A stretch of DNA of 49,266 bases from a bacterium. GTDB taxonomy: Bacteria > Cyanobacteriota > Vampirovibrionia > Gastranaerophilales > Gastranaerophilaceae. Each line of letters opens with the position of its first letter. Within the stretch, counting starts at the first letter, position 1. The stretch is from the NCBI GenBank assembly GCA_017536545.1, contig JAFXHF010000008.1, positions 1 to 49,266 on the forward strand, read 5' to 3'. The notes beneath the pieces were generated by a model that ran no database searches, was not told the DNA's origin, and saw nothing but the letters and a program-made list of their open reading frames with translations. Below, in pieces: positions 1 through 49,266 of this stretch. The position numbers and the translations under genes were made by a program.

Positions 1-1
1 T

Positions 2-700
2 AATTTAAAGCCACATCAAAAACCAGATGTTAGCCATTATGAAGTTTATAGGGGTAACCTAGGGGATCACTATATAGAAAATTTGAAAAGAGATCAACGT
101 CGTTATTATATAACGAAGGACACTCCCGATCACAGTATCCCGACTGCAAGTCGGGGTGCTATCGAGAGTGCCAATAATATTATACCGAGTTTTTTATCAG
201 ATTTCAACCCACCCAAGTGGGTAAATCCACAAACTACAACATTAGGTCAAACAATAAATAGTCATATTCAAAATAATATCCCAAGTTTTGACTTTAATAC
301 AGCCGTTACAACCCGTGGAAACAATCAACAAACTCCAACATATGACAAGATTTTTAGCCCTGAAGATATTGGAAAAATGACACCTGAAGAATTTTCCAAA
401 AATGAAAAAATAATCAATGAACAACTTCAACAAGGTTTGATAACCCCAATAACTCAAAGAAAACAAAATTATTCTGGTTACAAAAATCCAGTGTCTGGAG
501 ATAATCGAATATTCTCTCAAGAAGATATTGGAGGTTTTTCAGGAGAAGAGTTTGCTAAACACGAAAAAGAAATTCGGGGGCAGTGGGGAAGCATTGGAAT
601 TCCAACAAACAATGAACTTCAATCATCTGGTGCTGTTTACATTGCACCATATACACGTAGTGATGGGGTACAAGTAAAAGGTCATTATCGTTCGAGATAA
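2..700 (+). CDS. 5'-truncated protein with two DIG-type repeats
   Basis: The reading frame is open from the first bases of the window, so the gene begins upstream; the TTG at 83 is only an internal codon. The visible 232 residues have no hydrophobic segment. Two related stretches are seen, IFSPEDIGKMTPEEFSKNEK and IFSQEDIGGFSGEEFAKHEK, each about 35 residues and each followed by a basic/Gln segment. The C-terminus YTRSDGVQVKGHYRSR resembles tails seen on many bacterial and phage-encoded proteins. Residues encoded by bases 121-170 come from an imperfect palindrome that may be an inserted repeat. The repeated motif could be of phage structural-protein origin, but I cannot prove this. A rho-independent terminator follows closely. 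Function unknown. Confidence 0.75.
   Translation, partial: NLKPHQKPDVSHYEVYRGNLGDHYIENLKRDQRRYYITKDTPDHSIPTASRGAIESANNIIPSFLSDFNPPKWVNPQTTTLGQTINSHIQNNIPSFDFNTAVTTRGNNQQTPTYDKIFSPEDIGKMTPEEFSKNEKIINEQLQQGLITPITQRKQNYSGYKNPVSGDNRIFSQEDIGGFSGEEFAKHEKEIRGQWGSIGIPTNNELQSSGAVYIAPYTRSDGVQVKGHYRSR
121..170. repeat. imperfect palindrome inside a coding region
   Basis: The inner part is a perfect inverted repeat, cccgact (139-145), gca, agtcggg (149-155). The outer arms cactcccgat (121-130) and atcgagagtg (161-170) pair with one mismatch. The 50 bases are more GC-rich than their surroundings and are translated in frame as part of the first gene. The structure resembles a palindromic insertion element, like those near 36195-36550, though the sequence is not the same. 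Confidence 0.6.
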
Positions 701-737
701 ACGTAAAAGAGGGTAAATTCAGCTCTTTATAACGTTA

Positions 738-769
738 AAAAAGCCAGTCTTTTGGACTGGCTCTTTTTA
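738..769. terminator. rho-independent terminator, bidirectional
   Basis: Stem agccagtc (742-749) / gactggct (755-762) with a 5-base loop. It is followed by ctcttttt on the plus strand and preceded by aaaa on the other side, so it can serve both the first gene and the convergent small gene at 784-942. Confidence 0.85.
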
Positions 770-783
770 TTCTGTCTTTGTGT

Positions 784-942
784 TTACATCAAACCCAACA
801 CTTTTTTATACCAAGAGAATGATTCTAGCTCAGTACCATTAAATGTTGTTTTTGCACATTGTTTCTTTAAGTAATTCTCGAATTCATCAGTGAATTTTGA
901 TTTCACTTTTTTGATTTCTTTTTCAGAGATTGATGTTGACAT
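784..942 (-). CDS. small hypothetical protein, 52 aa
   Basis: This short gene is supported by an ATG at 942, a clear aggag ribosome-binding site 8 bases upstream (complement of 951-955), a stop at 784 and a shared terminator behind it. The product begins MSTSISEKEIKKVKSKF and ends YKKVLGLM. It is highly charged (Lys/Glu) with one Cys, has no signal peptide or membrane segment, and is predicted mostly helical. No family is recognised. It stands alone, convergent to the preceding gene, with its own AT-rich upstream region (about 955-1010). Small size makes the call moderate, but the ribosome-binding site and terminator argue for a real gene. Confidence 0.55.
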   Translation of the reverse strand: MSTSISEKEIKKVKSKFTDEFENYLKKQCAKTTFNGTELESFSWYKKVLGLM

Positions 943-1121
943 AGAACCTACTCCTTTTACACTTTAAGTTGAGAACCTTGTCTTATTATATCATGTTTTA
1001 CATGAAATTTTCAATACTAAACCATGAATATTTATTTTTTTGTTACTATATAAGGGTTTTCATTGTAAATTTTTGTTAAGATTTTTTGTTTATATAATAA
1101 TTTGTTTATTAAAACATAATT

Positions 1122-1151
1122 TTGTGAAAATTTTGTTATTTTTATGATAAT
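1122..1151 (+). promoter_or_regulatory. promoter of the AcsE-like gene, near-leaderless
   Basis: A -35 like ttgtga (1122-1127) and a -10 gataat (1146-1151) lie 18 bases apart. The expected start of transcription, about 7 bases after the -10, falls at 1158-1160, at the ATG itself. No Shine-Dalgarno sequence precedes that ATG. Confidence 0.45.
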
Positions 1152-1159
1152 ATTTTTGT

Positions 1160-2071
1160 ATGATTATAATTGGAGAAAACATACATATTATTTCAGCTTC
1201 CGTCAGAGAAGCTTTAGAAAAAAAAGACGAAAATTTTGTCAAAAATTTGATAAAATTTCAGCAAAATGTTGACTGCATTGACCTCAATGTTGGGCCAGCA
1301 AAGAATAAACTTGACAAAATTTTTGAATGGCTAATTCCACTTATTGAAAATCAAAATATATCACTTGATTCCACAAATTCTGAAGCTATAGAACAAGGAT
1401 TAAAACTAATCAAAAATCCAGAAAATTGTTTCATCAATAGCACTTCAAAAGACGAAGAAAAGCTTGAAAAACTAACCGATTTAACAATAGAGTATGGTTG
1501 CAATCTTGTTGCTTTAGCTCTTTCTAAAGAAACTGGAATTCCAAAAACGGCAGATGGACGACTTGAAATCATTTTTGAAATCTACGAAAAATGTATGGAA
1601 AAAGGTATTGAGAGCCATAAAATTTTCTTTGACCCATTAGTTTTACCAATTTGTGCTGATCAATCACAAGCTCAAGAAGCTCTAAATACTATCCAAATGG
1701 TGAAAGAAAGTTTCGAGCCTAAAGTTAATACTATTATCGGCCTATCTAACATCTCAAACGGTTGCCCAAAAGATTTACGACCACTAATAAATAAAGTATT
1801 TGGAGTTTTAGCATATGGTGCAGGATTAGATGCTGTGATTCTTGATGCAAAAGACACCGAACTTGTTAGAATTTTTAAAATGCTAGAGAACAATCAGCCC
1901 ACTTCTTCCGTTGATAAGTTGTACATCAGACTGGCACAAATGATAAATTCATTCCAAGAACTTGAAGAAATTGAATACGACACAAATAGTGCGGAAGAAT
2001 GCAATATCATTAAAGCAGCAACAATTTTACTGAACAAAAAAATATACTCTGATAGCTTTACACAAGTGTAA
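1160..2071 (+). CDS. AcsE-like pterin-binding methyltransferase
   Basis: A TIM-barrel pterin-binding protein of the dihydropteroate synthase superfamily. It most resembles the methyltetrahydrofolate:corrinoid/iron-sulfur protein methyltransferase AcsE. Matching AcsE signatures are MIIIGENIHI at the start, DLNVGPA, LDSTNSEAIEQGLK, CFINSTS, GIPKTADGRL, DPLVLP, GLSNISNGCP (the conserved pterin-binding Asn) and ILLNKKIYSDSF near the end. At 303 residues it is about 40 longer than the Moorella enzyme (262). The extra length sits between residues about 235 and 280, before the last helix. It would move a methyl group between methyl-THF and a corrinoid protein, but no corrinoid protein gene is nearby. 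There is no ribosome-binding site; the -10 box sits directly upstream. It starts a tightly packed run to 5900. Confidence 0.8.
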   Translation: MIIIGENIHIISASVREALEKKDENFVKNLIKFQQNVDCIDLNVGPAKNKLDKIFEWLIPLIENQNISLDSTNSEAIEQGLKLIKNPENCFINSTSKDEEKLEKLTDLTIEYGCNLVALALSKETGIPKTADGRLEIIFEIYEKCMEKGIESHKIFFDPLVLPICADQSQAQEALNTIQMVKESFEPKVNTIIGLSNISNGCPKDLRPLINKVFGVLAYGAGLDAVILDAKDTELVRIFKMLENNQPTSSVDKLYIRLAQMINSFQELEEIEYDTNSAEECNIIKAATILLNKKIYSDSFTQV

Positions 2072-2107
2072 TTTTTATGGTAAAATTCTATTAGAAATTG
2101 AGGGTTT

Positions 2108-4210
2108 ATGAATATCAAAAAGTCTTTATTAACAAGTATTTTAGTTTCAACACTAGTATTTAATATAACACCAGCTATGGCTTTGACTCCAGAAGCAAGT
2201 TTGTTATATCAAGAAGCTTGTAGTGCAGAACATCAACAAGACTTAAAAGGAGCTATCGCAAAACTTGAACAAGCTATTCAAGTTTCAGGTGGTGATGCAA
2301 TGCTTTATACAAAACTCGCAGGCTTGTATACAGAAACTGATAATACTGAAAAGGCTCTTGCAATATACAGAAAAGTTATTGAACTTAAACCCGACGATGC
2401 GTTTGTATACATAAGTATTGGTAGCATTTATGAAACTCAAGGAAAATATAAAGAAGCTCTACAAGCATATGAAAAGGCTCTTGATATCTTTCCAGAATAT
2501 AAATACAACTACTACAATATAGCAAACGCTCAATACCAATTGAGAGATTACAAAAATGCAATCAAGAATTACAACATTTTCTTAGACACATATTCTCAAC
2601 ACTCAGAATCTCGTGAAAATTTAGCATCTTCATATTTAGCGGTTAAAGATTATTCGAACTCTGTCAAACAATTTAAAAGAATTTATGACAAAAACCCTGA
2701 CTCATTTAAAAATTTTGCTGATTATGGCCTTGCCTTATTAAATATTAGTGAGCCAGAAAAAGCCGTTGAAATGTTAGAAAAAGCGATAGAAATAGATCCA
2801 GAAAACAATTCTGCACACCTTGGACTTGCTCAAGCATATCAAGATCTTGGACGAAATGAGATGTCATACGAACAATATCAAGTAGTATTAGCTAAAATCC
2901 CAAACTTAAATACAGTACGTCTTGATTATGCTGATTTGCTTGCTGATATGAACAAAAACACTGAAGCTATTACCCAATACAGTATGTACATAAAAGCTTA
3001 CCCAGATGATATTAAAGGCTATAAAAATATCGCTAGAGTTTATAAAAATTTGAATAACTTTGATAAAGCTTTAGAAAATTACACTATTGCAGAAAAGAAA
3101 GACCCTAAAGATTTAGGGATTAAAAAAGATATTGCTTTATGTTTCCACAGCAAAAAAGATTATACTAATGCTATCAAATATTACGATATAATCCTAGCAG
3201 TTGATCCTGAAGATTTTACCGCAAAATACAATAAAGCATTAGCTCTTCATGCAACAAATAAATTCGAAGATGCAATTGGTTTATATAGAGAAGTTTTAGT
3301 TCTTAAAAACGACAAAACCATCAAAGAAAACTTAAATAGTGCTTTAGTTTCACGAGGGCATGAACTTCTTGAAATTGAAGATTATGATAATGCTATGACA
3401 AACTTCAAAACTGCAATTAAAGATGGTTTTACTGATGGTTCAGCATATTTTGGAATGGCAAAAGTCTACAGAGCACAAGGAAATAATACAAAAGCTTCTG
3501 AAAATTATGAAAGAGCAATAGCACTTGACCCTGATAAAACTCAATATTCAGCAGAATATAGTGAGTTTATTTCATCACTTTACAAGCCAAAAACAACAAC
3601 GCCTGCAAGCTCAACAGAAGAAATAACAGTCCCAGCAATTAGTATTGATATTGATGAACAAAAATCTTCTGCAATTGCAGAAAAACCTAAAGCGGAAACA
3701 AAACCTCAACCTGTTGTTAAAGCATCTTCAATTACAATCAAACAAAATGAAGAATTTATCGCAGAAGGTGATAAGAACTTCAAAAATAATAATTATGATG
3801 CTGCAATCAAAAACTACCAAGATGCACTACAATTAGTTCCAAGTGATGAAATTACACTATTGAAACTTGGTAATGCATTTAAAATAAAAGAAGATAATAC
3901 AAAAGCTATAAACTATTACCAAAAAGCAATTATTGTGAATCCTGATTATACAGATGGATGGTTTAATTTAGGCTTGGCTTACGCAAATGAGAACAATTTT
4001 ATTGAATCTCAAAAAAGTTTTGAAAAAGTAATCGCATTAGATAATGATTACAACCTTGGATATGCTTATTACGCACTAGGTAGAGCTCTTGAACTTCAAG
4101 GAAAAACTAACGAAGCTATTAAAAACTATAAGTTATTCACAAAATACAACAATGACAAAGAGATGATTAACACAGTTCAAGACCAGATCAAACAATTACA
4201 ACAGTTATAA
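2108..4210 (+). CDS. secreted TPR-repeat protein, 700 aa
   Basis: The N-terminus MNIKKSLLTSILVSTLVF, ending around PAMA-LT, is a signal peptide cut near residue 26. The rest is a long array of tetratricopeptide repeats, seen as regularly spaced A..Y..AL...P.....Y..LA patterns from about residue 30 to 485. A low-complexity Thr/Ala/Pro/Lys linker (about 495-545) separates this from three or four more repeats to the C-terminus. TPR arrays bind partner proteins, and export suggests a periplasmic or envelope scaffold. A gagg motif precedes the ATG. It lies 36 bases after the AcsE-like gene and 2 bases before a lipoprotein gene, which suggests co-expression and perhaps a shared complex with that lipoprotein. 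Confidence 0.85.
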   Translation: MNIKKSLLTSILVSTLVFNITPAMALTPEASLLYQEACSAEHQQDLKGAIAKLEQAIQVSGGDAMLYTKLAGLYTETDNTEKALAIYRKVIELKPDDAFVYISIGSIYETQGKYKEALQAYEKALDIFPEYKYNYYNIANAQYQLRDYKNAIKNYNIFLDTYSQHSESRENLASSYLAVKDYSNSVKQFKRIYDKNPDSFKNFADYGLALLNISEPEKAVEMLEKAIEIDPENNSAHLGLAQAYQDLGRNEMSYEQYQVVLAKIPNLNTVRLDYADLLADMNKNTEAITQYSMYIKAYPDDIKGYKNIARVYKNLNNFDKALENYTIAEKKDPKDLGIKKDIALCFHSKKDYTNAIKYYDIILAVDPEDFTAKYNKALALHATNKFEDAIGLYREVLVLKNDKTIKENLNSALVSRGHELLEIEDYDNAMTNFKTAIKDGFTDGSAYFGMAKVYRAQGNNTKASENYERAIALDPDKTQYSAEYSEFISSLYKPKTTTPASSTEEITVPAISIDIDEQKSSAIAEKPKAETKPQPVVKASSITIKQNEEFIAEGDKNFKNNNYDAAIKNYQDALQLVPSDEITLLKLGNAFKIKEDNTKAINYYQKAIIVNPDYTDGWFNLGLAYANENNFIESQKSFEKVIALDNDYNLGYAYYALGRALELQGKTNEAIKNYKLFTKYNNDKEMINTVQDQIKQLQQL

Positions 4211-4212
4211 TT

Positions 4213-4632
4213 ATGAAGAAAATCTTTTTAACAATAATTACGATTTTAATTGCATTTTTTACTTGTGCTTGCGACAAGGAAAAATCTGTTATTCTATTCA
4301 ACAAATATCGTTTTACCCCTGAAACTATAAATTCGCCAAGTAATACAAATATTTTTAAACCAAATGAGAGGATTTACTATTTAGTAACACTTCCACAACA
4401 AGTAGAATCAAAACTTTTACTTATACAAGTTTTTAAACTTGGAGGAGAAAGCGATGAAAGACTAGGCTATGATTTAGTTTGGGGTAAAAGGGTAAAACTT
4501 AGAGATGAACAAAAACATTATTTTACAGATTATATTGTAATGCACGGAACTGGTAATTACGTAATGAAAGTTTACTCACGTGACAACCCAACTAAGATTT
4601 TGACAAGCGGTCATTTTTATGTGAAAAACTAA
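4213..4632 (+). CDS. probable lipoprotein, 139 aa
   Basis: The N-terminus MKKIFLTIITILIAFFTCAC is a short export signal with a likely lipidated Cys at position 20. The box TCAC is not canonical, and Cys18 is an alternative. The mature part has alternating polar and hydrophobic stretches (YYLVTLP, KLLLIQVFKL, NYVMKVYSR, GHFYVKN) that suggest a small beta-sandwich; no family is recognised. It starts two bases after the stop of the TPR protein, so translation is probably coupled. The pairing suggests that the lipoprotein and TPR protein act together at the envelope. Confidence 0.7.
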   Translation: MKKIFLTIITILIAFFTCACDKEKSVILFNKYRFTPETINSPSNTNIFKPNERIYYLVTLPQQVESKLLLIQVFKLGGESDERLGYDLVWGKRVKLRDEQKHYFTDYIVMHGTGNYVMKVYSRDNPTKILTSGHFYVKN

Positions 4633-4653
4633 AATAAAAAAGGATTAGTAAGT

Positions 4654-5052
4654 ATGATAAAAGAAAAAGCTCTAAGTTATTTCAAAAATGGTTATTCTTG
4701 CTCAGAAAGTATCATTCAAGCATATATTGATGAGGGATTATGCCCAGAAGAACTGTTACCTTGTGCCACAACATTTTCTGGAGGGTTGTCCTCAGGTTGT
4801 TTGTGTGGAGCAGTTGCAGCTGGACAAATAATACTAGGATACCATTTTGGAAGAAATAATAAATTTAATAACGAAATTTCTGCAAGAGCTAATGCTGCAA
4901 AACTTGTAGAAGAATTCAAAAAAAGAAACAAAGTAACTTGCTGTCGAGTATTGTCAGCGGGATTAGATGGAAGTGCAAGAAAAGAACATTGTTCAAAACT
5001 AGTTGCTGATGTCTGCGAAATTTTAGATGAAATGATTAAGGTGAAAGTATAA
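4654..5052 (+). CDS. C_GCAxxG_C_C-type redox-active protein
   Basis: A 132-residue Cys-rich protein of the putative redox-active C_GCAxxG_C_C family. Visible cysteines are C16 (SCSES), C30, C37, the GCLCGAVAAG motif (C49, C51), a CC pair in VTCCRVLSAG and two more near the C-terminus (HC, VC). There is no signal peptide, so it is expected in the cytoplasm. Members are common in anaerobes and are thought to carry disulfides or a metal cluster; the substrate is unknown. The ribosome-binding site is aagga. Its stop overlaps the next start by one base (TAATG), so it is translationally coupled to the endonuclease IV-like gene. Confidence 0.85.
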   Translation: MIKEKALSYFKNGYSCSESIIQAYIDEGLCPEELLPCATTFSGGLSSGCLCGAVAAGQIILGYHFGRNNKFNNEISARANAAKLVEEFKKRNKVTCCRVLSAGLDGSARKEHCSKLVADVCEILDEMIKVKV

Positions 5053-5900
5053 TGCAAAATTTTTATAAAGTTGATAAACTAAATTTCTTAACAGCTGGTA
5101 TGCCTTTATCTACAGGTAAAGGCGGTTATCCAAAAGCTTTTGAAATTATTGAACAGATGGGGCTTGATGGGATGGAAGTTGAATTTGTTCATGGTGTTAG
5201 AATGTCTGATGAAACCCGTGCACTTCTAAAAAAAACAACTCAAGAAAAAAATCTAATTTTTACAGCACACGGCCCATTTTATATCAACTTAAATTCAAAA
5301 GAAGAAGACAAAATTGAAGCAAGTGTTCAAAGAATTATTGAAACAGCTCAAGCAGCTTCAGATTTTGGTGGATACAGTATAACTTATCACGCAGCATTTT
5401 ATATGGGTGGGGACAAAGAAACAGTCTATCAACAAGTAAAAACCCAAACTCAAAAAATCATTGATACACTTAAAAAACACAATATAAAAATGTGGATTCG
5501 TCCTGAAACAACAGGAAAAGAAACTCAATGGGGTGATTACGAAGAAATAATTAGACTTTCAAAAGAATTTGAACAAGTTCTTCCTTGTGTTGATTTTTCA
5601 CATATTCATGCCAGAACTGCAGGCGAATACAATACTTACGATGAATTTTGCAAGATCCTAGACAGAATCGGTACAGAATTAGGTGATTTTGCCCTAAATA
5701 ATTTCCACGCTCACTTAGCTGGAATCGAATACACTAAAAAGGGAGAGAAAAAACACCTTATCCTTGAAGAATCTGATATGAATTATAAAGACTTGCTAAA
5801 AGCTTTAAAAGAATTTGGTGTAAAAGGTGCCCTAGTTTGCGAAAGCCCAAACATTGAAACTGATACAAAAATTCTAAAAGACTATTATATGAGCTTATAA
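5052..5900 (+). CDS. endonuclease IV-like AP endonuclease (TIM barrel)
   Basis: This 282-residue protein matches the AP endonuclease 2/endonuclease IV fold in length and in its set of metal ligands. These are H73 in TAHGPFYINL, H113 in ITYHAAFY, E152 in RPETTGK, D181 and H184 in VDFSHIHAR, H219 in NFHAHLAGIEY, H235 in KKHLILEES, and E264 in CESP. The pattern fits a three-zinc site that cuts DNA at abasic positions during base-excision repair. It is closer to the short archaeal-type branch than to E. coli Nfo, so a sugar-isomerase-like role is possible. It is the last gene of the run that begins at 1160. Confidence 0.75.
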   Translation: MQNFYKVDKLNFLTAGMPLSTGKGGYPKAFEIIEQMGLDGMEVEFVHGVRMSDETRALLKKTTQEKNLIFTAHGPFYINLNSKEEDKIEASVQRIIETAQAASDFGGYSITYHAAFYMGGDKETVYQQVKTQTQKIIDTLKKHNIKMWIRPETTGKETQWGDYEEIIRLSKEFEQVLPCVDFSHIHARTAGEYNTYDEFCKILDRIGTELGDFALNNFHAHLAGIEYTKKGEKKHLILEESDMNYKDLLKALKEFGVKGALVCESPNIETDTKILKDYYMSL

Positions 5901-5984
5901 AGTCCACTATATAGTTGAAATATTAAAGTTTTTGAAGATTTTGCCGATATGAATAGTACAAGTTACTAACAAATGAGGCATCAT

Positions 5985-6350
5985 ATGTTTAATTCTGTAA
6001 ATAATCCTTTTGGACAACGAATTGAATCCGCAGTTTCAACAGGTCAAGAAAAACAACGTCAACAACAAGATCAACAAAAAGACGAAGAAAAACGCTATCT
6101 TGAAAGCGATGAAAAAGATGAAGTTAAGATTGGTGGCCTACCAATTTTAACAGAAGATGATGTCATTTACTTAACTCAAAACTATATTGCACGTCTGAAA
6201 GATGAAAACCGTGAAAACCCTAAAACTGTTGAAAAATTAGACAAATTTTTGGCAAAATTTGACGTGAAAAAATTTATGAAACAGAACCCGAATATGACTA
6301 GTGCTGATTTTCATATGATAATGTATAACGAAACTGCTGGGTTGCTTTAA
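5985..6350 (+). CDS. hypothetical protein, 121 aa
   Basis: The start is placed at the ATG at 5985 rather than 5973, because gagg (5974-5977) lies at ribosome-binding-site distance before it. The first 60 residues are very hydrophilic (a run of Gln/Lys/Glu), probably disordered or coiled coil. The C-terminal half (GLPILTEDDVIYLTQNYIARL to the end) is helical and acidic. There is no signal peptide or membrane segment, and no family is recognised. Its stop codon overlaps the stop of the convergent prepilin gene by a few bases, with no terminator between them. Confidence 0.65.
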   Translation: MFNSVNNPFGQRIESAVSTGQEKQRQQQDQQKDEEKRYLESDEKDEVKIGGLPILTEDDVIYLTQNYIARLKDENRENPKTVEKLDKFLAKFDVKKFMKQNPNMTSADFHMIMYNETAGLL

Positions 6351-7081
6351 TTAACTCTAACACCAGATGATTCTTTTAGCATTTCGTCTGTTGTTCTACC
6401 TGGGCGTTCTTTTACTCCAACAGATGTGTCAACGTGATATTTACAAGATGACGGTGGAGGTAAAATACCAATAGACTTAACAAAAACTTTTCCAAATACT
6501 GTTTTTGTTTCTGTAGCTTTTAATGCAAATGGGAAAATATCTTGTCCCCATTTATTAGGCCCCTTACGACCATTCGCATCAATTGCGAATTGTCTAATAC
6601 CTCTGGTTTTTGAATCAGTTATAATAATCATACTATTATCTAAAACAAAAGCTTTTGAATTTGAGAAATTAGTAAAACAACCACTTTCTGCAGTAGTATA
6701 GTTTACAGGAAGACAACCTTCTGTGAATGGATCTGACTCACAAAAACGGACTGCACCCATTGCTCTAACAAAAGCTTTTTCAGCTTCTTCACATCCAGTA
6801 GTTGTTGCTGTTGGAGTTCCGTTAATATCTAAGCCAAATGTAGAAATTTCACCCGTAGTTGGTGCCAAATAACAAGAATATAGCCTTCCAGTATCCACTG
6901 TAATATTTTTCAATGCAGTAGTCATCTTAGAATACGCAGTCCTAAATTCTGCCAATCTTGTTCTTTGTTGAACAGATGCCCCAACTGTTGAAAGTGTCAT
7001 TGTTGCCAAAAAACCAATTAACGCAATTGTAACCATTACTTCTGACAACGTATATCCTAATTTTTTATTTAATAAACTCAT
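6347..7081 (-). CDS. type IV prepilin-like protein, 244 aa
   Basis: The start is taken at the ATG at 7081, which gives a normal short leader, MSLLNKKLG. A prepilin peptidase site follows: G9, then YTLSEVMVTIALIGFLATMT, with Glu at +5 and a hydrophobic helix. Residue +1 is Tyr instead of the usual Phe. The globular part carries several cysteines (CYLAP, TGCEEAEK, RFCESDPFTEGC, SGCFTNF, SSCKYH) that could form disulfides. It is probably a pseudopilin or minor pilin of a type II secretion or type IV pilus system; no assembly genes are nearby. It lies 80 bases behind the Xer recombinase gene and could be co-transcribed. It ends overlapping a convergent gene. Confidence 0.8.
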   Translation of the reverse strand: MSLLNKKLGYTLSEVMVTIALIGFLATMTLSTVGASVQQRTRLAEFRTAYSKMTTALKNITVDTGRLYSCYLAPTTGEISTFGLDINGTPTATTTGCEEAEKAFVRAMGAVRFCESDPFTEGCLPVNYTTAESGCFTNFSNSKAFVLDNSMIIITDSKTRGIRQFAIDANGRKGPNKWGQDIFPFALKATETKTVFGKVFVKSIGILPPPSSCKYHVDTSVGVKERPGRTTDEMLKESSGVRVN

Positions 7082-7160
7082 TCCTAATAACCCATACCAA
7101 AATAACTCTATACTAATTTTAACACATTTACTCGAACTAGTCAATTGAAAATAGCTGAAA

Positions 7161-8075
7161 TTACGCTCTTGGGTGCGTTTCGTCGTAGACTTCTTTCATA
7201 TGTTGCATAGAAATATGAGTATAAATTTGAGTATTTGAAATACTTGCGTGTCCTAAAAGTTCCTGCACAACCCTTAAATCCGCCCCATTTTCTATCAAAT
7301 GAGTTGCAAAACTATGCCTAAACATGTGTGGAGTAACTTTTTTTGGCAATTCAATCTTATCCACAATATCATTGATTACGTTTCTAATCATTTTTGTTTG
7401 CAATCTGTACCCAGTTTTGTTGATAAATACAGGTGTGTCATCGCAAATTGGAGGTAGGGTATAACCTTTTGCAATCAATGGACGAGCAAAATCAATATAC
7501 CCTTGTAAATAAGATTTAGCTCTATCTGTAACAAGGATAATTCGCTCTTTTGAACCTTTACCAAAAACTGTAATTTCGTTATTCGCAAGATTCAAATTCC
7601 CAAAATTCAATCCACTCAATTCTGAAACACGCATTCCACTTGCCCACAATAGTTCAAGTATCGCACGATTACGATAACCAGCAGGAGTGTCAATGTTAAT
7701 ATTACTTAAAATTTGTTCGACCTCATCAGTAGTTAAAAATTTAGGTAAAGACTTCGGACGTTTCGGAGAAATCAAGCTCTCCGCAGGATTACTTTCAACT
7801 TTTCTTTCTCTATGTAAATACCTATAAAAAGTCCGTATAGAGGCAATTTTACGAGCAACAGTAGTTTTTTTGTAGTTAAAAATCTGCATAAAATGCAAAT
7901 ATTCTCTAACCTTTGAAAAGCTAACATCCTCACACTGATTGTCCCCTAGCCATATCAAATATGCCAAAATATCCGCATAGTAAGCTTTTGCAGTATGCTT
8001 TGAAAAATTTTTTTCTACTAAAATATAAGACTTAAAATCCTCTAAATCCTTTTTCGAGTTTGCATTTAATACCAT
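7161..8075 (-). CDS. xerC: tyrosine recombinase XerC/XerD
   Basis: A 304-residue tyrosine recombinase. Residues about 10-95 form the SAM-like DNA-binding domain (HTAKAYYADI, RKIASIRTFYRYL). The catalytic domain carries R149 (SGMRVSEL), K173 (FGKGSKER), H250 and R253 (HMFRHSFATHL), H276 (LLGHASI) and the nucleophile Y285 (QIYTHIS). Length and motifs are those of the Xer family, which resolves chromosome dimers at dif with FtsK. The chromosomal context and absence of mobile-element genes support a housekeeping role over a phage integrase. C and D paralogues cannot be told apart here. It is divergent from the TPR gene at 8165. Confidence 0.9.
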   Translation of the reverse strand: MVLNANSKKDLEDFKSYILVEKNFSKHTAKAYYADILAYLIWLGDNQCEDVSFSKVREYLHFMQIFNYKKTTVARKIASIRTFYRYLHRERKVESNPAESLISPKRPKSLPKFLTTDEVEQILSNINIDTPAGYRNRAILELLWASGMRVSELSGLNFGNLNLANNEITVFGKGSKERIILVTDRAKSYLQGYIDFARPLIAKGYTLPPICDDTPVFINKTGYRLQTKMIRNVINDIVDKIELPKKVTPHMFRHSFATHLIENGADLRVVQELLGHASISNTQIYTHISMQHMKEVYDETHPRA

Positions 8076-8164
8076 TTCTTAACCTTGTTGCTTTTTTATG
8101 TTAACTATTATACAATATTTTTGAAAGATTTAGAATAGTATAAAGGTAAAAAGTAGGTAAAAAC

Positions 8165-9967
8165 ATGAATTGTAAAAAATTATTAGTTACTTCAATGATT
8201 TTAACATCATGCATTCTTTGTGCACCTAACGTGTTTGCTGCTCAACCGATAAAAGCTCAAGTATCTAAAAGTTACGTTGATATTAGCAGATTAATCGAAT
8301 ATAACAATTATTCAGATGCTGACCAACGTCTTAAAGAAATATTAAAGAAAAATCCTAACGACTTGGACGCTAAATGTTTGCAATTAATTTCACAAGCTAA
8401 GCAATGGAAATTGGCACCTGCACAAGCAGAATTAGATAAATTATTGAAAAAATACCCTAACAAACCTGAACTTCATTATGCTCAAGGTTTAGTTTACTTG
8501 ATGAGAGAAACTTCATCAGACGTTGAATATATCAAAAATATTAACAACCTATCAAATGCAGCTATCAAATCATTTGTTCAAGCTGTAAATCTTGATAGTA
8601 CTTATTATCAAGCTTATAATGCTATGGGTGTTGCAACATTAAAACTTGGCAATAAAAAAGATGCTGAACAATTGTTCAAAGTTGCTATCAAAAATAACCC
8701 AAGCTATGCTCCAGCGTATGACAACTTAGGTAATATTGCAATGCTTGATGGCGATTTAGACCAAGCTGAAAAATATTATCTACAGTCAATTAAACACAAT
8801 TCACACAACCCAACTTCTATGTACCATATGGGACAAGTAGAAGCTAGACGTGGAGATTATACAAAAGCTTTGACTTGGTTAAACCACTCATTGCATATCA
8901 ATCCTAATTCATCTCCTGCTTGGAACTTACAAGGTGAATTGTATTTGAAACAAGGTAACCAACCAGCAGCTATCAATTCTTTCAAAAAAGCTATTTATGT
9001 AAAACCTGAAAATTCACGTCCTTACATCAACTTAGCTGGCGTATATGAAAGACGTGCAGACCATGAATTTGCTATGGAAGAACTAAAAACTGCAATTATT
9101 CTAAATCCAAATTACAAAGAAGGTATTTATAGAGTTGCTAATATGTCATTAGAAACTAAAAAATACCAACAAGCTCTTGAATACTATTCAAGATTGTTAG
9201 GCGATGCTACATACAATAACAACGCTATCATTGGTCTTGCTAATACATACTATGAAATGGCAAAAGACACTGCAGATAGCCGTAGCTTCACTACTAACAA
9301 AGATGTTTACTTAGCATATGATTATGTAAATGAAGCTATTCAAAGAACTCCAAATGATTTGAAACTTCACTTAGCAAAAATCAAACTTGGTAAACTAACA
9401 CACCAAATGGAATTAACTAAAGATAACCTAAATTACATTGTTCAATCAGCTAGCAATAGCTTAATGGACACAGTAATCAAAGGGGAAGCATACCTTTCTC
9501 TAGGCCGTGAAAGAGATGCCGTTTATACATTTGAAAATGCAATTAACTTTGCAAACAGTGTTGATGATGAATTATACTTAGCAGAAATCCTTGTTCAACA
9601 CAAACAATTCAGAACAGCTAGAAAAGCTCTTCAAAAAGTGTTAATGGTTGACCCTGATAACAGAATTGCAAGTAATGGTATTCACTATATCAACTTATGC
9701 GAAATGAAATCAAATGAGTTCTTTGAAATTGCACTTCGTCAATACAAAGAAGGTAACTACGCATCAACTATCGAATACTGTAACAGAGCAATCGACTTTT
9801 ATCACAATGCACCTTCAATCGCTAAATTGAAAGCTCAAGCATATGAAGCTGAAGGTAACTATCAGGGTGCTGTTAAATACTATACTCAGTACTTAGCACT
9901 TGCTCCTAACGCATCTGATAAAGCTGCTGTTGAACAAAGAATCAACGTATTTAGCCAAAAGATCTAG
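8165..9967 (+). CDS. secreted TPR-repeat protein, 600 aa
   Basis: The signal peptide is MNCKKLLVTSMILTSCILCA followed by NVFA, cut near residue 26. Tetratricopeptide repeats then run nearly to the C-terminus, for example AYNAMGVATLKLGNKKDAEQ, YDNLGNIAMLDGDLDQAEKY and AWNLQGELYLKQGNQPAAIN. The repeats differ in detail from the protein at 2108, so this is a family relative, not a recent copy. The likely role is an exported scaffold that binds other envelope proteins. It is followed after 54 bases by a small gene and engB, possibly in one transcript. Confidence 0.85.
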   Translation: MNCKKLLVTSMILTSCILCAPNVFAAQPIKAQVSKSYVDISRLIEYNNYSDADQRLKEILKKNPNDLDAKCLQLISQAKQWKLAPAQAELDKLLKKYPNKPELHYAQGLVYLMRETSSDVEYIKNINNLSNAAIKSFVQAVNLDSTYYQAYNAMGVATLKLGNKKDAEQLFKVAIKNNPSYAPAYDNLGNIAMLDGDLDQAEKYYLQSIKHNSHNPTSMYHMGQVEARRGDYTKALTWLNHSLHINPNSSPAWNLQGELYLKQGNQPAAINSFKKAIYVKPENSRPYINLAGVYERRADHEFAMEELKTAIILNPNYKEGIYRVANMSLETKKYQQALEYYSRLLGDATYNNNAIIGLANTYYEMAKDTADSRSFTTNKDVYLAYDYVNEAIQRTPNDLKLHLAKIKLGKLTHQMELTKDNLNYIVQSASNSLMDTVIKGEAYLSLGRERDAVYTFENAINFANSVDDELYLAEILVQHKQFRTARKALQKVLMVDPDNRIASNGIHYINLCEMKSNEFFEIALRQYKEGNYASTIEYCNRAIDFYHNAPSIAKLKAQAYEAEGNYQGAVKYYTQYLALAPNASDKAAVEQRINVFSQKI

Positions 9968-10021
9968 GGGTAAATGATGTTCCCAATCTTGGTAACACCC
10001 AAAGATTAAATATAAAAACAG

Positions 10022-10279
10022 ATGAAAAAATTCGATATAAGAAAAACATTTGAAACTTTTTTGAGAGAGCCTCTTAGTATTTTAACTGAGGGGCTGTTTC
10101 AAATAGTAAATATCGAAGCAAACATTTTTAATAAACAATCTTCATTCAGTGTTGATTTTATGAAAAATAAAACTCAATTAACTGTTGTGAATAATGAGAA
10201 AATGTGTAATTTACTTCAAACCGTTCTATATAAACAAAAAATTAAAGAAGTAAAAGAAAAGGCAGTGAGTGCAAAATGA
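10022..10279 (+). CDS. hypothetical protein upstream of engB, 85 aa
   Basis: An 85-residue protein with a basic start (MKKFDIRKTFETFLREP), a mixed central part and a Lys-rich helical end. No signal peptide, membrane segment or known domain is seen. Its stop overlaps the engB start by four bases (ATGA), typical of translational coupling. This overlap and the clean open frame are the main evidence that it is real. No good ribosome-binding site is seen. Function unknown. Confidence 0.65.
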   Translation: MKKFDIRKTFETFLREPLSILTEGLFQIVNIEANIFNKQSSFSVDFMKNKTQLTVVNNEKMCNLLQTVLYKQKIKEVKEKAVSAK

Positions 10280-10851
10280 AACCATATATGAATGCAAAAT
10301 TTTTGATAAGTGCAGAAAAATTAAGTCAGTGTCCAGAATATACACTGCCAGAATTTCCTTTGTTAGGCCGTTCAAATGTTGGAAAATCTTCATTTATCAA
10401 TGGACTTGCAAACAATAAAAAGCTTGCAAAAACATCTAACGTTCCAGGTAAAACTAGACTTATCAACTTTTTTAATTTTTCAGATGAATTTATGATTGCA
10501 GATTTACCTGGATATGGTTATGCCAAAGTTTCTCACGAAGCACGTAACAAATGGCAAAAATACTTAGAAGAATACCTACTTAAACGTGAACAAATCAAAT
10601 GTCTTGTTCAATTAGTTGATGCACGCCATGAAATCCAGAAAAATGACTATCAGATGAGAGAATGGGTTATGGCGTATGACTTACCAATTATCACTGTTGT
10701 AACTAAAATGGATTGTATTTCAAAAAATAAAGTCCAAAGTGCATTAGCTCACGTTCGTAAAGAATTCGGGGGAGAGATTTTCCCATTCAGTGCTGTTGAC
10801 AACCGCTATAACGAAAAAATATTAGAATTCTTTACCAAAAGAGATGATTAA
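10276..10851 (+). CDS. engB: ribosome biogenesis GTPase EngB (YsxC/YihA)
   Basis: A 191-residue TRAFAC-class GTPase. G1 is GRSNVGKSS (about residue 32), the G2 region is TSNVPGKTRLINFF, G3 is DLPGYGYAKVS, G4 is TKMD and G5 is FSAVD. The PGKTR and YGYA motifs are specific to EngB, which helps assemble the large ribosomal subunit. The length is standard. The start is fixed by the four-base overlap with the upstream small gene. Confidence 0.95.
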   Translation: MKPYMNAKFLISAEKLSQCPEYTLPEFPLLGRSNVGKSSFINGLANNKKLAKTSNVPGKTRLINFFNFSDEFMIADLPGYGYAKVSHEARNKWQKYLEEYLLKREQIKCLVQLVDARHEIQKNDYQMREWVMAYDLPIITVVTKMDCISKNKVQSALAHVRKEFGGEIFPFSAVDNRYNEKILEFFTKRDD

Positions 10852-10887
10852 TATTGCACCTTAAAATACAAAAATAAATTGCCTGAG

Positions 10888-10944
10888 CTTTTTCATACAT
10901 CACAGGCAAAAAAAATAATTTGTTAAGTTCTCTTTTTCATACAT
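10888..10944. repeat. 13-base direct repeat pair downstream of engB
   Basis: The 13-mer ctttttcatacat occurs at 10888-10900 and again at 10932-10944, with starts 44 bases apart. The first copy lies inside the loop of a hairpin made by ttgcctg (10879-10885) and caggcaa. The pair could be an operator or a small duplication; no function is evident. The rest of 10852-11080 is AT-rich with no gene seen. Confidence 0.4.
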
Positions 10945-11085
10945 TTTTGCACTATACTTATATTATAAAGTTTGTGCTATATCTCTAAAACTATGTCATT
11001 TATATCTAGTTCCAGTGTTTATAGCATAATAAACAAGAGAGTAAATTTCTATTAGCCACATGGTTATTTATAATAATTTACAAAA

Positions 11086-11100
11086 TGATAATTATTTTCA
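11086..11100. promoter_or_regulatory. Fur/PerR-type operator
   Basis: The 15-mer tgataattattttca matches the 7-1-7 Fur consensus TGATAATnATTATCA at 13 of 14 defined positions. It sits where the -35 region belongs for a -10 tataat at 11109-11114. An iron- or peroxide-responsive Fur-family repressor bound here would block transcription of the flavodiiron-ferritin operon. Confidence 0.65.
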
Positions 11101-11140
11101 TTTTATGCTATAATTAAAGAAAATAGGAGAAAAGAAAGTC

Positions 11141-12343
11141 ATGTATAACATAAAAAAAATAACAGAAAATCTATTTTGGGTAGGTGCAAATGATAGAAGA
11201 ATAGCACTTTTTGAAGGGGTATATCACGCACCACAAGGTGTTTCATACAATTCATATATTTTATTAGATAATAAGACAGTTTTGCTTGATACTGTAGATA
11301 AAGCCGTTACCCACCAATTTATGGAAAACGTGGCTCACGTATTAGATGGTAGAAAACTTGATTATTTGATTATTAACCATATGGAACCAGATCATTGTGC
11401 AGAAATTCCGACAATTTTGGCAAAATATCCAGAAGTAAAAATTGTTTGTAACACAAAAATCAAAACAATGATGGAACAATTCTTTGATTTTGAACTTTCT
11501 GAGGAACAATTCCAAATTGTAAATGAGGGTGATGTTTTAAATACAGGTAAGCATAATTTAACATTTTTAATGGCACCAATGGTTCACTGGCCTGAAGTTA
11601 TGGTAACTTACGATGCAACTGATAAAATTCTTTTCTCGGCTGATGCATTTGGGTCATTTGGTGCAATTGATGGTAACATTTTTGCTGATGAAGTTAATTG
11701 GGAAAATAGATATTTAAACGAAGCAAGACGTTACTATACAAATATTGTTGGTAAATACGGTCCACAAGTTCAAATGCTACTTAAAAAAGTTTCTAGCATT
11801 GAAGTCAATATGATTTGCCCACTTCATGGTTACGTTTGGAGAAAAGATTTAGACAAATTTATTGACCTATACCAAAAATGGTCAACTTATACTCCAGAAA
11901 TTAATTCTGTAATGATAGCTTACGCATCAGTTTATGGTGGAACTCAAAATGCAGCAGAAATCTTAGCTGGCGAATTAGCAGAATTAGGCGTAAAAGATAT
12001 CAAAATGTTTGACGTTTCTGTAACACATTCATCTTACGTTGTATCAGATATGTTCAAATACTCTCACATTGTGTTTGCATCAACTACATACAATAATGGT
12101 ATTTTTGTTGAAATGGAAAACTTAATCCACGATATCGTTGCTCACAACATTCAAAACCGCAAAGTTGCCGTTATTGAAAATGGTTCTTGGGCACCACAAG
12201 CTGGCAGACTTATGACAGAACTTTTATCTCAAATTAAAAATACTGAATTTATTACTAGTGGCGTTTCTATCAAATCTGCGGTAAAATCAGAAAAAAGAGA
12301 AGAGTTAAAAAATCTTGCAAAAGCAATCGTTGAAAGCATGTAA
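11141..12343 (+). CDS. fprA: flavodiiron protein (FprA-type O2/NO reductase)
   Basis: A 400-residue two-domain enzyme. The N-terminal metallo-beta-lactamase-like domain (about 1-250) has the di-iron ligands in NHMEPDHCAEIP, then MVHWPEV, FSADAFG and CPLHGYVW. The C-terminal flavodoxin domain (about 255-400) starts IAYASVYGGTQNAAEILA and binds FMN (STTYNNGIF, ENGSWAPQAG). Flavodiiron proteins reduce O2 to water or NO to N2O in the cytoplasm of anaerobes, usually with electrons from rubredoxin; no rubredoxin domain is present here. A good ribosome-binding site (agga) precedes the ATG. It is followed after 14 bases by ferritin, and a Fur-type box overlaps the promoter, so control by iron or oxidative stress is likely. 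Confidence 0.95.
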   Translation: MYNIKKITENLFWVGANDRRIALFEGVYHAPQGVSYNSYILLDNKTVLLDTVDKAVTHQFMENVAHVLDGRKLDYLIINHMEPDHCAEIPTILAKYPEVKIVCNTKIKTMMEQFFDFELSEEQFQIVNEGDVLNTGKHNLTFLMAPMVHWPEVMVTYDATDKILFSADAFGSFGAIDGNIFADEVNWENRYLNEARRYYTNIVGKYGPQVQMLLKKVSSIEVNMICPLHGYVWRKDLDKFIDLYQKWSTYTPEINSVMIAYASVYGGTQNAAEILAGELAELGVKDIKMFDVSVTHSSYVVSDMFKYSHIVFASTTYNNGIFVEMENLIHDIVAHNIQNRKVAVIENGSWAPQAGRLMTELLSQIKNTEFITSGVSIKSAVKSEKREELKNLAKAIVESM

Positions 12344-12357
12344 AAAGGAGGCATATT

Positions 12358-12867
12358 ATGTTAGATAAAAAATTAGAAGCAGCATTTAATGACCAAATCA
12401 ATAAAGAATTATACTCAGAATACCTATACTTAGGTATGAAAGCAATTTTTGCGGATATGAACTTGCCAGGTTTTGTAAACTGGTTCGATGTTCAAGTTCA
12501 AGAAGAAAGAGCTCACGCTATGGGTATGTTTGATTATGTACACGAACGCAATGCTCAAGTAACCCTAGAAGCTATCGACAAACCTGAAATCAAAGGTTCT
12601 ACTCCATTAGAAATCTTTGAACAAGTTCTTGAACACGAAGAATATGTAACATCAAGAATTAATGCACTAATGGATGTTGCTGAAGAAGTTCGTGATAGAG
12701 CTGCATTATCTTTCTTAGACTGGTACGTGAAAGAACAAGTTGAAGAAGAAGCAAATGTTGGTGGTGTTCTAGCTACATTAAAATTAATCGGTGAAGATAA
12801 AAAAGCATTATTGTTACTAGACAAAGATCTCGCAACAAGAACTTTTGTAGCTCCAGTTATTGGTTAA
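12358..12867 (+). CDS. ftnA: ferritin (bacterial non-heme, FtnA type)
   Basis: A 169-residue ferritin. Ferroxidase-site residues are visible in NKELYSEYLYL (Glu17 region), VQEERAHAMGM (Glu50, His53), LEHEEYV (Glu94) and KEQVEEEANV (Glu/Gln126-130). It oxidises Fe(II) and stores iron as a mineral inside a 24-subunit shell. No heme-binding Met typical of bacterioferritin is evident. A strong ribosome-binding site (aaggagg) precedes the ATG. It forms a two-gene operon with the flavodiiron protein, so O2 removal and iron storage are expressed together, and it ends at a strong terminator. Confidence 0.95.
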   Translation: MLDKKLEAAFNDQINKELYSEYLYLGMKAIFADMNLPGFVNWFDVQVQEERAHAMGMFDYVHERNAQVTLEAIDKPEIKGSTPLEIFEQVLEHEEYVTSRINALMDVAEEVRDRAALSFLDWYVKEQVEEEANVGGVLATLKLIGEDKKALLLLDKDLATRTFVAPVIG

Positions 12868-12886
12868 TTTTTAAAAAATATAATAA

Positions 12887-12925
12887 GGGCGGGTTGGAAA
12901 TTTCCAACCCGCCCAACTTTTTACC
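12887..12925. terminator. terminator after ferritin
   Basis: Bases 12887-12914 are a perfect 28-base palindrome (gggcgggttggaaa and its complement). It folds as an 11-base GC-rich stem with a six-base loop followed by aactttttacc. It stands out in AT-rich DNA and separates the ferritin gene from the convergent gene that ends at 12931. Confidence 0.9.
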
Positions 12926-12930
12926 TTACC

Positions 12931-13728
12931 TTAAATACCATAACAATACTTTAGTGTATTGAAATTTTTCCAAATACACTTAATTTTATCTTTTACAGAG
13001 AGAGATTTGAATAATTTTTTAACAATATTTTGTTCTATTCCTAAATCACCAAGTTTCATTTCATCATATTCTAATTTTGTTGCTAAATATGACACTGTGA
13101 TTAAGTTATATTTGTATTTTTCTTTTTGATTGTTCTTTTTCAAATATTCATAAACATCTTCAAATGTGTAATTAATGTTCTCATTTGCTAAAATGGATAA
13201 GATTACATCGACTGTTGTTGAGCCATTGTCTTTTTCGTAGTATTTTAAACTATCGGCTAACAATGTTTCTAAAGATGGCTGATTTGTAATCCCTAACGCT
13301 TTCATTGCTTCATAAGGAGGGGTGAGTTTGGTATTTTTAGCTTCAAAAACATCCCAAACTTCTTTACACTTTTTGTTCAAAAAGTCTTTGGCTTTCACCA
13401 ATTCTTTTGTATTTTTATATTTTTCTTTAATTCGTTTAACTTCCAGAACTTCGTTTTTGTCGATTGCTTTTGCAAGCTCAGTTACTATTTGGCAAGTCAA
13501 TTTGTCAGATATGTCATCATTAATTGAAACTGCACCAACACAGATTGATGAAATACCTGTTTTATAAGCTTTTGCTCTATTCAAATAACTTATATGAGAA
13601 GATAAAGTTCTTGGTTTTGTAGATTTTTTGCAAGACAAATCCGCAAGACTATCTGCAACGTTTTTCTTTACTGAAAACACGCCATCAAGAACTTCAGTGC
13701 CAATTTGACCTTTTAGAACTTTATCCAT
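12931..13728 (-). CDS. hypothetical protein, 265 aa
   Basis: A 265-residue Lys-rich protein (MDKVLKGQIGTEVLDGVFSV ... NTLKYCYGI) without signal peptide or clear membrane segment. A moderately hydrophobic stretch, GISSICVGAVSI, lies near residue 58. The remainder looks helical and soluble. No family or catalytic motif is recognised. It is a single gene between the ferritin terminator and a secreted-protein gene, with about 70 bases of AT-rich DNA upstream. Confidence 0.7.
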   Translation of the reverse strand: MDKVLKGQIGTEVLDGVFSVKKNVADSLADLSCKKSTKPRTLSSHISYLNRAKAYKTGISSICVGAVSINDDISDKLTCQIVTELAKAIDKNEVLEVKRIKEKYKNTKELVKAKDFLNKKCKEVWDVFEAKNTKLTPPYEAMKALGITNQPSLETLLADSLKYYEKDNGSTTVDVILSILANENINYTFEDVYEYLKKNNQKEKYKYNLITVSYLATKLEYDEMKLGDLGIEQNIVKKLFKSLSVKDKIKCIWKNFNTLKYCYGI

Positions 13729-13800
13729 GTGTTTATTATTCCCCTATATATTAATAAAGGATTTTTCCACAAGAAAATTGCCACATTGTTAATAAAAATA

Positions 13801-14220
13801 TTAATTCAAAGCTCGGCAAGTTCCAATTGCTTTAGCCGTTCTGACACCAAAAACAGGATTATCATAAGTCATTTGAGAAGTTGAAGTATATTCACCAGTT
13901 TGACGGTTGATTATAGCATTTGATATTGAAATATAATCATCAGTCATAGATTGATGTCTAAACATAATTTTATCCGCTTCAAAATATGACACCTCAGAAA
14001 TCGGTTCTCGACGAAGATAAATGCGTTTATATTCTTCTTCCAAACTATAAATTCTAAACAAATCGCTTTGAGAAACTTCGCTACCGTCTTGATTATAGAT
14101 AGTTTCCACAAACTCACAACGAAGAACTTTCATAGCATCAAAATCAGGAACAAACTCATCAGAATTTGCCACACAAACACCACATGCCAATAATAAAACC
14201 GTCGCAAACATTTTCTTCAT
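13801..14220 (-). CDS. small secreted protein, 139 aa
   Basis: The ATG at 14220 is preferred over the one at 14244 because it starts a clean signal peptide, MKKMFATVLLLACGVCVANS, with likely cleavage after ANS. The mature protein of about 118 residues contains beta-rich stretches and two cysteines (LRCEF, GTCRALN) that could form one disulfide. No family is recognised. It lies about 50 bases behind the helicase-nuclease gene on the same strand and may be read through from it; no ribosome-binding site is obvious. Confidence 0.65.
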   Translation of the reverse strand: MKKMFATVLLLACGVCVANSDEFVPDFDAMKVLRCEFVETIYNQDGSEVSQSDLFRIYSLEEEYKRIYLRREPISEVSYFEADKIMFRHQSMTDDYISISNAIINRQTGEYTSTSQMTYDNPVFGVRTAKAIGTCRALN

Positions 14221-14271
14221 ATCAACATGATACAACATGACCAAATCTAGGTAAATAATTTAATATTTATA

Positions 14272-17200
14272 CTAAATTACATTCATACAACAAAAGTCTT
14301 GATATGGGCAATATTTACAAGCACTATCTTTAAAAGTAGGTTCAAATTTATGAGCCTTGATGTCTGCGACTGCATTTTTAAATTTTTCAACTGCGTCCGC
14401 AATCTCGTCATCAGTATAATTTACACCATTATTTTTAGATTGAAAATCTTCTGGATAAAGGAATTTTGTAACAGAAACTTTTTTCCCTGTTGATTTTTCA
14501 TAAATATACTTGTACCAAGCCATTTGGTTATAGTAATCTTCGTGATCTCCATCTATTTTGATTGAAGAGTTTTTATTATTACCTGTTTTATAGTCATAGA
14601 TTGCGATTGTACCATCTTCGCACACATCTATTCTATCTATAATTCCATAAAACTCAGTGCCATCTTCAAAAACATAGCTAATAGGAAATTCTTGAGCAAC
14701 CAACTGAGATGGAACAGTATTTAGCACTTGGCAGTAATAATCATCAAGAGCTTTTTCGCCTCGACCCTCAAAAATCTGACGTTGCTCATACGATTCCATT
14801 GGCAAAGTCGCAAGTTCATCCTTAAACCATTTTATAAATTGAGCCTTATCTGGGTGAGTTTTGTTATCAGCTAAAAACTTCATCGCACTTTCGCAAGCCT
14901 TGTGCACTGCACTACCATAACTTGCAAAGTTCGGATTACCATCTTTTACTTTTAAGCCTAAAATCTTTTCATATAAATATTGTCGTGGACATTTTAGATA
15001 TGTATTTATAGCCGATGGTGAGAATTTACGATCTTTTAATTTTGCATCAATCATTTCGCAAAATTCTTTTTTATAATCATATTCGCTTTTCAAGATAAGT
15101 TCATTCACCTGCATCCAATATGAATTTTCATCATATTCAAACGCTTCTGGTTCTTTTTCAAGCATATCTTGAATTGCCACAACATATTTTGTCGGCTTTT
15201 TAGGACTTGTACCGCTTTTTTCAGGATAAGACATTCTTAATGTATGTTTTGCACGAGTCATTGCAACATACAAGAGTTTTGTCATATCTGATGGTTTAAC
15301 CTCATTTTTTAATTCATCATCAGTCTTGTATTCTGATTCATCAAGCGGAATTTCTGCTCTTACTGATTTTGAACTACTTTCCCATTTTTTTGTTTCAAGA
15401 GTTGGAAGATAAACATATTCAAATTCACGACCTTTTGAACCATGATAAGTGCATAATTGAACAGCATTTAAAGTAACTGGAGCTTTATCTGTACAAATCT
15501 TTTCATCATCATCTAAAATGGATTGCAAATATTCGAAAAATATTTCAATAAATCCTGTTTTAAAGATTTCTGAAAATCCAACAGCTTCATCAATAAACTT
15601 CTTGATACCAGCAATATTTTCAGTACGATTAATACCAGTATTTAAGTAATAATCAAAAATACCTGTTTTTGAACCTATTTCAAGAATTGTATTTTTTATA
15701 TTTTCTTTTGTTTTGTATTCAGATAAATAATCATAAGTATTTAAAAAGTTTTCAAACTTTTCAGGCTCGATGAATTTACTTTTATCAATATTTCTCAAAA
15801 CTTCGATAAAAGTTTTACCCTTAGAAACTTCTTGATATAACACCTGATAATCTTTTGGATGAACATCAAATGGTTTTGACATAAGAAGTTCAAAAATACG
15901 ATGCGAATACATTTCAGGATTTATTAAGAATTGAGCGTAGAAATACAACATATTAACCGCTGGAATTGTGAAAATATCTTTTCCATCTTTCAATTCATAT
16001 GGAATATTTCTTAGCTTTAATAATTCGGCAAACGCTTCTGCTTCAGCATTTGAGCGGGTAAGTATTGCAATTTCAGAATACTTTTTCTCACCAGTATCTT
16101 TATCTTTTGGACAATCCTCAGAATTTACAAGTGCTTCTATTTCTTTAACAATTTCCAATTGTTCCATCATCATATCCGCATATTTGTAAAATCTTACAGG
16201 CTTGTCTTTAGCAATAACTTCTTCGTTTTTTGCCGTTAGATTTTTGTTGATTGGATTACCTTCATCATCCACAAAACTATGTGAATTAACCAAGCTCAAT
16301 GGATCTTGAGCAATTACACCTCTTGCGGCATCAAGAATACTTTGAGTTGAACGCATATTTTCTGTCAGACAAATAATTCTTGTCTTAGGAAACTCTTTCA
16401 AATATTTTTCAATAGTATCAAGTTTTGCCCCCTGAAAACGATAAATAATCTGATCATCATCCCCTACAACAAATACATTTTCAGTTTCTGAGGCATGAGA
16501 AAGTGCAAAAACAATTTCGTTTTGAGATTTGTTTGTATCTTGGTATTCATCAACCATAATGTATTCATAACGATTTGCAATATCGTGCAAAAATGATTGA
16601 TTTGCCTCAAATCTTTCTAATACCATATTAATCATATCGTTAAAATCGAGGTATCTTTGAGCATTTAATTTGCTTTGATAAAGCTCGTAGAATGTCCAAA
16701 GTTCTTTTGCTTGTTCAACTTTTTTCAAAGCATCATCACGCTTGTCATATGGTGGTTTTTTATATCTTTTGTTTCTGCCTTGCTCAACATCATCAATTAT
16801 TTCTTCAAGCCTTTTAACCTCAGGCATCCAATCGTTGTTTCTTTCTAAATTCAAGAAGAAATCCTTCTTACTTAAACGATTTTGCTTAATTGTACTGATT
16901 CTATGTTTAATTTTATTGATATAAAAATAAGGATCGTTTTTGTCTGTTCTAAAATAAACGGGATTAATTTCGTCAATACATTCTTTAACAAAGGCTTTTG
17001 AGATTGGATCAGTAATGATTTTATAGTTTGATGGGATTTCAAAATCATCAGGAAATTCTTCGATAAGGCTACAACAAAAACTGTGATAAGTGAAAATTTG
17101 TACTCCGCAAGAAACAACGTTTAATTCTTTTTCGATACGTTTTTTCATCTCTGTTGCAGCTGCATCAGTAAAGGTTAAACATAGGATCTTTTCAGGCTCA

Positions 17201-17337
17201 ACACCTTTAGATAAAATATTTTTAATACGTTCAATTATCGTAAATGTTTTACCTGTTCCAGGACCTGCCAATAACATTACTGGACCTTCTAAAAGATCTA
17301 TTGCTTTTTGCTGTTGTCTGTTTGGTTTAATATCCAT
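14272..17337 (-). CDS. UvrD/Rep-type helicase fused to RecB-like Fe-S nuclease
   Basis: The start is the ATG at 17337, with an aaggag site six bases upstream. Of 1021 residues, the first about 680 are a superfamily 1A helicase: GPGTGKT Walker A near residue 25, VDEYQDT near 260, VVGDDDQIIYRFQGA, YHGSKGREFEYVYLP and LLYVAMTRAKHTL. The C-terminal 250 are a PD-(D/E)XK nuclease of the RecB/AddB/Cas4 type: FSPSAINTYLKCPRQ near 771, YGIIDRID and YDYKTGN near 914. The ending CKYCPYQDFCC, together with the Cys near 781, fits a 4Fe-4S cluster as in AddB. It probably acts in recombination or double-strand-break processing. The layout recalls AddAB/AdnAB subunits, but no second subunit gene is nearby. 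Confidence 0.85.
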   Translation of the reverse strand: MDIKPNRQQQKAIDLLEGPVMLLAGPGTGKTFTIIERIKNILSKGVEPEKILCLTFTDAAATEMKKRIEKELNVVSCGVQIFTYHSFCCSLIEEFPDDFEIPSNYKIITDPISKAFVKECIDEINPVYFRTDKNDPYFYINKIKHRISTIKQNRLSKKDFFLNLERNNDWMPEVKRLEEIIDDVEQGRNKRYKKPPYDKRDDALKKVEQAKELWTFYELYQSKLNAQRYLDFNDMINMVLERFEANQSFLHDIANRYEYIMVDEYQDTNKSQNEIVFALSHASETENVFVVGDDDQIIYRFQGAKLDTIEKYLKEFPKTRIICLTENMRSTQSILDAARGVIAQDPLSLVNSHSFVDDEGNPINKNLTAKNEEVIAKDKPVRFYKYADMMMEQLEIVKEIEALVNSEDCPKDKDTGEKKYSEIAILTRSNAEAEAFAELLKLRNIPYELKDGKDIFTIPAVNMLYFYAQFLINPEMYSHRIFELLMSKPFDVHPKDYQVLYQEVSKGKTFIEVLRNIDKSKFIEPEKFENFLNTYDYLSEYKTKENIKNTILEIGSKTGIFDYYLNTGINRTENIAGIKKFIDEAVGFSEIFKTGFIEIFFEYLQSILDDDEKICTDKAPVTLNAVQLCTYHGSKGREFEYVYLPTLETKKWESSSKSVRAEIPLDESEYKTDDELKNEVKPSDMTKLLYVAMTRAKHTLRMSYPEKSGTSPKKPTKYVVAIQDMLEKEPEAFEYDENSYWMQVNELILKSEYDYKKEFCEMIDAKLKDRKFSPSAINTYLKCPRQYLYEKILGLKVKDGNPNFASYGSAVHKACESAMKFLADNKTHPDKAQFIKWFKDELATLPMESYEQRQIFEGRGEKALDDYYCQVLNTVPSQLVAQEFPISYVFEDGTEFYGIIDRIDVCEDGTIAIYDYKTGNNKNSSIKIDGDHEDYYNQMAWYKYIYEKSTGKKVSVTKFLYPEDFQSKNNGVNYTDDEIADAVEKFKNAVADIKAHKFEPTFKDSACKYCPYQDFCCMNVI

Positions 17338-17443
17338 TCCCAACTCCTTTGAATAACCTATAGGCATTACAACAAAACTCCTATGATAAGAAATTATATC
17401 ACATAAAGTTTTTTGTTGAGTTCTATAAAAGTAATGTACTTAT

Positions 17444-17866
17444 CTACGAATTTTTCTTTATTGGGATAAGTACCAACACTCCTGTTAAAACGTATAAAAC
17501 TGTTGAACCAGTTGCTAATATCACAAACTTAGAAACCGCATCTTCAATAGGCATTCCATATATTTTGTTGAAGATTAAAATACCTCCAAACAAATTCAAT
17601 GCTACAAGCACAAAATCTAATGTATACAAAGAAAACATCTTAACTAAAGATGTACGACATCTATATACTACAACAGTTATAACAATCAAATACAAAACCA
17701 TAAGAGAAACTAAACTGAACAACCCTAAAAAACTATTACCAGCCGATAAAAATGAGCCAAACATATTAACCAAACGTCCTGCATCACCTTTTGCAATAAC
17801 TAAATATGAAATAAATAATGAAAATAAAACTTTTGCGATAATTAAAACTTTCTCTAATTTATTCAT
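17444..17866 (-). CDS. small integral membrane protein, 140 aa
   Basis: Four hydrophobic segments are visible: VLIIAKVLFSLFISYLVIA, LGLFSLVSLMVLYLIVITVV, LYTLDFVLVALNLFGGILIF and VILATGSTVLYVLTGVLVLI. Charged residues are few. A ribosome-binding site (agggaa) precedes the ATG. No family is recognised. It belongs to a run of small membrane-protein genes on this strand (to 18973). Confidence 0.7.
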   Translation of the reverse strand: MNKLEKVLIIAKVLFSLFISYLVIAKGDAGRLVNMFGSFLSAGNSFLGLFSLVSLMVLYLIVITVVVYRCRTSLVKMFSLYTLDFVLVALNLFGGILIFNKIYGMPIEDAVSKFVILATGSTVLYVLTGVLVLIPIKKNS

Positions 17867-17897
17867 AACAATTTCCCTATTTTACTTGTTAATTATT

Positions 17898-18353
17898 TTA
17901 TTTTTGTTTAACTATTTTTATCATGAATATACTGACAACAATATATACAATCGTCAAAATAATGAGACTTGTTTTTATTATTTTAGTTGTTACACTGAAA
18001 TCATATCCTGGTGGATGTAATGCTGAGAATTCAAATAATATTTTTACAAATACAATACAGGTCATCTGAACAAGGATACCAATACAGGTTAAAATTTTCT
18101 GATATTTTAAAAAATTTATATCTGATTTAAATTGTTTATGCTCTAAAGCCCAGGCATTTCCTTTTATTCCAAAAAAAACAGCTAAACCGAATCCTATCCA
18201 AGGGCCTATATGTGGAATAAAAATTACTGGTATTTGTATTAGGGTTACATAAGAATTATTGAATAATCCCCATATCCAACCTAGCAAAAAAGCACCCCAA
18301 TTAAAATTCTTCTTCAAATCTTCAATATTATCAAAATTATTCATATTATACAT
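17898..18353 (-). CDS. membrane protein with NWGAFLLGWIWG motif (DUF2628-like)
   Basis: A 151-residue protein. It begins with a soluble segment and the motif NWGAFLLGWIWGLFNNSY, then hydrophobic segments (VTLIQIPVIFIPHIGPWIGF, ILTCIGILVQMTCIVFV, SLIILTIVYIVVSIFMI). GNAWALEHKQF recalls the G..WAW.. motif of small membrane proteins grouped with DUF2628. The role of these proteins is unknown. An agga ribosome-binding site precedes the ATG. It sits 31 bases upstream of the 140-residue membrane protein gene, so the two probably form an operon. Confidence 0.7.
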   Translation of the reverse strand: MYNMNNFDNIEDLKKNFNWGAFLLGWIWGLFNNSYVTLIQIPVIFIPHIGPWIGFGLAVFFGIKGNAWALEHKQFKSDINFLKYQKILTCIGILVQMTCIVFVKILFEFSALHPPGYDFSVTTKIIKTSLIILTIVYIVVSIFMIKIVKQK

Positions 18354-18400
18354 CCTATAAAAAATAACCAGCTAATTAAGTAATATATGCATATCGAAAC

Positions 18401-18456
18401 ATGGTGTCGTTAAGCTCGTAGGTTGGGTGAAACCCAACATTATTAAAATGGTGTCG
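18401..18456. repeat. duplicated tRNA-Leu 3' end flanking a hairpin
   Basis: The 9-mer atggtgtcg, complement of the last bases of tRNA-Leu including CCA, occurs at 18448-18456 and again at 18401-18409. Between them lies a perfect hairpin, gttgggt-gaa-acccaac (18422-18438). The arrangement resembles an attachment-site remnant or small palindromic insertion at a tRNA 3' end. Confidence 0.5.
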
Positions 18457-18533
18457 ATGGCGGGACTTGAACCCGCACGGGTTTCCCCACACGCCCCTCA
18501 AACGTGCACGTATACCGATTCCGTCACATCGAC
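18449..18533 (-). tRNA. tRNA-Leu (GAG)
   Basis: Read on the minus strand, the acceptor arms are GTCGATG and CATCGAC, the D-arm region is GGAATCGGTATACG, and the anticodon loop TTGAGGG has stem CACGT/GCGTG. A long class II variable arm and the T-arm GCGGGTTCAAGTCCCGC follow. The anticodon GAG reads CUC/CUU leucine codons. CCA is encoded (18449-18451). The length is 85 bases. Confidence 0.95.
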
Positions 18534-18559
18534 AAGCTCAAGACTATTTTACCATAAAT

Positions 18560-18973
18560 CTACAACAATTTCATCAAGTTTGAAACCACATAAATAAAAA
18601 ATACATACATTGGTAAAATATTTAAACATACACCAGTTACAAATACGATTGAATAAACTTTTTCATTATTTCCAAATAACCTCAAGCCAAATTGTTCTTT
18701 TGAAATATAATAACTGTTTTCATAAACTGATAACAAAAGCATTACCCCAACTAAAAATAACTGAAATTTATATAAGCCAATATATGGTAATACTAAATAT
18801 TTAACAATGTATATATAGAAAAATTCACTAACATCTGAACTTACTCCAATCCCTGATGATGCAATCCAAAACATAAACAAAAATACAACTGCAAACACTA
18901 CCCCTGCATATCCCAACAGAGAAATAATATTCCAAGTGATATATTTTTTACATCTATTAATTCTTAAGTCCAT
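18560..18973 (-). CDS. small integral membrane protein, 137 aa
   Basis: Hydrophobic segments include WNIISLLGYAGVVFAVVFLF, YLVLPYIGLYKFQLFLVGVM and VTGVCLNILPMYVFFIYVV. The N-terminus is basic (MDLRINRCKKYI). No domain is recognised. It begins 12 bases after the stop of the DUF3137 gene, so it is probably the last protein gene of the transcript that begins with the flagellar rod genes. Confidence 0.65.
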   Translation of the reverse strand: MDLRINRCKKYITWNIISLLGYAGVVFAVVFLFMFWIASSGIGVSSDVSEFFYIYIVKYLVLPYIGLYKFQLFLVGVMLLLSVYENSYYISKEQFGLRLFGNNEKVYSIVFVTGVCLNILPMYVFFIYVVSNLMKLL

Positions 18974-18985
18974 AACTTTAAATTA

Positions 18986-19957
18986 CTATAATTTTGTCTT
19001 GCTTGCAAGGTTTAAGACATCTATGAATGAAAGAACAGACGCAAATTCATCAAATAACCTTGAATACTGCCCGATATCATCAATACGACCTAATAAATGA
19101 TTCATCTCAAATACATCCTTGCCTGTATTTAACAATACTAAAATTGTATCTCCGTATATAGAACAAGACATCTGACCAACTTTAAAACTTGTTTTTAATT
19201 GCATAAATCTTTCTAAGAATGAAACATTCAATAAATATCTTGCTTCGATTTGCTCAGAACAATCACCTTCAAATTTTTTAACCCAAACATTAAATTTTTT
19301 ATTAAATTTTTCATATTCTAATTCAACTTTTTCATAACCTTTTGGAGTTCGGCTGAATAAAGATTTAGAACGAATAATAACTCTTGAGTTAATCTTCTTA
19401 TTCATTTTAAACCTCATAGCAACACCTTTAAAAAGTTCTGTTCGATCTGGTTTTTGATTTTTACGTGTAACAACATTCGCTAAATCAGCTTCTGCCACGC
19501 AAAATTCAACCTCATTGTATACTCCACCAAAATAATCATCAAAACTTTTACTAGTTACTTCTTTTTTAAACAATTCTGAAGCATTAAATAATTCTTGTTC
19601 TATTGTACAGAATTTATATGTGATGTTTTTATCGAATACTTTTAACAATTTAGGGAAAAGTGTTCTTTTTATCTCATCCTGATAAGATTTATTTTTAATT
19701 CCAATATTTATAATTATTGACCCAATAAAAAATATCACCGACATTACACAGTGCAATTTTAAATTATATTCTCTTTCTCTCTTCCCAGGAATAAAAGCTA
19801 ATAATGCGGCAAATAAATATTCACCAATTGATTCTATATTGTACAAGCTTTTTCTTTTTTGGCGTTGAAGTTCTTTCCAAACAGCCAAATTATCCTGCAT
19901 CAATTGTGCAAAACGAATCGTAAAATCATTTTTATATTTATCCATGCAATTTTGCAT
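18986..19957 (-). CDS. DUF3137 family membrane protein, 323 aa
   Basis: An N-terminal soluble stretch is followed by a membrane segment (LHCVMSVIFFIGSIIINIGI, about residues 68-87). A long C-terminal domain has DUF3137 features: ELFKGVAMRFKMNKKINSRV, a middle with RTPKGYEKVELEYEKFNKKF, then EQIEARYLLNVSFLERF and CSIYGDTILVLLNTG. Proteins of this family are membrane-anchored and of unknown function. It follows flgC by 28 bases, in the place where fliE usually stands, which suggests co-transcription. An ATG four codons downstream is an alternative start. Confidence 0.75.
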   Translation of the reverse strand: MQNCMDKYKNDFTIRFAQLMQDNLAVWKELQRQKRKSLYNIESIGEYLFAALLAFIPGKREREYNLKLHCVMSVIFFIGSIIINIGIKNKSYQDEIKRTLFPKLLKVFDKNITYKFCTIEQELFNASELFKKEVTSKSFDDYFGGVYNEVEFCVAEADLANVVTRKNQKPDRTELFKGVAMRFKMNKKINSRVIIRSKSLFSRTPKGYEKVELEYEKFNKKFNVWVKKFEGDCSEQIEARYLLNVSFLERFMQLKTSFKVGQMSCSIYGDTILVLLNTGKDVFEMNHLLGRIDDIGQYSRLFDEFASVLSFIDVLNLASKTKL

Positions 19958-19985
19958 TATTATTTTCCCACTACAAATTTATAAT

Positions 19986-20429
19986 CTATTTACCGATTTC
20001 TAGAGCTCTTTGAGCCATTGCTTTTGAAATATTCACAACCGCCAAGTTCGCCTCATATGCACGTTGTGCAACCAAAGCATCAGCAATATCAACCATAGCA
20101 TTTACGTTTGATGCTCTAATATAACCATTTTCATCAGCATCAGGGTGTCCTGGTTTATAAATTTTGTGGCCTAATGTTGGATCTTCTACAACACCTGAAA
20201 AATTAACCCCACCTTGTAAATAAGGTAAAGTTCCAACACCAAAAGCATCTTCTTTCATAGCATTCATCAAGCCGTGGAAAGAAACATCATCAACTGCAGT
20301 TAACACAGGGATTTTTCTAACATAATTAGGAGTATCCAAGTTTGCAATGTTTTTTGCGTGGATATCAATTCTCTTTCCGTGTACTTGAAGAGCTTTTGCA
20401 CCTATATCTATTGTATCCATTATACCCAT
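19986..20429 (-). CDS. flgC: flagellar basal-body rod protein FlgC
   Basis: A 147-residue proximal rod protein. The conserved N-terminal rod motif is IHAKNIANLDTPNYVRK, and the C-terminal motif is VNAMVDIADALVAQRAYEAN followed by ISKAMAQRAL, as expected for FlgC. It assembles in the periplasmic rod linking the MS ring to the hook. A possible ribosome-binding site (aaggcggtg) lies ahead of the ATG. It follows flgB by 21 bases. No fliE or fliF gene is in the window. Confidence 0.93.
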   Translation of the reverse strand: MGIMDTIDIGAKALQVHGKRIDIHAKNIANLDTPNYVRKIPVLTAVDDVSFHGLMNAMKEDAFGVGTLPYLQGGVNFSGVVEDPTLGHKIYKPGHPDADENGYIRASNVNAMVDIADALVAQRAYEANLAVVNISKAMAQRALEIGK

Positions 20430-20450
20430 TTGTGTTCACCGCCTTATTTA

Positions 20451-20798
20451 TTATTTACCAACGTTAATTACTGTTTTCATTTCTGTCACAATGTTTGTCA
20501 TTCTTCTTGTTGCCATAGAATATAAAATTGAGTTTTCCTGAATTTGTAAAAGCTCGTGTGCAGCATTTACAGGTTCTTCTGTTCTATCCATAGAAATCGC
20601 TGATGGTCCTAGTTTTTCAGAAAGTCTTGTTTCTAATGGACTATTCATTGTGCTTAAGTATTGTCCAAAATTAATATCTTGTCTGATATAACCTGGAGTG
20701 TTTACGTTAGCAACGTTTGAACCCAAAGCTCTTTGTCTTTGAGAAATCAAATCCATCATTAATGAAACTTTACCCATACTGTCTAGTGATGTATACAT
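20451..20798 (-). CDS. flgB: flagellar basal-body rod protein FlgB
   Basis: A 115-residue proximal rod protein, close to the usual FlgB length. It contains QRALGSNVANVNTPGYIRQD, the N-terminal rod-protein motif, and ends with a helical segment, ILYSMATRRMTNIVTEMKTV. It is placed directly before flgC as in most flagellar operons, and behind two FlgF/FlgG-type genes. Confidence 0.92.
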   Translation of the reverse strand: MYTSLDSMGKVSLMMDLISQRQRALGSNVANVNTPGYIRQDINFGQYLSTMNSPLETRLSEKLGPSAISMDRTEEPVNAAHELLQIQENSILYSMATRRMTNIVTEMKTVINVGK

Positions 20799-20823
20799 TG
20801 TATTAAAGACCTTTCGTTATTTA

Positions 20824-21540
20824 TTAAGCTTCTCTGATATTGATAGCTTTGTTATACATTGTGTCTGCAAGTTTTATCATCTGCATACTTGCAAGCATTG
20901 AAGCATTTAATCTCAACAAATCTGTTGCTGAACGATAAATACTTACGTTTGATTGTTCCAAGTTATTTTGTTTAATGCAGTCGTGATTTTTGACAAGTCT
21001 TGCTTCACCTGCTTCATCTGTTGGTTTCAATCTGTTCATATCAGTTGTTTCCATACCTGCAGGATTGTCAAATCTTACAAGAGGAATTGTACCAACTTTT
21101 CTTGCTTTAGCACCTCTTGCATCGTATGCCATAACATCACCATTCTGTTTTATCTCGAATTTGAAACAATTTGATGGAATTTGAATACCTTCGCCAACAA
21201 TCCAACCATCACGAGTTGTCAAATAGCCATCTTTACCCTGTCTAAATGCACCGTCTCTTGTGTATTGAACTTCGCCTGATGGTGAAACTACAGGAATATA
21301 TCCCGCTCCATCAATAGCAACATCATAAGGGTTACTTGTAATTCTGATAGAACCTTGTGTGTAATTTGTTCTAACAGCACCTGTCAAATAACCATCTTCT
21401 TTCAAGATTTGTTCAAAAGAAACATCTTTATAACCTGTTGTTTGGAAATTAGACAAGTTATTGGCAATTTGTCCAAATCTTTCGAATTGAACTAATGCGT
21501 TATTGGTACCTTTTGAAATTATTCCTTGTAGATTGTGCAT
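20824..21540 (-). CDS. flgG: flagellar FlgG/FlgF-type rod protein
   Basis: A 238-residue hook-basal body protein. It has an N-terminal rod motif, RFGQIANNLSNFQTTGYKDV, the central signature VAIDGAGYIPVVSPSGEVQYTRDGAF cut here to its main parts (AIDGAGYIP, YTRDGAF), and the C-terminal LEQSNVSIYRSATDLLRLNA. The length lies between FlgF and FlgG; the C-terminal LEQSNV motif favours FlgG, the distal rod protein. A ribosome-binding site (agagg) is present. It is the second gene of a four-gene set on this strand. Confidence 0.85.
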   Translation of the reverse strand: MHNLQGIISKGTNNALVQFERFGQIANNLSNFQTTGYKDVSFEQILKEDGYLTGAVRTNYTQGSIRITSNPYDVAIDGAGYIPVVSPSGEVQYTRDGAFRQGKDGYLTTRDGWIVGEGIQIPSNCFKFEIKQNGDVMAYDARGAKARKVGTIPLVRFDNPAGMETTDMNRLKPTDEAGEARLVKNHDCIKQNNLEQSNVSIYRSATDLLRLNASMLASMQMIKLADTMYNKAINIREA

Positions 21541-21558
21541 TTATAAAACCTCTTTTAA

Positions 21559-22251
21559 TTATTGACTTAATTGAGAAATTGTCTTACCTAAAACTGAGTT
21601 TTGAAGCATAAACATTTGTCTGTTGGCATCAAAATTTTTGATAACTGGCATTAGGGCCATAAATTCTGACTGCAAAGAAACGTTTGAATACTCGTTATAA
21701 CCTTGTTTGATATTTGGTTCCATTACAACCATTCCATTATGGTCAACTACCCCAATTTGACCGATTAAAGTTAACTTGTGAGTATCTGGATTGAACATTG
21801 TAATCTTACCTGCTGTATCGATTTTAATTTGTCTCAAATCCTGTGGAATGAATGGAAACTTGATTGGAACGCCTGCATTTGATAAAACTTCAGCGTTTTC
21901 TAATGTTAATAATGTTCCGTCTTTACCGATATGGAAACGACCATCACGAGAAAGTTTTATTCCATTTTCGGTTTGCGTTTGGAAATAACCTTTATTTGCA
22001 ATAGCGATATCTAACGATTTGTCTGAAACTGCAATACGGCCAACCTTATCGTCACGAGTTGTTGATAATGCGTGAACTCCTAAATATTCAGCAAAAGAAG
22101 TTACAACAGCTTCTTTTCTTTGATAACCAACTTTATCGAACCCGCCAATATTTTCGTTAGCAACAGCAATTATCTCGCTATCAAGGTGCATCGCCCTGAT
22201 TGATGCGGTCAAACCACTATCATTAAATTGTATACCACTATTTAAACGCAT
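21559..22251 (-). CDS. flgF: flagellar FlgF/FlgG-like rod protein
   Basis: The start is taken at the ATG at 22251, where agaggtag lies five bases upstream. The 230-residue product starts MRLNSGIQFNDSGLTASIRA. Rod-protein features are VANENIGGFDKVGYQRKEAV (a diverged form of the NxANxxTxGYK motif), SLDIAIANKGYFQTQTENG, LSRDGRFHIGKDG and GYNEYSNVSLQSEFMAL. The N-terminal motif is poorly conserved compared with the neighbour. It is probably the FlgF-like proximal rod protein and the first gene of the rod cluster. Assignment between FlgF and FlgG is uncertain. Confidence 0.75.
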   Translation of the reverse strand: MRLNSGIQFNDSGLTASIRAMHLDSEIIAVANENIGGFDKVGYQRKEAVVTSFAEYLGVHALSTTRDDKVGRIAVSDKSLDIAIANKGYFQTQTENGIKLSRDGRFHIGKDGTLLTLENAEVLSNAGVPIKFPFIPQDLRQIKIDTAGKITMFNPDTHKLTLIGQIGVVDHNGMVVMEPNIKQGYNEYSNVSLQSEFMALMPVIKNFDANRQMFMLQNSVLGKTISQLSQ

Positions 22252-22434
22252 AGTTCTACCTCTACATGTAATATTATTAATATTGTCGGACATTTGACGA
22301 AATTCCTCAACAAATTTGCGAAAAATCATCTATTTGTAGGACATTTTGCATGGTTATAATGATAATTTCAGATATGTCAATATAGAGATAAATATATTGA
22401 AAAACGACTTATTATTTTTATCTAACAAGTCGTT

Positions 22435-22776
22435 TTAGGAATTTCTTAAATCTATTAAGGTTGATATTGTATGTTTAACCAGTTTTAATTCTTTTGGTTT
22501 TAGTTTGTTAATATTGAATTTTATATTTTGAATAATTTTTTCTTCCTCACACGCATCATATACAAATAAATCATACACATTAACTTCAAGAACTTCTGCA
22601 AGTTTTAATAAATTTTTCAAAGAAGGAAAATGATTACCATTTTCCATTTTACAAAAATGTTGAGTATCAAGCCAGACTAATTCTGCAAGTTGTTCTTGTG
22701 TAAGATTTTTCTCTTTTCGAAGCTCTCTTATTCTTAATCCGAAAAGTTTTTTAAACTCTTTTTCGTCCATATCCAC
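22435..22776 (-). CDS. XRE-family transcriptional regulator, 113 aa
   Basis: The N-terminal helix-turn-helix is LRIRELRKEKNLTQEQLAEL followed by VWLDTQHFCKMENGNHFPSL (about residues 12-55). A helical C-terminal tail (about 70-113) could mediate dimerisation. It is divergent from the GT2-Stealth gene at 22919, and the 142-base gap holds palindromes, so it probably controls itself and that gene. A similar regulator at 48667 pairs with another glycosyltransferase. A ribosome-binding site (gaggtgg) precedes the ATG. Confidence 0.85.
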   Translation of the reverse strand: MDMDEKEFKKLFGLRIRELRKEKNLTQEQLAELVWLDTQHFCKMENGNHFPSLKNLLKLAEVLEVNVYDLFVYDACEEEKIIQNIKFNINKLKPKELKLVKHTISTLIDLRNS

Positions 22777-22862
22777 CTCTCATAATATTGTACTGTATTA
22801 AAGAGTATAGACTTAATGTTATTTATTGACATTATTTTATTGACTTTTATGTTGTTTCATGA

Positions 22863-22874
22863 CATGTATACATG
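22863..22874. promoter_or_regulatory. palindrome between XRE and GT2-Stealth genes
   Basis: A perfect 12-base palindrome, catgtatacatg, lies about 45 bases upstream of the glycosyltransferase start. Just upstream, ttattgac occurs twice within 20 bases (both could be -35 elements). The palindrome is a candidate operator for the divergent XRE regulator. Confidence 0.4.
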
Positions 22875-22918
22875 GTAAAAATTAACATATTAATTGGAAT
22901 TAAGAATAGGAAATATAA

Positions 22919-24892
22919 ATGCAAAACCCGAAAATATCAATAATCGTGCCTGTTTATAATGTAGAAAAATATTTACAAAAATGCTTGGATAGCTTAGTTA
23001 ACCAAACTTTGAAAGATATTGAAATTATTTGCATTAATGATGGCTCTACAGATAATTCTTTAGAGATATTACAAGAATATGCGAAAAAAGATAAAAGAAT
23101 TCAAATAATTAGCAAGAAAAATGAGGGTCAAGGAGTTGCTAGAAACATCGGAATTGAGCATGCCCAAGGAGAATATCTAGGCTTCGTTGATCCTGATGAC
23201 TGGGTTGAACTTGAAATGTATGAACAAATGTACAACCAAGCAAAGAATCTAAATTCAGAAATTGTAATTTGTGATTATAAAAAACACCAAGAAGGTACAA
23301 ATAAAAATTGGACACCTATAACCTTTGAATATGCAAAATCAGCAACACAAACAATAAAATTAGACGTTCCTTGCAATAAAAATATAGAAAAAAATCTTTT
23401 AATGGAGTCTCTATTTGTTTCTCCTTGTTATTCTTGGAATAAACTTGTAAAAAGGAATTTGATTTTAGAAAATGATATAAGATTTAGTAATATTAAATGT
23501 TATGAAGATGTTATTTTTATCCTAAAAAGTTTCATATATTCTAACAATTTTTCATATGTAAATAAATCCTTTTATCATTATAGAATTCGAAAAAATTCTA
23601 CAGTTAGAACTTATGAGAATCGCTATAAAGATTTTATTTACATAACTGAGGAAATAAAAACATTTTTAAAAAATCAAAAGCTATTACATACAATGAAGAA
23701 AAATTTAGAATATTTTTTCGTTATGGGAACTTATTGGCAATTTAAGTCCTTAAAAAAATTCTCTTCTAAATTTTTATTATTAAAATATATAATTCCAAAA
23801 CTTAAAACTTCAACAAACATAAAATTATTTTTAAAAATCTTTTCTTTATATTACTCTCCAATATTTTCAATTACCAACAACAATGAATACAAAATAATTA
23901 ATATTTTTGGTTTAAAAATAAAACATAATAGATTTAAAACCAAATTTCCAATTGATTTAGTATACTTATGGGTTGATGGAAATGATGTTGAATGGCAAAA
24001 AGAAAAACAAAAATGGCAAGAAAAATTAGGACTCAACCAAGATAATAAAGTCTTAAATGCTTGTAGGTTTATCGATAATGAAGAGTTAAAATATTCATTA
24101 CGTTCAGTTGCTAAAAACCTACCTTGGATAAATCACATTTATATTGTCACAAATGGACAAATCCCAAAATGGCTTGATACAAATCATCCTAAAATCACAA
24201 TAGTTAACCACAAAGAAATCATGCCTGCAGATGCCCTTCCAACATTTAACTCAGAAGCAATTGAAACTTGTATTCATAACATCTTTAATTTATCAGAGTG
24301 TTTTTTACTTTCTTGTGATGACTTTTTTGCATATAAAATGATACCGCCAACATATTTCTTCACTACTAACGGGAAACCTATAAATAGATTTGTCAAACAT
24401 CATCTAACAAAAATACAAATTGACGAGTGCTTATACTTCGCAAATAATGTTTACTCGGAACAATTGATTAAGAAAAAATACAATAAGCTTTTTAACTGCG
24501 AACTCCCACATACAATAACACCATACAGGATAAGTGATTATAAAAATACATACGAAAATTTTAGAAATGAATTTGTAAGAACTTGTTATTCGAAATTTAG
24601 AACATCTAATTGTACACAGCGAATAATGATCAATTTATATAGCTATATAATATCTAAATGTCCAGCTAGATTTATAAAAATTCATTCTAAAAAAAGAATA
24701 CTAGAAAATTTATATTTAACACTTAAACATCCAATAAAAATGGATAGAGAAATAAACAGACATTCAAAAAAACTAAAATTATTCTGTATAAATGATACTG
24801 AAAATACAAAACAAGAAGATAGAGAATTGTTGAAAAGTTATCTAGAATTTTTGTTTCCCCAAAAACAAAGTTGGGAACTACAACAGACTTAA
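22919..24892 (+). CDS. GT2 glycosyltransferase-Stealth phosphotransferase fusion
   Basis: Of 657 residues, the N-terminal about 230 are a GT-A family 2 glycosyltransferase: ISIIVPVYNVEKYL, ICINDGSTDNS, NEGQGVARNIGIEHAQGEY and the DxD-type VDPDDWVE. From about residue 341 the protein has Stealth signatures: IDLVYLWVDGNDVEW (CR1), then RFIDNEELKYSLRSVAKNLP, HIYIVTNGQIPKWL and LPTFNSEAIE (CR2), and FLLSCDDFFAY. Stealth proteins transfer hexose-1-phosphate units when making capsules or wall polymers. The fusion could add a sugar and then a sugar-phosphate to a surface polysaccharide. A ribosome-binding site (agga) precedes the ATG. The gene is very AT-rich, perhaps acquired. It ends in a clear terminator. 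Confidence 0.88.
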   Translation: MQNPKISIIVPVYNVEKYLQKCLDSLVNQTLKDIEIICINDGSTDNSLEILQEYAKKDKRIQIISKKNEGQGVARNIGIEHAQGEYLGFVDPDDWVELEMYEQMYNQAKNLNSEIVICDYKKHQEGTNKNWTPITFEYAKSATQTIKLDVPCNKNIEKNLLMESLFVSPCYSWNKLVKRNLILENDIRFSNIKCYEDVIFILKSFIYSNNFSYVNKSFYHYRIRKNSTVRTYENRYKDFIYITEEIKTFLKNQKLLHTMKKNLEYFFVMGTYWQFKSLKKFSSKFLLLKYIIPKLKTSTNIKLFLKIFSLYYSPIFSITNNNEYKIINIFGLKIKHNRFKTKFPIDLVYLWVDGNDVEWQKEKQKWQEKLGLNQDNKVLNACRFIDNEELKYSLRSVAKNLPWINHIYIVTNGQIPKWLDTNHPKITIVNHKEIMPADALPTFNSEAIETCIHNIFNLSECFLLSCDDFFAYKMIPPTYFFTTNGKPINRFVKHHLTKIQIDECLYFANNVYSEQLIKKKYNKLFNCELPHTITPYRISDYKNTYENFRNEFVRTCYSKFRTSNCTQRIMINLYSYIISKCPARFIKIHSKKRILENLYLTLKHPIKMDREINRHSKKLKLFCINDTENTKQEDRELLKSYLEFLFPQKQSWELQQT

Positions 24893-24922
24893 TTCTGAAA
24901 AACGTAAGTTAACTTACATCTT

Positions 24923-24967
24923 GCCACCTGACATAATTCCAATTTGGACTACAGGTGGCTTTTTTTA
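24923..24967 (+). terminator. terminator after the GT2-Stealth gene
   Basis: Stem gccacctg (24923-24930) / caggtggc (24952-24959) with a 21-base loop, followed by ttttttt. Confidence 0.8.
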
Positions 24968-24968
24968 T

Positions 24969-25008
24969 GTCAGGCATTGCCCTGACTTACATTCTTCGCG
25001 AAGATTAC
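24969..25008. repeat. interspersed repeat, copy A
   Basis: About 40 bases starting gtcaggcattgccctgac, a small inverted repeat, and ending gattac. It closely matches 36382-36421, about 11 kb away, with roughly three quarters of positions identical on hand alignment. It carries no coding function. Confidence 0.6.
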
Positions 25009-25011
25009 ATA

Positions 25012-25046
25012 CAAAAAATCCGACCCCTATGAGTCGGACTTTTTAT
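25012..25046. terminator. bidirectional terminator near tRNA-Cys
   Basis: Stem tccgac (25019-25024) / gtcgga (25033-25038) with an eight-base loop. T-runs lie on both sides: cttttta on plus, and ttttttg on minus after the tRNA-Cys transcript. Confidence 0.75.
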
Positions 25047-25072
25047 ATTTTTTAGAACTTGTTTTTTAAAAA

Positions 25073-25144
25073 AGGCGACACCCAGATTCGAACTGGGGGA
25101 TAAAAGCTTTGCAGGCTTCTGCCTTACCACTTGGCCATGTCGCC
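25073..25144 (-). tRNA. tRNA-Cys (GCA)
   Basis: On the minus strand the acceptor arms GGCGACA and TGTCGCC pair. The D-arm is GCCAAGTGGTAAGGC, the anticodon arm is GAAGC-CTGCAAA-GCTTT (anticodon GCA), and the T-arm is CCCAGTTCGAATCTGGG. The 3' CCA is not encoded; the discriminator is U. A terminator follows on this strand. Confidence 0.95.
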
Positions 25145-25187
25145 ACCCGTATATATACTATACGCAAGACATAATTCGATGTCAAGG

Positions 25188-26426
25188 TTATGAATCATTT
25201 GAACTTATCATTTGTTCCATTAATGTCTTTGCCATCTCCATTTGGATATCTTTTTTGTCAATAATATTCTCCACTGTTTGCGGTAACACAACATCAGGAT
25301 TTATCCCAAGTTTATTGATATCCTTGCCTTTTGGTGTCAAATACTTCGCAATAGTCAAATTCAATCCTGTTTCATTTGGCATTGGTATAATTTTTTGTAC
25401 CATGCCTTTGCCATAAGTTTTTGTCCCAACTAATTTTGCTCTATGATAATCCTTCATCGCACCAGAAAAAATTTCACTAGCACTGGCACTTGCACCATCA
25501 ACCAAAATCACAACTGGTTTTTCAATATTTACATTATTATCCTGTGCCATAATATCATAATGATAGCCGTTACGACCAACAATACTTACAATTTTACCCT
25601 TTGGCACAAATAAATTCGTCACAAAAACCGCATTAGGTAAAAGACCTCCTGTATTTCCTCGAAGATCTATTATCAAGCCTTCAGCTTTATCTGTGTTTTC
25701 TAAAGCCTCCAAAAATTCGTTCGGAGTTGAGGTACTAATAAAACTCAAAATCTGAATATATCCAATATTTTTATCCATTGAGCTTTTTACAGTTTTTATA
25801 GAAATTTCTTTTCTAATAATTTTTTTCTTTACGATTTCACCATCACGCAAAATATCAATACTAACAAACGTATTAATCGGCCCTTTTACCAGACTCGAAA
25901 CCTGCCCTAATGAAAGACCACTAACTTTTCTATCATCAATCGCCATAATGATATCATTGACCTTCAAATCAGCAAACTGAGCTGGGGTATTTTCAATAAC
26001 ACTAATGATTCGAATTTTACCTGAATCATTAACAATATTTACCCCAATACCTGAAATCTTAGAATTTATTGAGACATTTTGTTCTGCAAATTCTTCTTGG
26101 TTTAAGTACCTTGAATAAGGATCATTCAAACTCGCAAGCATTGATTCTATCGCAACTTTAGCATCGTCTAAAGTTTTGATTTTTCCTCGATAATGATTTT
26201 TCCATCTTAACCAATACTGGTCATTGAAGTTTGGGTCATAATACTCGTTTTTCACAACCTGCCAAGTGTGGTCAAACAACCTCTGTGGCGTAACTTGAGT
26301 TGTATTAATTCTTTGTTCTTCAACATCTAATAATGGGTTATGAGAGGTCACAAAAAAGGCATATATCGCAACTAATGTACAAACTGTTGCAACAAATAAA
26401 ATAACCGTTTTGAACCTTCTTTTCAT
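25188..26426 (-). CDS. ctpA: C-terminal processing protease CtpA (S41)
   Basis: I place the start at the ATG at 26426. It begins MKRRFKTVILFVATVCTLVA, a membrane anchor, and has a plausible -35/-10 pair ending six bases before it; starts at 26468 or 26483 are possible. A PDZ domain follows (about residues 105-185: GIGVNIVND, ENTPAQFADLKVNDIIMAID), then the S41 core with RGNTGGLLPNA. The catalytic Ser is in DGASASASEIFSGA (about 315) and Lys in TYGKGMVQ (about 338). The enzyme trims or degrades exported proteins in the periplasm. It lies downstream of an HExxH protein gene on the same strand. Confidence 0.92.
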   Translation of the reverse strand: MKRRFKTVILFVATVCTLVAIYAFFVTSHNPLLDVEEQRINTTQVTPQRLFDHTWQVVKNEYYDPNFNDQYWLRWKNHYRGKIKTLDDAKVAIESMLASLNDPYSRYLNQEEFAEQNVSINSKISGIGVNIVNDSGKIRIISVIENTPAQFADLKVNDIIMAIDDRKVSGLSLGQVSSLVKGPINTFVSIDILRDGEIVKKKIIRKEISIKTVKSSMDKNIGYIQILSFISTSTPNEFLEALENTDKAEGLIIDLRGNTGGLLPNAVFVTNLFVPKGKIVSIVGRNGYHYDIMAQDNNVNIEKPVVILVDGASASASEIFSGAMKDYHRAKLVGTKTYGKGMVQKIIPMPNETGLNLTIAKYLTPKGKDINKLGINPDVVLPQTVENIIDKKDIQMEMAKTLMEQMISSNDS

Positions 26427-26509
26427 AATTTCATTTAACACCAAGGATTTTTTATAATCAATATACATCCTTGTTAAGAACAAGAATTATTCAAAAATCT
26501 TTATAAATC

Positions 26510-27187
26510 TTATAACCTATCAAACCCTGGAGAATATGATGGCAAATTTTTATAACCTGTATTCTGCATTACAGCTTTTTTAATATATTTGTTAGTATAA
26601 TTACCTTTTTCTAAAAGCTTTTTCAAAGTGTTTTCTCTTTTTACAAGAGGGTGCTCTTGATCACTTTCTGGATAAATTTTTAAAATATCATCCCAAACAA
26701 AAGCTTCCATTGTCCAAGCATAAGTTTCTTCAGCAAGCGAATTGAATTCATCCTGATGAAGAGCTTCGTGTGCTAACAATGCTGCTAAAGCTCCAGCGGG
26801 TGCATCTTTATGACGGTTACTTATATAAATGAAAAGTTTTTTACCTTTTTTCCAACCAACCGCATCAAAAGTCGCGTATTCTTGGTTAATTTGACCTAAA
26901 TCCCTAAACTCGATTTTTACTGGTTTGTGGGATAAATTGTTACCTAGAATTGCATTTCGAGAAAAATTACCCTCTGTATCTTTTAGCATATCGAGTGCAA
27001 CATAAAATACTTCATCTTTACCAACATCTTCGTAAATTGGTTTTATTTCTTTCAAGTATTCAGGGGTGTATTTTGCTGGATATTGATTTGGAACAGTAAG
27101 TTCTGGAGCTTGTGCAGCATAAGAAATCCCTGTTGTTATCACTGCAAAGACTGATATTGCTAATAATTTTTTTATTAAATTTTTCAT
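26510..27187 (-). CDS. secreted HExxH putative metallopeptidase, 225 aa
   Basis: The signal peptide is MKNLIKKLLAISVFAVITTG followed by SYAAQA, cut near residue 25. A zinc-peptidase motif, LLAHEALHQDEF, is seen near residue 140. It is followed eight residues later by LAEETYAW, whose Glu could be the third ligand as in gluzincins. The rest is not recognised. A periplasmic protease or an inactive relative is likely. It precedes ctpA by about 80 bases on the same strand, so both could act in envelope protein turnover. A ribosome-binding site (agaggg) precedes the ATG. Confidence 0.7.
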   Translation of the reverse strand: MKNLIKKLLAISVFAVITTGISYAAQAPELTVPNQYPAKYTPEYLKEIKPIYEDVGKDEVFYVALDMLKDTEGNFSRNAILGNNLSHKPVKIEFRDLGQINQEYATFDAVGWKKGKKLFIYISNRHKDAPAGALAALLAHEALHQDEFNSLAEETYAWTMEAFVWDDILKIYPESDQEHPLVKRENTLKKLLEKGNYTNKYIKKAVMQNTGYKNLPSYSPGFDRL

Positions 27188-27204
27188 TTTAATCCCTCTT
27201 CTTT

Positions 27205-27224
27205 CGATTATATATTCATAATCG
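27205..27224. promoter_or_regulatory. inverted repeat upstream of the HExxH gene
   Basis: Arms cgattat (27205-27211) and ataatcg (27218-27224) have a six-base centre. It lies 18 bases before the start codon, just ahead of the ribosome-binding site. It could be an operator or a 5' leader hairpin. Confidence 0.35.
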
Positions 27225-27281
27225 TATTATATTTATGTTTTGTTAGAAGGCAAAAATTTCCCTTGAGAACTTATAAATTAT

Positions 27282-28850
27282 TTACTTTTTTCTATTTAAT
27301 TTTACAAGTTCTGAATACATCATTTTATATTCCGCAGAATCATCAATACTTTCAGCTTCTGCAATATATTCTAGTGCTGTTTTATAGTCTTTTTTAGATT
27401 TATAAAATTCACTCATTTTTGTATAGTATTTTGGATTGTTCAAATCATACAAAATAGCACGTTTCATACATTCAATCGCTTCTTCTAAATCATCTGTTTT
27501 TTCACGAACTAAAGCCAAATAATAATAGCCTTCTGAACAGTTGATATCAAGCGAAATTGCTTCCTGAGCATAACTTTTTGCCAAATCATAATCTTCATTT
27601 AAGATGGCAGTTTTTGCACCTAAAATATTACCTAAAATATAATTTGGGTTAATTTCTAAAATTCTATCAGCAAGTTCAATTGCTTTAGCATAATTTTTCT
27701 CTCTGATATGAATTTCTGCTAAATCACTCAAATAGTTAAGATTCTCAGGATTCTCTTTAATAATCTCATTAACAAGCTCTTCTGCTTTACCATAAATGTT
27801 TAATTCTGTATAAATTCTACTTAAAGCACTTTTTGTAAAATTATCATTATTGCCTCTTTTGATATTATCCTCTAGAATTTTTTGAGCACCGATAAAATCT
27901 TTATCATTAGCAAGTAATAAAGCTTTTAAAACTCTTGCCTGAGAATAATCAGGATTTATATCAAGAATTGCATCAATCTCTTTTTTTGTTTTTGCGTAAT
28001 CTTTTTTATCATAGTACAAGTATGCCAAAGAATATCTATAATCAAGGCTTTCTGGATTTATGTATAATGCTTTTTGATAAGCCTTTTGAGCTTCGTCAAT
28101 CCAACCGTTATAGAAATATGCATTACCTAAATTGTAATAGTAAATTGAATTTGATTTATCTAAATTTGAAGCCTTAGAAAAACATTTTATTGCCTCAATA
28201 AAATTCATATTTTCCAAATCAAACAAACCTAAATAGTTCAAGATTTCAGGATTTTGAGAATTTTTACCTATTTTTGTAAAAATTTCTTTTGCAGTATCAA
28301 AATCATTCTCGTCAAATTTAATTCTACCATTTAGTAATAAAACTTTTTCATCAGATTCATCACAATCAGCCAAAAGTTCTTTTGCTTTATCTTTTTCACC
28401 ATTCGAATAAAAAGCTGTTGCACACTCAATTTTTACTTCAGAATTAAAGTATTCAGAAGATTTGTATGTATCAAGTTCACAAAATAATTTAAGTTTAACA
28501 AGAATTTTGATTAAATCTTTTAAATTCTCTACACTTGGATAAATTTCAAACAATCTTTGAGAGATTGTTAAAGCAACATCCAAATCTCCCTCACGCTCTT
28601 TTATAGTTCTTGTTAATTTTAATGTTGGAGAATGATTAGGATTTAATACAGAAGATTTTTCTAAATACTGCATTGCTCTTGAATAATTATTCAAAAGGAA
28701 ATATAGTTCTCCAATTTGAAATAGAATTTCTACATTATCATTTTCTATTTCCAAAGCTTTATAAAGCATTTCTATTGCTGGCTTATAATTCTTTGATTCT
28801 TTAAGTTCAAATGCTTGTTTAATATATTCAATAGCTTGAGTATCTTCCAT
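27282..28850 (-). CDS. cytoplasmic TPR-repeat protein, 522 aa
   Basis: Tetratricopeptide repeats run through almost the whole length, for example NVEILFQIGELYFLLNNYSR, IYYYNLGNAYFYNGWIDEAQ and CSEGYYYLALVREKTDDLEE. Unlike the TPR proteins at 2108 and 8165 it has no signal peptide, so it is expected in the cytoplasm. It is a protein-binding scaffold of unknown partner. It follows the FtsB-like gene by 15 bases, so the two share a transcript; a cell-division or envelope link is possible. Confidence 0.85.
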   Translation of the reverse strand: MEDTQAIEYIKQAFELKESKNYKPAIEMLYKALEIENDNVEILFQIGELYFLLNNYSRAMQYLEKSSVLNPNHSPTLKLTRTIKEREGDLDVALTISQRLFEIYPSVENLKDLIKILVKLKLFCELDTYKSSEYFNSEVKIECATAFYSNGEKDKAKELLADCDESDEKVLLLNGRIKFDENDFDTAKEIFTKIGKNSQNPEILNYLGLFDLENMNFIEAIKCFSKASNLDKSNSIYYYNLGNAYFYNGWIDEAQKAYQKALYINPESLDYRYSLAYLYYDKKDYAKTKKEIDAILDINPDYSQARVLKALLLANDKDFIGAQKILEDNIKRGNNDNFTKSALSRIYTELNIYGKAEELVNEIIKENPENLNYLSDLAEIHIREKNYAKAIELADRILEINPNYILGNILGAKTAILNEDYDLAKSYAQEAISLDINCSEGYYYLALVREKTDDLEEAIECMKRAILYDLNNPKYYTKMSEFYKSKKDYKTALEYIAEAESIDDSAEYKMMYSELVKLNRKK

Positions 28851-28865
28851 AATCCTACCTATTTC

Positions 28866-29333
28866 TTATTCTTCAACAACTTCTTTTGGTATATAAATTT
28901 CGTCAATTGGTTTATCTTCTTTTTGTTTTTCTTTTTTCTTAAACCACTTAAATTCTACTTTTTTATTTTCTTTTTTAGGCTCTTCGACTTTTTTGTTAAT
29001 AATAATCAAAACTTCATCTTCACTAGCCATTTTGAGATTGTTTCTAGCTATTCCTTCCAAACTATTATCAGAAGTTACAACTTTTTTTTCTGTTTTTAAA
29101 TCTTCATTTTTTGCTTGAGCTTTTTTGAGAAGATTTTCAAGGGTGTACATTTTACCTTGGTAAGAAATAATTTTCCCTACATTTAAAATCGCACCATAAC
29201 CAATCTGAATTAAACAAAAAATCAATACAACAGTGAAAAAAGAATAGTAAAAACCTGTTTTTCTACTATTTTTTCTACGTTTTCGCTTCTCTTTTTTTTG
29301 TTTTTTATCTTCTAATTCAGACTGTCTTTCCAT
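28866..29333 (-). CDS. FtsB/DivIC-like septum formation protein
   Basis: I prefer the ATG at 29333 (MERQSELEDKK) over the upstream TTG. The order is a short, very basic cytoplasmic tail (KKEKRKRRKNSRKTG), one membrane helix (YYSFFTVVLIFCLIQIGYGA), a short coiled coil (YTLENLLKKAQAKNEDLKTE) and the DivIC/FtsB-like ending SLEGIARNNLKMASEDEVLI. It then has an unusual extra Lys/Glu-rich C-terminal tail of about 45 residues. FtsB/DivIC proteins join FtsL and FtsQ at the division site. It is followed closely by a TPR gene. Confidence 0.75.
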   Translation of the reverse strand: MERQSELEDKKQKKEKRKRRKNSRKTGFYYSFFTVVLIFCLIQIGYGAILNVGKIISYQGKMYTLENLLKKAQAKNEDLKTEKKVVTSDNSLEGIARNNLKMASEDEVLIIINKKVEEPKKENKKVEFKWFKKKEKQKEDKPIDEIYIPKEVVEE

Positions 29334-29390
29334 TGATACTAAATCCCTCTTAACCAATTATAAATGAATTTTCAATATCAGACAAACTTT

Positions 29391-30320
29391 TTACAATTTA
29401 AACCTTATTGTCCCTTTAATTCTATTTTTTATTAATGAATTAGTCTGATCAAAAATAGAAGTTGTACCCATTTCAATATTAACTCTATCTATATCTCTTT
29501 TACCAAAAGGATTTATTGATATATAAAATTCAGCAATCTTAATATGTTTTGCGAAATTTGCAGAAACAGTTTCTTTTAAAGATAAGTATTGCCCTAGCTT
29601 GATTTCAGGGGTGAATGAAAAATAGTCATTATAATCCCCATTTGTACTGTTAACTGTTTTTGAAAACTCAGTTGTTAGTGCATAATGCTTTGTGTCATAT
29701 TTAGAGTAAATACTAGATACTTGTCTTAACTCTGCATAGTCAATTTTCTCTTCATATGCTGTTCCTGTAATAATATTACCAAATTTTTCAGATTGATCAT
29801 ATTTAACTTGGTTAATTGAATATTCCATATTATTAAATTTTGAATATGCGGATTTGCGAGAATCTTTTCGATTTGCGTGATATTTTCCACCCTTATAGTT
29901 ATAAGGTCTTTGGATTTGAATTGCGTGAAATTCATCTAACATATCATCCAAAACAACTGCTTCTTCTTCATCATAAGAAGCATACCCATATAAAACATCA
30001 GAATACATATCATTTATCTGATAAATGGATTCATCAATCTCATATACAATCTCATCTTCTACTACTTCTTCTTCAACTCCTGAAGTATCTGCAGTTACAT
30101 CATCAGAAACAATATCAGCTTTTACAATAGGTACACTTTCTTTTATTTCATCAGAGATAGCACCTTTTGATTCTTCAACAGCATCAACTTCATCAGGTAT
30201 ATGATACACAAAGATTTTTGGCGAGTTAGGTTCATCTACCTTATTTTTTGAAGCGACTTTAGCATCACAGGGTAAAATCATTAACATTAAAAGTATTAAA
30301 AGTAAGCTTACCTTCTTCAT
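29391..30320 (-). CDS. predicted secreted/outer-surface protein, 309 aa
   Basis: The signal peptide is MKKVSLLLILLMLMILPCDA. A long acidic low-complexity segment (about residues 45-115, rich in Glu, Asp and Val) follows, then a C-terminal region with alternating residues and ending GTIRFKL. Alternating strands (HYALTTEFSKTV, YFSFTPEIKLGQYLSLKETV, AEFYISINPFG) and the near-terminal Phe suggest a small outer-membrane beta-barrel, but this is inference. No family is recognised. It precedes the FtsB-like gene by about 60 bases. Confidence 0.6.
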   Translation of the reverse strand: MKKVSLLLILLMLMILPCDAKVASKNKVDEPNSPKIFVYHIPDEVDAVEESKGAISDEIKESVPIVKADIVSDDVTADTSGVEEEVVEDEIVYEIDESIYQINDMYSDVLYGYASYDEEEAVVLDDMLDEFHAIQIQRPYNYKGGKYHANRKDSRKSAYSKFNNMEYSINQVKYDQSEKFGNIITGTAYEEKIDYAELRQVSSIYSKYDTKHYALTTEFSKTVNSTNGDYNDYFSFTPEIKLGQYLSLKETVSANFAKHIKIAEFYISINPFGKRDIDRVNIEMGTTSIFDQTNSLIKNRIKGTIRFKL

Positions 30321-30394
30321 ATTTGTATTTTACACCATTTTTTCAAAATCATCAATGGGCAAATATTTAGTATATTTTAAAAAAAGTTCAAGAC

Positions 30395-30423
30395 TTGACA
30401 ACGAAATTTTTGTGTGTTAATAT
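30395..30423 (+). promoter_or_regulatory. strong promoter of an orphan transcript
   Basis: A perfect -35 ttgaca (30395-30400), a 17-base spacer and a -10 taatat (30418-30423). No protein gene of reasonable size follows on the plus strand before the convergent gene ending at 30499. Confidence 0.55.
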
Positions 30424-30429
30424 GTGTGT

Positions 30430-30482
30430 GGGGTAAATGTATATTTATAAGTCTTATCAATTCGATGAGACTTTCTTTTTTA
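30430..30482 (+). ncRNA. candidate small RNA, about 53 nt
   Basis: Transcription from the promoter at 30395-30423 would start near 30430 and end at a hairpin (aagtcttatc, 30449-30458, with gatgagactt, 30464-30473, one G-U pair) followed by tcttttttat. A 19-codon frame starting at 30437 runs across the hairpin and is probably fortuitous. No known RNA family is recognised. Confidence 0.4.
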
Positions 30483-30498
30483 TGTATACATATTAGTT

Positions 30499-31311
30499 TT
30501 ATTTTTCTTGGATTACTAAGAATGATTTTAACATTCTACCAGTACCATCGTCTTTTGAAACAATTTCCAATTTCTTCTTATAATTTAACGATGTAGAAGC
30601 ACCACCATCAAAAGCCATTGCTCTATCAAGTTTTAAATCTTTACATAATTTTTGGACTTCATACATATCCATTGGGTTTTCATCTGTGATAATCAGAATA
30701 TGGCATTCATCAGTACCTTTAAGCCCAATGATTGTTCTTGGGGTTTTATGTAGAACAGAAGCAGATTCTCTTATAACTTCACCCTCTTTATTTCTAACAA
30801 TAAAACCTTCTTCTTCTAAATGTAATTCAGGAAGAATTAATGGACCGCCTTGAGCTGATGTTAACAACGCACAACCAAAAGGAATTTCTGCTTTGTGCCC
30901 AACAATTGCATATTCATATTTATTTCTGTCACAATGCATTATTCTAAATTCTGAGCGGTCAATGATTTTATTCATATTTCTTCTAAAAAATGGATTTGCT
31001 AATAATGCTTGATTAAACATTGGATCTGCAGCTGTCATTCTATCTGTTACAATATAAGAAATTGTTTTCCCATTTTTTGGATCAAAAAATCCAGCATTTA
31101 TTGTTAATGTTGAATTTGCTTTGATATGAGCTTCTCTGTTGGTGATTAAATCTTCAGATGCAATAAATTTCATCTTCTTTTTGATTTTCTCACCTTTTAA
31201 AATGACATGATAAATTCCATTTTCTTTGTCTATTTTAATATCATCTGCCATAGCAGGTACACAAAAGAAAATTGAAAATAAAAACACTAATAATAATTTT
31301 AAAATTCTCAT
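30499..31311 (-). CDS. NAGPA-type phosphodiester glycosidase, exported
   Basis: A signal peptide (MRILKLLLVFLFSIFFCVPA, cut after AMA) is followed by a NAGPA-type (phosphodiester glycosidase) domain. Signatures are LTINAGFFDPKNG, SAQGGPLILPEL, HKTPRTIIGLKG, CHILIITDENPMD and RAMAFDGGASTSL. Such domains hydrolyse sugar-phosphodiester bonds or act on wall polysaccharide. It stands directly after the lptF/G-type gene (one base between stop and start), so a role at the envelope is likely. The substrate is unknown. Confidence 0.85.
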   Translation of the reverse strand: MRILKLLLVFLFSIFFCVPAMADDIKIDKENGIYHVILKGEKIKKKMKFIASEDLITNREAHIKANSTLTINAGFFDPKNGKTISYIVTDRMTAADPMFNQALLANPFFRRNMNKIIDRSEFRIMHCDRNKYEYAIVGHKAEIPFGCALLTSAQGGPLILPELHLEEEGFIVRNKEGEVIRESASVLHKTPRTIIGLKGTDECHILIITDENPMDMYEVQKLCKDLKLDRAMAFDGGASTSLNYKKKLEIVSKDDGTGRMLKSFLVIQEK

Positions 31312-31312
31312 A

Positions 31313-32431
31313 TTATAAATCCTTTGTCTTATAAAATCCCCAAATTGCCACTGTGAACGCTATTGTTGGGAAAGTTGCTGTTATGAACGGAGATAAAATC
31401 TCTTTTTCTGCCAATAAATCGAAAAATGGTAATGTTATATAGTATCCAAAGATAAAACCAATTGCAATAATAAAACCAACCATACGCTGCTCTCTAGGCT
31501 TGCTAAAGCCCAATAAACAACCTAGAATTGCTAATAATACACAAACTAATGGGTGGAAAAATCTTTGTAAGTATTTGTTTAAAGTCCCATGATATTCTTC
31601 GTTAAGCCCTTCTTTTTTTAGAAGTTTAACATACTCTTTTAAGTCGTGATTATCAATATCACGTTCTTTCATGGTTGAATAATTCATCAAAGTAAAAGCA
31701 TTTTTCGCAGATTCACCTTCTAGAATTTTCATTTTATCAATATGCTTGATATCAAAATAAATACCATCATTAGAAATTCTATAATTAGAAATATCCTCTA
31801 ATTCCCATCTATCATCGTACGCATAACCTGTTTTGGCAGAATAAATATCTTGTAATTGATGAACATCTTGATATACGTGGCTTGCAAAATCCAAAACAAT
31901 TACATTATTCAATTTTCTACCATAAGATTTTGATACAATAATTGCCGCTAATGGATGCCCTGTTTCATCTTTCTGTGTGTAAATATACTGAGTAGATACA
32001 ACACTTCCTCTAATAGCCATTGTTTTTGCTGCAGCCATTGGAGTACCTTTATTTCCTGTCATAAAACATAGAAATGTTATTATTAAACTCAATACAACTA
32101 CAGGTGCAACAATTCTTGGGAATGACATCCCAACAGCACGAAAAATCGTAAGTTCAGATTCTTTACTTAATTTGTCAAAAGTAAATAATGTTCCTAATAA
32201 CAATCCAACAGGAAAAGCTTTATCCAAAACTTTTGGCATCTCATAAACTAACAATAAAATAGCTGTTTTGATACTATAAGCACCGCTTAATGCTCCTTTT
32301 ATTGTTTTTAATAAGATTTCTGGAGCAATCCAAACGATAGTAAATAGCAAAATAGCAACCAATGTCGCCATAGCTACTTGTTTAAACATATATTTGTCAT
32401 AAACAGTTATCTTAGGGAATTTAAACTTCAT
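31313..32431 (-). CDS. LptF/LptG-family LPS export permease
   Basis: A 372-residue YjgP/YjgQ-type permease. The N-terminus YDKYMFKQVAMATLVAILLF leads into membrane helices, with three more at the C-terminal end (FFHPLVCVLLAILGCLLGFS, RMVGFIIAIGFIFGYYITLP, ATFPTIAFTVAIWGFYKT). A large beta-jellyroll periplasmic domain lies between them (about residues 130-290). The family forms the inner-membrane part of the LPS transporter with LptB. Only one permease gene is present here, so it may work as a homodimer, as proposed in Cyanobacteria. Its ATG overlaps the lptB stop by one base. Confidence 0.88.
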   Translation of the reverse strand: MKFKFPKITVYDKYMFKQVAMATLVAILLFTIVWIAPEILLKTIKGALSGAYSIKTAILLLVYEMPKVLDKAFPVGLLLGTLFTFDKLSKESELTIFRAVGMSFPRIVAPVVVLSLIITFLCFMTGNKGTPMAAAKTMAIRGSVVSTQYIYTQKDETGHPLAAIIVSKSYGRKLNNVIVLDFASHVYQDVHQLQDIYSAKTGYAYDDRWELEDISNYRISNDGIYFDIKHIDKMKILEGESAKNAFTLMNYSTMKERDIDNHDLKEYVKLLKKEGLNEEYHGTLNKYLQRFFHPLVCVLLAILGCLLGFSKPREQRMVGFIIAIGFIFGYYITLPFFDLLAEKEILSPFITATFPTIAFTVAIWGFYKTKDL

Positions 32432-33156
32432 TATAAAGTAAAATCCTTTCCTAAGTAGAATTCTTTAGCCACAGGGTCAACTGCAACTTCATCACTTCTA
32501 CCCTGAATTTTTATCTTACCGTCAAAGATTACATAAGCTCTATCTGTAATTGAAAGTGTTGCTTTTGGGTTGTGGTCTGTAATCAATACACCCAAACCTT
32601 TATCTTCTGATAATTTTCTAATGTTATCTTTAATTTCGCCAATAGCAATTGGGTCAATACCTGTAAATGGTTCATCTAAAAGAATAAAATCTGGGCTTGC
32701 TGCAAGTGCTCTTGCCAATTCAACACGGCGTCTTTCACCACCTGACAAAGAAATTGAAGCGGCTTTACGTAATTTTGTTACCCCAAATTCATCAAGTAAT
32801 TCTTCTAATTTTTTAGTTTTTTCACATTCAGTTAATTTATCATTCATCTCAAGAACTAATTTGATGTTATCTTCAACAGATAAGTTTCTAAAACTTGAAG
32901 CTTCTTGAGGTAAATATCCAATACCCGCTCTTGCTCTCATATGCATTGGCCAAGATGTAATATCTTGTCCATCAAGAGTAATTGTTCCCATATTTGGCTT
33001 TACAAGACCAACAACCATATAAAATGTGGTTGTTTTACCCGCCCCGTTTGGCCCTAAAAGACATACAACTTCTCCTTTGTTTATGTTGAAAGAAACATCG
33101 TTTACAACTCTTCTATCACCATAAATTTTTATTAAATTCTTAGCCTCAATTCTCAT
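32431..33156 (-). CDS. lptB: LPS export ABC transporter ATPase LptB
   Basis: A 241-residue ABC ATPase. Walker A is GPNGAGKTT (about residue 35), the Q-loop is YLPQEASSF, the signature is LSGGERRRVELARAL, Walker B is FILLDEPFTGIDP, and the H-loop is LITDHNPKATLSI. The sequence and the FxGIDPIA context match LptB, which powers lipopolysaccharide extraction from the inner membrane. It forms an overlapping operon with the permease and then the NAGPA-type gene. A ribosome-binding site (aagggg) precedes the ATG. It is divergent from the gene at 33279. Confidence 0.93.
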   Translation of the reverse strand: MRIEAKNLIKIYGDRRVVNDVSFNINKGEVVCLLGPNGAGKTTTFYMVVGLVKPNMGTITLDGQDITSWPMHMRARAGIGYLPQEASSFRNLSVEDNIKLVLEMNDKLTECEKTKKLEELLDEFGVTKLRKAASISLSGGERRRVELARALAASPDFILLDEPFTGIDPIAIGEIKDNIRKLSEDKGLGVLITDHNPKATLSITDRAYVIFDGKIKIQGRSDEVAVDPVAKEFYLGKDFTL

Positions 33157-33263
33157 TTTATCCCCTTTTGTCTACTGTAATTTTACCGAAAAAATTCCCT
33201 AAATGCAAATTTTAAAAATATTAAAAAATCATACAAACGCTTTATTATTATTTTTATTTAGTT

Positions 33264-33272
33264 TGCTATAAT
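33264..33272 (+). promoter_or_regulatory. extended -10 of the 33279 gene
   Basis: The 9-mer tgctataat is a perfect extended -10 element. It ends seven bases before the A of the ATG at 33279, so transcription should begin at the start codon. There is no Shine-Dalgarno sequence. Confidence 0.55.
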
Positions 33273-33278
33273 TATCCT

Positions 33279-34493
33279 ATGTTTGATATATCAACTCCAG
33301 AAACATATATTCCAACCATATTTCTAACTCTTGTGGCAATTTTTGTTTCCATCTTATATAAAGATGCGAAAAAAAATATCAAAGAGCATACAAAAGATTT
33401 GCCATATTACCATGAAATATCTGTTTCTATGAACTATATTGAACGCAATATTTTGGAAGATGGTAGATTTAAATATCAAAACAACGTTGATCCTGAAATT
33501 GTTCATAAAAACGAAATATATAATGCGTTAAGACATGCTGGCGTGTTGTATTCAATGTATTTATACGAAAAATTAGGATTAGAAACAAAATATAAACAAT
33601 CAAGAATTAAATCATCAAAATATTTCATAGATAGATATATCAAAAAACTAGACGAAAGTAGATATGCAGTTGTTTCTATTCCAGAAGAAGAGCAAATCAA
33701 ATTCCCAATTGCAAAATCAGGAGCTTCTGGAGTTGCCCTTTGTGCCTTAGCAAACCTATACAAAGATGGCGAGATTGAATTGGAAGTTTTACAAGGATTA
33801 GGTGAATTTTTACTTTCATTACAAAACGAAGAAGGCAATGTTTATGCATACTACGATATTGAAAAAAATATCGTAAACAAACTAGCTGAAGCTATATTTT
33901 ATCCTGCGGAAGCTGCTATTGGTTGGATTCACTTATACCTAGTTGATCCTCAAGAAAAATGGCTTACTGCTGCAAAAAACACCCTTAATTACATTATAAA
34001 ATCAAGAAAATCAATGGAGTTAGATATTCCTTTTGACCATTGGTCAGTTCTGGCAATTGAAGAGTTATTCAAAAATGATCTTGTTACCCCTGAAGAAAGA
34101 AATACATACAAAATGTATGCTGAACAAATGGCTATCCCGACATTATCAGACCAGATTACAAATAAAAATAATAGCTATTGTGGAGCTTTTAAAGACAACA
34201 TTAGACCTTGTAGCCTAGGAACTATTATGGAAGGTTTAGCTGCAATTTATTTTTGCACAGATAGTAAACCTCTAAAAAAGGTTATCTTTAAATCACTTTC
34301 TATTGGTAATATTTTCTTAAGCAAAGTTCAGGTTAAAACAGGAGTACAAGCAGGTGGACTTCCGAACTCTGCAAACTGGGTAAAACCTGGAGTTACACCA
34401 AATGCAAGTATTATAAGAATTGACAACGTTCAACACGTTGTTTCAGGTTGGTTAAAATTCCAAAATATCCTAAAAGTTACTGACAATTACTAA
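33279..34493 (+). CDS. membrane-anchored alpha-toroid protein, 404 aa
   Basis: One N-terminal membrane helix (YIPTIFLTLVAIFVSILY) is followed by a soluble, mainly helical domain of about 370 residues. Repeating helical pairs (NALRHAGVLYSMYLYEKLG, ASGVALCALANLY, FYPAEAAIGWIHLY, DHWSVLAIEELF, LGTIMEGLAAIYF) suggest an (alpha/alpha)-barrel like those of glycosidases, epimerases or terpene cyclases. Motifs VHKNEIYNALRHAG and KLAEAIFYPAEAAIG may line the active site. The exact function is not known. It appears to be a leaderless gene. Its 3' end overlaps the convergent diguanylate cyclase gene by 17 bases. Confidence 0.7.
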   Translation: MFDISTPETYIPTIFLTLVAIFVSILYKDAKKNIKEHTKDLPYYHEISVSMNYIERNILEDGRFKYQNNVDPEIVHKNEIYNALRHAGVLYSMYLYEKLGLETKYKQSRIKSSKYFIDRYIKKLDESRYAVVSIPEEEQIKFPIAKSGASGVALCALANLYKDGEIELEVLQGLGEFLLSLQNEEGNVYAYYDIEKNIVNKLAEAIFYPAEAAIGWIHLYLVDPQEKWLTAAKNTLNYIIKSRKSMELDIPFDHWSVLAIEELFKNDLVTPEERNTYKMYAEQMAIPTLSDQITNKNNSYCGAFKDNIRPCSLGTIMEGLAAIYFCTDSKPLKKVIFKSLSIGNIFLSKVQVKTGVQAGGLPNSANWVKPGVTPNASIIRIDNVQHVVSGWLKFQNILKVTDNY

Positions 34494-35139
34494 GAATTGT
34501 TTTATTTCTACCAGAATTTTTTGCTTCATATAAAGCTTCATCAGCTTTTTGTAAGAATTCTTCTTTTGTTGTCATTTCAGGAGTTAATTGACAAGCTCCA
34601 ATACTTACAGTGATATCTATTTGTTGTCCTAAATAATTCAACCCTAATGTTTGAATAGTTTTTCTAAATCTTTCAAGAGGAATAATAGATTGTTCAATAT
34701 CAGTTTCTGTAAGAATTACAGCAAATTCTTCTCCACCATAACGGAAAACCGTATCTGTCTTTCTAAAAGTTTGTAATGCCGCATTTGCAACTTGTTTTAA
34801 CACAAAATCTCCACATTGATGACCAAAAGTATCGTTTACTGCCTTAAAATAATCAATATCAAACATTACAAGAGTCAGTTTATTACTATATCTTGAAGCA
34901 CGTAAAAACTCTTTCTCAAAAGTTGTTTCAAAACATCTTCTGTTAGACAAACCTGTTAACTCATCTGTGATAGACAAATATTTAGTTCTTGTATAAATAT
35001 AGTTAATTTGTTTTATAACTTCATTTTTATTCTCTTCAGGAACATCAAAATCTCTAATAATATTTTGAATATTTTGTTGGATTTCATCCAACAATCCATC
35101 AGGGATATTAAATGCAACATCTTCTAAATTTTCAACCAT
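34477..35139 (-). CDS. diguanylate cyclase (GGDEF domain)
   Basis: A 220-residue protein with a short helical N-terminus (about 1-55) and a complete GGDEF domain. The GGDEF-domain start is DELTGLSNRRCFETTFEKEF, with FDIDYFKAVNDTFGHQCGD (metal and substrate residues). The catalytic loop is RYGGEEFAV, and the inhibitory I-site RKTD lies five residues before GGEEF. It should make cyclic di-GMP and be product-inhibited. No sensor domain or signal peptide is present. A strong ribosome-binding site (gaggag) precedes the ATG. Cyclic di-GMP could tune the polysaccharide, pilin or flagellar functions encoded around it. Confidence 0.92.
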   Translation of the reverse strand: MVENLEDVAFNIPDGLLDEIQQNIQNIIRDFDVPEENKNEVIKQINYIYTRTKYLSITDELTGLSNRRCFETTFEKEFLRASRYSNKLTLVMFDIDYFKAVNDTFGHQCGDFVLKQVANAALQTFRKTDTVFRYGGEEFAVILTETDIEQSIIPLERFRKTIQTLGLNYLGQQIDITVSIGACQLTPEMTTKEEFLQKADEALYEAKNSGRNKTILSNCQ

Positions 35140-35269
35140 AAAGCTCCTCTTATAGTTAATTTTAGCATAAAAATTTACTCTCTATCACAAAAATATAATC
35201 GTCTTTTTTTAGAAAAACTTTAATAGTTTACAAAATTCGTTACAAAGTTTAAAAAATCCCAATAAAAAT

Positions 35270-35284
35270 AGCCGCATAACGGCT
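35270..35284 (-). terminator. terminator after the prepilin gene
   Basis: Stem agccg (35270-35274) / cggct (35280-35284). On the minus strand it is followed by atttttatt. It lies in the 289-base AT-rich gap 35140-35428. Confidence 0.55.
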
Positions 35285-35339
35285 TGTTTCTTAAAAGGTT
35301 AGTGTGTAGGAGAAAATAAAGAAAAAGAAAATGGTTTGT

Positions 35340-35356
35340 GTACATATAATATGTAC
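35340..35356. promoter_or_regulatory. 17-base perfect palindrome
   Basis: The sequence gtacatat-a-atatgtac lies in the gap between the prepilin gene and the diguanylate cyclase gene. It is a good candidate for a dimeric regulator site, but no promoter can be assigned to it. Confidence 0.35.
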
Positions 35357-35428
35357 CCATAATTAAGGCAAAAGTAACATAAAATCAGCACAACTTTTAC
35401 ATTCCTTAATGTTTTTCTAAAAATAAAA

Positions 35429-36313
35429 TTATTTTGCGGTTTTAAGTACATATCTAGCAGCAGCACTTGCTGGTTCAACAATACCATCATGTATTCTTAT
35501 TGCATAAACATCTGTCATATGTTGTGCATCATTTTTAACAACACAATCATTTCCTGCTAATGAGTTTGAACCAGATGAACAACTTGCCTCTATATTAGGA
35601 AGATTTACTCCATTCACATCAACAACTCCAAAACAATCTGAAAGTGAAGTTGAAACGCCTGTTAAGTGGTGATCTTGAAGCACATTCCCTATTTCTAATG
35701 TACACGGAGTATTCCCAAGCGCTAATGGGAAAATAAATAAAGTACCATCTGCTAAAGAATACACGTGACCTGCGTTCAAACTACTGCCATCTGCAAGAAG
35801 TAATGGGGATGTATAAGTTATTGAATAATTTTGTTCTGAAGAACCTTTTCTAAGTTTCAAATTATTTGCCCTACCTAAATATGTAGCACCTGACAATGTT
35901 CCATTTAGAATTGCGCAGATTGTCATGACTTCTTCAGGATGTTCAGTTGCGGGACTCGAACCACATTTTGCGTTTATTCCAGCATAATCAAAATCATATT
36001 GAGCCTCACTCATTCGTGCGGCTTGAGAAAGAGTTGAAACTGCTTTTTTAAACACTGAACGATACTGTGAACTGCGAGTATTTGCAATTAAATTAGGAAT
36101 TGTCATTGCAGCAACAACACCTATTATACCAAGGGTAATCAATACTTCCGCTAGTGTAAAACCTCTTCTATTATTACTTTTATTTACCCCTGTCATTCCG
36201 GACTCCGATCCGGAATCTATTAATGCTAATTCTTTATTATTTATCAAATTGATAGATTCTGAATCAAGTTCAGAATGACTGTTAATGTTTTTAATATCTA
36301 ATAAATTTCTCAT
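35429..36313 (-). CDS. prepilin-like protein with repeat-derived leader
   Basis: A 294-residue prepilin. The cleavage site is G51, followed by FTLAEVLITLGIIGVVAAMT (Glu at +5), then a helical stem. The globular domain has cysteines (NAKCGSSP, TICAILNG, NTPCTLEIG, SDCFGVVD, EASCSSG, GNDCVV). The ATG at 36313 has a perfect aaggag site, so the leader is 51 residues, far longer than usual. Residues 13-21 (HSELDSESI) and 33-42 (DSGSESGMTG) are translations of two palindromic repeats at 36256-36276 and 36195-36216. An internal ATG at residue 40 would give a normal 12-residue leader. It is probably a pseudopilin or minor pilin. Confidence 0.85.
   Translation of the reverse strand: MRNLLDIKNINSHSELDSESINLINNKELALIDSGSESGMTGVNKSNNRRGFTLAEVLITLGIIGVVAAMTIPNLIANTRSSQYRSVFKKAVSTLSQAARMSEAQYDFDYAGINAKCGSSPATEHPEEVMTICAILNGTLSGATYLGRANNLKLRKGSSEQNYSITYTSPLLLADGSSLNAGHVYSLADGTLFIFPLALGNTPCTLEIGNVLQDHHLTGVSTSLSDCFGVVDVNGVNLPNIEASCSSGSNSLAGNDCVVKNDAQHMTDVYAIRIHDGIVEPASAAARYVLKTAK
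36195..36216. repeat. palindromic repeat inside the prepilin leader (1)
   Basis: Arms attccgga and tccggaat have a six-base centre and are preceded by tgtc. Translated on the minus strand it gives part of DSGSESGMTG. The form matches the repeats at 36256-36276 and 36470-36490. Confidence 0.7.
36256..36276. repeat. palindromic repeat inside the prepilin leader (2)
   Basis: Arms attctgaa and ttcagaat have a five-base centre. Translated on the minus strand it gives HSELDSES. It has the same arm and loop lengths as the intergenic copy at 36470-36490. Confidence 0.7.
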
Positions 36314-36381
36314 TTCTTTCTCCTTTATTTGTTTTTTATTTTTTGTTATTCTATCGAGCTAAAAAATTCAGCCTAAAAACA

Positions 36382-36453
36382 GTCAGACAATGCCTGACCT
36401 ACTTTCTTTGCAGGGGATTACTACGGACTCGCTACGCTCGTCCTCGTAATGAC
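36382..36453. repeat. interspersed repeat copy B plus hairpin
   Basis: 36382-36421 matches the repeat at 24969-25008. It runs into a further partly paired hairpin (36417-36450, attactacgga... with ...tcctcgtaat) containing ctcgctacgctcg. This is the first half of the repeat cluster filling the 479-base gap 36314-36792, in which I see no genuine gene. Confidence 0.6.
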
Positions 36454-36465
36454 AGTTAAACATTC

Positions 36466-36550
36466 TGTCATCCTGAACTCGATTCAGGATCTCATAATCA
36501 GACAACTCTATTTGTCGCATTATGAGATTCTGATTTTCATCAGAATGACA
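36466..36550. repeat. 85-base palindromic element
   Basis: The element starts tgtcatcctga and ends tcagaatgaca. It contains two nested palindromes, atcctgaa-ctcga-ttcaggat (36470-36490) and attctgat-tttc-atcagaat (36527-36546). Inner arms ctcataat (36491-36498) and attatgag (36519-36526) flank a short centre. The whole can fold as one long hairpin. Confidence 0.7.
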
Positions 36551-36558
36551 TCTATTCA

Positions 36559-36588
36559 CGTCATTGCGAGCAAATGCGAAGCAATCCA
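36559..36588. repeat. cgtcattgcgagc-type palindromic repeat
   Basis: The stretch cgtcattgcgag...gcgaagcaatcc has arms attgc and gcaat. It is of the widely dispersed short-repeat kind found in many bacterial genomes. Together with its neighbours it forms a cluster between two housekeeping genes. Confidence 0.55.
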
Positions 36589-36662
36589 GTTTAATACTTA
36601 GATGACAAAACAAATCAACAATATAGCCTAAAACAAGCCTCGTTACAAGCTCTAACGGGTTA

Positions 36663-36671
36663 CCCCCCCCC
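36663..36671. repeat. homopolymer of nine C
   Basis: Nine consecutive cytosines in AT-rich intergenic DNA, next to the repeat cluster. The tract may vary in length between cells or be a sequencing weak point. Confidence 0.7.
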
Positions 36672-36756
36672 GAAAATAAAGCTATGATTGAATTTTAGCA
36701 AATTTAATTTTTGGTAATTCATATTTTCATTATACACATTTTTTCAATTTATGCAA

Positions 36757-36787
36757 TAAAAAAGACCCCTTTGAAAGAGGTCTTTTT
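36757..36787 (-). terminator. terminator of the mfd-prsA operon
   Basis: On the minus strand aaaaagacctctttc pairs with the complementary aaaggggtctttttt, a hairpin with A- and T-runs that begins four bases after the stop of the PrsA-like gene. Confidence 0.85.
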
Positions 36788-36792
36788 GGTTC

Positions 36793-37938
36793 TTATTTTT
36801 TATTTTTCTTTTTGAATTCTTCTTTTACTTTAGAAGCTTGTCCGCCTGTTGCGTCATCAACTTGTCTTGATAATTTCTTTTGAATAACTTCAGGATTATA
36901 TCTTTCTTCCATGTACTCAATTTTTGCTTTCTTTTTAGCTGCTGCAGTTAAATCATCAAGTGCTTTGATTTGTTTTTCTGTTGTTAAATAATCTTTGATA
37001 CCAGATTTTGCTTTTTCATATGGTGTAACACCTGCAGCACGTCTATCTTGAACGTAGATAATGTGGTAACCAAATTGAGTTTTTACAACATCAGAAACTG
37101 TATCTGGTTTAGCCTCAAAAGCTACTTTTGAAAATTCAGGAACCATTGCTTCTTTTGGGAAGAAACCTAAATCTCCACCTTGTTTTGCTGAACCTGGGTC
37201 ATCTGAATATTTTTTAGCATATTCTGCAAATTTTGTTTTATCTGCTTTTAATTCTTTTGCTAATTTTTCAGCTTCTGCTTTTTTTGCATCCATTTTTGCT
37301 TCAACTTGAGCTTTCAATTCTTCTTGAGGAATTTCTCTTTTTCCGTTAAGAGTTAAATCTTGTTGAATTTGCCAAGCGTTTGCAGAAATTAAAAGGTGTG
37401 ATGCTCTAACCATTTCTGGGTTTTTGAATTTATCTGGATTTTCTTTGTAGAATTTTTCACATTCTTTATCTGATATTTCTATTTTACCAGCAGAAGTAGC
37501 TAATTTTTGCATTTTTACTTGTACTTTTAAGTCTTTTTTAAACTCACTTACACTAATACCGTTTGCTTTTAAAACTTCTAACAAACGATCTCTTCCACCC
37601 ATTTGATCCATAGTTTTTCTCAAAGCTTCATCAACATCTTTGTTTGTAACTTTGATACCACGTTCTTGAGCTTCTTGATCTAACAATTCAGTGATAATCA
37701 ATTGATTAATAACATTTTGTTCCATCATTAAATATAAGAAACCGTCTTTATTACCTTTCAAATCACCCAATTTACCAAATGGAGATTGACCAATATTTTT
37801 ATCTATAAGTTTGTCATATTCTGCTTTTGTGATAGCTTGGTCATTAATTTTGATAATTGCGTTTTGATTTTTTACACCACAACCAGTAAATAAAACTGCT
37901 GATAATGCCAAAGTTACCAATAATTTAGATGCCTTCAT
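36793..37938 (-). CDS. PrsA-like peptidyl-prolyl isomerase lipoprotein
   Basis: The lipobox LFTGC places the lipidated Cys at residue 20. A SurA/PrsA N-terminal chaperone region (about 25-170) follows. A parvulin domain (about 175-295) has ASHLLISA, AKKYSDDPGSAKQGGDLGFF and TQFGYHIIYV. The C-terminus is Lys-rich and helical. It assists folding of exported proteins at the membrane. The total of 381 residues is slightly long for PrsA. It follows mfd by 18 bases and ends at a strong terminator, so it is probably co-transcribed with mfd. Confidence 0.9.
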   Translation of the reverse strand: MKASKLLVTLALSAVLFTGCGVKNQNAIIKINDQAITKAEYDKLIDKNIGQSPFGKLGDLKGNKDGFLYLMMEQNVINQLIITELLDQEAQERGIKVTNKDVDEALRKTMDQMGGRDRLLEVLKANGISVSEFKKDLKVQVKMQKLATSAGKIEISDKECEKFYKENPDKFKNPEMVRASHLLISANAWQIQQDLTLNGKREIPQEELKAQVEAKMDAKKAEAEKLAKELKADKTKFAEYAKKYSDDPGSAKQGGDLGFFPKEAMVPEFSKVAFEAKPDTVSDVVKTQFGYHIIYVQDRRAAGVTPYEKAKSGIKDYLTTEKQIKALDDLTAAAKKKAKIEYMEERYNPEVIQKKLSRQVDDATGGQASKVKEEFKKKNKK

Positions 37939-37956
37939 TCATTTCTCTCTTTCTTT

Positions 37957-40900
37957 TTAATACTCGTGACTAACTTTGTATATATAATAAAACAAATCCG
38001 TCAAAATGTTAAATACTTCATTAAAATTTACATAAGATGTGTCTAAAATCAAGATAGATACACCTTCTTGGCAGGTTTTTGGTGCAAGTGTAAATTTGAT
38101 TTTTTTCGACAGATTATGTGGCAATGTTTTTTGAATTATATTCCATTCTGGTTTTGAATATGGTGTATAAATCCTTATACAATCTTGAACCTCACGGATT
38201 GCAGCAATTTTAACCTCCGTTGCAGAAAGTCTTAATCTGATCAATTTAATTAAGTTTTCGACACTTTCTGGTGGTTTTGCAAATCTATCAACCCACTCTT
38301 CAACAATATAATCTAATTCAACAGATGATTTTACATCAGCCAATCGTTTATACTCTATCATTTTTTGTTCAGAAGAACCTACCCACTCATCTGGGATATA
38401 AGCCGTAACATTAATATCGACAATAGTTGGAGTTGTTTTATTAACCTTTTCACCTTGAAGTTCTTGAACTGTTTCTTCTAACAATTCACAATAAGTATCA
38501 AAGCCAACATTTATCATATGACCGTGTTGTTTTGTTCCCAAAATGTTACCAACACCACGAATTTCAACATCTCGAAGTGCAATTTGATAACCACTACCAA
38601 GTGTTGTAAATTCTTTAATTGCTTTCAATCTATTAACAGCATCTGTTGTAATTTCCTTACATTTTTTATAGAAACAATAGCAATATGCCTGACGTTGAGA
38701 ACGACCAACACGACCTCTCAATTGGTACAACTGAGCCAAACCAAACCTATCGGCATCATGGATAATCATTGTATTAGCATTTGGAATATCAATACCATTT
38801 TCGATAATTGTTGTCGCAAGTAGAATGTCATACTCTTGATTTGAAAAATCAACAATAACTTCTTCTAAAGTTTTTTCATCCATTTGTCCATGCCCGATAG
38901 CTATTCGTGCATTTGGTACAATCTTCTGTAGTTGATTTTTAAATTCTTGAATAGTTTCAACTCGATTATATAAATAGAAAACTTGTCCTTCTCTATCCAG
39001 TTCGTGAATTATGGCATTTTTAACCATATTTTCATTCCACTCACCAACATATGTTTTAATCGGTAATCTATTTTTTGGTGGTGTATTAATTACCGACATA
39101 TCTTTAATTCCAGATAGTGACATATAAAGCGTTCTTGGGATTGGAGTTGCTGACATTGAAAGAATATCAATATTTTCTCGAAGTTGTTTTAATTTTTCCT
39201 TATGACGAACCCCAAATCTATGTTCTTCATCAATAACTAAAAGTCCCAAATCTTTAAACACAATTCCATCTTGTAACAATCTATGAGTTCCAACAACAAC
39301 ATCACAAGTTCCTGTTGCAAGATTTTTTACAGTTTGTGCTTGCTCTTTTTTAGTTCTAAATCTTGATAATAACTCAACACCAACACCAAAAGGTTTAAAT
39401 CTTTCAGAAATTGTTTGATAATGTTGCAACGCCAAAATAGTTGTAGGTACAACAACGGCCACTTGTTTACCAGAAGTTACAGCCTTGAAAATCGCTCTCA
39501 TTGCAACTTCTGTTTTTCCAAATCCAACATCCCCACAAATCAACCTATCCATAGGTTGTTCAGATTCCATATCGTATTTTACTTGAGAAATTGCTTTCAA
39601 TTGGTCTGGTGTTTCCACAAACTCAAAAGCCTCTTCCATCTCGATTTGCCAATTTGTATCTGGCAAGAATTGAATACCTTGTTGCATTTTACGTCTTGCA
39701 TAGAGTCGTAACAAGTCATATGCAACAACTTCAACTTCTTTTTTAACCTTAGCTTTGGTATTTTCCCAATCTTTTCCACCCATTCTGGAAAGTTTTGGTT
39801 TTATTGTACCTGAACCTCTATATCTACATAACAAGTTTATTTGTTCAGCTGGAATATGTAATCGGTCTTTGTTTGCGTATTCAATAGTCAAGTAATCTTT
39901 TAATTGACCATCGATTTCTTGTTTTGATAATCCCTTATAAACCCCCAAACCGTGAATTGTATGAACGACAAATTCCCCAGGTTTAATATCATTTATATTT
40001 TCAATATATTCTGGTTTTTCTTTGAAATAAGATTTTTTACTTGTTGTAACCTCTTTAGAGCGTTTGTTAAACAGCTCTCTATCAGTCATAATAATTGTTT
40101 TAAAATCTTCTAAAATACATCCGCCCAAAACTGTACTTTCTGAAAATTCTGGGTGAAATATTCCTTTTTCTTTTAGAATTTCTTTTACACGTTCTGGATA
40201 ATCTGTTGCGATAAGAATTTTATAATCTCTGTGTTCTTCAATAAAATCTGAGATTAAATCAATATTAGCTTCAAAATTTCTCAATGGTTGGGAGTCAAAT
40301 TCAATTAAATCCCCAATTTGACCATCTACAAAATTATTAAACCCTATTTTTGTAAAATAAGAAGTCCCCCTCAAAAACTCTTCATAAGTAAAATGGTTTT
40401 TGCCCTTTAACTCTTTGATATAACTTAATTTTAGATTTTCCTCTAATTGTTTTTCAAAATTTTCATTTACAAATTCGTATTTTGAATAAATTTCACTAGT
40501 TTCATCAAAAACTAAAATATAATCTTCAAAATAATCTAATAAACTTACCAATTTATCGTTAAAATAGTTTTGGTAAACCTCAATTCCATCAAAATAACAT
40601 TCATCGGGAACTTCATCTTCACTTTGTTGTAAATCTCTTACTATATCTTCTTTCCCATCTACTAAAAACTTATAAACAGGAAGAATTTTTACTTCTTTTA
40701 TTTTTTCAATAGATTTTTGGGTTTCGTTATTAAAATATCTAATATCTACAACTTCATCTCCCCAAAGCTCAATTCTTATTGGATTATCATCAAGGGAAAA
40801 AATATCAGCAATATCCCCTCTAATACTAAATTCTGAAACATCATTAACCATTGTAGACTTTTTGTAACCAAGTCTTACAAGATTTTGAGCTAATTCTTTT

Positions 40901-41328
40901 AAATCTAAACTATCACCTATTCTTATTTTTAGACTGTTTTTTTTGAAAAAATCACTTTGAGGAAATTTTTCCAATAATGATTTAACAGGACATAAAACTA
41001 TATCTGGTTTTGATTGTAAGATTTTGATTTGTTGAGCATAGTCGTATAAATTTGGACTAACCGTCTCATACATAGAAATATTCTGAAACGGCATAACTTG
41101 AGATTTTACATTAAATGCTGATAATAAATCACTTTGATATTTTAGGGCATTTTGTTCGGTTGAAGTTATAAACAAAACTTTTTTCTTTGAATATGCTTTG
41201 ATTTTTGATAAAAGATAAATTCTTAAAATTGATGTCAGACCAGTTACAGCAAAAGAAACATCTTTTTTAACCTTTGCTCGAAAATCCTCATAATTTCTTG
41301 AAATATCGTCTTCATTTATCATTAACAT
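37957..41328 (-). CDS. mfd: transcription-repair coupling factor Mfd
   Basis: An 1123-residue protein with the full Mfd layout. An N-terminal UvrB-like module comes first. The RNA-polymerase-interacting CarD-like domain (VVHTIHGLGVYKGL, about 452-466) follows, then a RecG-like motor with Walker A GDVGFGKTE (about 600), VIDEEHRFGV (about 698) and QLRGRVGRSQRQAYCY (about 871), and the C-terminal autoinhibitory domain. It removes RNA polymerase stalled at DNA damage and recruits UvrA. The ATG at 41325 (residue 2, MINEDD) is an alternative start; no strong ribosome-binding site is seen. The length is normal for the family. Confidence 0.97.
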   Translation of the reverse strand: MLMINEDDISRNYEDFRAKVKKDVSFAVTGLTSILRIYLLSKIKAYSKKKVLFITSTEQNALKYQSDLLSAFNVKSQVMPFQNISMYETVSPNLYDYAQQIKILQSKPDIVLCPVKSLLEKFPQSDFFKKNSLKIRIGDSLDLKELAQNLVRLGYKKSTMVNDVSEFSIRGDIADIFSLDDNPIRIELWGDEVVDIRYFNNETQKSIEKIKEVKILPVYKFLVDGKEDIVRDLQQSEDEVPDECYFDGIEVYQNYFNDKLVSLLDYFEDYILVFDETSEIYSKYEFVNENFEKQLEENLKLSYIKELKGKNHFTYEEFLRGTSYFTKIGFNNFVDGQIGDLIEFDSQPLRNFEANIDLISDFIEEHRDYKILIATDYPERVKEILKEKGIFHPEFSESTVLGGCILEDFKTIIMTDRELFNKRSKEVTTSKKSYFKEKPEYIENINDIKPGEFVVHTIHGLGVYKGLSKQEIDGQLKDYLTIEYANKDRLHIPAEQINLLCRYRGSGTIKPKLSRMGGKDWENTKAKVKKEVEVVAYDLLRLYARRKMQQGIQFLPDTNWQIEMEEAFEFVETPDQLKAISQVKYDMESEQPMDRLICGDVGFGKTEVAMRAIFKAVTSGKQVAVVVPTTILALQHYQTISERFKPFGVGVELLSRFRTKKEQAQTVKNLATGTCDVVVGTHRLLQDGIVFKDLGLLVIDEEHRFGVRHKEKLKQLRENIDILSMSATPIPRTLYMSLSGIKDMSVINTPPKNRLPIKTYVGEWNENMVKNAIIHELDREGQVFYLYNRVETIQEFKNQLQKIVPNARIAIGHGQMDEKTLEEVIVDFSNQEYDILLATTIIENGIDIPNANTMIIHDADRFGLAQLYQLRGRVGRSQRQAYCYCFYKKCKEITTDAVNRLKAIKEFTTLGSGYQIALRDVEIRGVGNILGTKQHGHMINVGFDTYCELLEETVQELQGEKVNKTTPTIVDINVTAYIPDEWVGSSEQKMIEYKRLADVKSSVELDYIVEEWVDRFAKPPESVENLIKLIRLRLSATEVKIAAIREVQDCIRIYTPYSKPEWNIIQKTLPHNLSKKIKFTLAPKTCQEGVSILILDTSYVNFNEVFNILTDLFYYIYKVSHEY

Positions 41329-41454
41329 ATCTTACATTATATAATACTTATCAATATTTTTAACCTATTTACATTATTTAACATAAAGGCAATTAATTTT
41401 TATTTTTAGTTTTTGTGATAATAGTGTAGTATGTAAATTTTAAAGGTAGGGAAA

Positions 41455-42693
41455 ATGATAAATCCAGTTAATCTGAATCCAATGGTACAAAACACAACAA
41501 TGGTGGCACCTCAACAAGTTGCAACTCAACCTCGCCAAATTTATGCACCAATGGATAATCCAAATATGGATGGTTTAAAAGCTCTTGCAGCTTACAACCA
41601 ACCAATTACAAATAATGCTCCAGCAACACCAAAGACAATTACACCAACACTACCAACAGTACTATCTCCAGAAGCAGTACATTTAATGGAAGGTGAAAGA
41701 ATCACTTCAGCTGACGGAACATTAAGTGCTATTGTTAGACGTTTTGATAATACAACTGTTGTTTATAAAACTGATATTATGGCTCCAAATGATGCAATCA
41801 GTGAAATCGAAACATATAACAACGCAACTGGTAAACTAGTTTTAGTTCAAAAAAATTATAATAAATTTGAAGCTGGAAAAAATCCAGTAACATTTGAAAC
41901 AGATATCGTTGAATATGATGAAAACGGTAAAGAAAAGAAATCAACATACTACTATGAAGGAAAACTTGCAAATGTTACTGAAACTCATTATGGTCCAGAT
42001 GGTTTTGAGAAAAAATTTGTTGTAAATGCTGATGGAACTTCTGCAATTCTAGAAAATTGCAAAGTAACAGATTCTGCTAGAATGATTAGATATGACAAAA
42101 ATGGACAAGTTCAAGAACTTGAAATAATGGATAGAAAAAACAACAAATCCAAAATTGAAACATACAAAAATGGTAAACTTGCTCAAGTGGAACACCTTGA
42201 ATTAAAACCAATTCAAAATACAACAGGTAAAAATCCTCAAGCAGATACTGAAATTCAACCAGCACAACCTTATGTTTTAGGTTATGATCCAAAACAAGTT
42301 GAAGGTCAAAAACAATTCTATTCAAATGGTGCAATTGAAAGAATTACAACTCAAACTGCAAATGGTTCAATTACACACACGTTTGATGTAAACGGAACAT
42401 TAACAGGTATTGAAGATGCTCAAGACCCTAATAATGTAAAATATATTGTTTACCACAACCGTGGAGAATATTATTCTGTAGAAGAAAAACTCGGTGAAAA
42501 CATGTTCAAAAACACAACATTTGCTCCAGATGGATCAAAAGAAGTTTGTGTAATGAATGAATCAACAAAACAAGAAAAAGTAGCAATCTACCGAGATAAT
42601 GGAACTTTAGCAACATACATTGAACATAATTCTCCAGAAGATAAAATGATGATGTCGTTCAATCAAAATGGAGAACTTGTAAAAGTTTCATAA
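41455..42693 (+). CDS. MORN-variant repeat protein, 412 aa
   Basis: An N-terminal Asn/Pro/Thr-rich region (about 1-75) lacks a signal peptide. Repeats of the type YDENGKEKKSTYYYEGKLAN, YDKNGQVQELEIMDRKNN and FYSNGAIERITTQTANGSIT follow. These resemble the toxin-antitoxin YwqK-like MORN variant, a short beta-hairpin repeat. No catalytic residues are visible. It could be a cytoplasmic or surface scaffold. The ribosome-binding site is aggtaggg. It stands as a single gene between mfd (divergent) and a terminator at 42696. Confidence 0.75.
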   Translation: MINPVNLNPMVQNTTMVAPQQVATQPRQIYAPMDNPNMDGLKALAAYNQPITNNAPATPKTITPTLPTVLSPEAVHLMEGERITSADGTLSAIVRRFDNTTVVYKTDIMAPNDAISEIETYNNATGKLVLVQKNYNKFEAGKNPVTFETDIVEYDENGKEKKSTYYYEGKLANVTETHYGPDGFEKKFVVNADGTSAILENCKVTDSARMIRYDKNGQVQELEIMDRKNNKSKIETYKNGKLAQVEHLELKPIQNTTGKNPQADTEIQPAQPYVLGYDPKQVEGQKQFYSNGAIERITTQTANGSITHTFDVNGTLTGIEDAQDPNNVKYIVYHNRGEYYSVEEKLGENMFKNTTFAPDGSKEVCVMNESTKQEKVAIYRDNGTLATYIEHNSPEDKMMMSFNQNGELVKVS

Positions 42694-42695
42694 GC

Positions 42696-42724
42696 AAAAA
42701 GGTCCTTTTAAGGGACCTTTTTTA
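42696..42724 (+). terminator. terminator after the MORN-like gene
   Basis: The stem aaaaaggtcc / ggacctttttt closes a seven-base loop and ends in a T-run. Confidence 0.85.
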
Positions 42725-42774
42725 TTGCATACATATACTAAAAATGTTATAATACATCTGTGTTGGGAGGTATT

Positions 42775-43293
42775 ATGAACGTTTTTAATTATTATATTGG
42801 AGCTTTTAAAAATTTCAAAGATTATCAAAGTTTTGCAACAAGAAAAGAATTTAATTTCTTTATATTGTTTTTCCTTTTAATTTATATGTTTTTTGGGATT
42901 TTATCATTTGCAACAATTCCTTTTTCAATTATTTCTAACCCTAATCAAGCTCCTGATATATTTGCATATTTCCCAATCCTTTCATGGGGGATCTTTATAA
43001 TACATCTTTTGCCTGGATTAGCACTAATAAAAAGAAGATTAAACGATATCACACCGACAAAATCTAATATTATCTTTAGAATATTTTTTGGATTTGAAGT
43101 TTTCAGGATTTGTACAGGGATATTCCTTTCAACAAAAATATCTGCATTTCAAACCGTAGCATTATCAAATGCTGATGTAATACCACCATCTTTTACCTAT
43201 TTAATAATATTTTCATTGTTTAATATGTTATTAAATTATATCTGTATTGGATTTTATATCTTTTTAATGGCTAAAAAAGGAAAACAACAATAA
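42775..43293 (+). CDS. DUF805 membrane protein, 172 aa
   Basis: The start is the ATG at 42775, five codons inside the longest frame, because gggagg precedes it at the right distance. DUF805 features are YIGAFKNFKDYQSFATRKEF, then helices (FFILFFLLIYMFFGILSFAT, FPILSWGIFIIHLLPGLALI), the RRLNDI motif that follows the second or third helix, and a C-terminal helix. DUF805 proteins are small inner-membrane proteins of unknown function. A terminator follows. Confidence 0.8.
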   Translation: MNVFNYYIGAFKNFKDYQSFATRKEFNFFILFFLLIYMFFGILSFATIPFSIISNPNQAPDIFAYFPILSWGIFIIHLLPGLALIKRRLNDITPTKSNIIFRIFFGFEVFRICTGIFLSTKISAFQTVALSNADVIPPSFTYLIIFSLFNMLLNYICIGFYIFLMAKKGKQQ

Positions 43294-43309
43294 ATGATTA
43301 AATAAATTA

Positions 43310-43345
43310 AAAGAACTCTTGATAGCCCAAGAGTTCTTTTTTTTA
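43310..43345. terminator. bidirectional terminator
   Basis: A 13-base stem, aaaagaactcttg / caagagttctttt, with a six-base loop; both sides can supply a T-run. It separates the DUF805 gene from the convergent murA operon. Confidence 0.9.
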
Positions 43346-43376
43346 CTACTACACTAATCTTCTACTATTACGGAAT

Positions 43377-43715
43377 TTATATTTGTACGTTTTGGCTTTC
43401 GTACTCAATACCCATTTCTCTAAGTGTTTTAATAAAGTTTTGAGCACAAATTCTTTGAGCTTCTGGTGGAACAATTCTCAAGATTTCAACTGTTCTTGAA
43501 ATCACAGGATCCTTATCGTACCAACGATTGTTAGCATTAACAGGTTTCACCATAGCATAAAATTTATCAATAGTTTCTTTTGAAACTTTTTCTTCGATTT
43601 TTTGCAAAAATATCTCTGCTTGAGCTCTTAGTTCTGTTTGATAATTTCTCAAAAGCTCAATTACTTCTAATAATAATGGGTCATGATCGTACCAACGTTT
43701 ATAAGTAGGACTCAT
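43377..43715 (-). CDS. duplicated RWYDxDP small protein after murA, 112 aa
   Basis: The protein is made of two similar halves. Both start RWYDHDP or RWYDKDP and continue through a helical stretch (LLLEVIELLRNYQTELRAQA and VISRTVEILRIVPPEAQRIC). It is soluble, helical and has no known domain. Its start overlaps the last 17 bases of murA, which suggests coupling to MurA synthesis. It ends just before a terminator. Function unknown. Confidence 0.7.
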   Translation of the reverse strand: MSPTYKRWYDHDPLLLEVIELLRNYQTELRAQAEIFLQKIEEKVSKETIDKFYAMVKPVNANNRWYDKDPVISRTVEILRIVPPEAQRICAQNFIKTLREMGIEYESQNVQI

Positions 43716-45018
43716 TATGTATTCCCTCCGTTAGGCTTGTTGGGGACTCTTCGACTCTACGTTCTATTTTCCCTCCTAACAATCTTATCTTATTTTCAAA
43801 ATTTTCGTATCCTCTATCTATATGATGTAGTTTTTCTACAACAGAATTACCTTCAGCCATCAACGCTGCAACAACCAAAGAAGCTCCAGCTCTTAAGTCA
43901 CTTGCTGTTAATGTAGCACCAGAAAGTTTTTTTACACCTTTAATAATTGCGTGGTTTCTATCTTGGTGAATATCAGCACCCATTCTGTTTAAATCAGGTA
44001 CTTGCATAAATCTGTTTTCATACAAACTTTCTGTGATAATACCAACACCATTTGCAGTTGTTAAAAGTGTCATCGCCATTGATTGCAAGTCTGTTGGAAA
44101 TCCTGGATATGGTTGAGTTACGTAATTGATTGAATTTAATCTATTTTTACAGCTTACTTCCATTGAAGTTGGGTCGATAAGTTTAATATTCGCACCCATT
44201 TTCAATAATTTATCAGTAAAGAATGTTAAATGTGCTGGATAAATATTTCTGATAATACCTTTACCCTTAGTTGCAACAATAGCTGTCATAAAGGTTCCAG
44301 CCTCAATTCTATCTGGGATTGTTGTGTATTCAATTGGATGTAAGTCAGCTTGTTTTACACCATTGATAATAATTTCAGAAGTACCTGCACCATTAACATC
44401 AGCACCCATTGCGTTTAAGAAGTTCGCCAAATCAACAATTTCAGGTTCTTGTGCTGCGTTTTGAATTTTTGTAGAACCTTCTGCTAAAACTGATGCTAAC
44501 ATAATATTTTCTGTTGCACCAACAGATGGGATATCTAAATAAATGTCAGCTCCCACAAGTTTATTAGTTTTTGCATGAACATATCCATTTTCGATTTTAA
44601 TTTTAGCTCCTAAAGATTCTAAGCCTCGAATATGGAAGTCAACTCGTCTTTCGCCAATTGCACAACCACCAGGAAGAGCAACTCTTGCTTCTTTACAACG
44701 AGAAACCAAAGCACCTAATACTATAAAAGATGCTCTCATTTTGCTTACTAATTCATAACTTGCAGTGATACTTGTAATATCTGTTGCATCAATTGTTAAT
44801 GATTTTTCTTCCTTGTTATAACTTGTTTTTGCACCTAATTGAGCAATTACACTAAGCATAATCTCAACGTCTGTCAGATCAGGTACATTATAAATTTTTG
44901 ATTCACCTTTTGCTAAAATAGCTGCTGCCATTAACTTTAAAACAGAGTTTTTAGCACCACCTATTAATACTTCTCCCTTTAATGGGGTTCCACCTTTTAT
45001 ATAAAATCTTTCTACCAA
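43699..45018 (-). CDS. murA: UDP-GlcNAc 1-carboxyvinyltransferase MurA
   Basis: A 439-residue EPSP-type enzyme that starts peptidoglycan synthesis by adding enolpyruvate to UDP-GlcNAc. Visible residues are K23-N24 in GGAKNSVLKLM and the catalytic Cys119 in LPGGCAIGERRVDFH. LPSVGATENIMLASVLAEG and YPGFPTDLQSMAM are also typical of MurA. Because the Cys is present, it should be fosfomycin-sensitive by family rule. Slightly longer than usual at the C-terminus (RRVEESPTSLTEG), where a second gene overlaps. It is cytoplasmic. Confidence 0.95.
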   Translation of the reverse strand: MVERFYIKGGTPLKGEVLIGGAKNSVLKLMAAAILAKGESKIYNVPDLTDVEIMLSVIAQLGAKTSYNKEEKSLTIDATDITSITASYELVSKMRASFIVLGALVSRCKEARVALPGGCAIGERRVDFHIRGLESLGAKIKIENGYVHAKTNKLVGADIYLDIPSVGATENIMLASVLAEGSTKIQNAAQEPEIVDLANFLNAMGADVNGAGTSEIIINGVKQADLHPIEYTTIPDRIEAGTFMTAIVATKGKGIIRNIYPAHLTFFTDKLLKMGANIKLIDPTSMEVSCKNRLNSINYVTQPYPGFPTDLQSMAMTLLTTANGVGIITESLYENRFMQVPDLNRMGADIHQDRNHAIIKGVKKLSGATLTASDLRAGASLVVAALMAEGNSVVEKLHHIDRGYENFENKIRLLGGKIERRVEESPTSLTEGIHNESYL

Positions 45019-45186
45019 TTTAGCCTCCGAAAGAATGGTTTTATGTCTATTCTTACATAATAATACAATCTCACAGGTTTTTAGTAAATAAATTACAATA
45101 TGTAAAGATTGTATTTGAGATTTTAAGCAATTTTTTAATCCAAAAATACTTTATATAAATATAAGGGATATTTATGGGGAATTATT

Positions 45187-45756
45187 ATGGGAATAGATAG
45201 TTTGGGAAAAAATTATGAAGCTTTTGCTACTCGTACAGGTACCGCAGGTAGATCTGCTTATCAAGAACAATTCGTAGTTCTTCCTGATAGTTGGCGAGAA
45301 CTTGTTAAAAAACCAAACAAAACTCAAGCCGATATTGATCGTATTGATTCTGAATATAAAAAAGGATTTATAAATTTTGGTCAATCTTACATTAAACATT
45401 TAGATAAAACTTATGGTGATGGTAATGGAGAATTAACAATAGATGAATATGTAAAATCTCAAATGGCACCTTTATCTGAGGAATACAAAAACGATGCTGA
45501 ATTTATTCAAGCTGCTAAAAATTCATTCCATAATATTAACGTTGATGGCGGTAAAACTTTAAATGCTAAAGAAATAACTGCATTATTATCAATGTTTGAT
45601 ATGGATGTAGAAAAAGGTGGTGGCATAAATGGAAAAATTAAAGTTTATGATACCTTATCTTTGTCTTTAAATCTAATAGAATCACCTGATAGTGAATCAG
45701 GTAAGATTATAAAAGAAAGAATTTCTGAAAGATATCAATCAATATTCTCAAAATAA
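45187..45756 (+). CDS. EF-hand-like calcium-binding protein, 189 aa
   Basis: A soluble 189-residue protein with no signal peptide. Three acidic loops, KTYGDGNGELTIDEYV (about residues 74-89), NINVDGGKTLNAKEI and FDMDVEKGGGINGKI, resemble EF-hand sites, with Asp/Asn/Gly at binding positions and Glu at the end in the first two. None is a perfect EF-hand; the first lacks Asp at position 1. Calcium binding is inferred only. It is a single gene with a terminator directly behind it, convergent to gloA. Confidence 0.6.
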   Translation: MGIDSLGKNYEAFATRTGTAGRSAYQEQFVVLPDSWRELVKKPNKTQADIDRIDSEYKKGFINFGQSYIKHLDKTYGDGNGELTIDEYVKSQMAPLSEEYKNDAEFIQAAKNSFHNINVDGGKTLNAKEITALLSMFDMDVEKGGGINGKIKVYDTLSLSLNLIESPDSESGKIIKERISERYQSIFSK

Positions 45757-45770
45757 TATCCAATTAAATA

Positions 45771-45800
45771 GGGAACTGAAAATCAGTTCCCTTTCTTTTT
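45771..45800. terminator. terminator between the EF-hand-like gene and gloA
   Basis: A nine-base stem, gggaactga / tcagttccc, with a three-base loop followed by tttctttttt. Confidence 0.85.
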
Positions 45801-46183
45801 TACCAAATAACTTTCTCAATAAGTTCAACTTCGTAACCATCTGGATCGTTTACAAAGGCTATTTTTGTTCCTTTTCCGTTTAAATCAAATGGTTCGTATA
45901 AGTATTTATAACCTAATTCGTTCATTTTTTCTGTGAATTTGTCTAATGACTCAACAGAAAAAGCCAAATGTCCAAAACCTGAACCTAATTCATAACCACC
46001 CTCTGGTGTTTCGTCATTATAAGTTAATTCAAGTTGAGTTGTACCATCTTCATCTGTTAAAAAATATAACCAACAATCATCTAGTCTTTTCTTTTTATCT
46101 AACTTCATATTCAAAAGTTCTGTATAAAACTTTAAACTAGCTTCTGCATCTTTTACTCTAATCATTGTGTGTAATAATTTCAT
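45800..46183 (-). CDS. gloA: lactoylglutathione lyase (glyoxalase I)
   Basis: A 127-residue glyoxalase I, made of two beta-alpha-beta-beta-beta modules. The metal ligands are His5 (LLHTMIRVKD), the Glu of TTQLELTYN, the His of GFGHLAFSV and the Glu of YEVELIEKV. It converts the methylglyoxal-glutathione adduct to lactoylglutathione in the cytoplasm; glutathione or another thiol is assumed. The length is normal for the short bacterial form. Divergent from hisS, with only 69 bases between. Confidence 0.9.
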   Translation of the reverse strand: MKLLHTMIRVKDAEASLKFYTELLNMKLDKKKRLDDCWLYFLTDEDGTTQLELTYNDETPEGGYELGSGFGHLAFSVESLDKFTEKMNELGYKYLYEPFDLNGKGTKIAFVNDPDGYEVELIEKVIW

Positions 46184-46218
46184 AAAACCCCCTATTTTTT
46201 ATTGAGTATAACATAAAA

Positions 46219-46246
46219 TTGACATCTCTGTTTGAAATAATATAAT
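46219..46246 (+). promoter_or_regulatory. consensus promoter of hisS, leaderless
   Basis: A perfect -35 ttgaca (46219-46224), 16 bases, and a perfect -10 tataat (46241-46246). The -10 ends seven bases before the A of the hisS ATG (46253), so the transcript should start at the codon itself. No ribosome-binding site exists. Confidence 0.7.
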
Positions 46247-46252
46247 TGACTT

Positions 46253-47494
46253 ATGGCTAATATATTAAAAGTTTTAAAAGGAACAAAGGACATTTTGCCA
46301 CAAGAAATTGAAATGTGGCATTTTATAGAACAAAAAGCAGACGAAGTTTTTTCAAAATATGGATTTAAAGAAATTAGAACTCCTATTATTGAAGTTACAG
46401 AACTTTTTTCTCGTGGTGTTGGCGATACAACTGACATCGTAAACAAAGAAATGTACACTTTTGAAAAAAGTGATCGTTCAATTACTCTAAGACCAGAAAA
46501 TACTGCTGGTGTTGTTCGTTCCTATATCGAAAATGGTATGTCTAGACTTTCTGCCCCTGTAAAACTTTGGTATAAAGGGCCTATGTTTAGATATGAAAGA
46601 CCTCAAGCTGGTCGCCAAAGACAATTCCACCAAGTTGGTGTTGAAATGTTTGGTATAAAACAGGCAACTGCTGATGCTGAAGTTATTTTGATGGCAGTTA
46701 ATTATTTAAAAGCTCTTGGTCTTAATGATTTGGAAGTTGAATTAAACTCTCTAGGTTGTCCAACTTGTCGTGATGAGTTTAAAAATAGACTTAAAGAAGT
46801 TTTAAAACCTTATTTTGAAGAACTTTGCGAAGATTGTCAAAACAGATATGAAAAAAATCCTCTAAGACTTTTGGATTGCAAAGTAGATTCTTGTAAAAAG
46901 ATTTTTGAAAAACCTGAAGTTCAGGAAGTTATAAATTCTGATTTTATTTGTGATGAATGTGCAGAACACTATACAGAATTGAAATTATATTTAGATAGAA
47001 TGCAAGTTAAATATAATGAAAATAAACTTCTTGTAAGAGGTTTGGATTACTATAACAGAACAGTTTTTGAAATCAAATCAAACAATTTAGGTTCACAAAA
47101 TGCTGTTTGTGGTGGTGGAAGATATGATGCTTTAGTTGGTCAACTTGGTGGAGAACCAACTCCAGCTGTTGGTTTTGCAATGGGTATGGAAAGATTAATT
47201 TCACTTTTACCAGAAAAAGAATCTAAAAAACTAGACGGTTACATTGTTTCAAACTTCCCAACAGATGCATTTATTCTTGCGGAAGAGTTAAGAAAAGATG
47301 GGTTAAATGTAGAGTTTGATTTGTCTAATAAAAAATTCACAAAACAACTTGAAAAAGCAGCAAAAGTTGCAAAATATGCATTTATTTTAGGTGAAGAAGA
47401 AATTTTGAAACACCAAGTTTCTATCAAAAACCTTGAAACAGGCCAACAAATTAAAGCCGATAGAGGCTTTGCACTAAAAATGCTTGATTTTTAG
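46253..47494 (+). CDS. hisS: histidyl-tRNA synthetase
   Basis: A 413-residue class II synthetase. Motif 1 is RTPIIEVTELFSRG, motif 2 is YKGPMFRYERPQAGRQRQFH, the histidine-specific loop is GLDYYNRTVFE, and motif 3 is AVGFAMGMERLI. Paired cysteines (CPTCRDEF, CEDCQNR, CKVDSCKK, CDECAEHY) occur in the insertion domain, as in related bacterial HisRS. The C-terminal anticodon-binding domain spans about 325-413. It charges tRNA-His. The predicted start of transcription coincides with the ATG, so translation is probably leaderless. Confidence 0.97.
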   Translation: MANILKVLKGTKDILPQEIEMWHFIEQKADEVFSKYGFKEIRTPIIEVTELFSRGVGDTTDIVNKEMYTFEKSDRSITLRPENTAGVVRSYIENGMSRLSAPVKLWYKGPMFRYERPQAGRQRQFHQVGVEMFGIKQATADAEVILMAVNYLKALGLNDLEVELNSLGCPTCRDEFKNRLKEVLKPYFEELCEDCQNRYEKNPLRLLDCKVDSCKKIFEKPEVQEVINSDFICDECAEHYTELKLYLDRMQVKYNENKLLVRGLDYYNRTVFEIKSNNLGSQNAVCGGGRYDALVGQLGGEPTPAVGFAMGMERLISLLPEKESKKLDGYIVSNFPTDAFILAEELRKDGLNVEFDLSNKKFTKQLEKAAKVAKYAFILGEEEILKHQVSIKNLETGQQIKADRGFALKMLDF

Positions 47495-47507
47495 AATGGT
47501 CTTTGTT

Positions 47508-48506
47508 TTATAAATATTTCCATCTCAAATTACGTCTTATTTTCTTGGATGGAATTATATTTAGAATCAATGCAATTATTTTATTAACAAACCAAACAAG
47601 TTTTATGTTTCTTGTTTTAATAAATAACCTTAACCTTAAAGGTAAATTTTTGTAAGAACCACCCTCACTTGTTGAAATATAAGGACGAATAAACTCATCA
47701 TATATTTCAAAAAATTTATTTGTAAGGTTTTCTATTTGATCTTTTGAATACCCAATAACCAACATACGTCCCAACGGTTCTTTATTTAAAAATCTTGCAA
47801 AATAAAAAGATCTTGTTTTATAAAGTTCAGTATCTTTATAAAACTCTCCTAGATGGTCAAGCCATTTTTTTATTTGGTTATATAATTTATCAGTATTATT
47901 TCTGTTCTTTATATGATCACCTGCTACATGAACACGATAATTATATTTACTAATTGTATTTAAACTATATCCATTTCCTTTTAATACAGAAGTTAATTTA
48001 TGAACAAATATGCCATCTTCCGCAGGTTGAATTCCTTCTGGAAATCTAATCCATTTATTTACATCTAAAACAGATTTTCTAATAAACAATGCCCATGCTG
48101 TATAACAATACAAATGTTTTAAATATTTTTTATCAAAAGTATCACTTACTAAAACAAAATTACTTTTTTCATTTTGAGCTATGTTATAACAAGTTTCATA
48201 AAAACATTCGTCAATAGTGTCATCTGAATCCAAAAAGTGAACAAATTCTCCATTTGCATATGACAATCCTAAATTTCTAGCAACAGAAACTCCTTCATTT
48301 TCTTTATCAATATACTTAATACTTTTTGGGTATTTTTTTGCATAATCTAAACAAATAGAACCTGAATTATCTGTACTTCCATCATTTACAATAATAATTT
48401 CTATATTATCTAATGTTTGGTTTAAAACAGAATCAATACATTCTGCAATATATTTCTCTACATTATAAACAGGTACTATTACTGAAACCTTTACAATCTT
48501 TTCCAT
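47508..48506 (-). CDS. GT2 family glycosyltransferase, 332 aa
   Basis: A family 2 glycosyltransferase: VSVIVPVYNVEKYI, IIIVNDGSTDNSGSICLDYA, NEGVSVARNLGLSYANGEFV and the DxD-like LDSDDTID. A C-terminal region rich in basic and aromatic residues may sit on the membrane. It transfers a sugar to a surface polysaccharide or glycoprotein; donor and acceptor cannot be told. The N-terminal half is similar to the GT2 domain at 22919. It is divergent from an XRE regulator (48667), and an O-acyltransferase lies just beyond. Confidence 0.88.
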   Translation of the reverse strand: MEKIVKVSVIVPVYNVEKYIAECIDSVLNQTLDNIEIIIVNDGSTDNSGSICLDYAKKYPKSIKYIDKENEGVSVARNLGLSYANGEFVHFLDSDDTIDECFYETCYNIAQNEKSNFVLVSDTFDKKYLKHLYCYTAWALFIRKSVLDVNKWIRFPEGIQPAEDGIFVHKLTSVLKGNGYSLNTISKYNYRVHVAGDHIKNRNNTDKLYNQIKKWLDHLGEFYKDTELYKTRSFYFARFLNKEPLGRMLVIGYSKDQIENLTNKFFEIYDEFIRPYISTSEGGSYKNLPLRLRLFIKTRNIKLVWFVNKIIALILNIIPSKKIRRNLRWKYL

Positions 48507-48541
48507 AATAAAATTTTATTCTATATAAAAAGTAATTAAAT

Positions 48542-48555
48542 TAGACAATAGTCTA
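48542..48555. promoter_or_regulatory. candidate operator: tagac-aata-gtcta
   Basis: A five-base-arm inverted repeat lies 36 bases upstream of the GT2 start at 48506 in the divergent gap to the XRE gene. Confidence 0.3.
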
Positions 48556-48565
48556 TATTTTACAC

Positions 48566-48586
48566 AGATTATATTACTTATAATCT
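48566..48586. promoter_or_regulatory. candidate operator: 8-base inverted repeat
   Basis: Arms agattata and tataatct are separated by ttact. It is central in the 160-base gap between the divergent GT2 and XRE genes, a natural place for an autoregulatory XRE operator. Confidence 0.4.
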
Positions 48587-48666
48587 AGAGATTTGTCAAT
48601 ATTTATTACCTAATATATGGTTTGATTTTCTTATACAATATTTTAAACTCCTAAAAAGGAGGCATT

Positions 48667-48984
48667 ATGACTGTTAAACAATTGTTAGGACTCCGAATTA
48701 AGGAATTAAGAACAAAAATAAAATTAACACAAGCTCAACTAGCAGAAAAAGTTGGGATTGATCCAAAACACCAAAGTTGTATTGAAAATGGAAAAAACTT
48801 TCCATCTGCTGACTTATTAGATAAATATGCTTTAGTGTTTAATATAGAAGCTTGTGAACTTTTTGAAATTTCTCACAACAAACCAAAAGAGCATATCAAA
48901 AAATATTTGATAAATGTTATAAATAATTGTAATGAATTTGATTTAAGAATTATTTATAGAATAGTTAATTCAATAATAAAATAA
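48667..48984 (+). CDS. XRE-family transcriptional regulator, 105 aa
   Basis: A helix-turn-helix at about residues 8-50 reads LRIKELRTKIKLTQAQLAEK, VGIDPKHQSCIENGKNFPSA. A helical C-terminal tail resembles that of the regulator at 22435. The two proteins share the same length class, the same HTH position and the same pairing with a divergent glycosyltransferase. A strong ribosome-binding site (aaggagg) precedes the ATG. Its stop lies one base from the stop of the convergent acyltransferase gene. Confidence 0.85.
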   Translation: MTVKQLLGLRIKELRTKIKLTQAQLAEKVGIDPKHQSCIENGKNFPSADLLDKYALVFNIEACELFEISHNKPKEHIKKYLINVINNCNEFDLRIIYRIVNSIIK

Positions 48985-48985
48985 T

Positions 48986-49266
48986 TTAAACTTTAGCAAA
49001 TTTCTTCTCTGCTTTTAATTGATTATATTTTTCTATATCTCTGTATTTTAAAACAGCTGCAGGATTTCCTCCTACGACTGCACAAGGTGGAACGTCTTTT
49101 GTTACAACAGAACCCATTGCAATAACTGCACCTTCACCAATAGTAACTCCAGGTGCTATACAAACTCTTGCACCAATCCAAACATTATCCTCTATTGTTA
49201 CAGGTTTTAACTTAGAATTATAATCAAATGGCAATGTTTCTGGACTATAATAATTATGATTGCTTG
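48986..49266 (-). CDS. 5'-truncated hexapeptide-repeat O-acyltransferase
   Basis: The reading frame is open through the window end; TTG at 49234 is internal and the frame before it reads [20 protein letters not shown]. The left-handed beta-helix repeats [20 protein letters not shown] and [19 protein letters not shown], and the ending [13 protein letters not shown], are typical of maltose/galactoside O-acetyltransferase-like (WbbJ/CapG) enzymes. It adds an acetyl or similar group to a sugar, probably of the same surface polysaccharide as the neighbouring GT2. Confidence 0.88.

Follow-up and report, generated by a model that had tools for sequence, protein, structure and literature searches.

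How does expression of hisS begin in a gut bacterium of the Gastranaerophilaceae (Gastranaerophilales, Vampirovibrionia), where a consensus promoter ends only seven bases before the A of the start codon? An earlier note on this DNA had proposed that hisS and several other genes are transcribed without a leader, and that the genome mixes leaderless and leadered mRNAs. The window that we analysed, that is, the whole stretch of DNA, is contig JAFXHF010000008.1 (49,266 nt) of assembly GCA_017536545.1, which comprises 29 contigs and 1,904,638 bases. In the NCBI taxonomy the order stands under Candidatus Melainabacteria, in one clade with Cyanobacteriota. Positions are counted upstream from the ATG, the base before it being -1; a -10 element is placed by its first base.

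The hisS promoter

The following features of the window make up the hisS locus:
46219..46224, + strand: hisS -35 element TTGACA
46241..46246, + strand: hisS -10 element TATAAT, at -12 from the ATG
46252..46253, + strand: predicted initiator T(-1)/A(+1); its A opens the hisS ATG and is the putative RNA start
46253..47494, + strand: hisS, histidyl-tRNA synthetase (Pfam tRNA-synt_His from residue 10), predicted leaderless mRNA

The promoter is present as the earlier note had described it, TTGACA being followed by a 16 bp spacer, TATAAT, the six bases TGACTT and the ATG at 46253. We compared it with those of 80 relatives, giving 81 sequences with the window (in three loci the start was moved to a nearby ATG). 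A match to TATAAT of at least 5/6 lay at -12 in 80 of the 81 sequences and at -13 in one (L077); the hexamer was exact in 77. The base at -1 was T in 79 sequences and C in 2. In 73 of the 81 promoters an element matching TTGACA in at least 5/6 positions stood 16-18 bp from the -10, which makes this a conserved promoter of the sigma70 type. While the distance between -35 and -10 varied (16, 17 or 18), that between -10 and ATG was constant (80/81), even though the six nucleotides filling it occurred in 49 different versions. Mean pairwise identity was 0.97 in the -10 element and 0.95 at -1, but only 0.39 at -6..-2; further upstream it was 0.34 at -60..-37 and 0.43 at -29..-13. No Shine-Dalgarno (SD)-like motif was found upstream of hisS in any of the 81 sequences.

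Outside the family, we found no leaderless hisS at the chosen start in 30 loci from the order, class and phylum (one had no usable start), and several of these genes were SD-led. Judged by sequence, a leaderless hisS thus seems to be characteristic of this family. With hisS itself removed, the flanks of the family's hisS loci showed a modest peak at -12 (7/177 genes with at least 5/6 matches to TATAAT, 16/177 with TANNNT).

A one-base register in the genome and the family

The earlier note had suggested a search of the genome for enrichment of -10 boxes at this distance. We used 40 stretches plus the window, 806,328 of the 1,904,638 bases (42%; GC about 0.33). Open reading frames of at least 80 amino acids were called from the first ATG with coding-like sequence downstream, giving 670 genes, 624 of them with usable upstream sequence. 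Genes that were divergent from their neighbour or preceded by a gap of at least 80 were taken as operon-leading (n=402), those with a gap below 30 as intra-operonic (n=139). Exact TATAAT at -12 preceded 20 of the 402 leading genes and 1 of the 139 intra-operonic genes. At other positions upstream of the leading genes its mean count was 0.95 and the maximum 6, with 1-2 at each of -15 to -13 and at -11. When the 45 bases upstream of each gene were shuffled 300 times with dinucleotides preserved, the count at -12 averaged 0.76 and never exceeded 4. Matches of at least 5/6 at -12 numbered 38, against a shuffle mean of 9.6 and maximum of 20, and TANNNT stood there in 46 of the 402 leading genes, against 4-20 at any one position from -20 to -13. 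We estimate the excess at about 27 of the 402 leading genes, a lower bound because more degenerate -10 boxes remain uncounted. The peak thus stood, as had been predicted, 7 positions before the ATG; it was one base wide and nearly limited to genes that lead an operon and lack an SD site.

The base at -1 is part of the register. Among 34 leading genes with TA...T and at least a 5/6 match to TATAAT at -12 (the -12 genes), 31 had T at -1, as against 199 of the 368 other leading genes (P=1.4e-5). Only 1 of the 34 was preceded by an SD site, versus 130 of the 368 (P=2.7e-5). Without gene calling, the 806 kb contained 44 instances of TATAAT-N5-T-ATG, compared with 4-10 for other spacings; when an open frame of at least 60 codons was demanded, 34 remained, against 1-4. 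This spacing showed no excess when -1 was A, C or G (14 matches versus 12-19). In the whole genome, TATAAT-Nk-TATG, counted on both strands, matched 11, 78 and 23 times for k = 4, 5 and 6. The actual signature is TATAAT-N5-T-ATG. Neither the T at -1 nor the conservation of the register throughout the family had appeared in the earlier note; nor had gene 30320, described below.

Only ATG was enriched. Leaderless GTG or TTG starts showed no excess, and SD-led GTG and TTG starts (4 and 6, versus 9-10 for control triplets) suggest that this genome has few non-ATG starts in any case, so the lack of an excess carries little weight. A richness in A downstream of the AUG in the -12 genes was weak (unadjusted P 0.0015-0.0065 at 3 of 13 positions). 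An internal SD-like start candidate was seen in 3 of the 34 genes, among them hisS, at codon 14. The Pfam domain begins at residues 3-10 in gmk, aroQ, tag, mnmG, the rex-like gene, hisS and others, leaving little room for a downstream start; we rejected such starts for genes whose domain begins within 10 residues, and codon 14 of hisS is implausible as the true start since the domain runs from residue 10.

Named from their Pfam matches, the -12 genes include hisS, mnmG, tgt, gmk, aroQ and tag, together with genes for an amino acid kinase with a PUA domain, a Rex-like regulator, AnmK, a Mur ligase, a ribonuclease III domain protein and others; for 8 of the 34, Pfam gave no match. By these matches, the predicted leaderless set is housekeeping-like.

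In all 152 sampled genomes of the family, TATAAT-N5-TATG was more frequent than the same pattern read backwards, with 78 versus 12 in the genome of the window and 36 versus 25 in G194, among the weakest. In the 31 genomes of the family where spacings were compared, k=5 exceeded k=4 in all 31 and k=6 in 28; in the three exceptions (G170, G204 and G306) k=6 exceeded k=5, so the strictness of the register differs among genera. Elsewhere in the order, families f6 and f7 were mildly enriched for TATAAT-N5-TATG, and f2, f3 and f4 little or not at all; at gene level, f2-f7 gave 9 of 183 at -12. The seven genomes of f8, a family of the same class, had summed matches of 46, 185 and 179 for k = 4, 5 and 6, and a broad -10-like hump at -11..-15 without a sharp peak (G122, G249, G253 and others), as if their register were looser. 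Four genomes of f11 gave 17, 73 and 48, with only 3 of 157 leading genes. By pattern counts, most other sampled families of the phylum, presumably the oxygenic ones, had no peak at -12.

Further genes of the window and their orthologues

The remaining candidates in the window are listed here with their promoter elements:
33264..33272, + strand: extended -10 TGCTATAAT of gene 33279 (TGC followed by TATAAT), then six bases and the ATG
33279..34493, + strand: gene 33279, 404-aa protein without Pfam match, predicted leaderless
48513..48518, - strand: -10 element TAAAAT of the GT2 gene, at -12
47508..48506, - strand: family 2 glycosyltransferase (GT2; Pfam PF00535 from residue 8), predicted leaderless
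30327..30332, - strand: -10 element TAAAAT, preceded by TG, at -12 of gene 30320
29391..30320, - strand: gene 30320, 309-aa protein without Pfam match, candidate leaderless gene
1148..1153, + strand: -10-like TAATAT at -12 of gene 1160, fitting TANNNT
1160..2071, + strand: gene 1160, pterin-binding enzyme (Pfam PF00809; AcsE-like in the earlier note), probably leaderless
26433..26461, - strand: ctpA promoter TTGATT-17-TTAAAT, conserved, with a poor -10 (T at the second position)
25188..26426, - strand: ctpA, S41 C-terminal processing peptidase (Pfam PF03572), probably leaderless

The extended -10 had been reported seven bases before gene 33279, and we found it so. This gene had matches in 6 of 30 genomes, and its sole close orthologue, in a locus of the same genus (L182), keeps TATAAT at -12. 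The GT2 gene, thought less clear, shares the spacing, and the strong SD sites noted nearby are indeed there, at 12358 (AAAAGGAGGCATATT) and 48667 (AAAAAGGAGGCATT). Gene 30320 likewise has six bases between TGTAAAAT and its start; by eye, the N-terminus of its product resembles a signal peptide. On the minus strand, an ATG at 14220 has TATCAT at -12 (14220-14232) inside the TTG-started frame 13801-14244, of which it may be the true start.

Two further genes had been credited with the same geometry, and both have it, though with poor matches to the -10 consensus. For gene 1160, TANNNT stands at exactly -12 in 11 of 17 loci, its own included, the remainder being mostly SD-like, but TAATAT taken alone is a weak match. 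For ctpA the spacing of six is as proposed, and 13 of 30 loci have a -10 (TTAAAT, TTTAAT or TATAAT) at -12 and 3 more have it at -13, a spacing of seven, the 30 including some copies of a second, SD-led ctpA paralogue; the -10 itself is poor and lacks the A at the second position of a canonical sigma70-type element. Most of the family's orthologues in which the register is kept have TTAAAT, and the conserved block TTGATT-N11-TTGNTGTTAAAT gave 13 matches in 12 of the family's 30 genomes searched. No regulon sharing the block was seen in these 30, most matching genomes having one match. The ctpA promoter may belong to a special class, possibly activated or read by an alternative sigma factor. 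Two of the ctpA orthologues (L259 in G361 and L262 in G187) are each reported with one internal TAA, which may reflect an assembly error or decay.

Orthologues of gmk, ctpA and gene 1160 keep the same register in many genera and have SD leaders in others. For gmk, at least 5/6 of TATAAT stood at -12 in 15 of 28 genomes of the family with a match (30 searched), in one via an alternative start, and at -13 in one locus (L172); several gmk orthologues are SD-led, and that of L171 has both TATAAT about 20 nt upstream and AAAGGAG.

Where the transcripts start

The -12 peak without SD sites, alongside SD-led genes, supports the proposed mixture of two kinds of mRNA. In the first, a sigma70-type -10 element exactly at -12 would direct RNA polymerase to begin at the A of the ATG; the mRNA would then open with 5'-AUG and, lacking a leader, presumably be translated by 70S ribosomes independently of SD pairing. 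mRNAs of the second kind would carry a leader with an SD site. A T(-1)/A(+1) pair seven positions after the -10 is how a sigma70 start on A is expected to look. We infer the RNA start on A, and translation from that AUG, from the one-base register, the T at -1, the lack of SD sites, the near restriction to operon-leading genes and the conservation. We therefore hold it very probable that sigma70 promoters with the -10 at -12 start RNA on the A of AUG, making leaderless mRNAs beside SD-led ones.

At many of these promoters RNA might instead start 1-3 bases upstream of the A, leaving a tiny leader. A leader of one or two bases is compatible with the DNA sequence, several genomes have slightly raised counts for k=6, a few orthologues (L077 hisS, L172 gmk and three ctpA loci) have a spacing of 7, and distances from -10 to start are known to vary by several bases, according to the portion of PMC3160421 available to us. 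However, T(-1)/A(+1) is fixed at one base, and the six-base spacing shows no excess without the T, which fits a start on A; we regard a tiny leader as rather unlikely. Alternatively, a leaderless start could coexist with an upstream, SD-leadered transcript that gives most of the protein for some genes, but SD-like motifs in 0 of 81 hisS upstream regions and 1 of 34 -12 genes make such dual transcripts quite improbable. That TATAAT falls near ATG by chance in an AT-rich genome (one -12 match, inside a coding region at 3395, is such a case) is practically out of the question and refuted for the set as a whole, weak single cases apart, by the absence of the peak from shuffles, neighbouring positions and backwards patterns and by its weakness or absence in similarly AT-rich sister families.

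Leaderless genes with RNA starting on the A are of a known kind; the novelty lies in the lineage, in a register exact to one base with T at -1, and in the fixed state of hisS. In the part of the survey by Zheng et al. 2011 that we draw on (PMC3160421), leaderless 'TA-led' genes have TANNNT about 12 bp upstream and no SD, and many Cyanobacteria are said to use neither these nor SD-led genes. The genes described here resemble the former, having TANNNT about 12 bp upstream and no SD, being single or first in their operons and standing alongside SD-led genes; unlike the Cyanobacteria of that account (PMC3160421), this sister lineage uses both kinds, and its register is exact to one base with T at -1. 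As in mycobacteria, in so far as the extract of PMC4633059 describes them, the start codon is 5'-terminal (here by prediction) and SD-leadered genes occur alongside, but mycobacteria use ATG or GTG whereas here only ATG is enriched, and the leaderless fraction looks smaller here. Start-codon needs of leaderless mRNAs have been described (PMC4633059, PMC9031893, both in extract). The StartLink/GeneMarkS-2 grouping, in the excerpt of PMC9581028, assigns Cyanobacteria non-SD initiation of unknown mechanism with weak signals; the signals of oxygenic cyanobacteria, a related phylum, are weak there, in contrast to the sharp -12 peak of the present family. Nakagawa et al. reported AT-rich biases at -20..-10 in Cyanobacteria, which may reflect leaderless mRNAs or S1 (PMC5397173, in the passages at hand). 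The terms 'leaderless' and 'Melainabacteria' were not found together in any of the openly licensed papers searched.

The predicted starts would place robust leaderless initiation in the non-photosynthetic sister group of cyanobacteria, and the T-ATG register would give gene finders a sharp start-codon rule for hundreds of gut genomes. A more far-reaching proposal is that leaderless and SD-led genes of the family form two discrete heritable states, one with the -10 exactly at -12 and no SD, the other with a longer SD leader, and few intermediates, that orthologues switch between them, that hisS was fixed as leaderless in the ancestor of the family, and that the set (hisS, mnmG, tgt, gmk, the rex-like gene and others) is co-regulated via 70S initiation. 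Taken whole, we think this unlikely; the switching of orthologues makes evolution from SD-led to leaderless genes directly testable. In two loci, divergent genes that are both predicted to be leaderless are separated by only 56 bp (L097:2470-2525) and 45 bp (L115:15555-15599).

Follow-up and report, generated by a model that had tools for sequence, protein, structure and literature searches.

The stretch of DNA analyzed here (hereafter the window) comprises 49,266 nucleotides of contig JAFXHF010000008.1 (GenBank assembly GCA_017536545.1), and near its end a GT2 glycosyltransferase gene and a small gene for an XRE regulator diverge from a common gap on the 3' side of hisS (cassette 2; Table 1). 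An initial annotation of the window had described this pair as diverging around a gap with two inverted repeats, and both the coordinates and the repeats proved exact. The XRE protein of this unit (P0001) scores above the Pfam cut-offs for HTH_19 (41.5 bits; cut-off 30.2) and HTH_3 (38 bits; cut-off 23), and the two GT2 proteins of the window belong to Glycos_transf_2 (123.3 and 142.8 bits; cut-off 23.3). An earlier unit of the same design (cassette 1) likewise has the layout given in the initial annotation; its transferase, however, is not a plain GT2 but a GT2-Stealth fusion: the matches listed to the Stealth regions are CR1 (2.4e-12), CR2 (6.7e-40) and CR4 (4.3e-9), CR3 not being among them, and place the protein in the Stealth family. 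The window was compared with its sister species, the water-deer cecum genome RGIG8499 (G011; 95% identity in hisS), and with 'Candidatus Gastranaerophilales bacterium Zag_111' (G001; about 85% identity in hisS); these identities place the window in a gut member of the Gastranaerophilales that is uncultured.

Table 1. Genes, predicted promoters and candidate operators of the two cassettes in the window.
Feature	Position	Strand	Remarks
XRE regulator of cassette 1 (P0002)	22435-22776	-	113 aa with GTG start; an ATG follows two codons later
Intergenic region of cassette 1	22777-22918		conserved elements in 8 genomes
Candidate operator of cassette 1	22817-22831		TGTTATTTATTGACA
Candidate operator of cassette 1	22850-22864		TGTTGTTTCATGACA; 33 bp from the preceding copy
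GT2-Stealth fusion glycosyltransferase	22919-24892	+	cargo of cassette 1
hisS	46253-47494	+
GT2 glycosyltransferase	47508-48506	-	cargo of cassette 2; PF00535, E 1.2e-35
Divergent intergenic region of cassette 2	48507-48666		160 bp; from sequence
Inverted repeat 1	48542-48555		TAGACAATAGTCTA; kept in RGIG8499, lost in Zag_111
Inverted repeat 2	48566-48586		includes left candidate operator copy TATTACTTATAATCT (48572-48586); overlaps GT2 -10 and spacer
Predicted GT2 promoter	48571-48599	-	-35 TTGACA (48594-48599), 17 nt, -10 TAATAT (48571-48576)
Candidate XRE promoter	48593-48621	+	TTGTCA-17-TATGGT; 9/12 matches
Right candidate operator copy	48604-48618		TATTACCTAATATAT; 32 bp from left copy
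XRE ribosome-binding site	48656-48662	+	AAGGAGG; from sequence
XRE (HTH_19/HTH_3) regulator of cassette 2 (P0001)	48667-48984	+	105 aa; HTH_19 E 1.3e-10, HTH_3 E 1.7e-9
Hexapeptide-repeat acyltransferase, C-terminal part	48986-49264	-	on XRE 3' side; gene cut by window end

The two inverted repeats of the cassette 2 gap read TAGAC-AATA-GTCTA and AGATTATA-TTACT-TATAATCT. As evidence by themselves they were rejected, their scores of 10.7 and 12.4 being at chance level for this AT-rich gap, where the best palindrome of dinucleotide shuffles reaches 10.6 +/- 1.8; across the family (102 gaps) best palindromes score slightly higher than those of shuffles (11.7 versus 10.6). The second repeat is imperfect in RGIG8499, and its palindrome is lost in Zag_111 despite an identical XRE recognition helix. 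The predicted GT2 promoter has 10 of 12 matches and the -35/-10 layout found across the XRE family, sigma-70-like matches being no commoner in this AT-rich gap than in its shuffles. The XRE gene might possess a promoter of its own that shares -35 DNA with the GT2 promoter. Tested alone, the pair of candidate operators in this gap is not significant (p = 0.20), and the right copy is put forward as a candidate on the strength of the family-wide pattern described below.

The two window XREs, whose helix-turn-helix domains and tails the initial annotation had called similar, show 49% identity over 63 aa; the tails are alignable, since a genome search aligns the two proteins over about 100 aa at 37% identity. 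The idea of a duplicated cassette stands in so far as the unit is repeated both in this genome and in its relatives; a recent duplication of the window pair is not required. The two XREs occupy different parts of the tree and their candidate operators differ, and the two cassettes need not stem from a recent duplication; a single clade of both lineages is not rejected (AU p = 0.47), so the two may yet have a common origin.

The XRE family was detected in 190 of the 192 genomes sampled from the order Gastranaerophilales (E 1e-12) and in nearly all of 46 genomes of the genus, with up to 79-83 hits in one of them (G005). It is rare outside the order, where a draw across the phylum at E 1e-15 returned few and weak hits (11 genomes; best E about 1e-19). 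Searches of the genome that carries the window recovered three long members, of which two are those of the window and the third has a DUF4011 protein as its partner, and besides these six weaker HTH proteins, several of which face prepilins. Divergence from the neighboring gene was seen in 112 of the 116 genus members with a readable 5' neighbor, as against an even split (192:186) for ORFs of at least 100 aa in 60 of the same loci, a control which counts the XRE pairs themselves. The genus sample consists of chosen regions and of the sequences that matched P0001 and P0002 best and is therefore not random. An earlier count that included weaker HTH proteins gave 118 divergent and four same-strand neighbors, with five at a contig edge; order-wide all 29 readable loci were divergent (of 30 sampled, a few of them from the genus), and 34 of 41 were so in a mixed further set of loci. 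The median gap measured 140-153 bp in every class of partner.

Many gaps of the family carry a predicted promoter facing the partner gene. The sequence TTTGTCAA was present in 32 of 93 non-redundant gaps, where 0.5 would be expected; read on the partner strand it provides a TTGACA located 60-90 bp before the partner start and followed after 17 nt by a -10-like element. An exact TTGACA with this arrangement was found in about half of the intergenic regions, the other half having no exact -35; TGTCA-type elements around the TTGACA box are conserved in the eight genomes of the P0002-like clade. The left flank of the -35 is closer to the right flank of its own gap than to those of other gaps (13.7 versus 11.3; permutation p = 0.0005, 34 non-redundant gaps, all spacings tested). 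Spacings of 30, 32, 33, and 42 bp stand out in these genus data, from which they were also picked, while off-phase spacings give p = 0.87; an independent set from other genera, with only seven anchored regions, gave p = 0.18. In the window cassettes one candidate copy lies over the -10 and spacer of the partner promoter and the other over the likely XRE promoter, which predicts repression of both genes. That the XRE instead activates the divergent gene appears rather unlikely. The divergent layout would suit either role, and the structural matches of the XRE include the C proteins of restriction-modification systems, PlcR, and ComR, all of which are XRE proteins that activate; the partner promoters, however, look near-consensus with an ideal 17-nt spacing, which needs no activator, and the candidate sites overlap the -10 and spacer rather than lying solely just upstream of the -35.

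An AlphaFold2 model of the 105-aa XRE (pLDDT 93.6) consists of a five-helix HTH and a two-helix tail, with no cleavage domain. Its best curated match is the RstR family of phage repressors (NF041951), which is covered over nearly the whole model at scores below the cut-off of 80 bits (51.0 bits for P0001, 59.1 for P0002). This match, together with a few partners that are a type IIG restriction enzyme, a uracil-DNA glycosylase or the helicase-like DUF4011 protein, would accommodate a phage-responsive module, in which a phage-type repressor, lifted when a phage infects or DNA is damaged, governs receptors (pili and glycans) and some defense-like genes. We hold this to be unlikely, given that few partners match the defense library, that no phage genes were recognized beside the cassettes read, and that the protein has no domain for cleavage; relatives of the XRE in phages amounted to weak matches to ordinary phage repressors in 15 records.

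By Pfam, 64 of 104 partners in the genus carry the N_methyl prepilin motif, followed by GT2 (10), DUF6613 (9), and Stealth, uracil-DNA glycosylase, and DUF1796 (two each), with single cases of LicD, GT8, Caps_synth, polysaccharide pyruvyl transferase, an epimerase, and Chlamydia-PMP-like, DUF4011, and Eco57I-type proteins. Prepilin-like genes are thus the majority, glycan genes make up about one in six, and a few partners are DNA-processing or restriction genes.

In 13 of 70 partners with the prepilin motif an in-frame insert lies between two copies of the motif (e.g., FGFTLAE-GATHVNLLQTNAKA-GFTLAE); partner ORFs of this insert or repeat type occur at loci L027, L037, L043, L059, L129, L132, L005, L054, L086, and others. 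Other prepilin partners have N-terminal stretches that resemble translated dispersed repeats. A prepilin ORF of the window itself (35429-36313, minus strand) begins with a 50-residue stretch of this appearance (HSELDSESINLINN...), and the ORF overlaps a gap in collinearity with RGIG8499 at 35426-36756.

The initial annotation had seen in the two cassettes a duplicated switch by which this XRE subfamily toggles surface glycosylation genes individually, perhaps for antigen variation in a host. Both long XREs of the window do face glycosyltransferases, the P0002-like clade has glycan cargo throughout its eight genomes (support 99), and on the XRE tree the partner classes cluster, with 15 changes against 31.5 in shuffles (69 members labeled prepilin, 17 glycan, and 17 other). 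A census of paralogues and their neighbors, however, found XRE paralogues with no glycosyltransferase beside them, an outcome that the initial annotation had itself named as refuting the idea, since the third close paralogue of the same genome faces the DUF4011 protein and most of those in the genus face prepilin-like genes; with glycan partners in such a minority the unit is not a glycosylation-specific switch. Glycan-partnered XREs as one clade are rejected (AU p = 8.5e-8), and only two of the nine GT2 genes of this genome face such an XRE. (The 1.9-Mb genome, G000, has 39 prepilin-like genes, few of which have an XRE alongside.) Antigen variation within a host is likewise unsupported: no notable tandem repeats that might signal phase variation were found at 47400-49266, and no recombinase was recognized among the cassette-flanking genes read. 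A duplicated glycosylation switch is therefore too narrow a description and, as an explanation, very doubtful; the unit belongs to a large set that is specific to the lineage and faces mostly prepilins. What stands of the modular divergent unit is the pairing of a regulator with a surface gene, its repetition, and the promoter and operator-like sites in the gap, without the restriction to glycosylation.

Comparison with RGIG8499 showed that in both window cassettes the DNA-binding domain and the gap have been kept while the cargo differs. At cassette 1 the two genomes are collinear from 19979 to 22905 (88.9% identity); collinearity stops 13 bp before the start of the GT2-Stealth gene and is regained at 24883, which leaves 10 bases to the end of the stop codon of that gene. 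In RGIG8499 this XRE (94%) and its gap are retained, but the gene opposite is LicD, the first of a five-gene operon (LicD, aminotransferase, cytidylyltransferase, hexapeptide transferase, and a second LicD). At cassette 2, hisS and the DNA preceding it are 93.6% identical and the gap is largely conserved (partly so in Zag_111), whereas identity in the XRE gene declines from 93-89% over its first 135 nt to 60-64% at its end, and in the GT2 gene from 83% at the start to 52-72% over the remainder. RGIG8499 has an extra GT32-type gene here, and the acyltransferase on the other side is replaced by GT8; the RGIG8499 locus was read from two overlapping contig ends, as the contigs break inside the XRE gene. 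Other pairs with more than 70% XRE identity also retained the XRE and gap, the body of the partner being diverged or unrelated. The variation observed is turnover of cargo between species.

The 3' side of hisS is occupied in many genomes of the genus by GT2, GT8, GT32 or LicD, with or without an XRE (loci L136-L165 and L244-L259), and Zag_111 carries an XRE-GT2 pair at this site in the opposite orientation. In two genomes (L143 in G038 and L144 in G033) the hisS site carries LicD-like remnants and an XRE start fused to LicD-like sequence, possibly representing decayed cassettes. Counted by eye, 16 plus-strand XRE hits lie less than 1000 bp from a contig start, which is the partner side, against one minus-strand hit (the 3' side); repeated partner 5' ends or strain-level variants of the cargo may have broken the assemblies there. 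An incidental link, with an XRE that is only autoregulatory and pairs that persist through joint exchange as compact surface-gene cassettes, would agree with the presence of cassettes at hot spots of exchange, among them the hisS 3' side, and with contig ends on the partner side, but is quite improbable as the cargo is replaced while XRE and gap remain, and is thus not simply co-transferred, and as it is the partner toward which the promoter and the conserved spacing are directed.

The best explanation, and one that we consider probably correct, is that each unit is a 'socket', a local repressor and promoter whose cargo can be exchanged; in the window cassettes that cargo consists of glycan-modifying enzymes. 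Repression and a one-to-one specificity of XRE and gap are what we infer from the sequences. The likeness to RstR over nearly the full length, though below the family cut-off, also speaks for a repressor. An XRE dimer would bind both repeats, 30-33 or 42 bp apart (three or four helical turns), perhaps cooperatively, and once bound would shut the strong promoter of the partner and its own weaker promoter, release being brought about by some signal or by a shortage of repressor. Each XRE would be expected to act on its own gap only, and new cargo arriving in a socket would therefore gain ready-made control. A more speculative extension, rather unlikely as it stands, is that across the order dozens of mutually insulated sockets form expression sites for exchangeable pilins, glycan enzymes, and some defense genes, with recombination swapping cargo under unbroken control and possibly one or a few sites on per cell.

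Local divergent repressors are common; what is unusual here is that a family specific to one lineage reaches about 80 copies in a 2-Mb genome, that most copies are directed at a single surface gene, and that cargo is exchanged beneath a repressor-promoter unit which stays in place. If the socket reading is true, it would offer a gut bacterium a route to surface genes that are already under control, and the set of XREs and gaps would constitute naturally diversified repressor-operator pairs for tests of specificity. The order is mostly uncultured and its surface biology hardly described. The literature searched, which left out most subscription papers, contained no description of XREs paired with prepilin or glycan genes, and in the searched portions of their text two Melainabacteria genome papers mention neither pilins, such regulators, nor glycosyltransferases.

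Among solved structures, those nearest to the XRE model are SinR, the C proteins of restriction-modification systems, and 3IVP, the last with an alignment that covers the full length. The XREs described here share the five-helix HTH fold with small XRE repressors, SinR among them (PDB 1B0N, 3QQ6, 3ZKC). SinR, however, acts alone as a global regulator of biofilms and has an antagonist, SinI, whereas here there are many paralogues, each with one gene beside it. The protein in 3IVP comes from Clostridioides difficile and is putatively transposon-related. C.Esp1396I is, according to the title of its structure entry, a tetramer on a 35-bp operator; this and the other C proteins (C.AhdI, C.BclI) are the closest folds to the HTH half of the XRE (Z 11-13), but are without the two-helix tail and have restriction genes as their targets. 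In the filamentous phages, rstR is divergent from rstA and its operators are allele-specific. RstR, the repressor of the rstA promoter, acts as a dimer of dimers (PMC8402870). The window XREs resemble RstR of the filamentous phages such as CTX phage in their size (about 105-110 aa) and in the near full-model match; unlike RstR, which faces a phage replication gene, they are chromosomal, are present in many copies per genome, and face surface genes.
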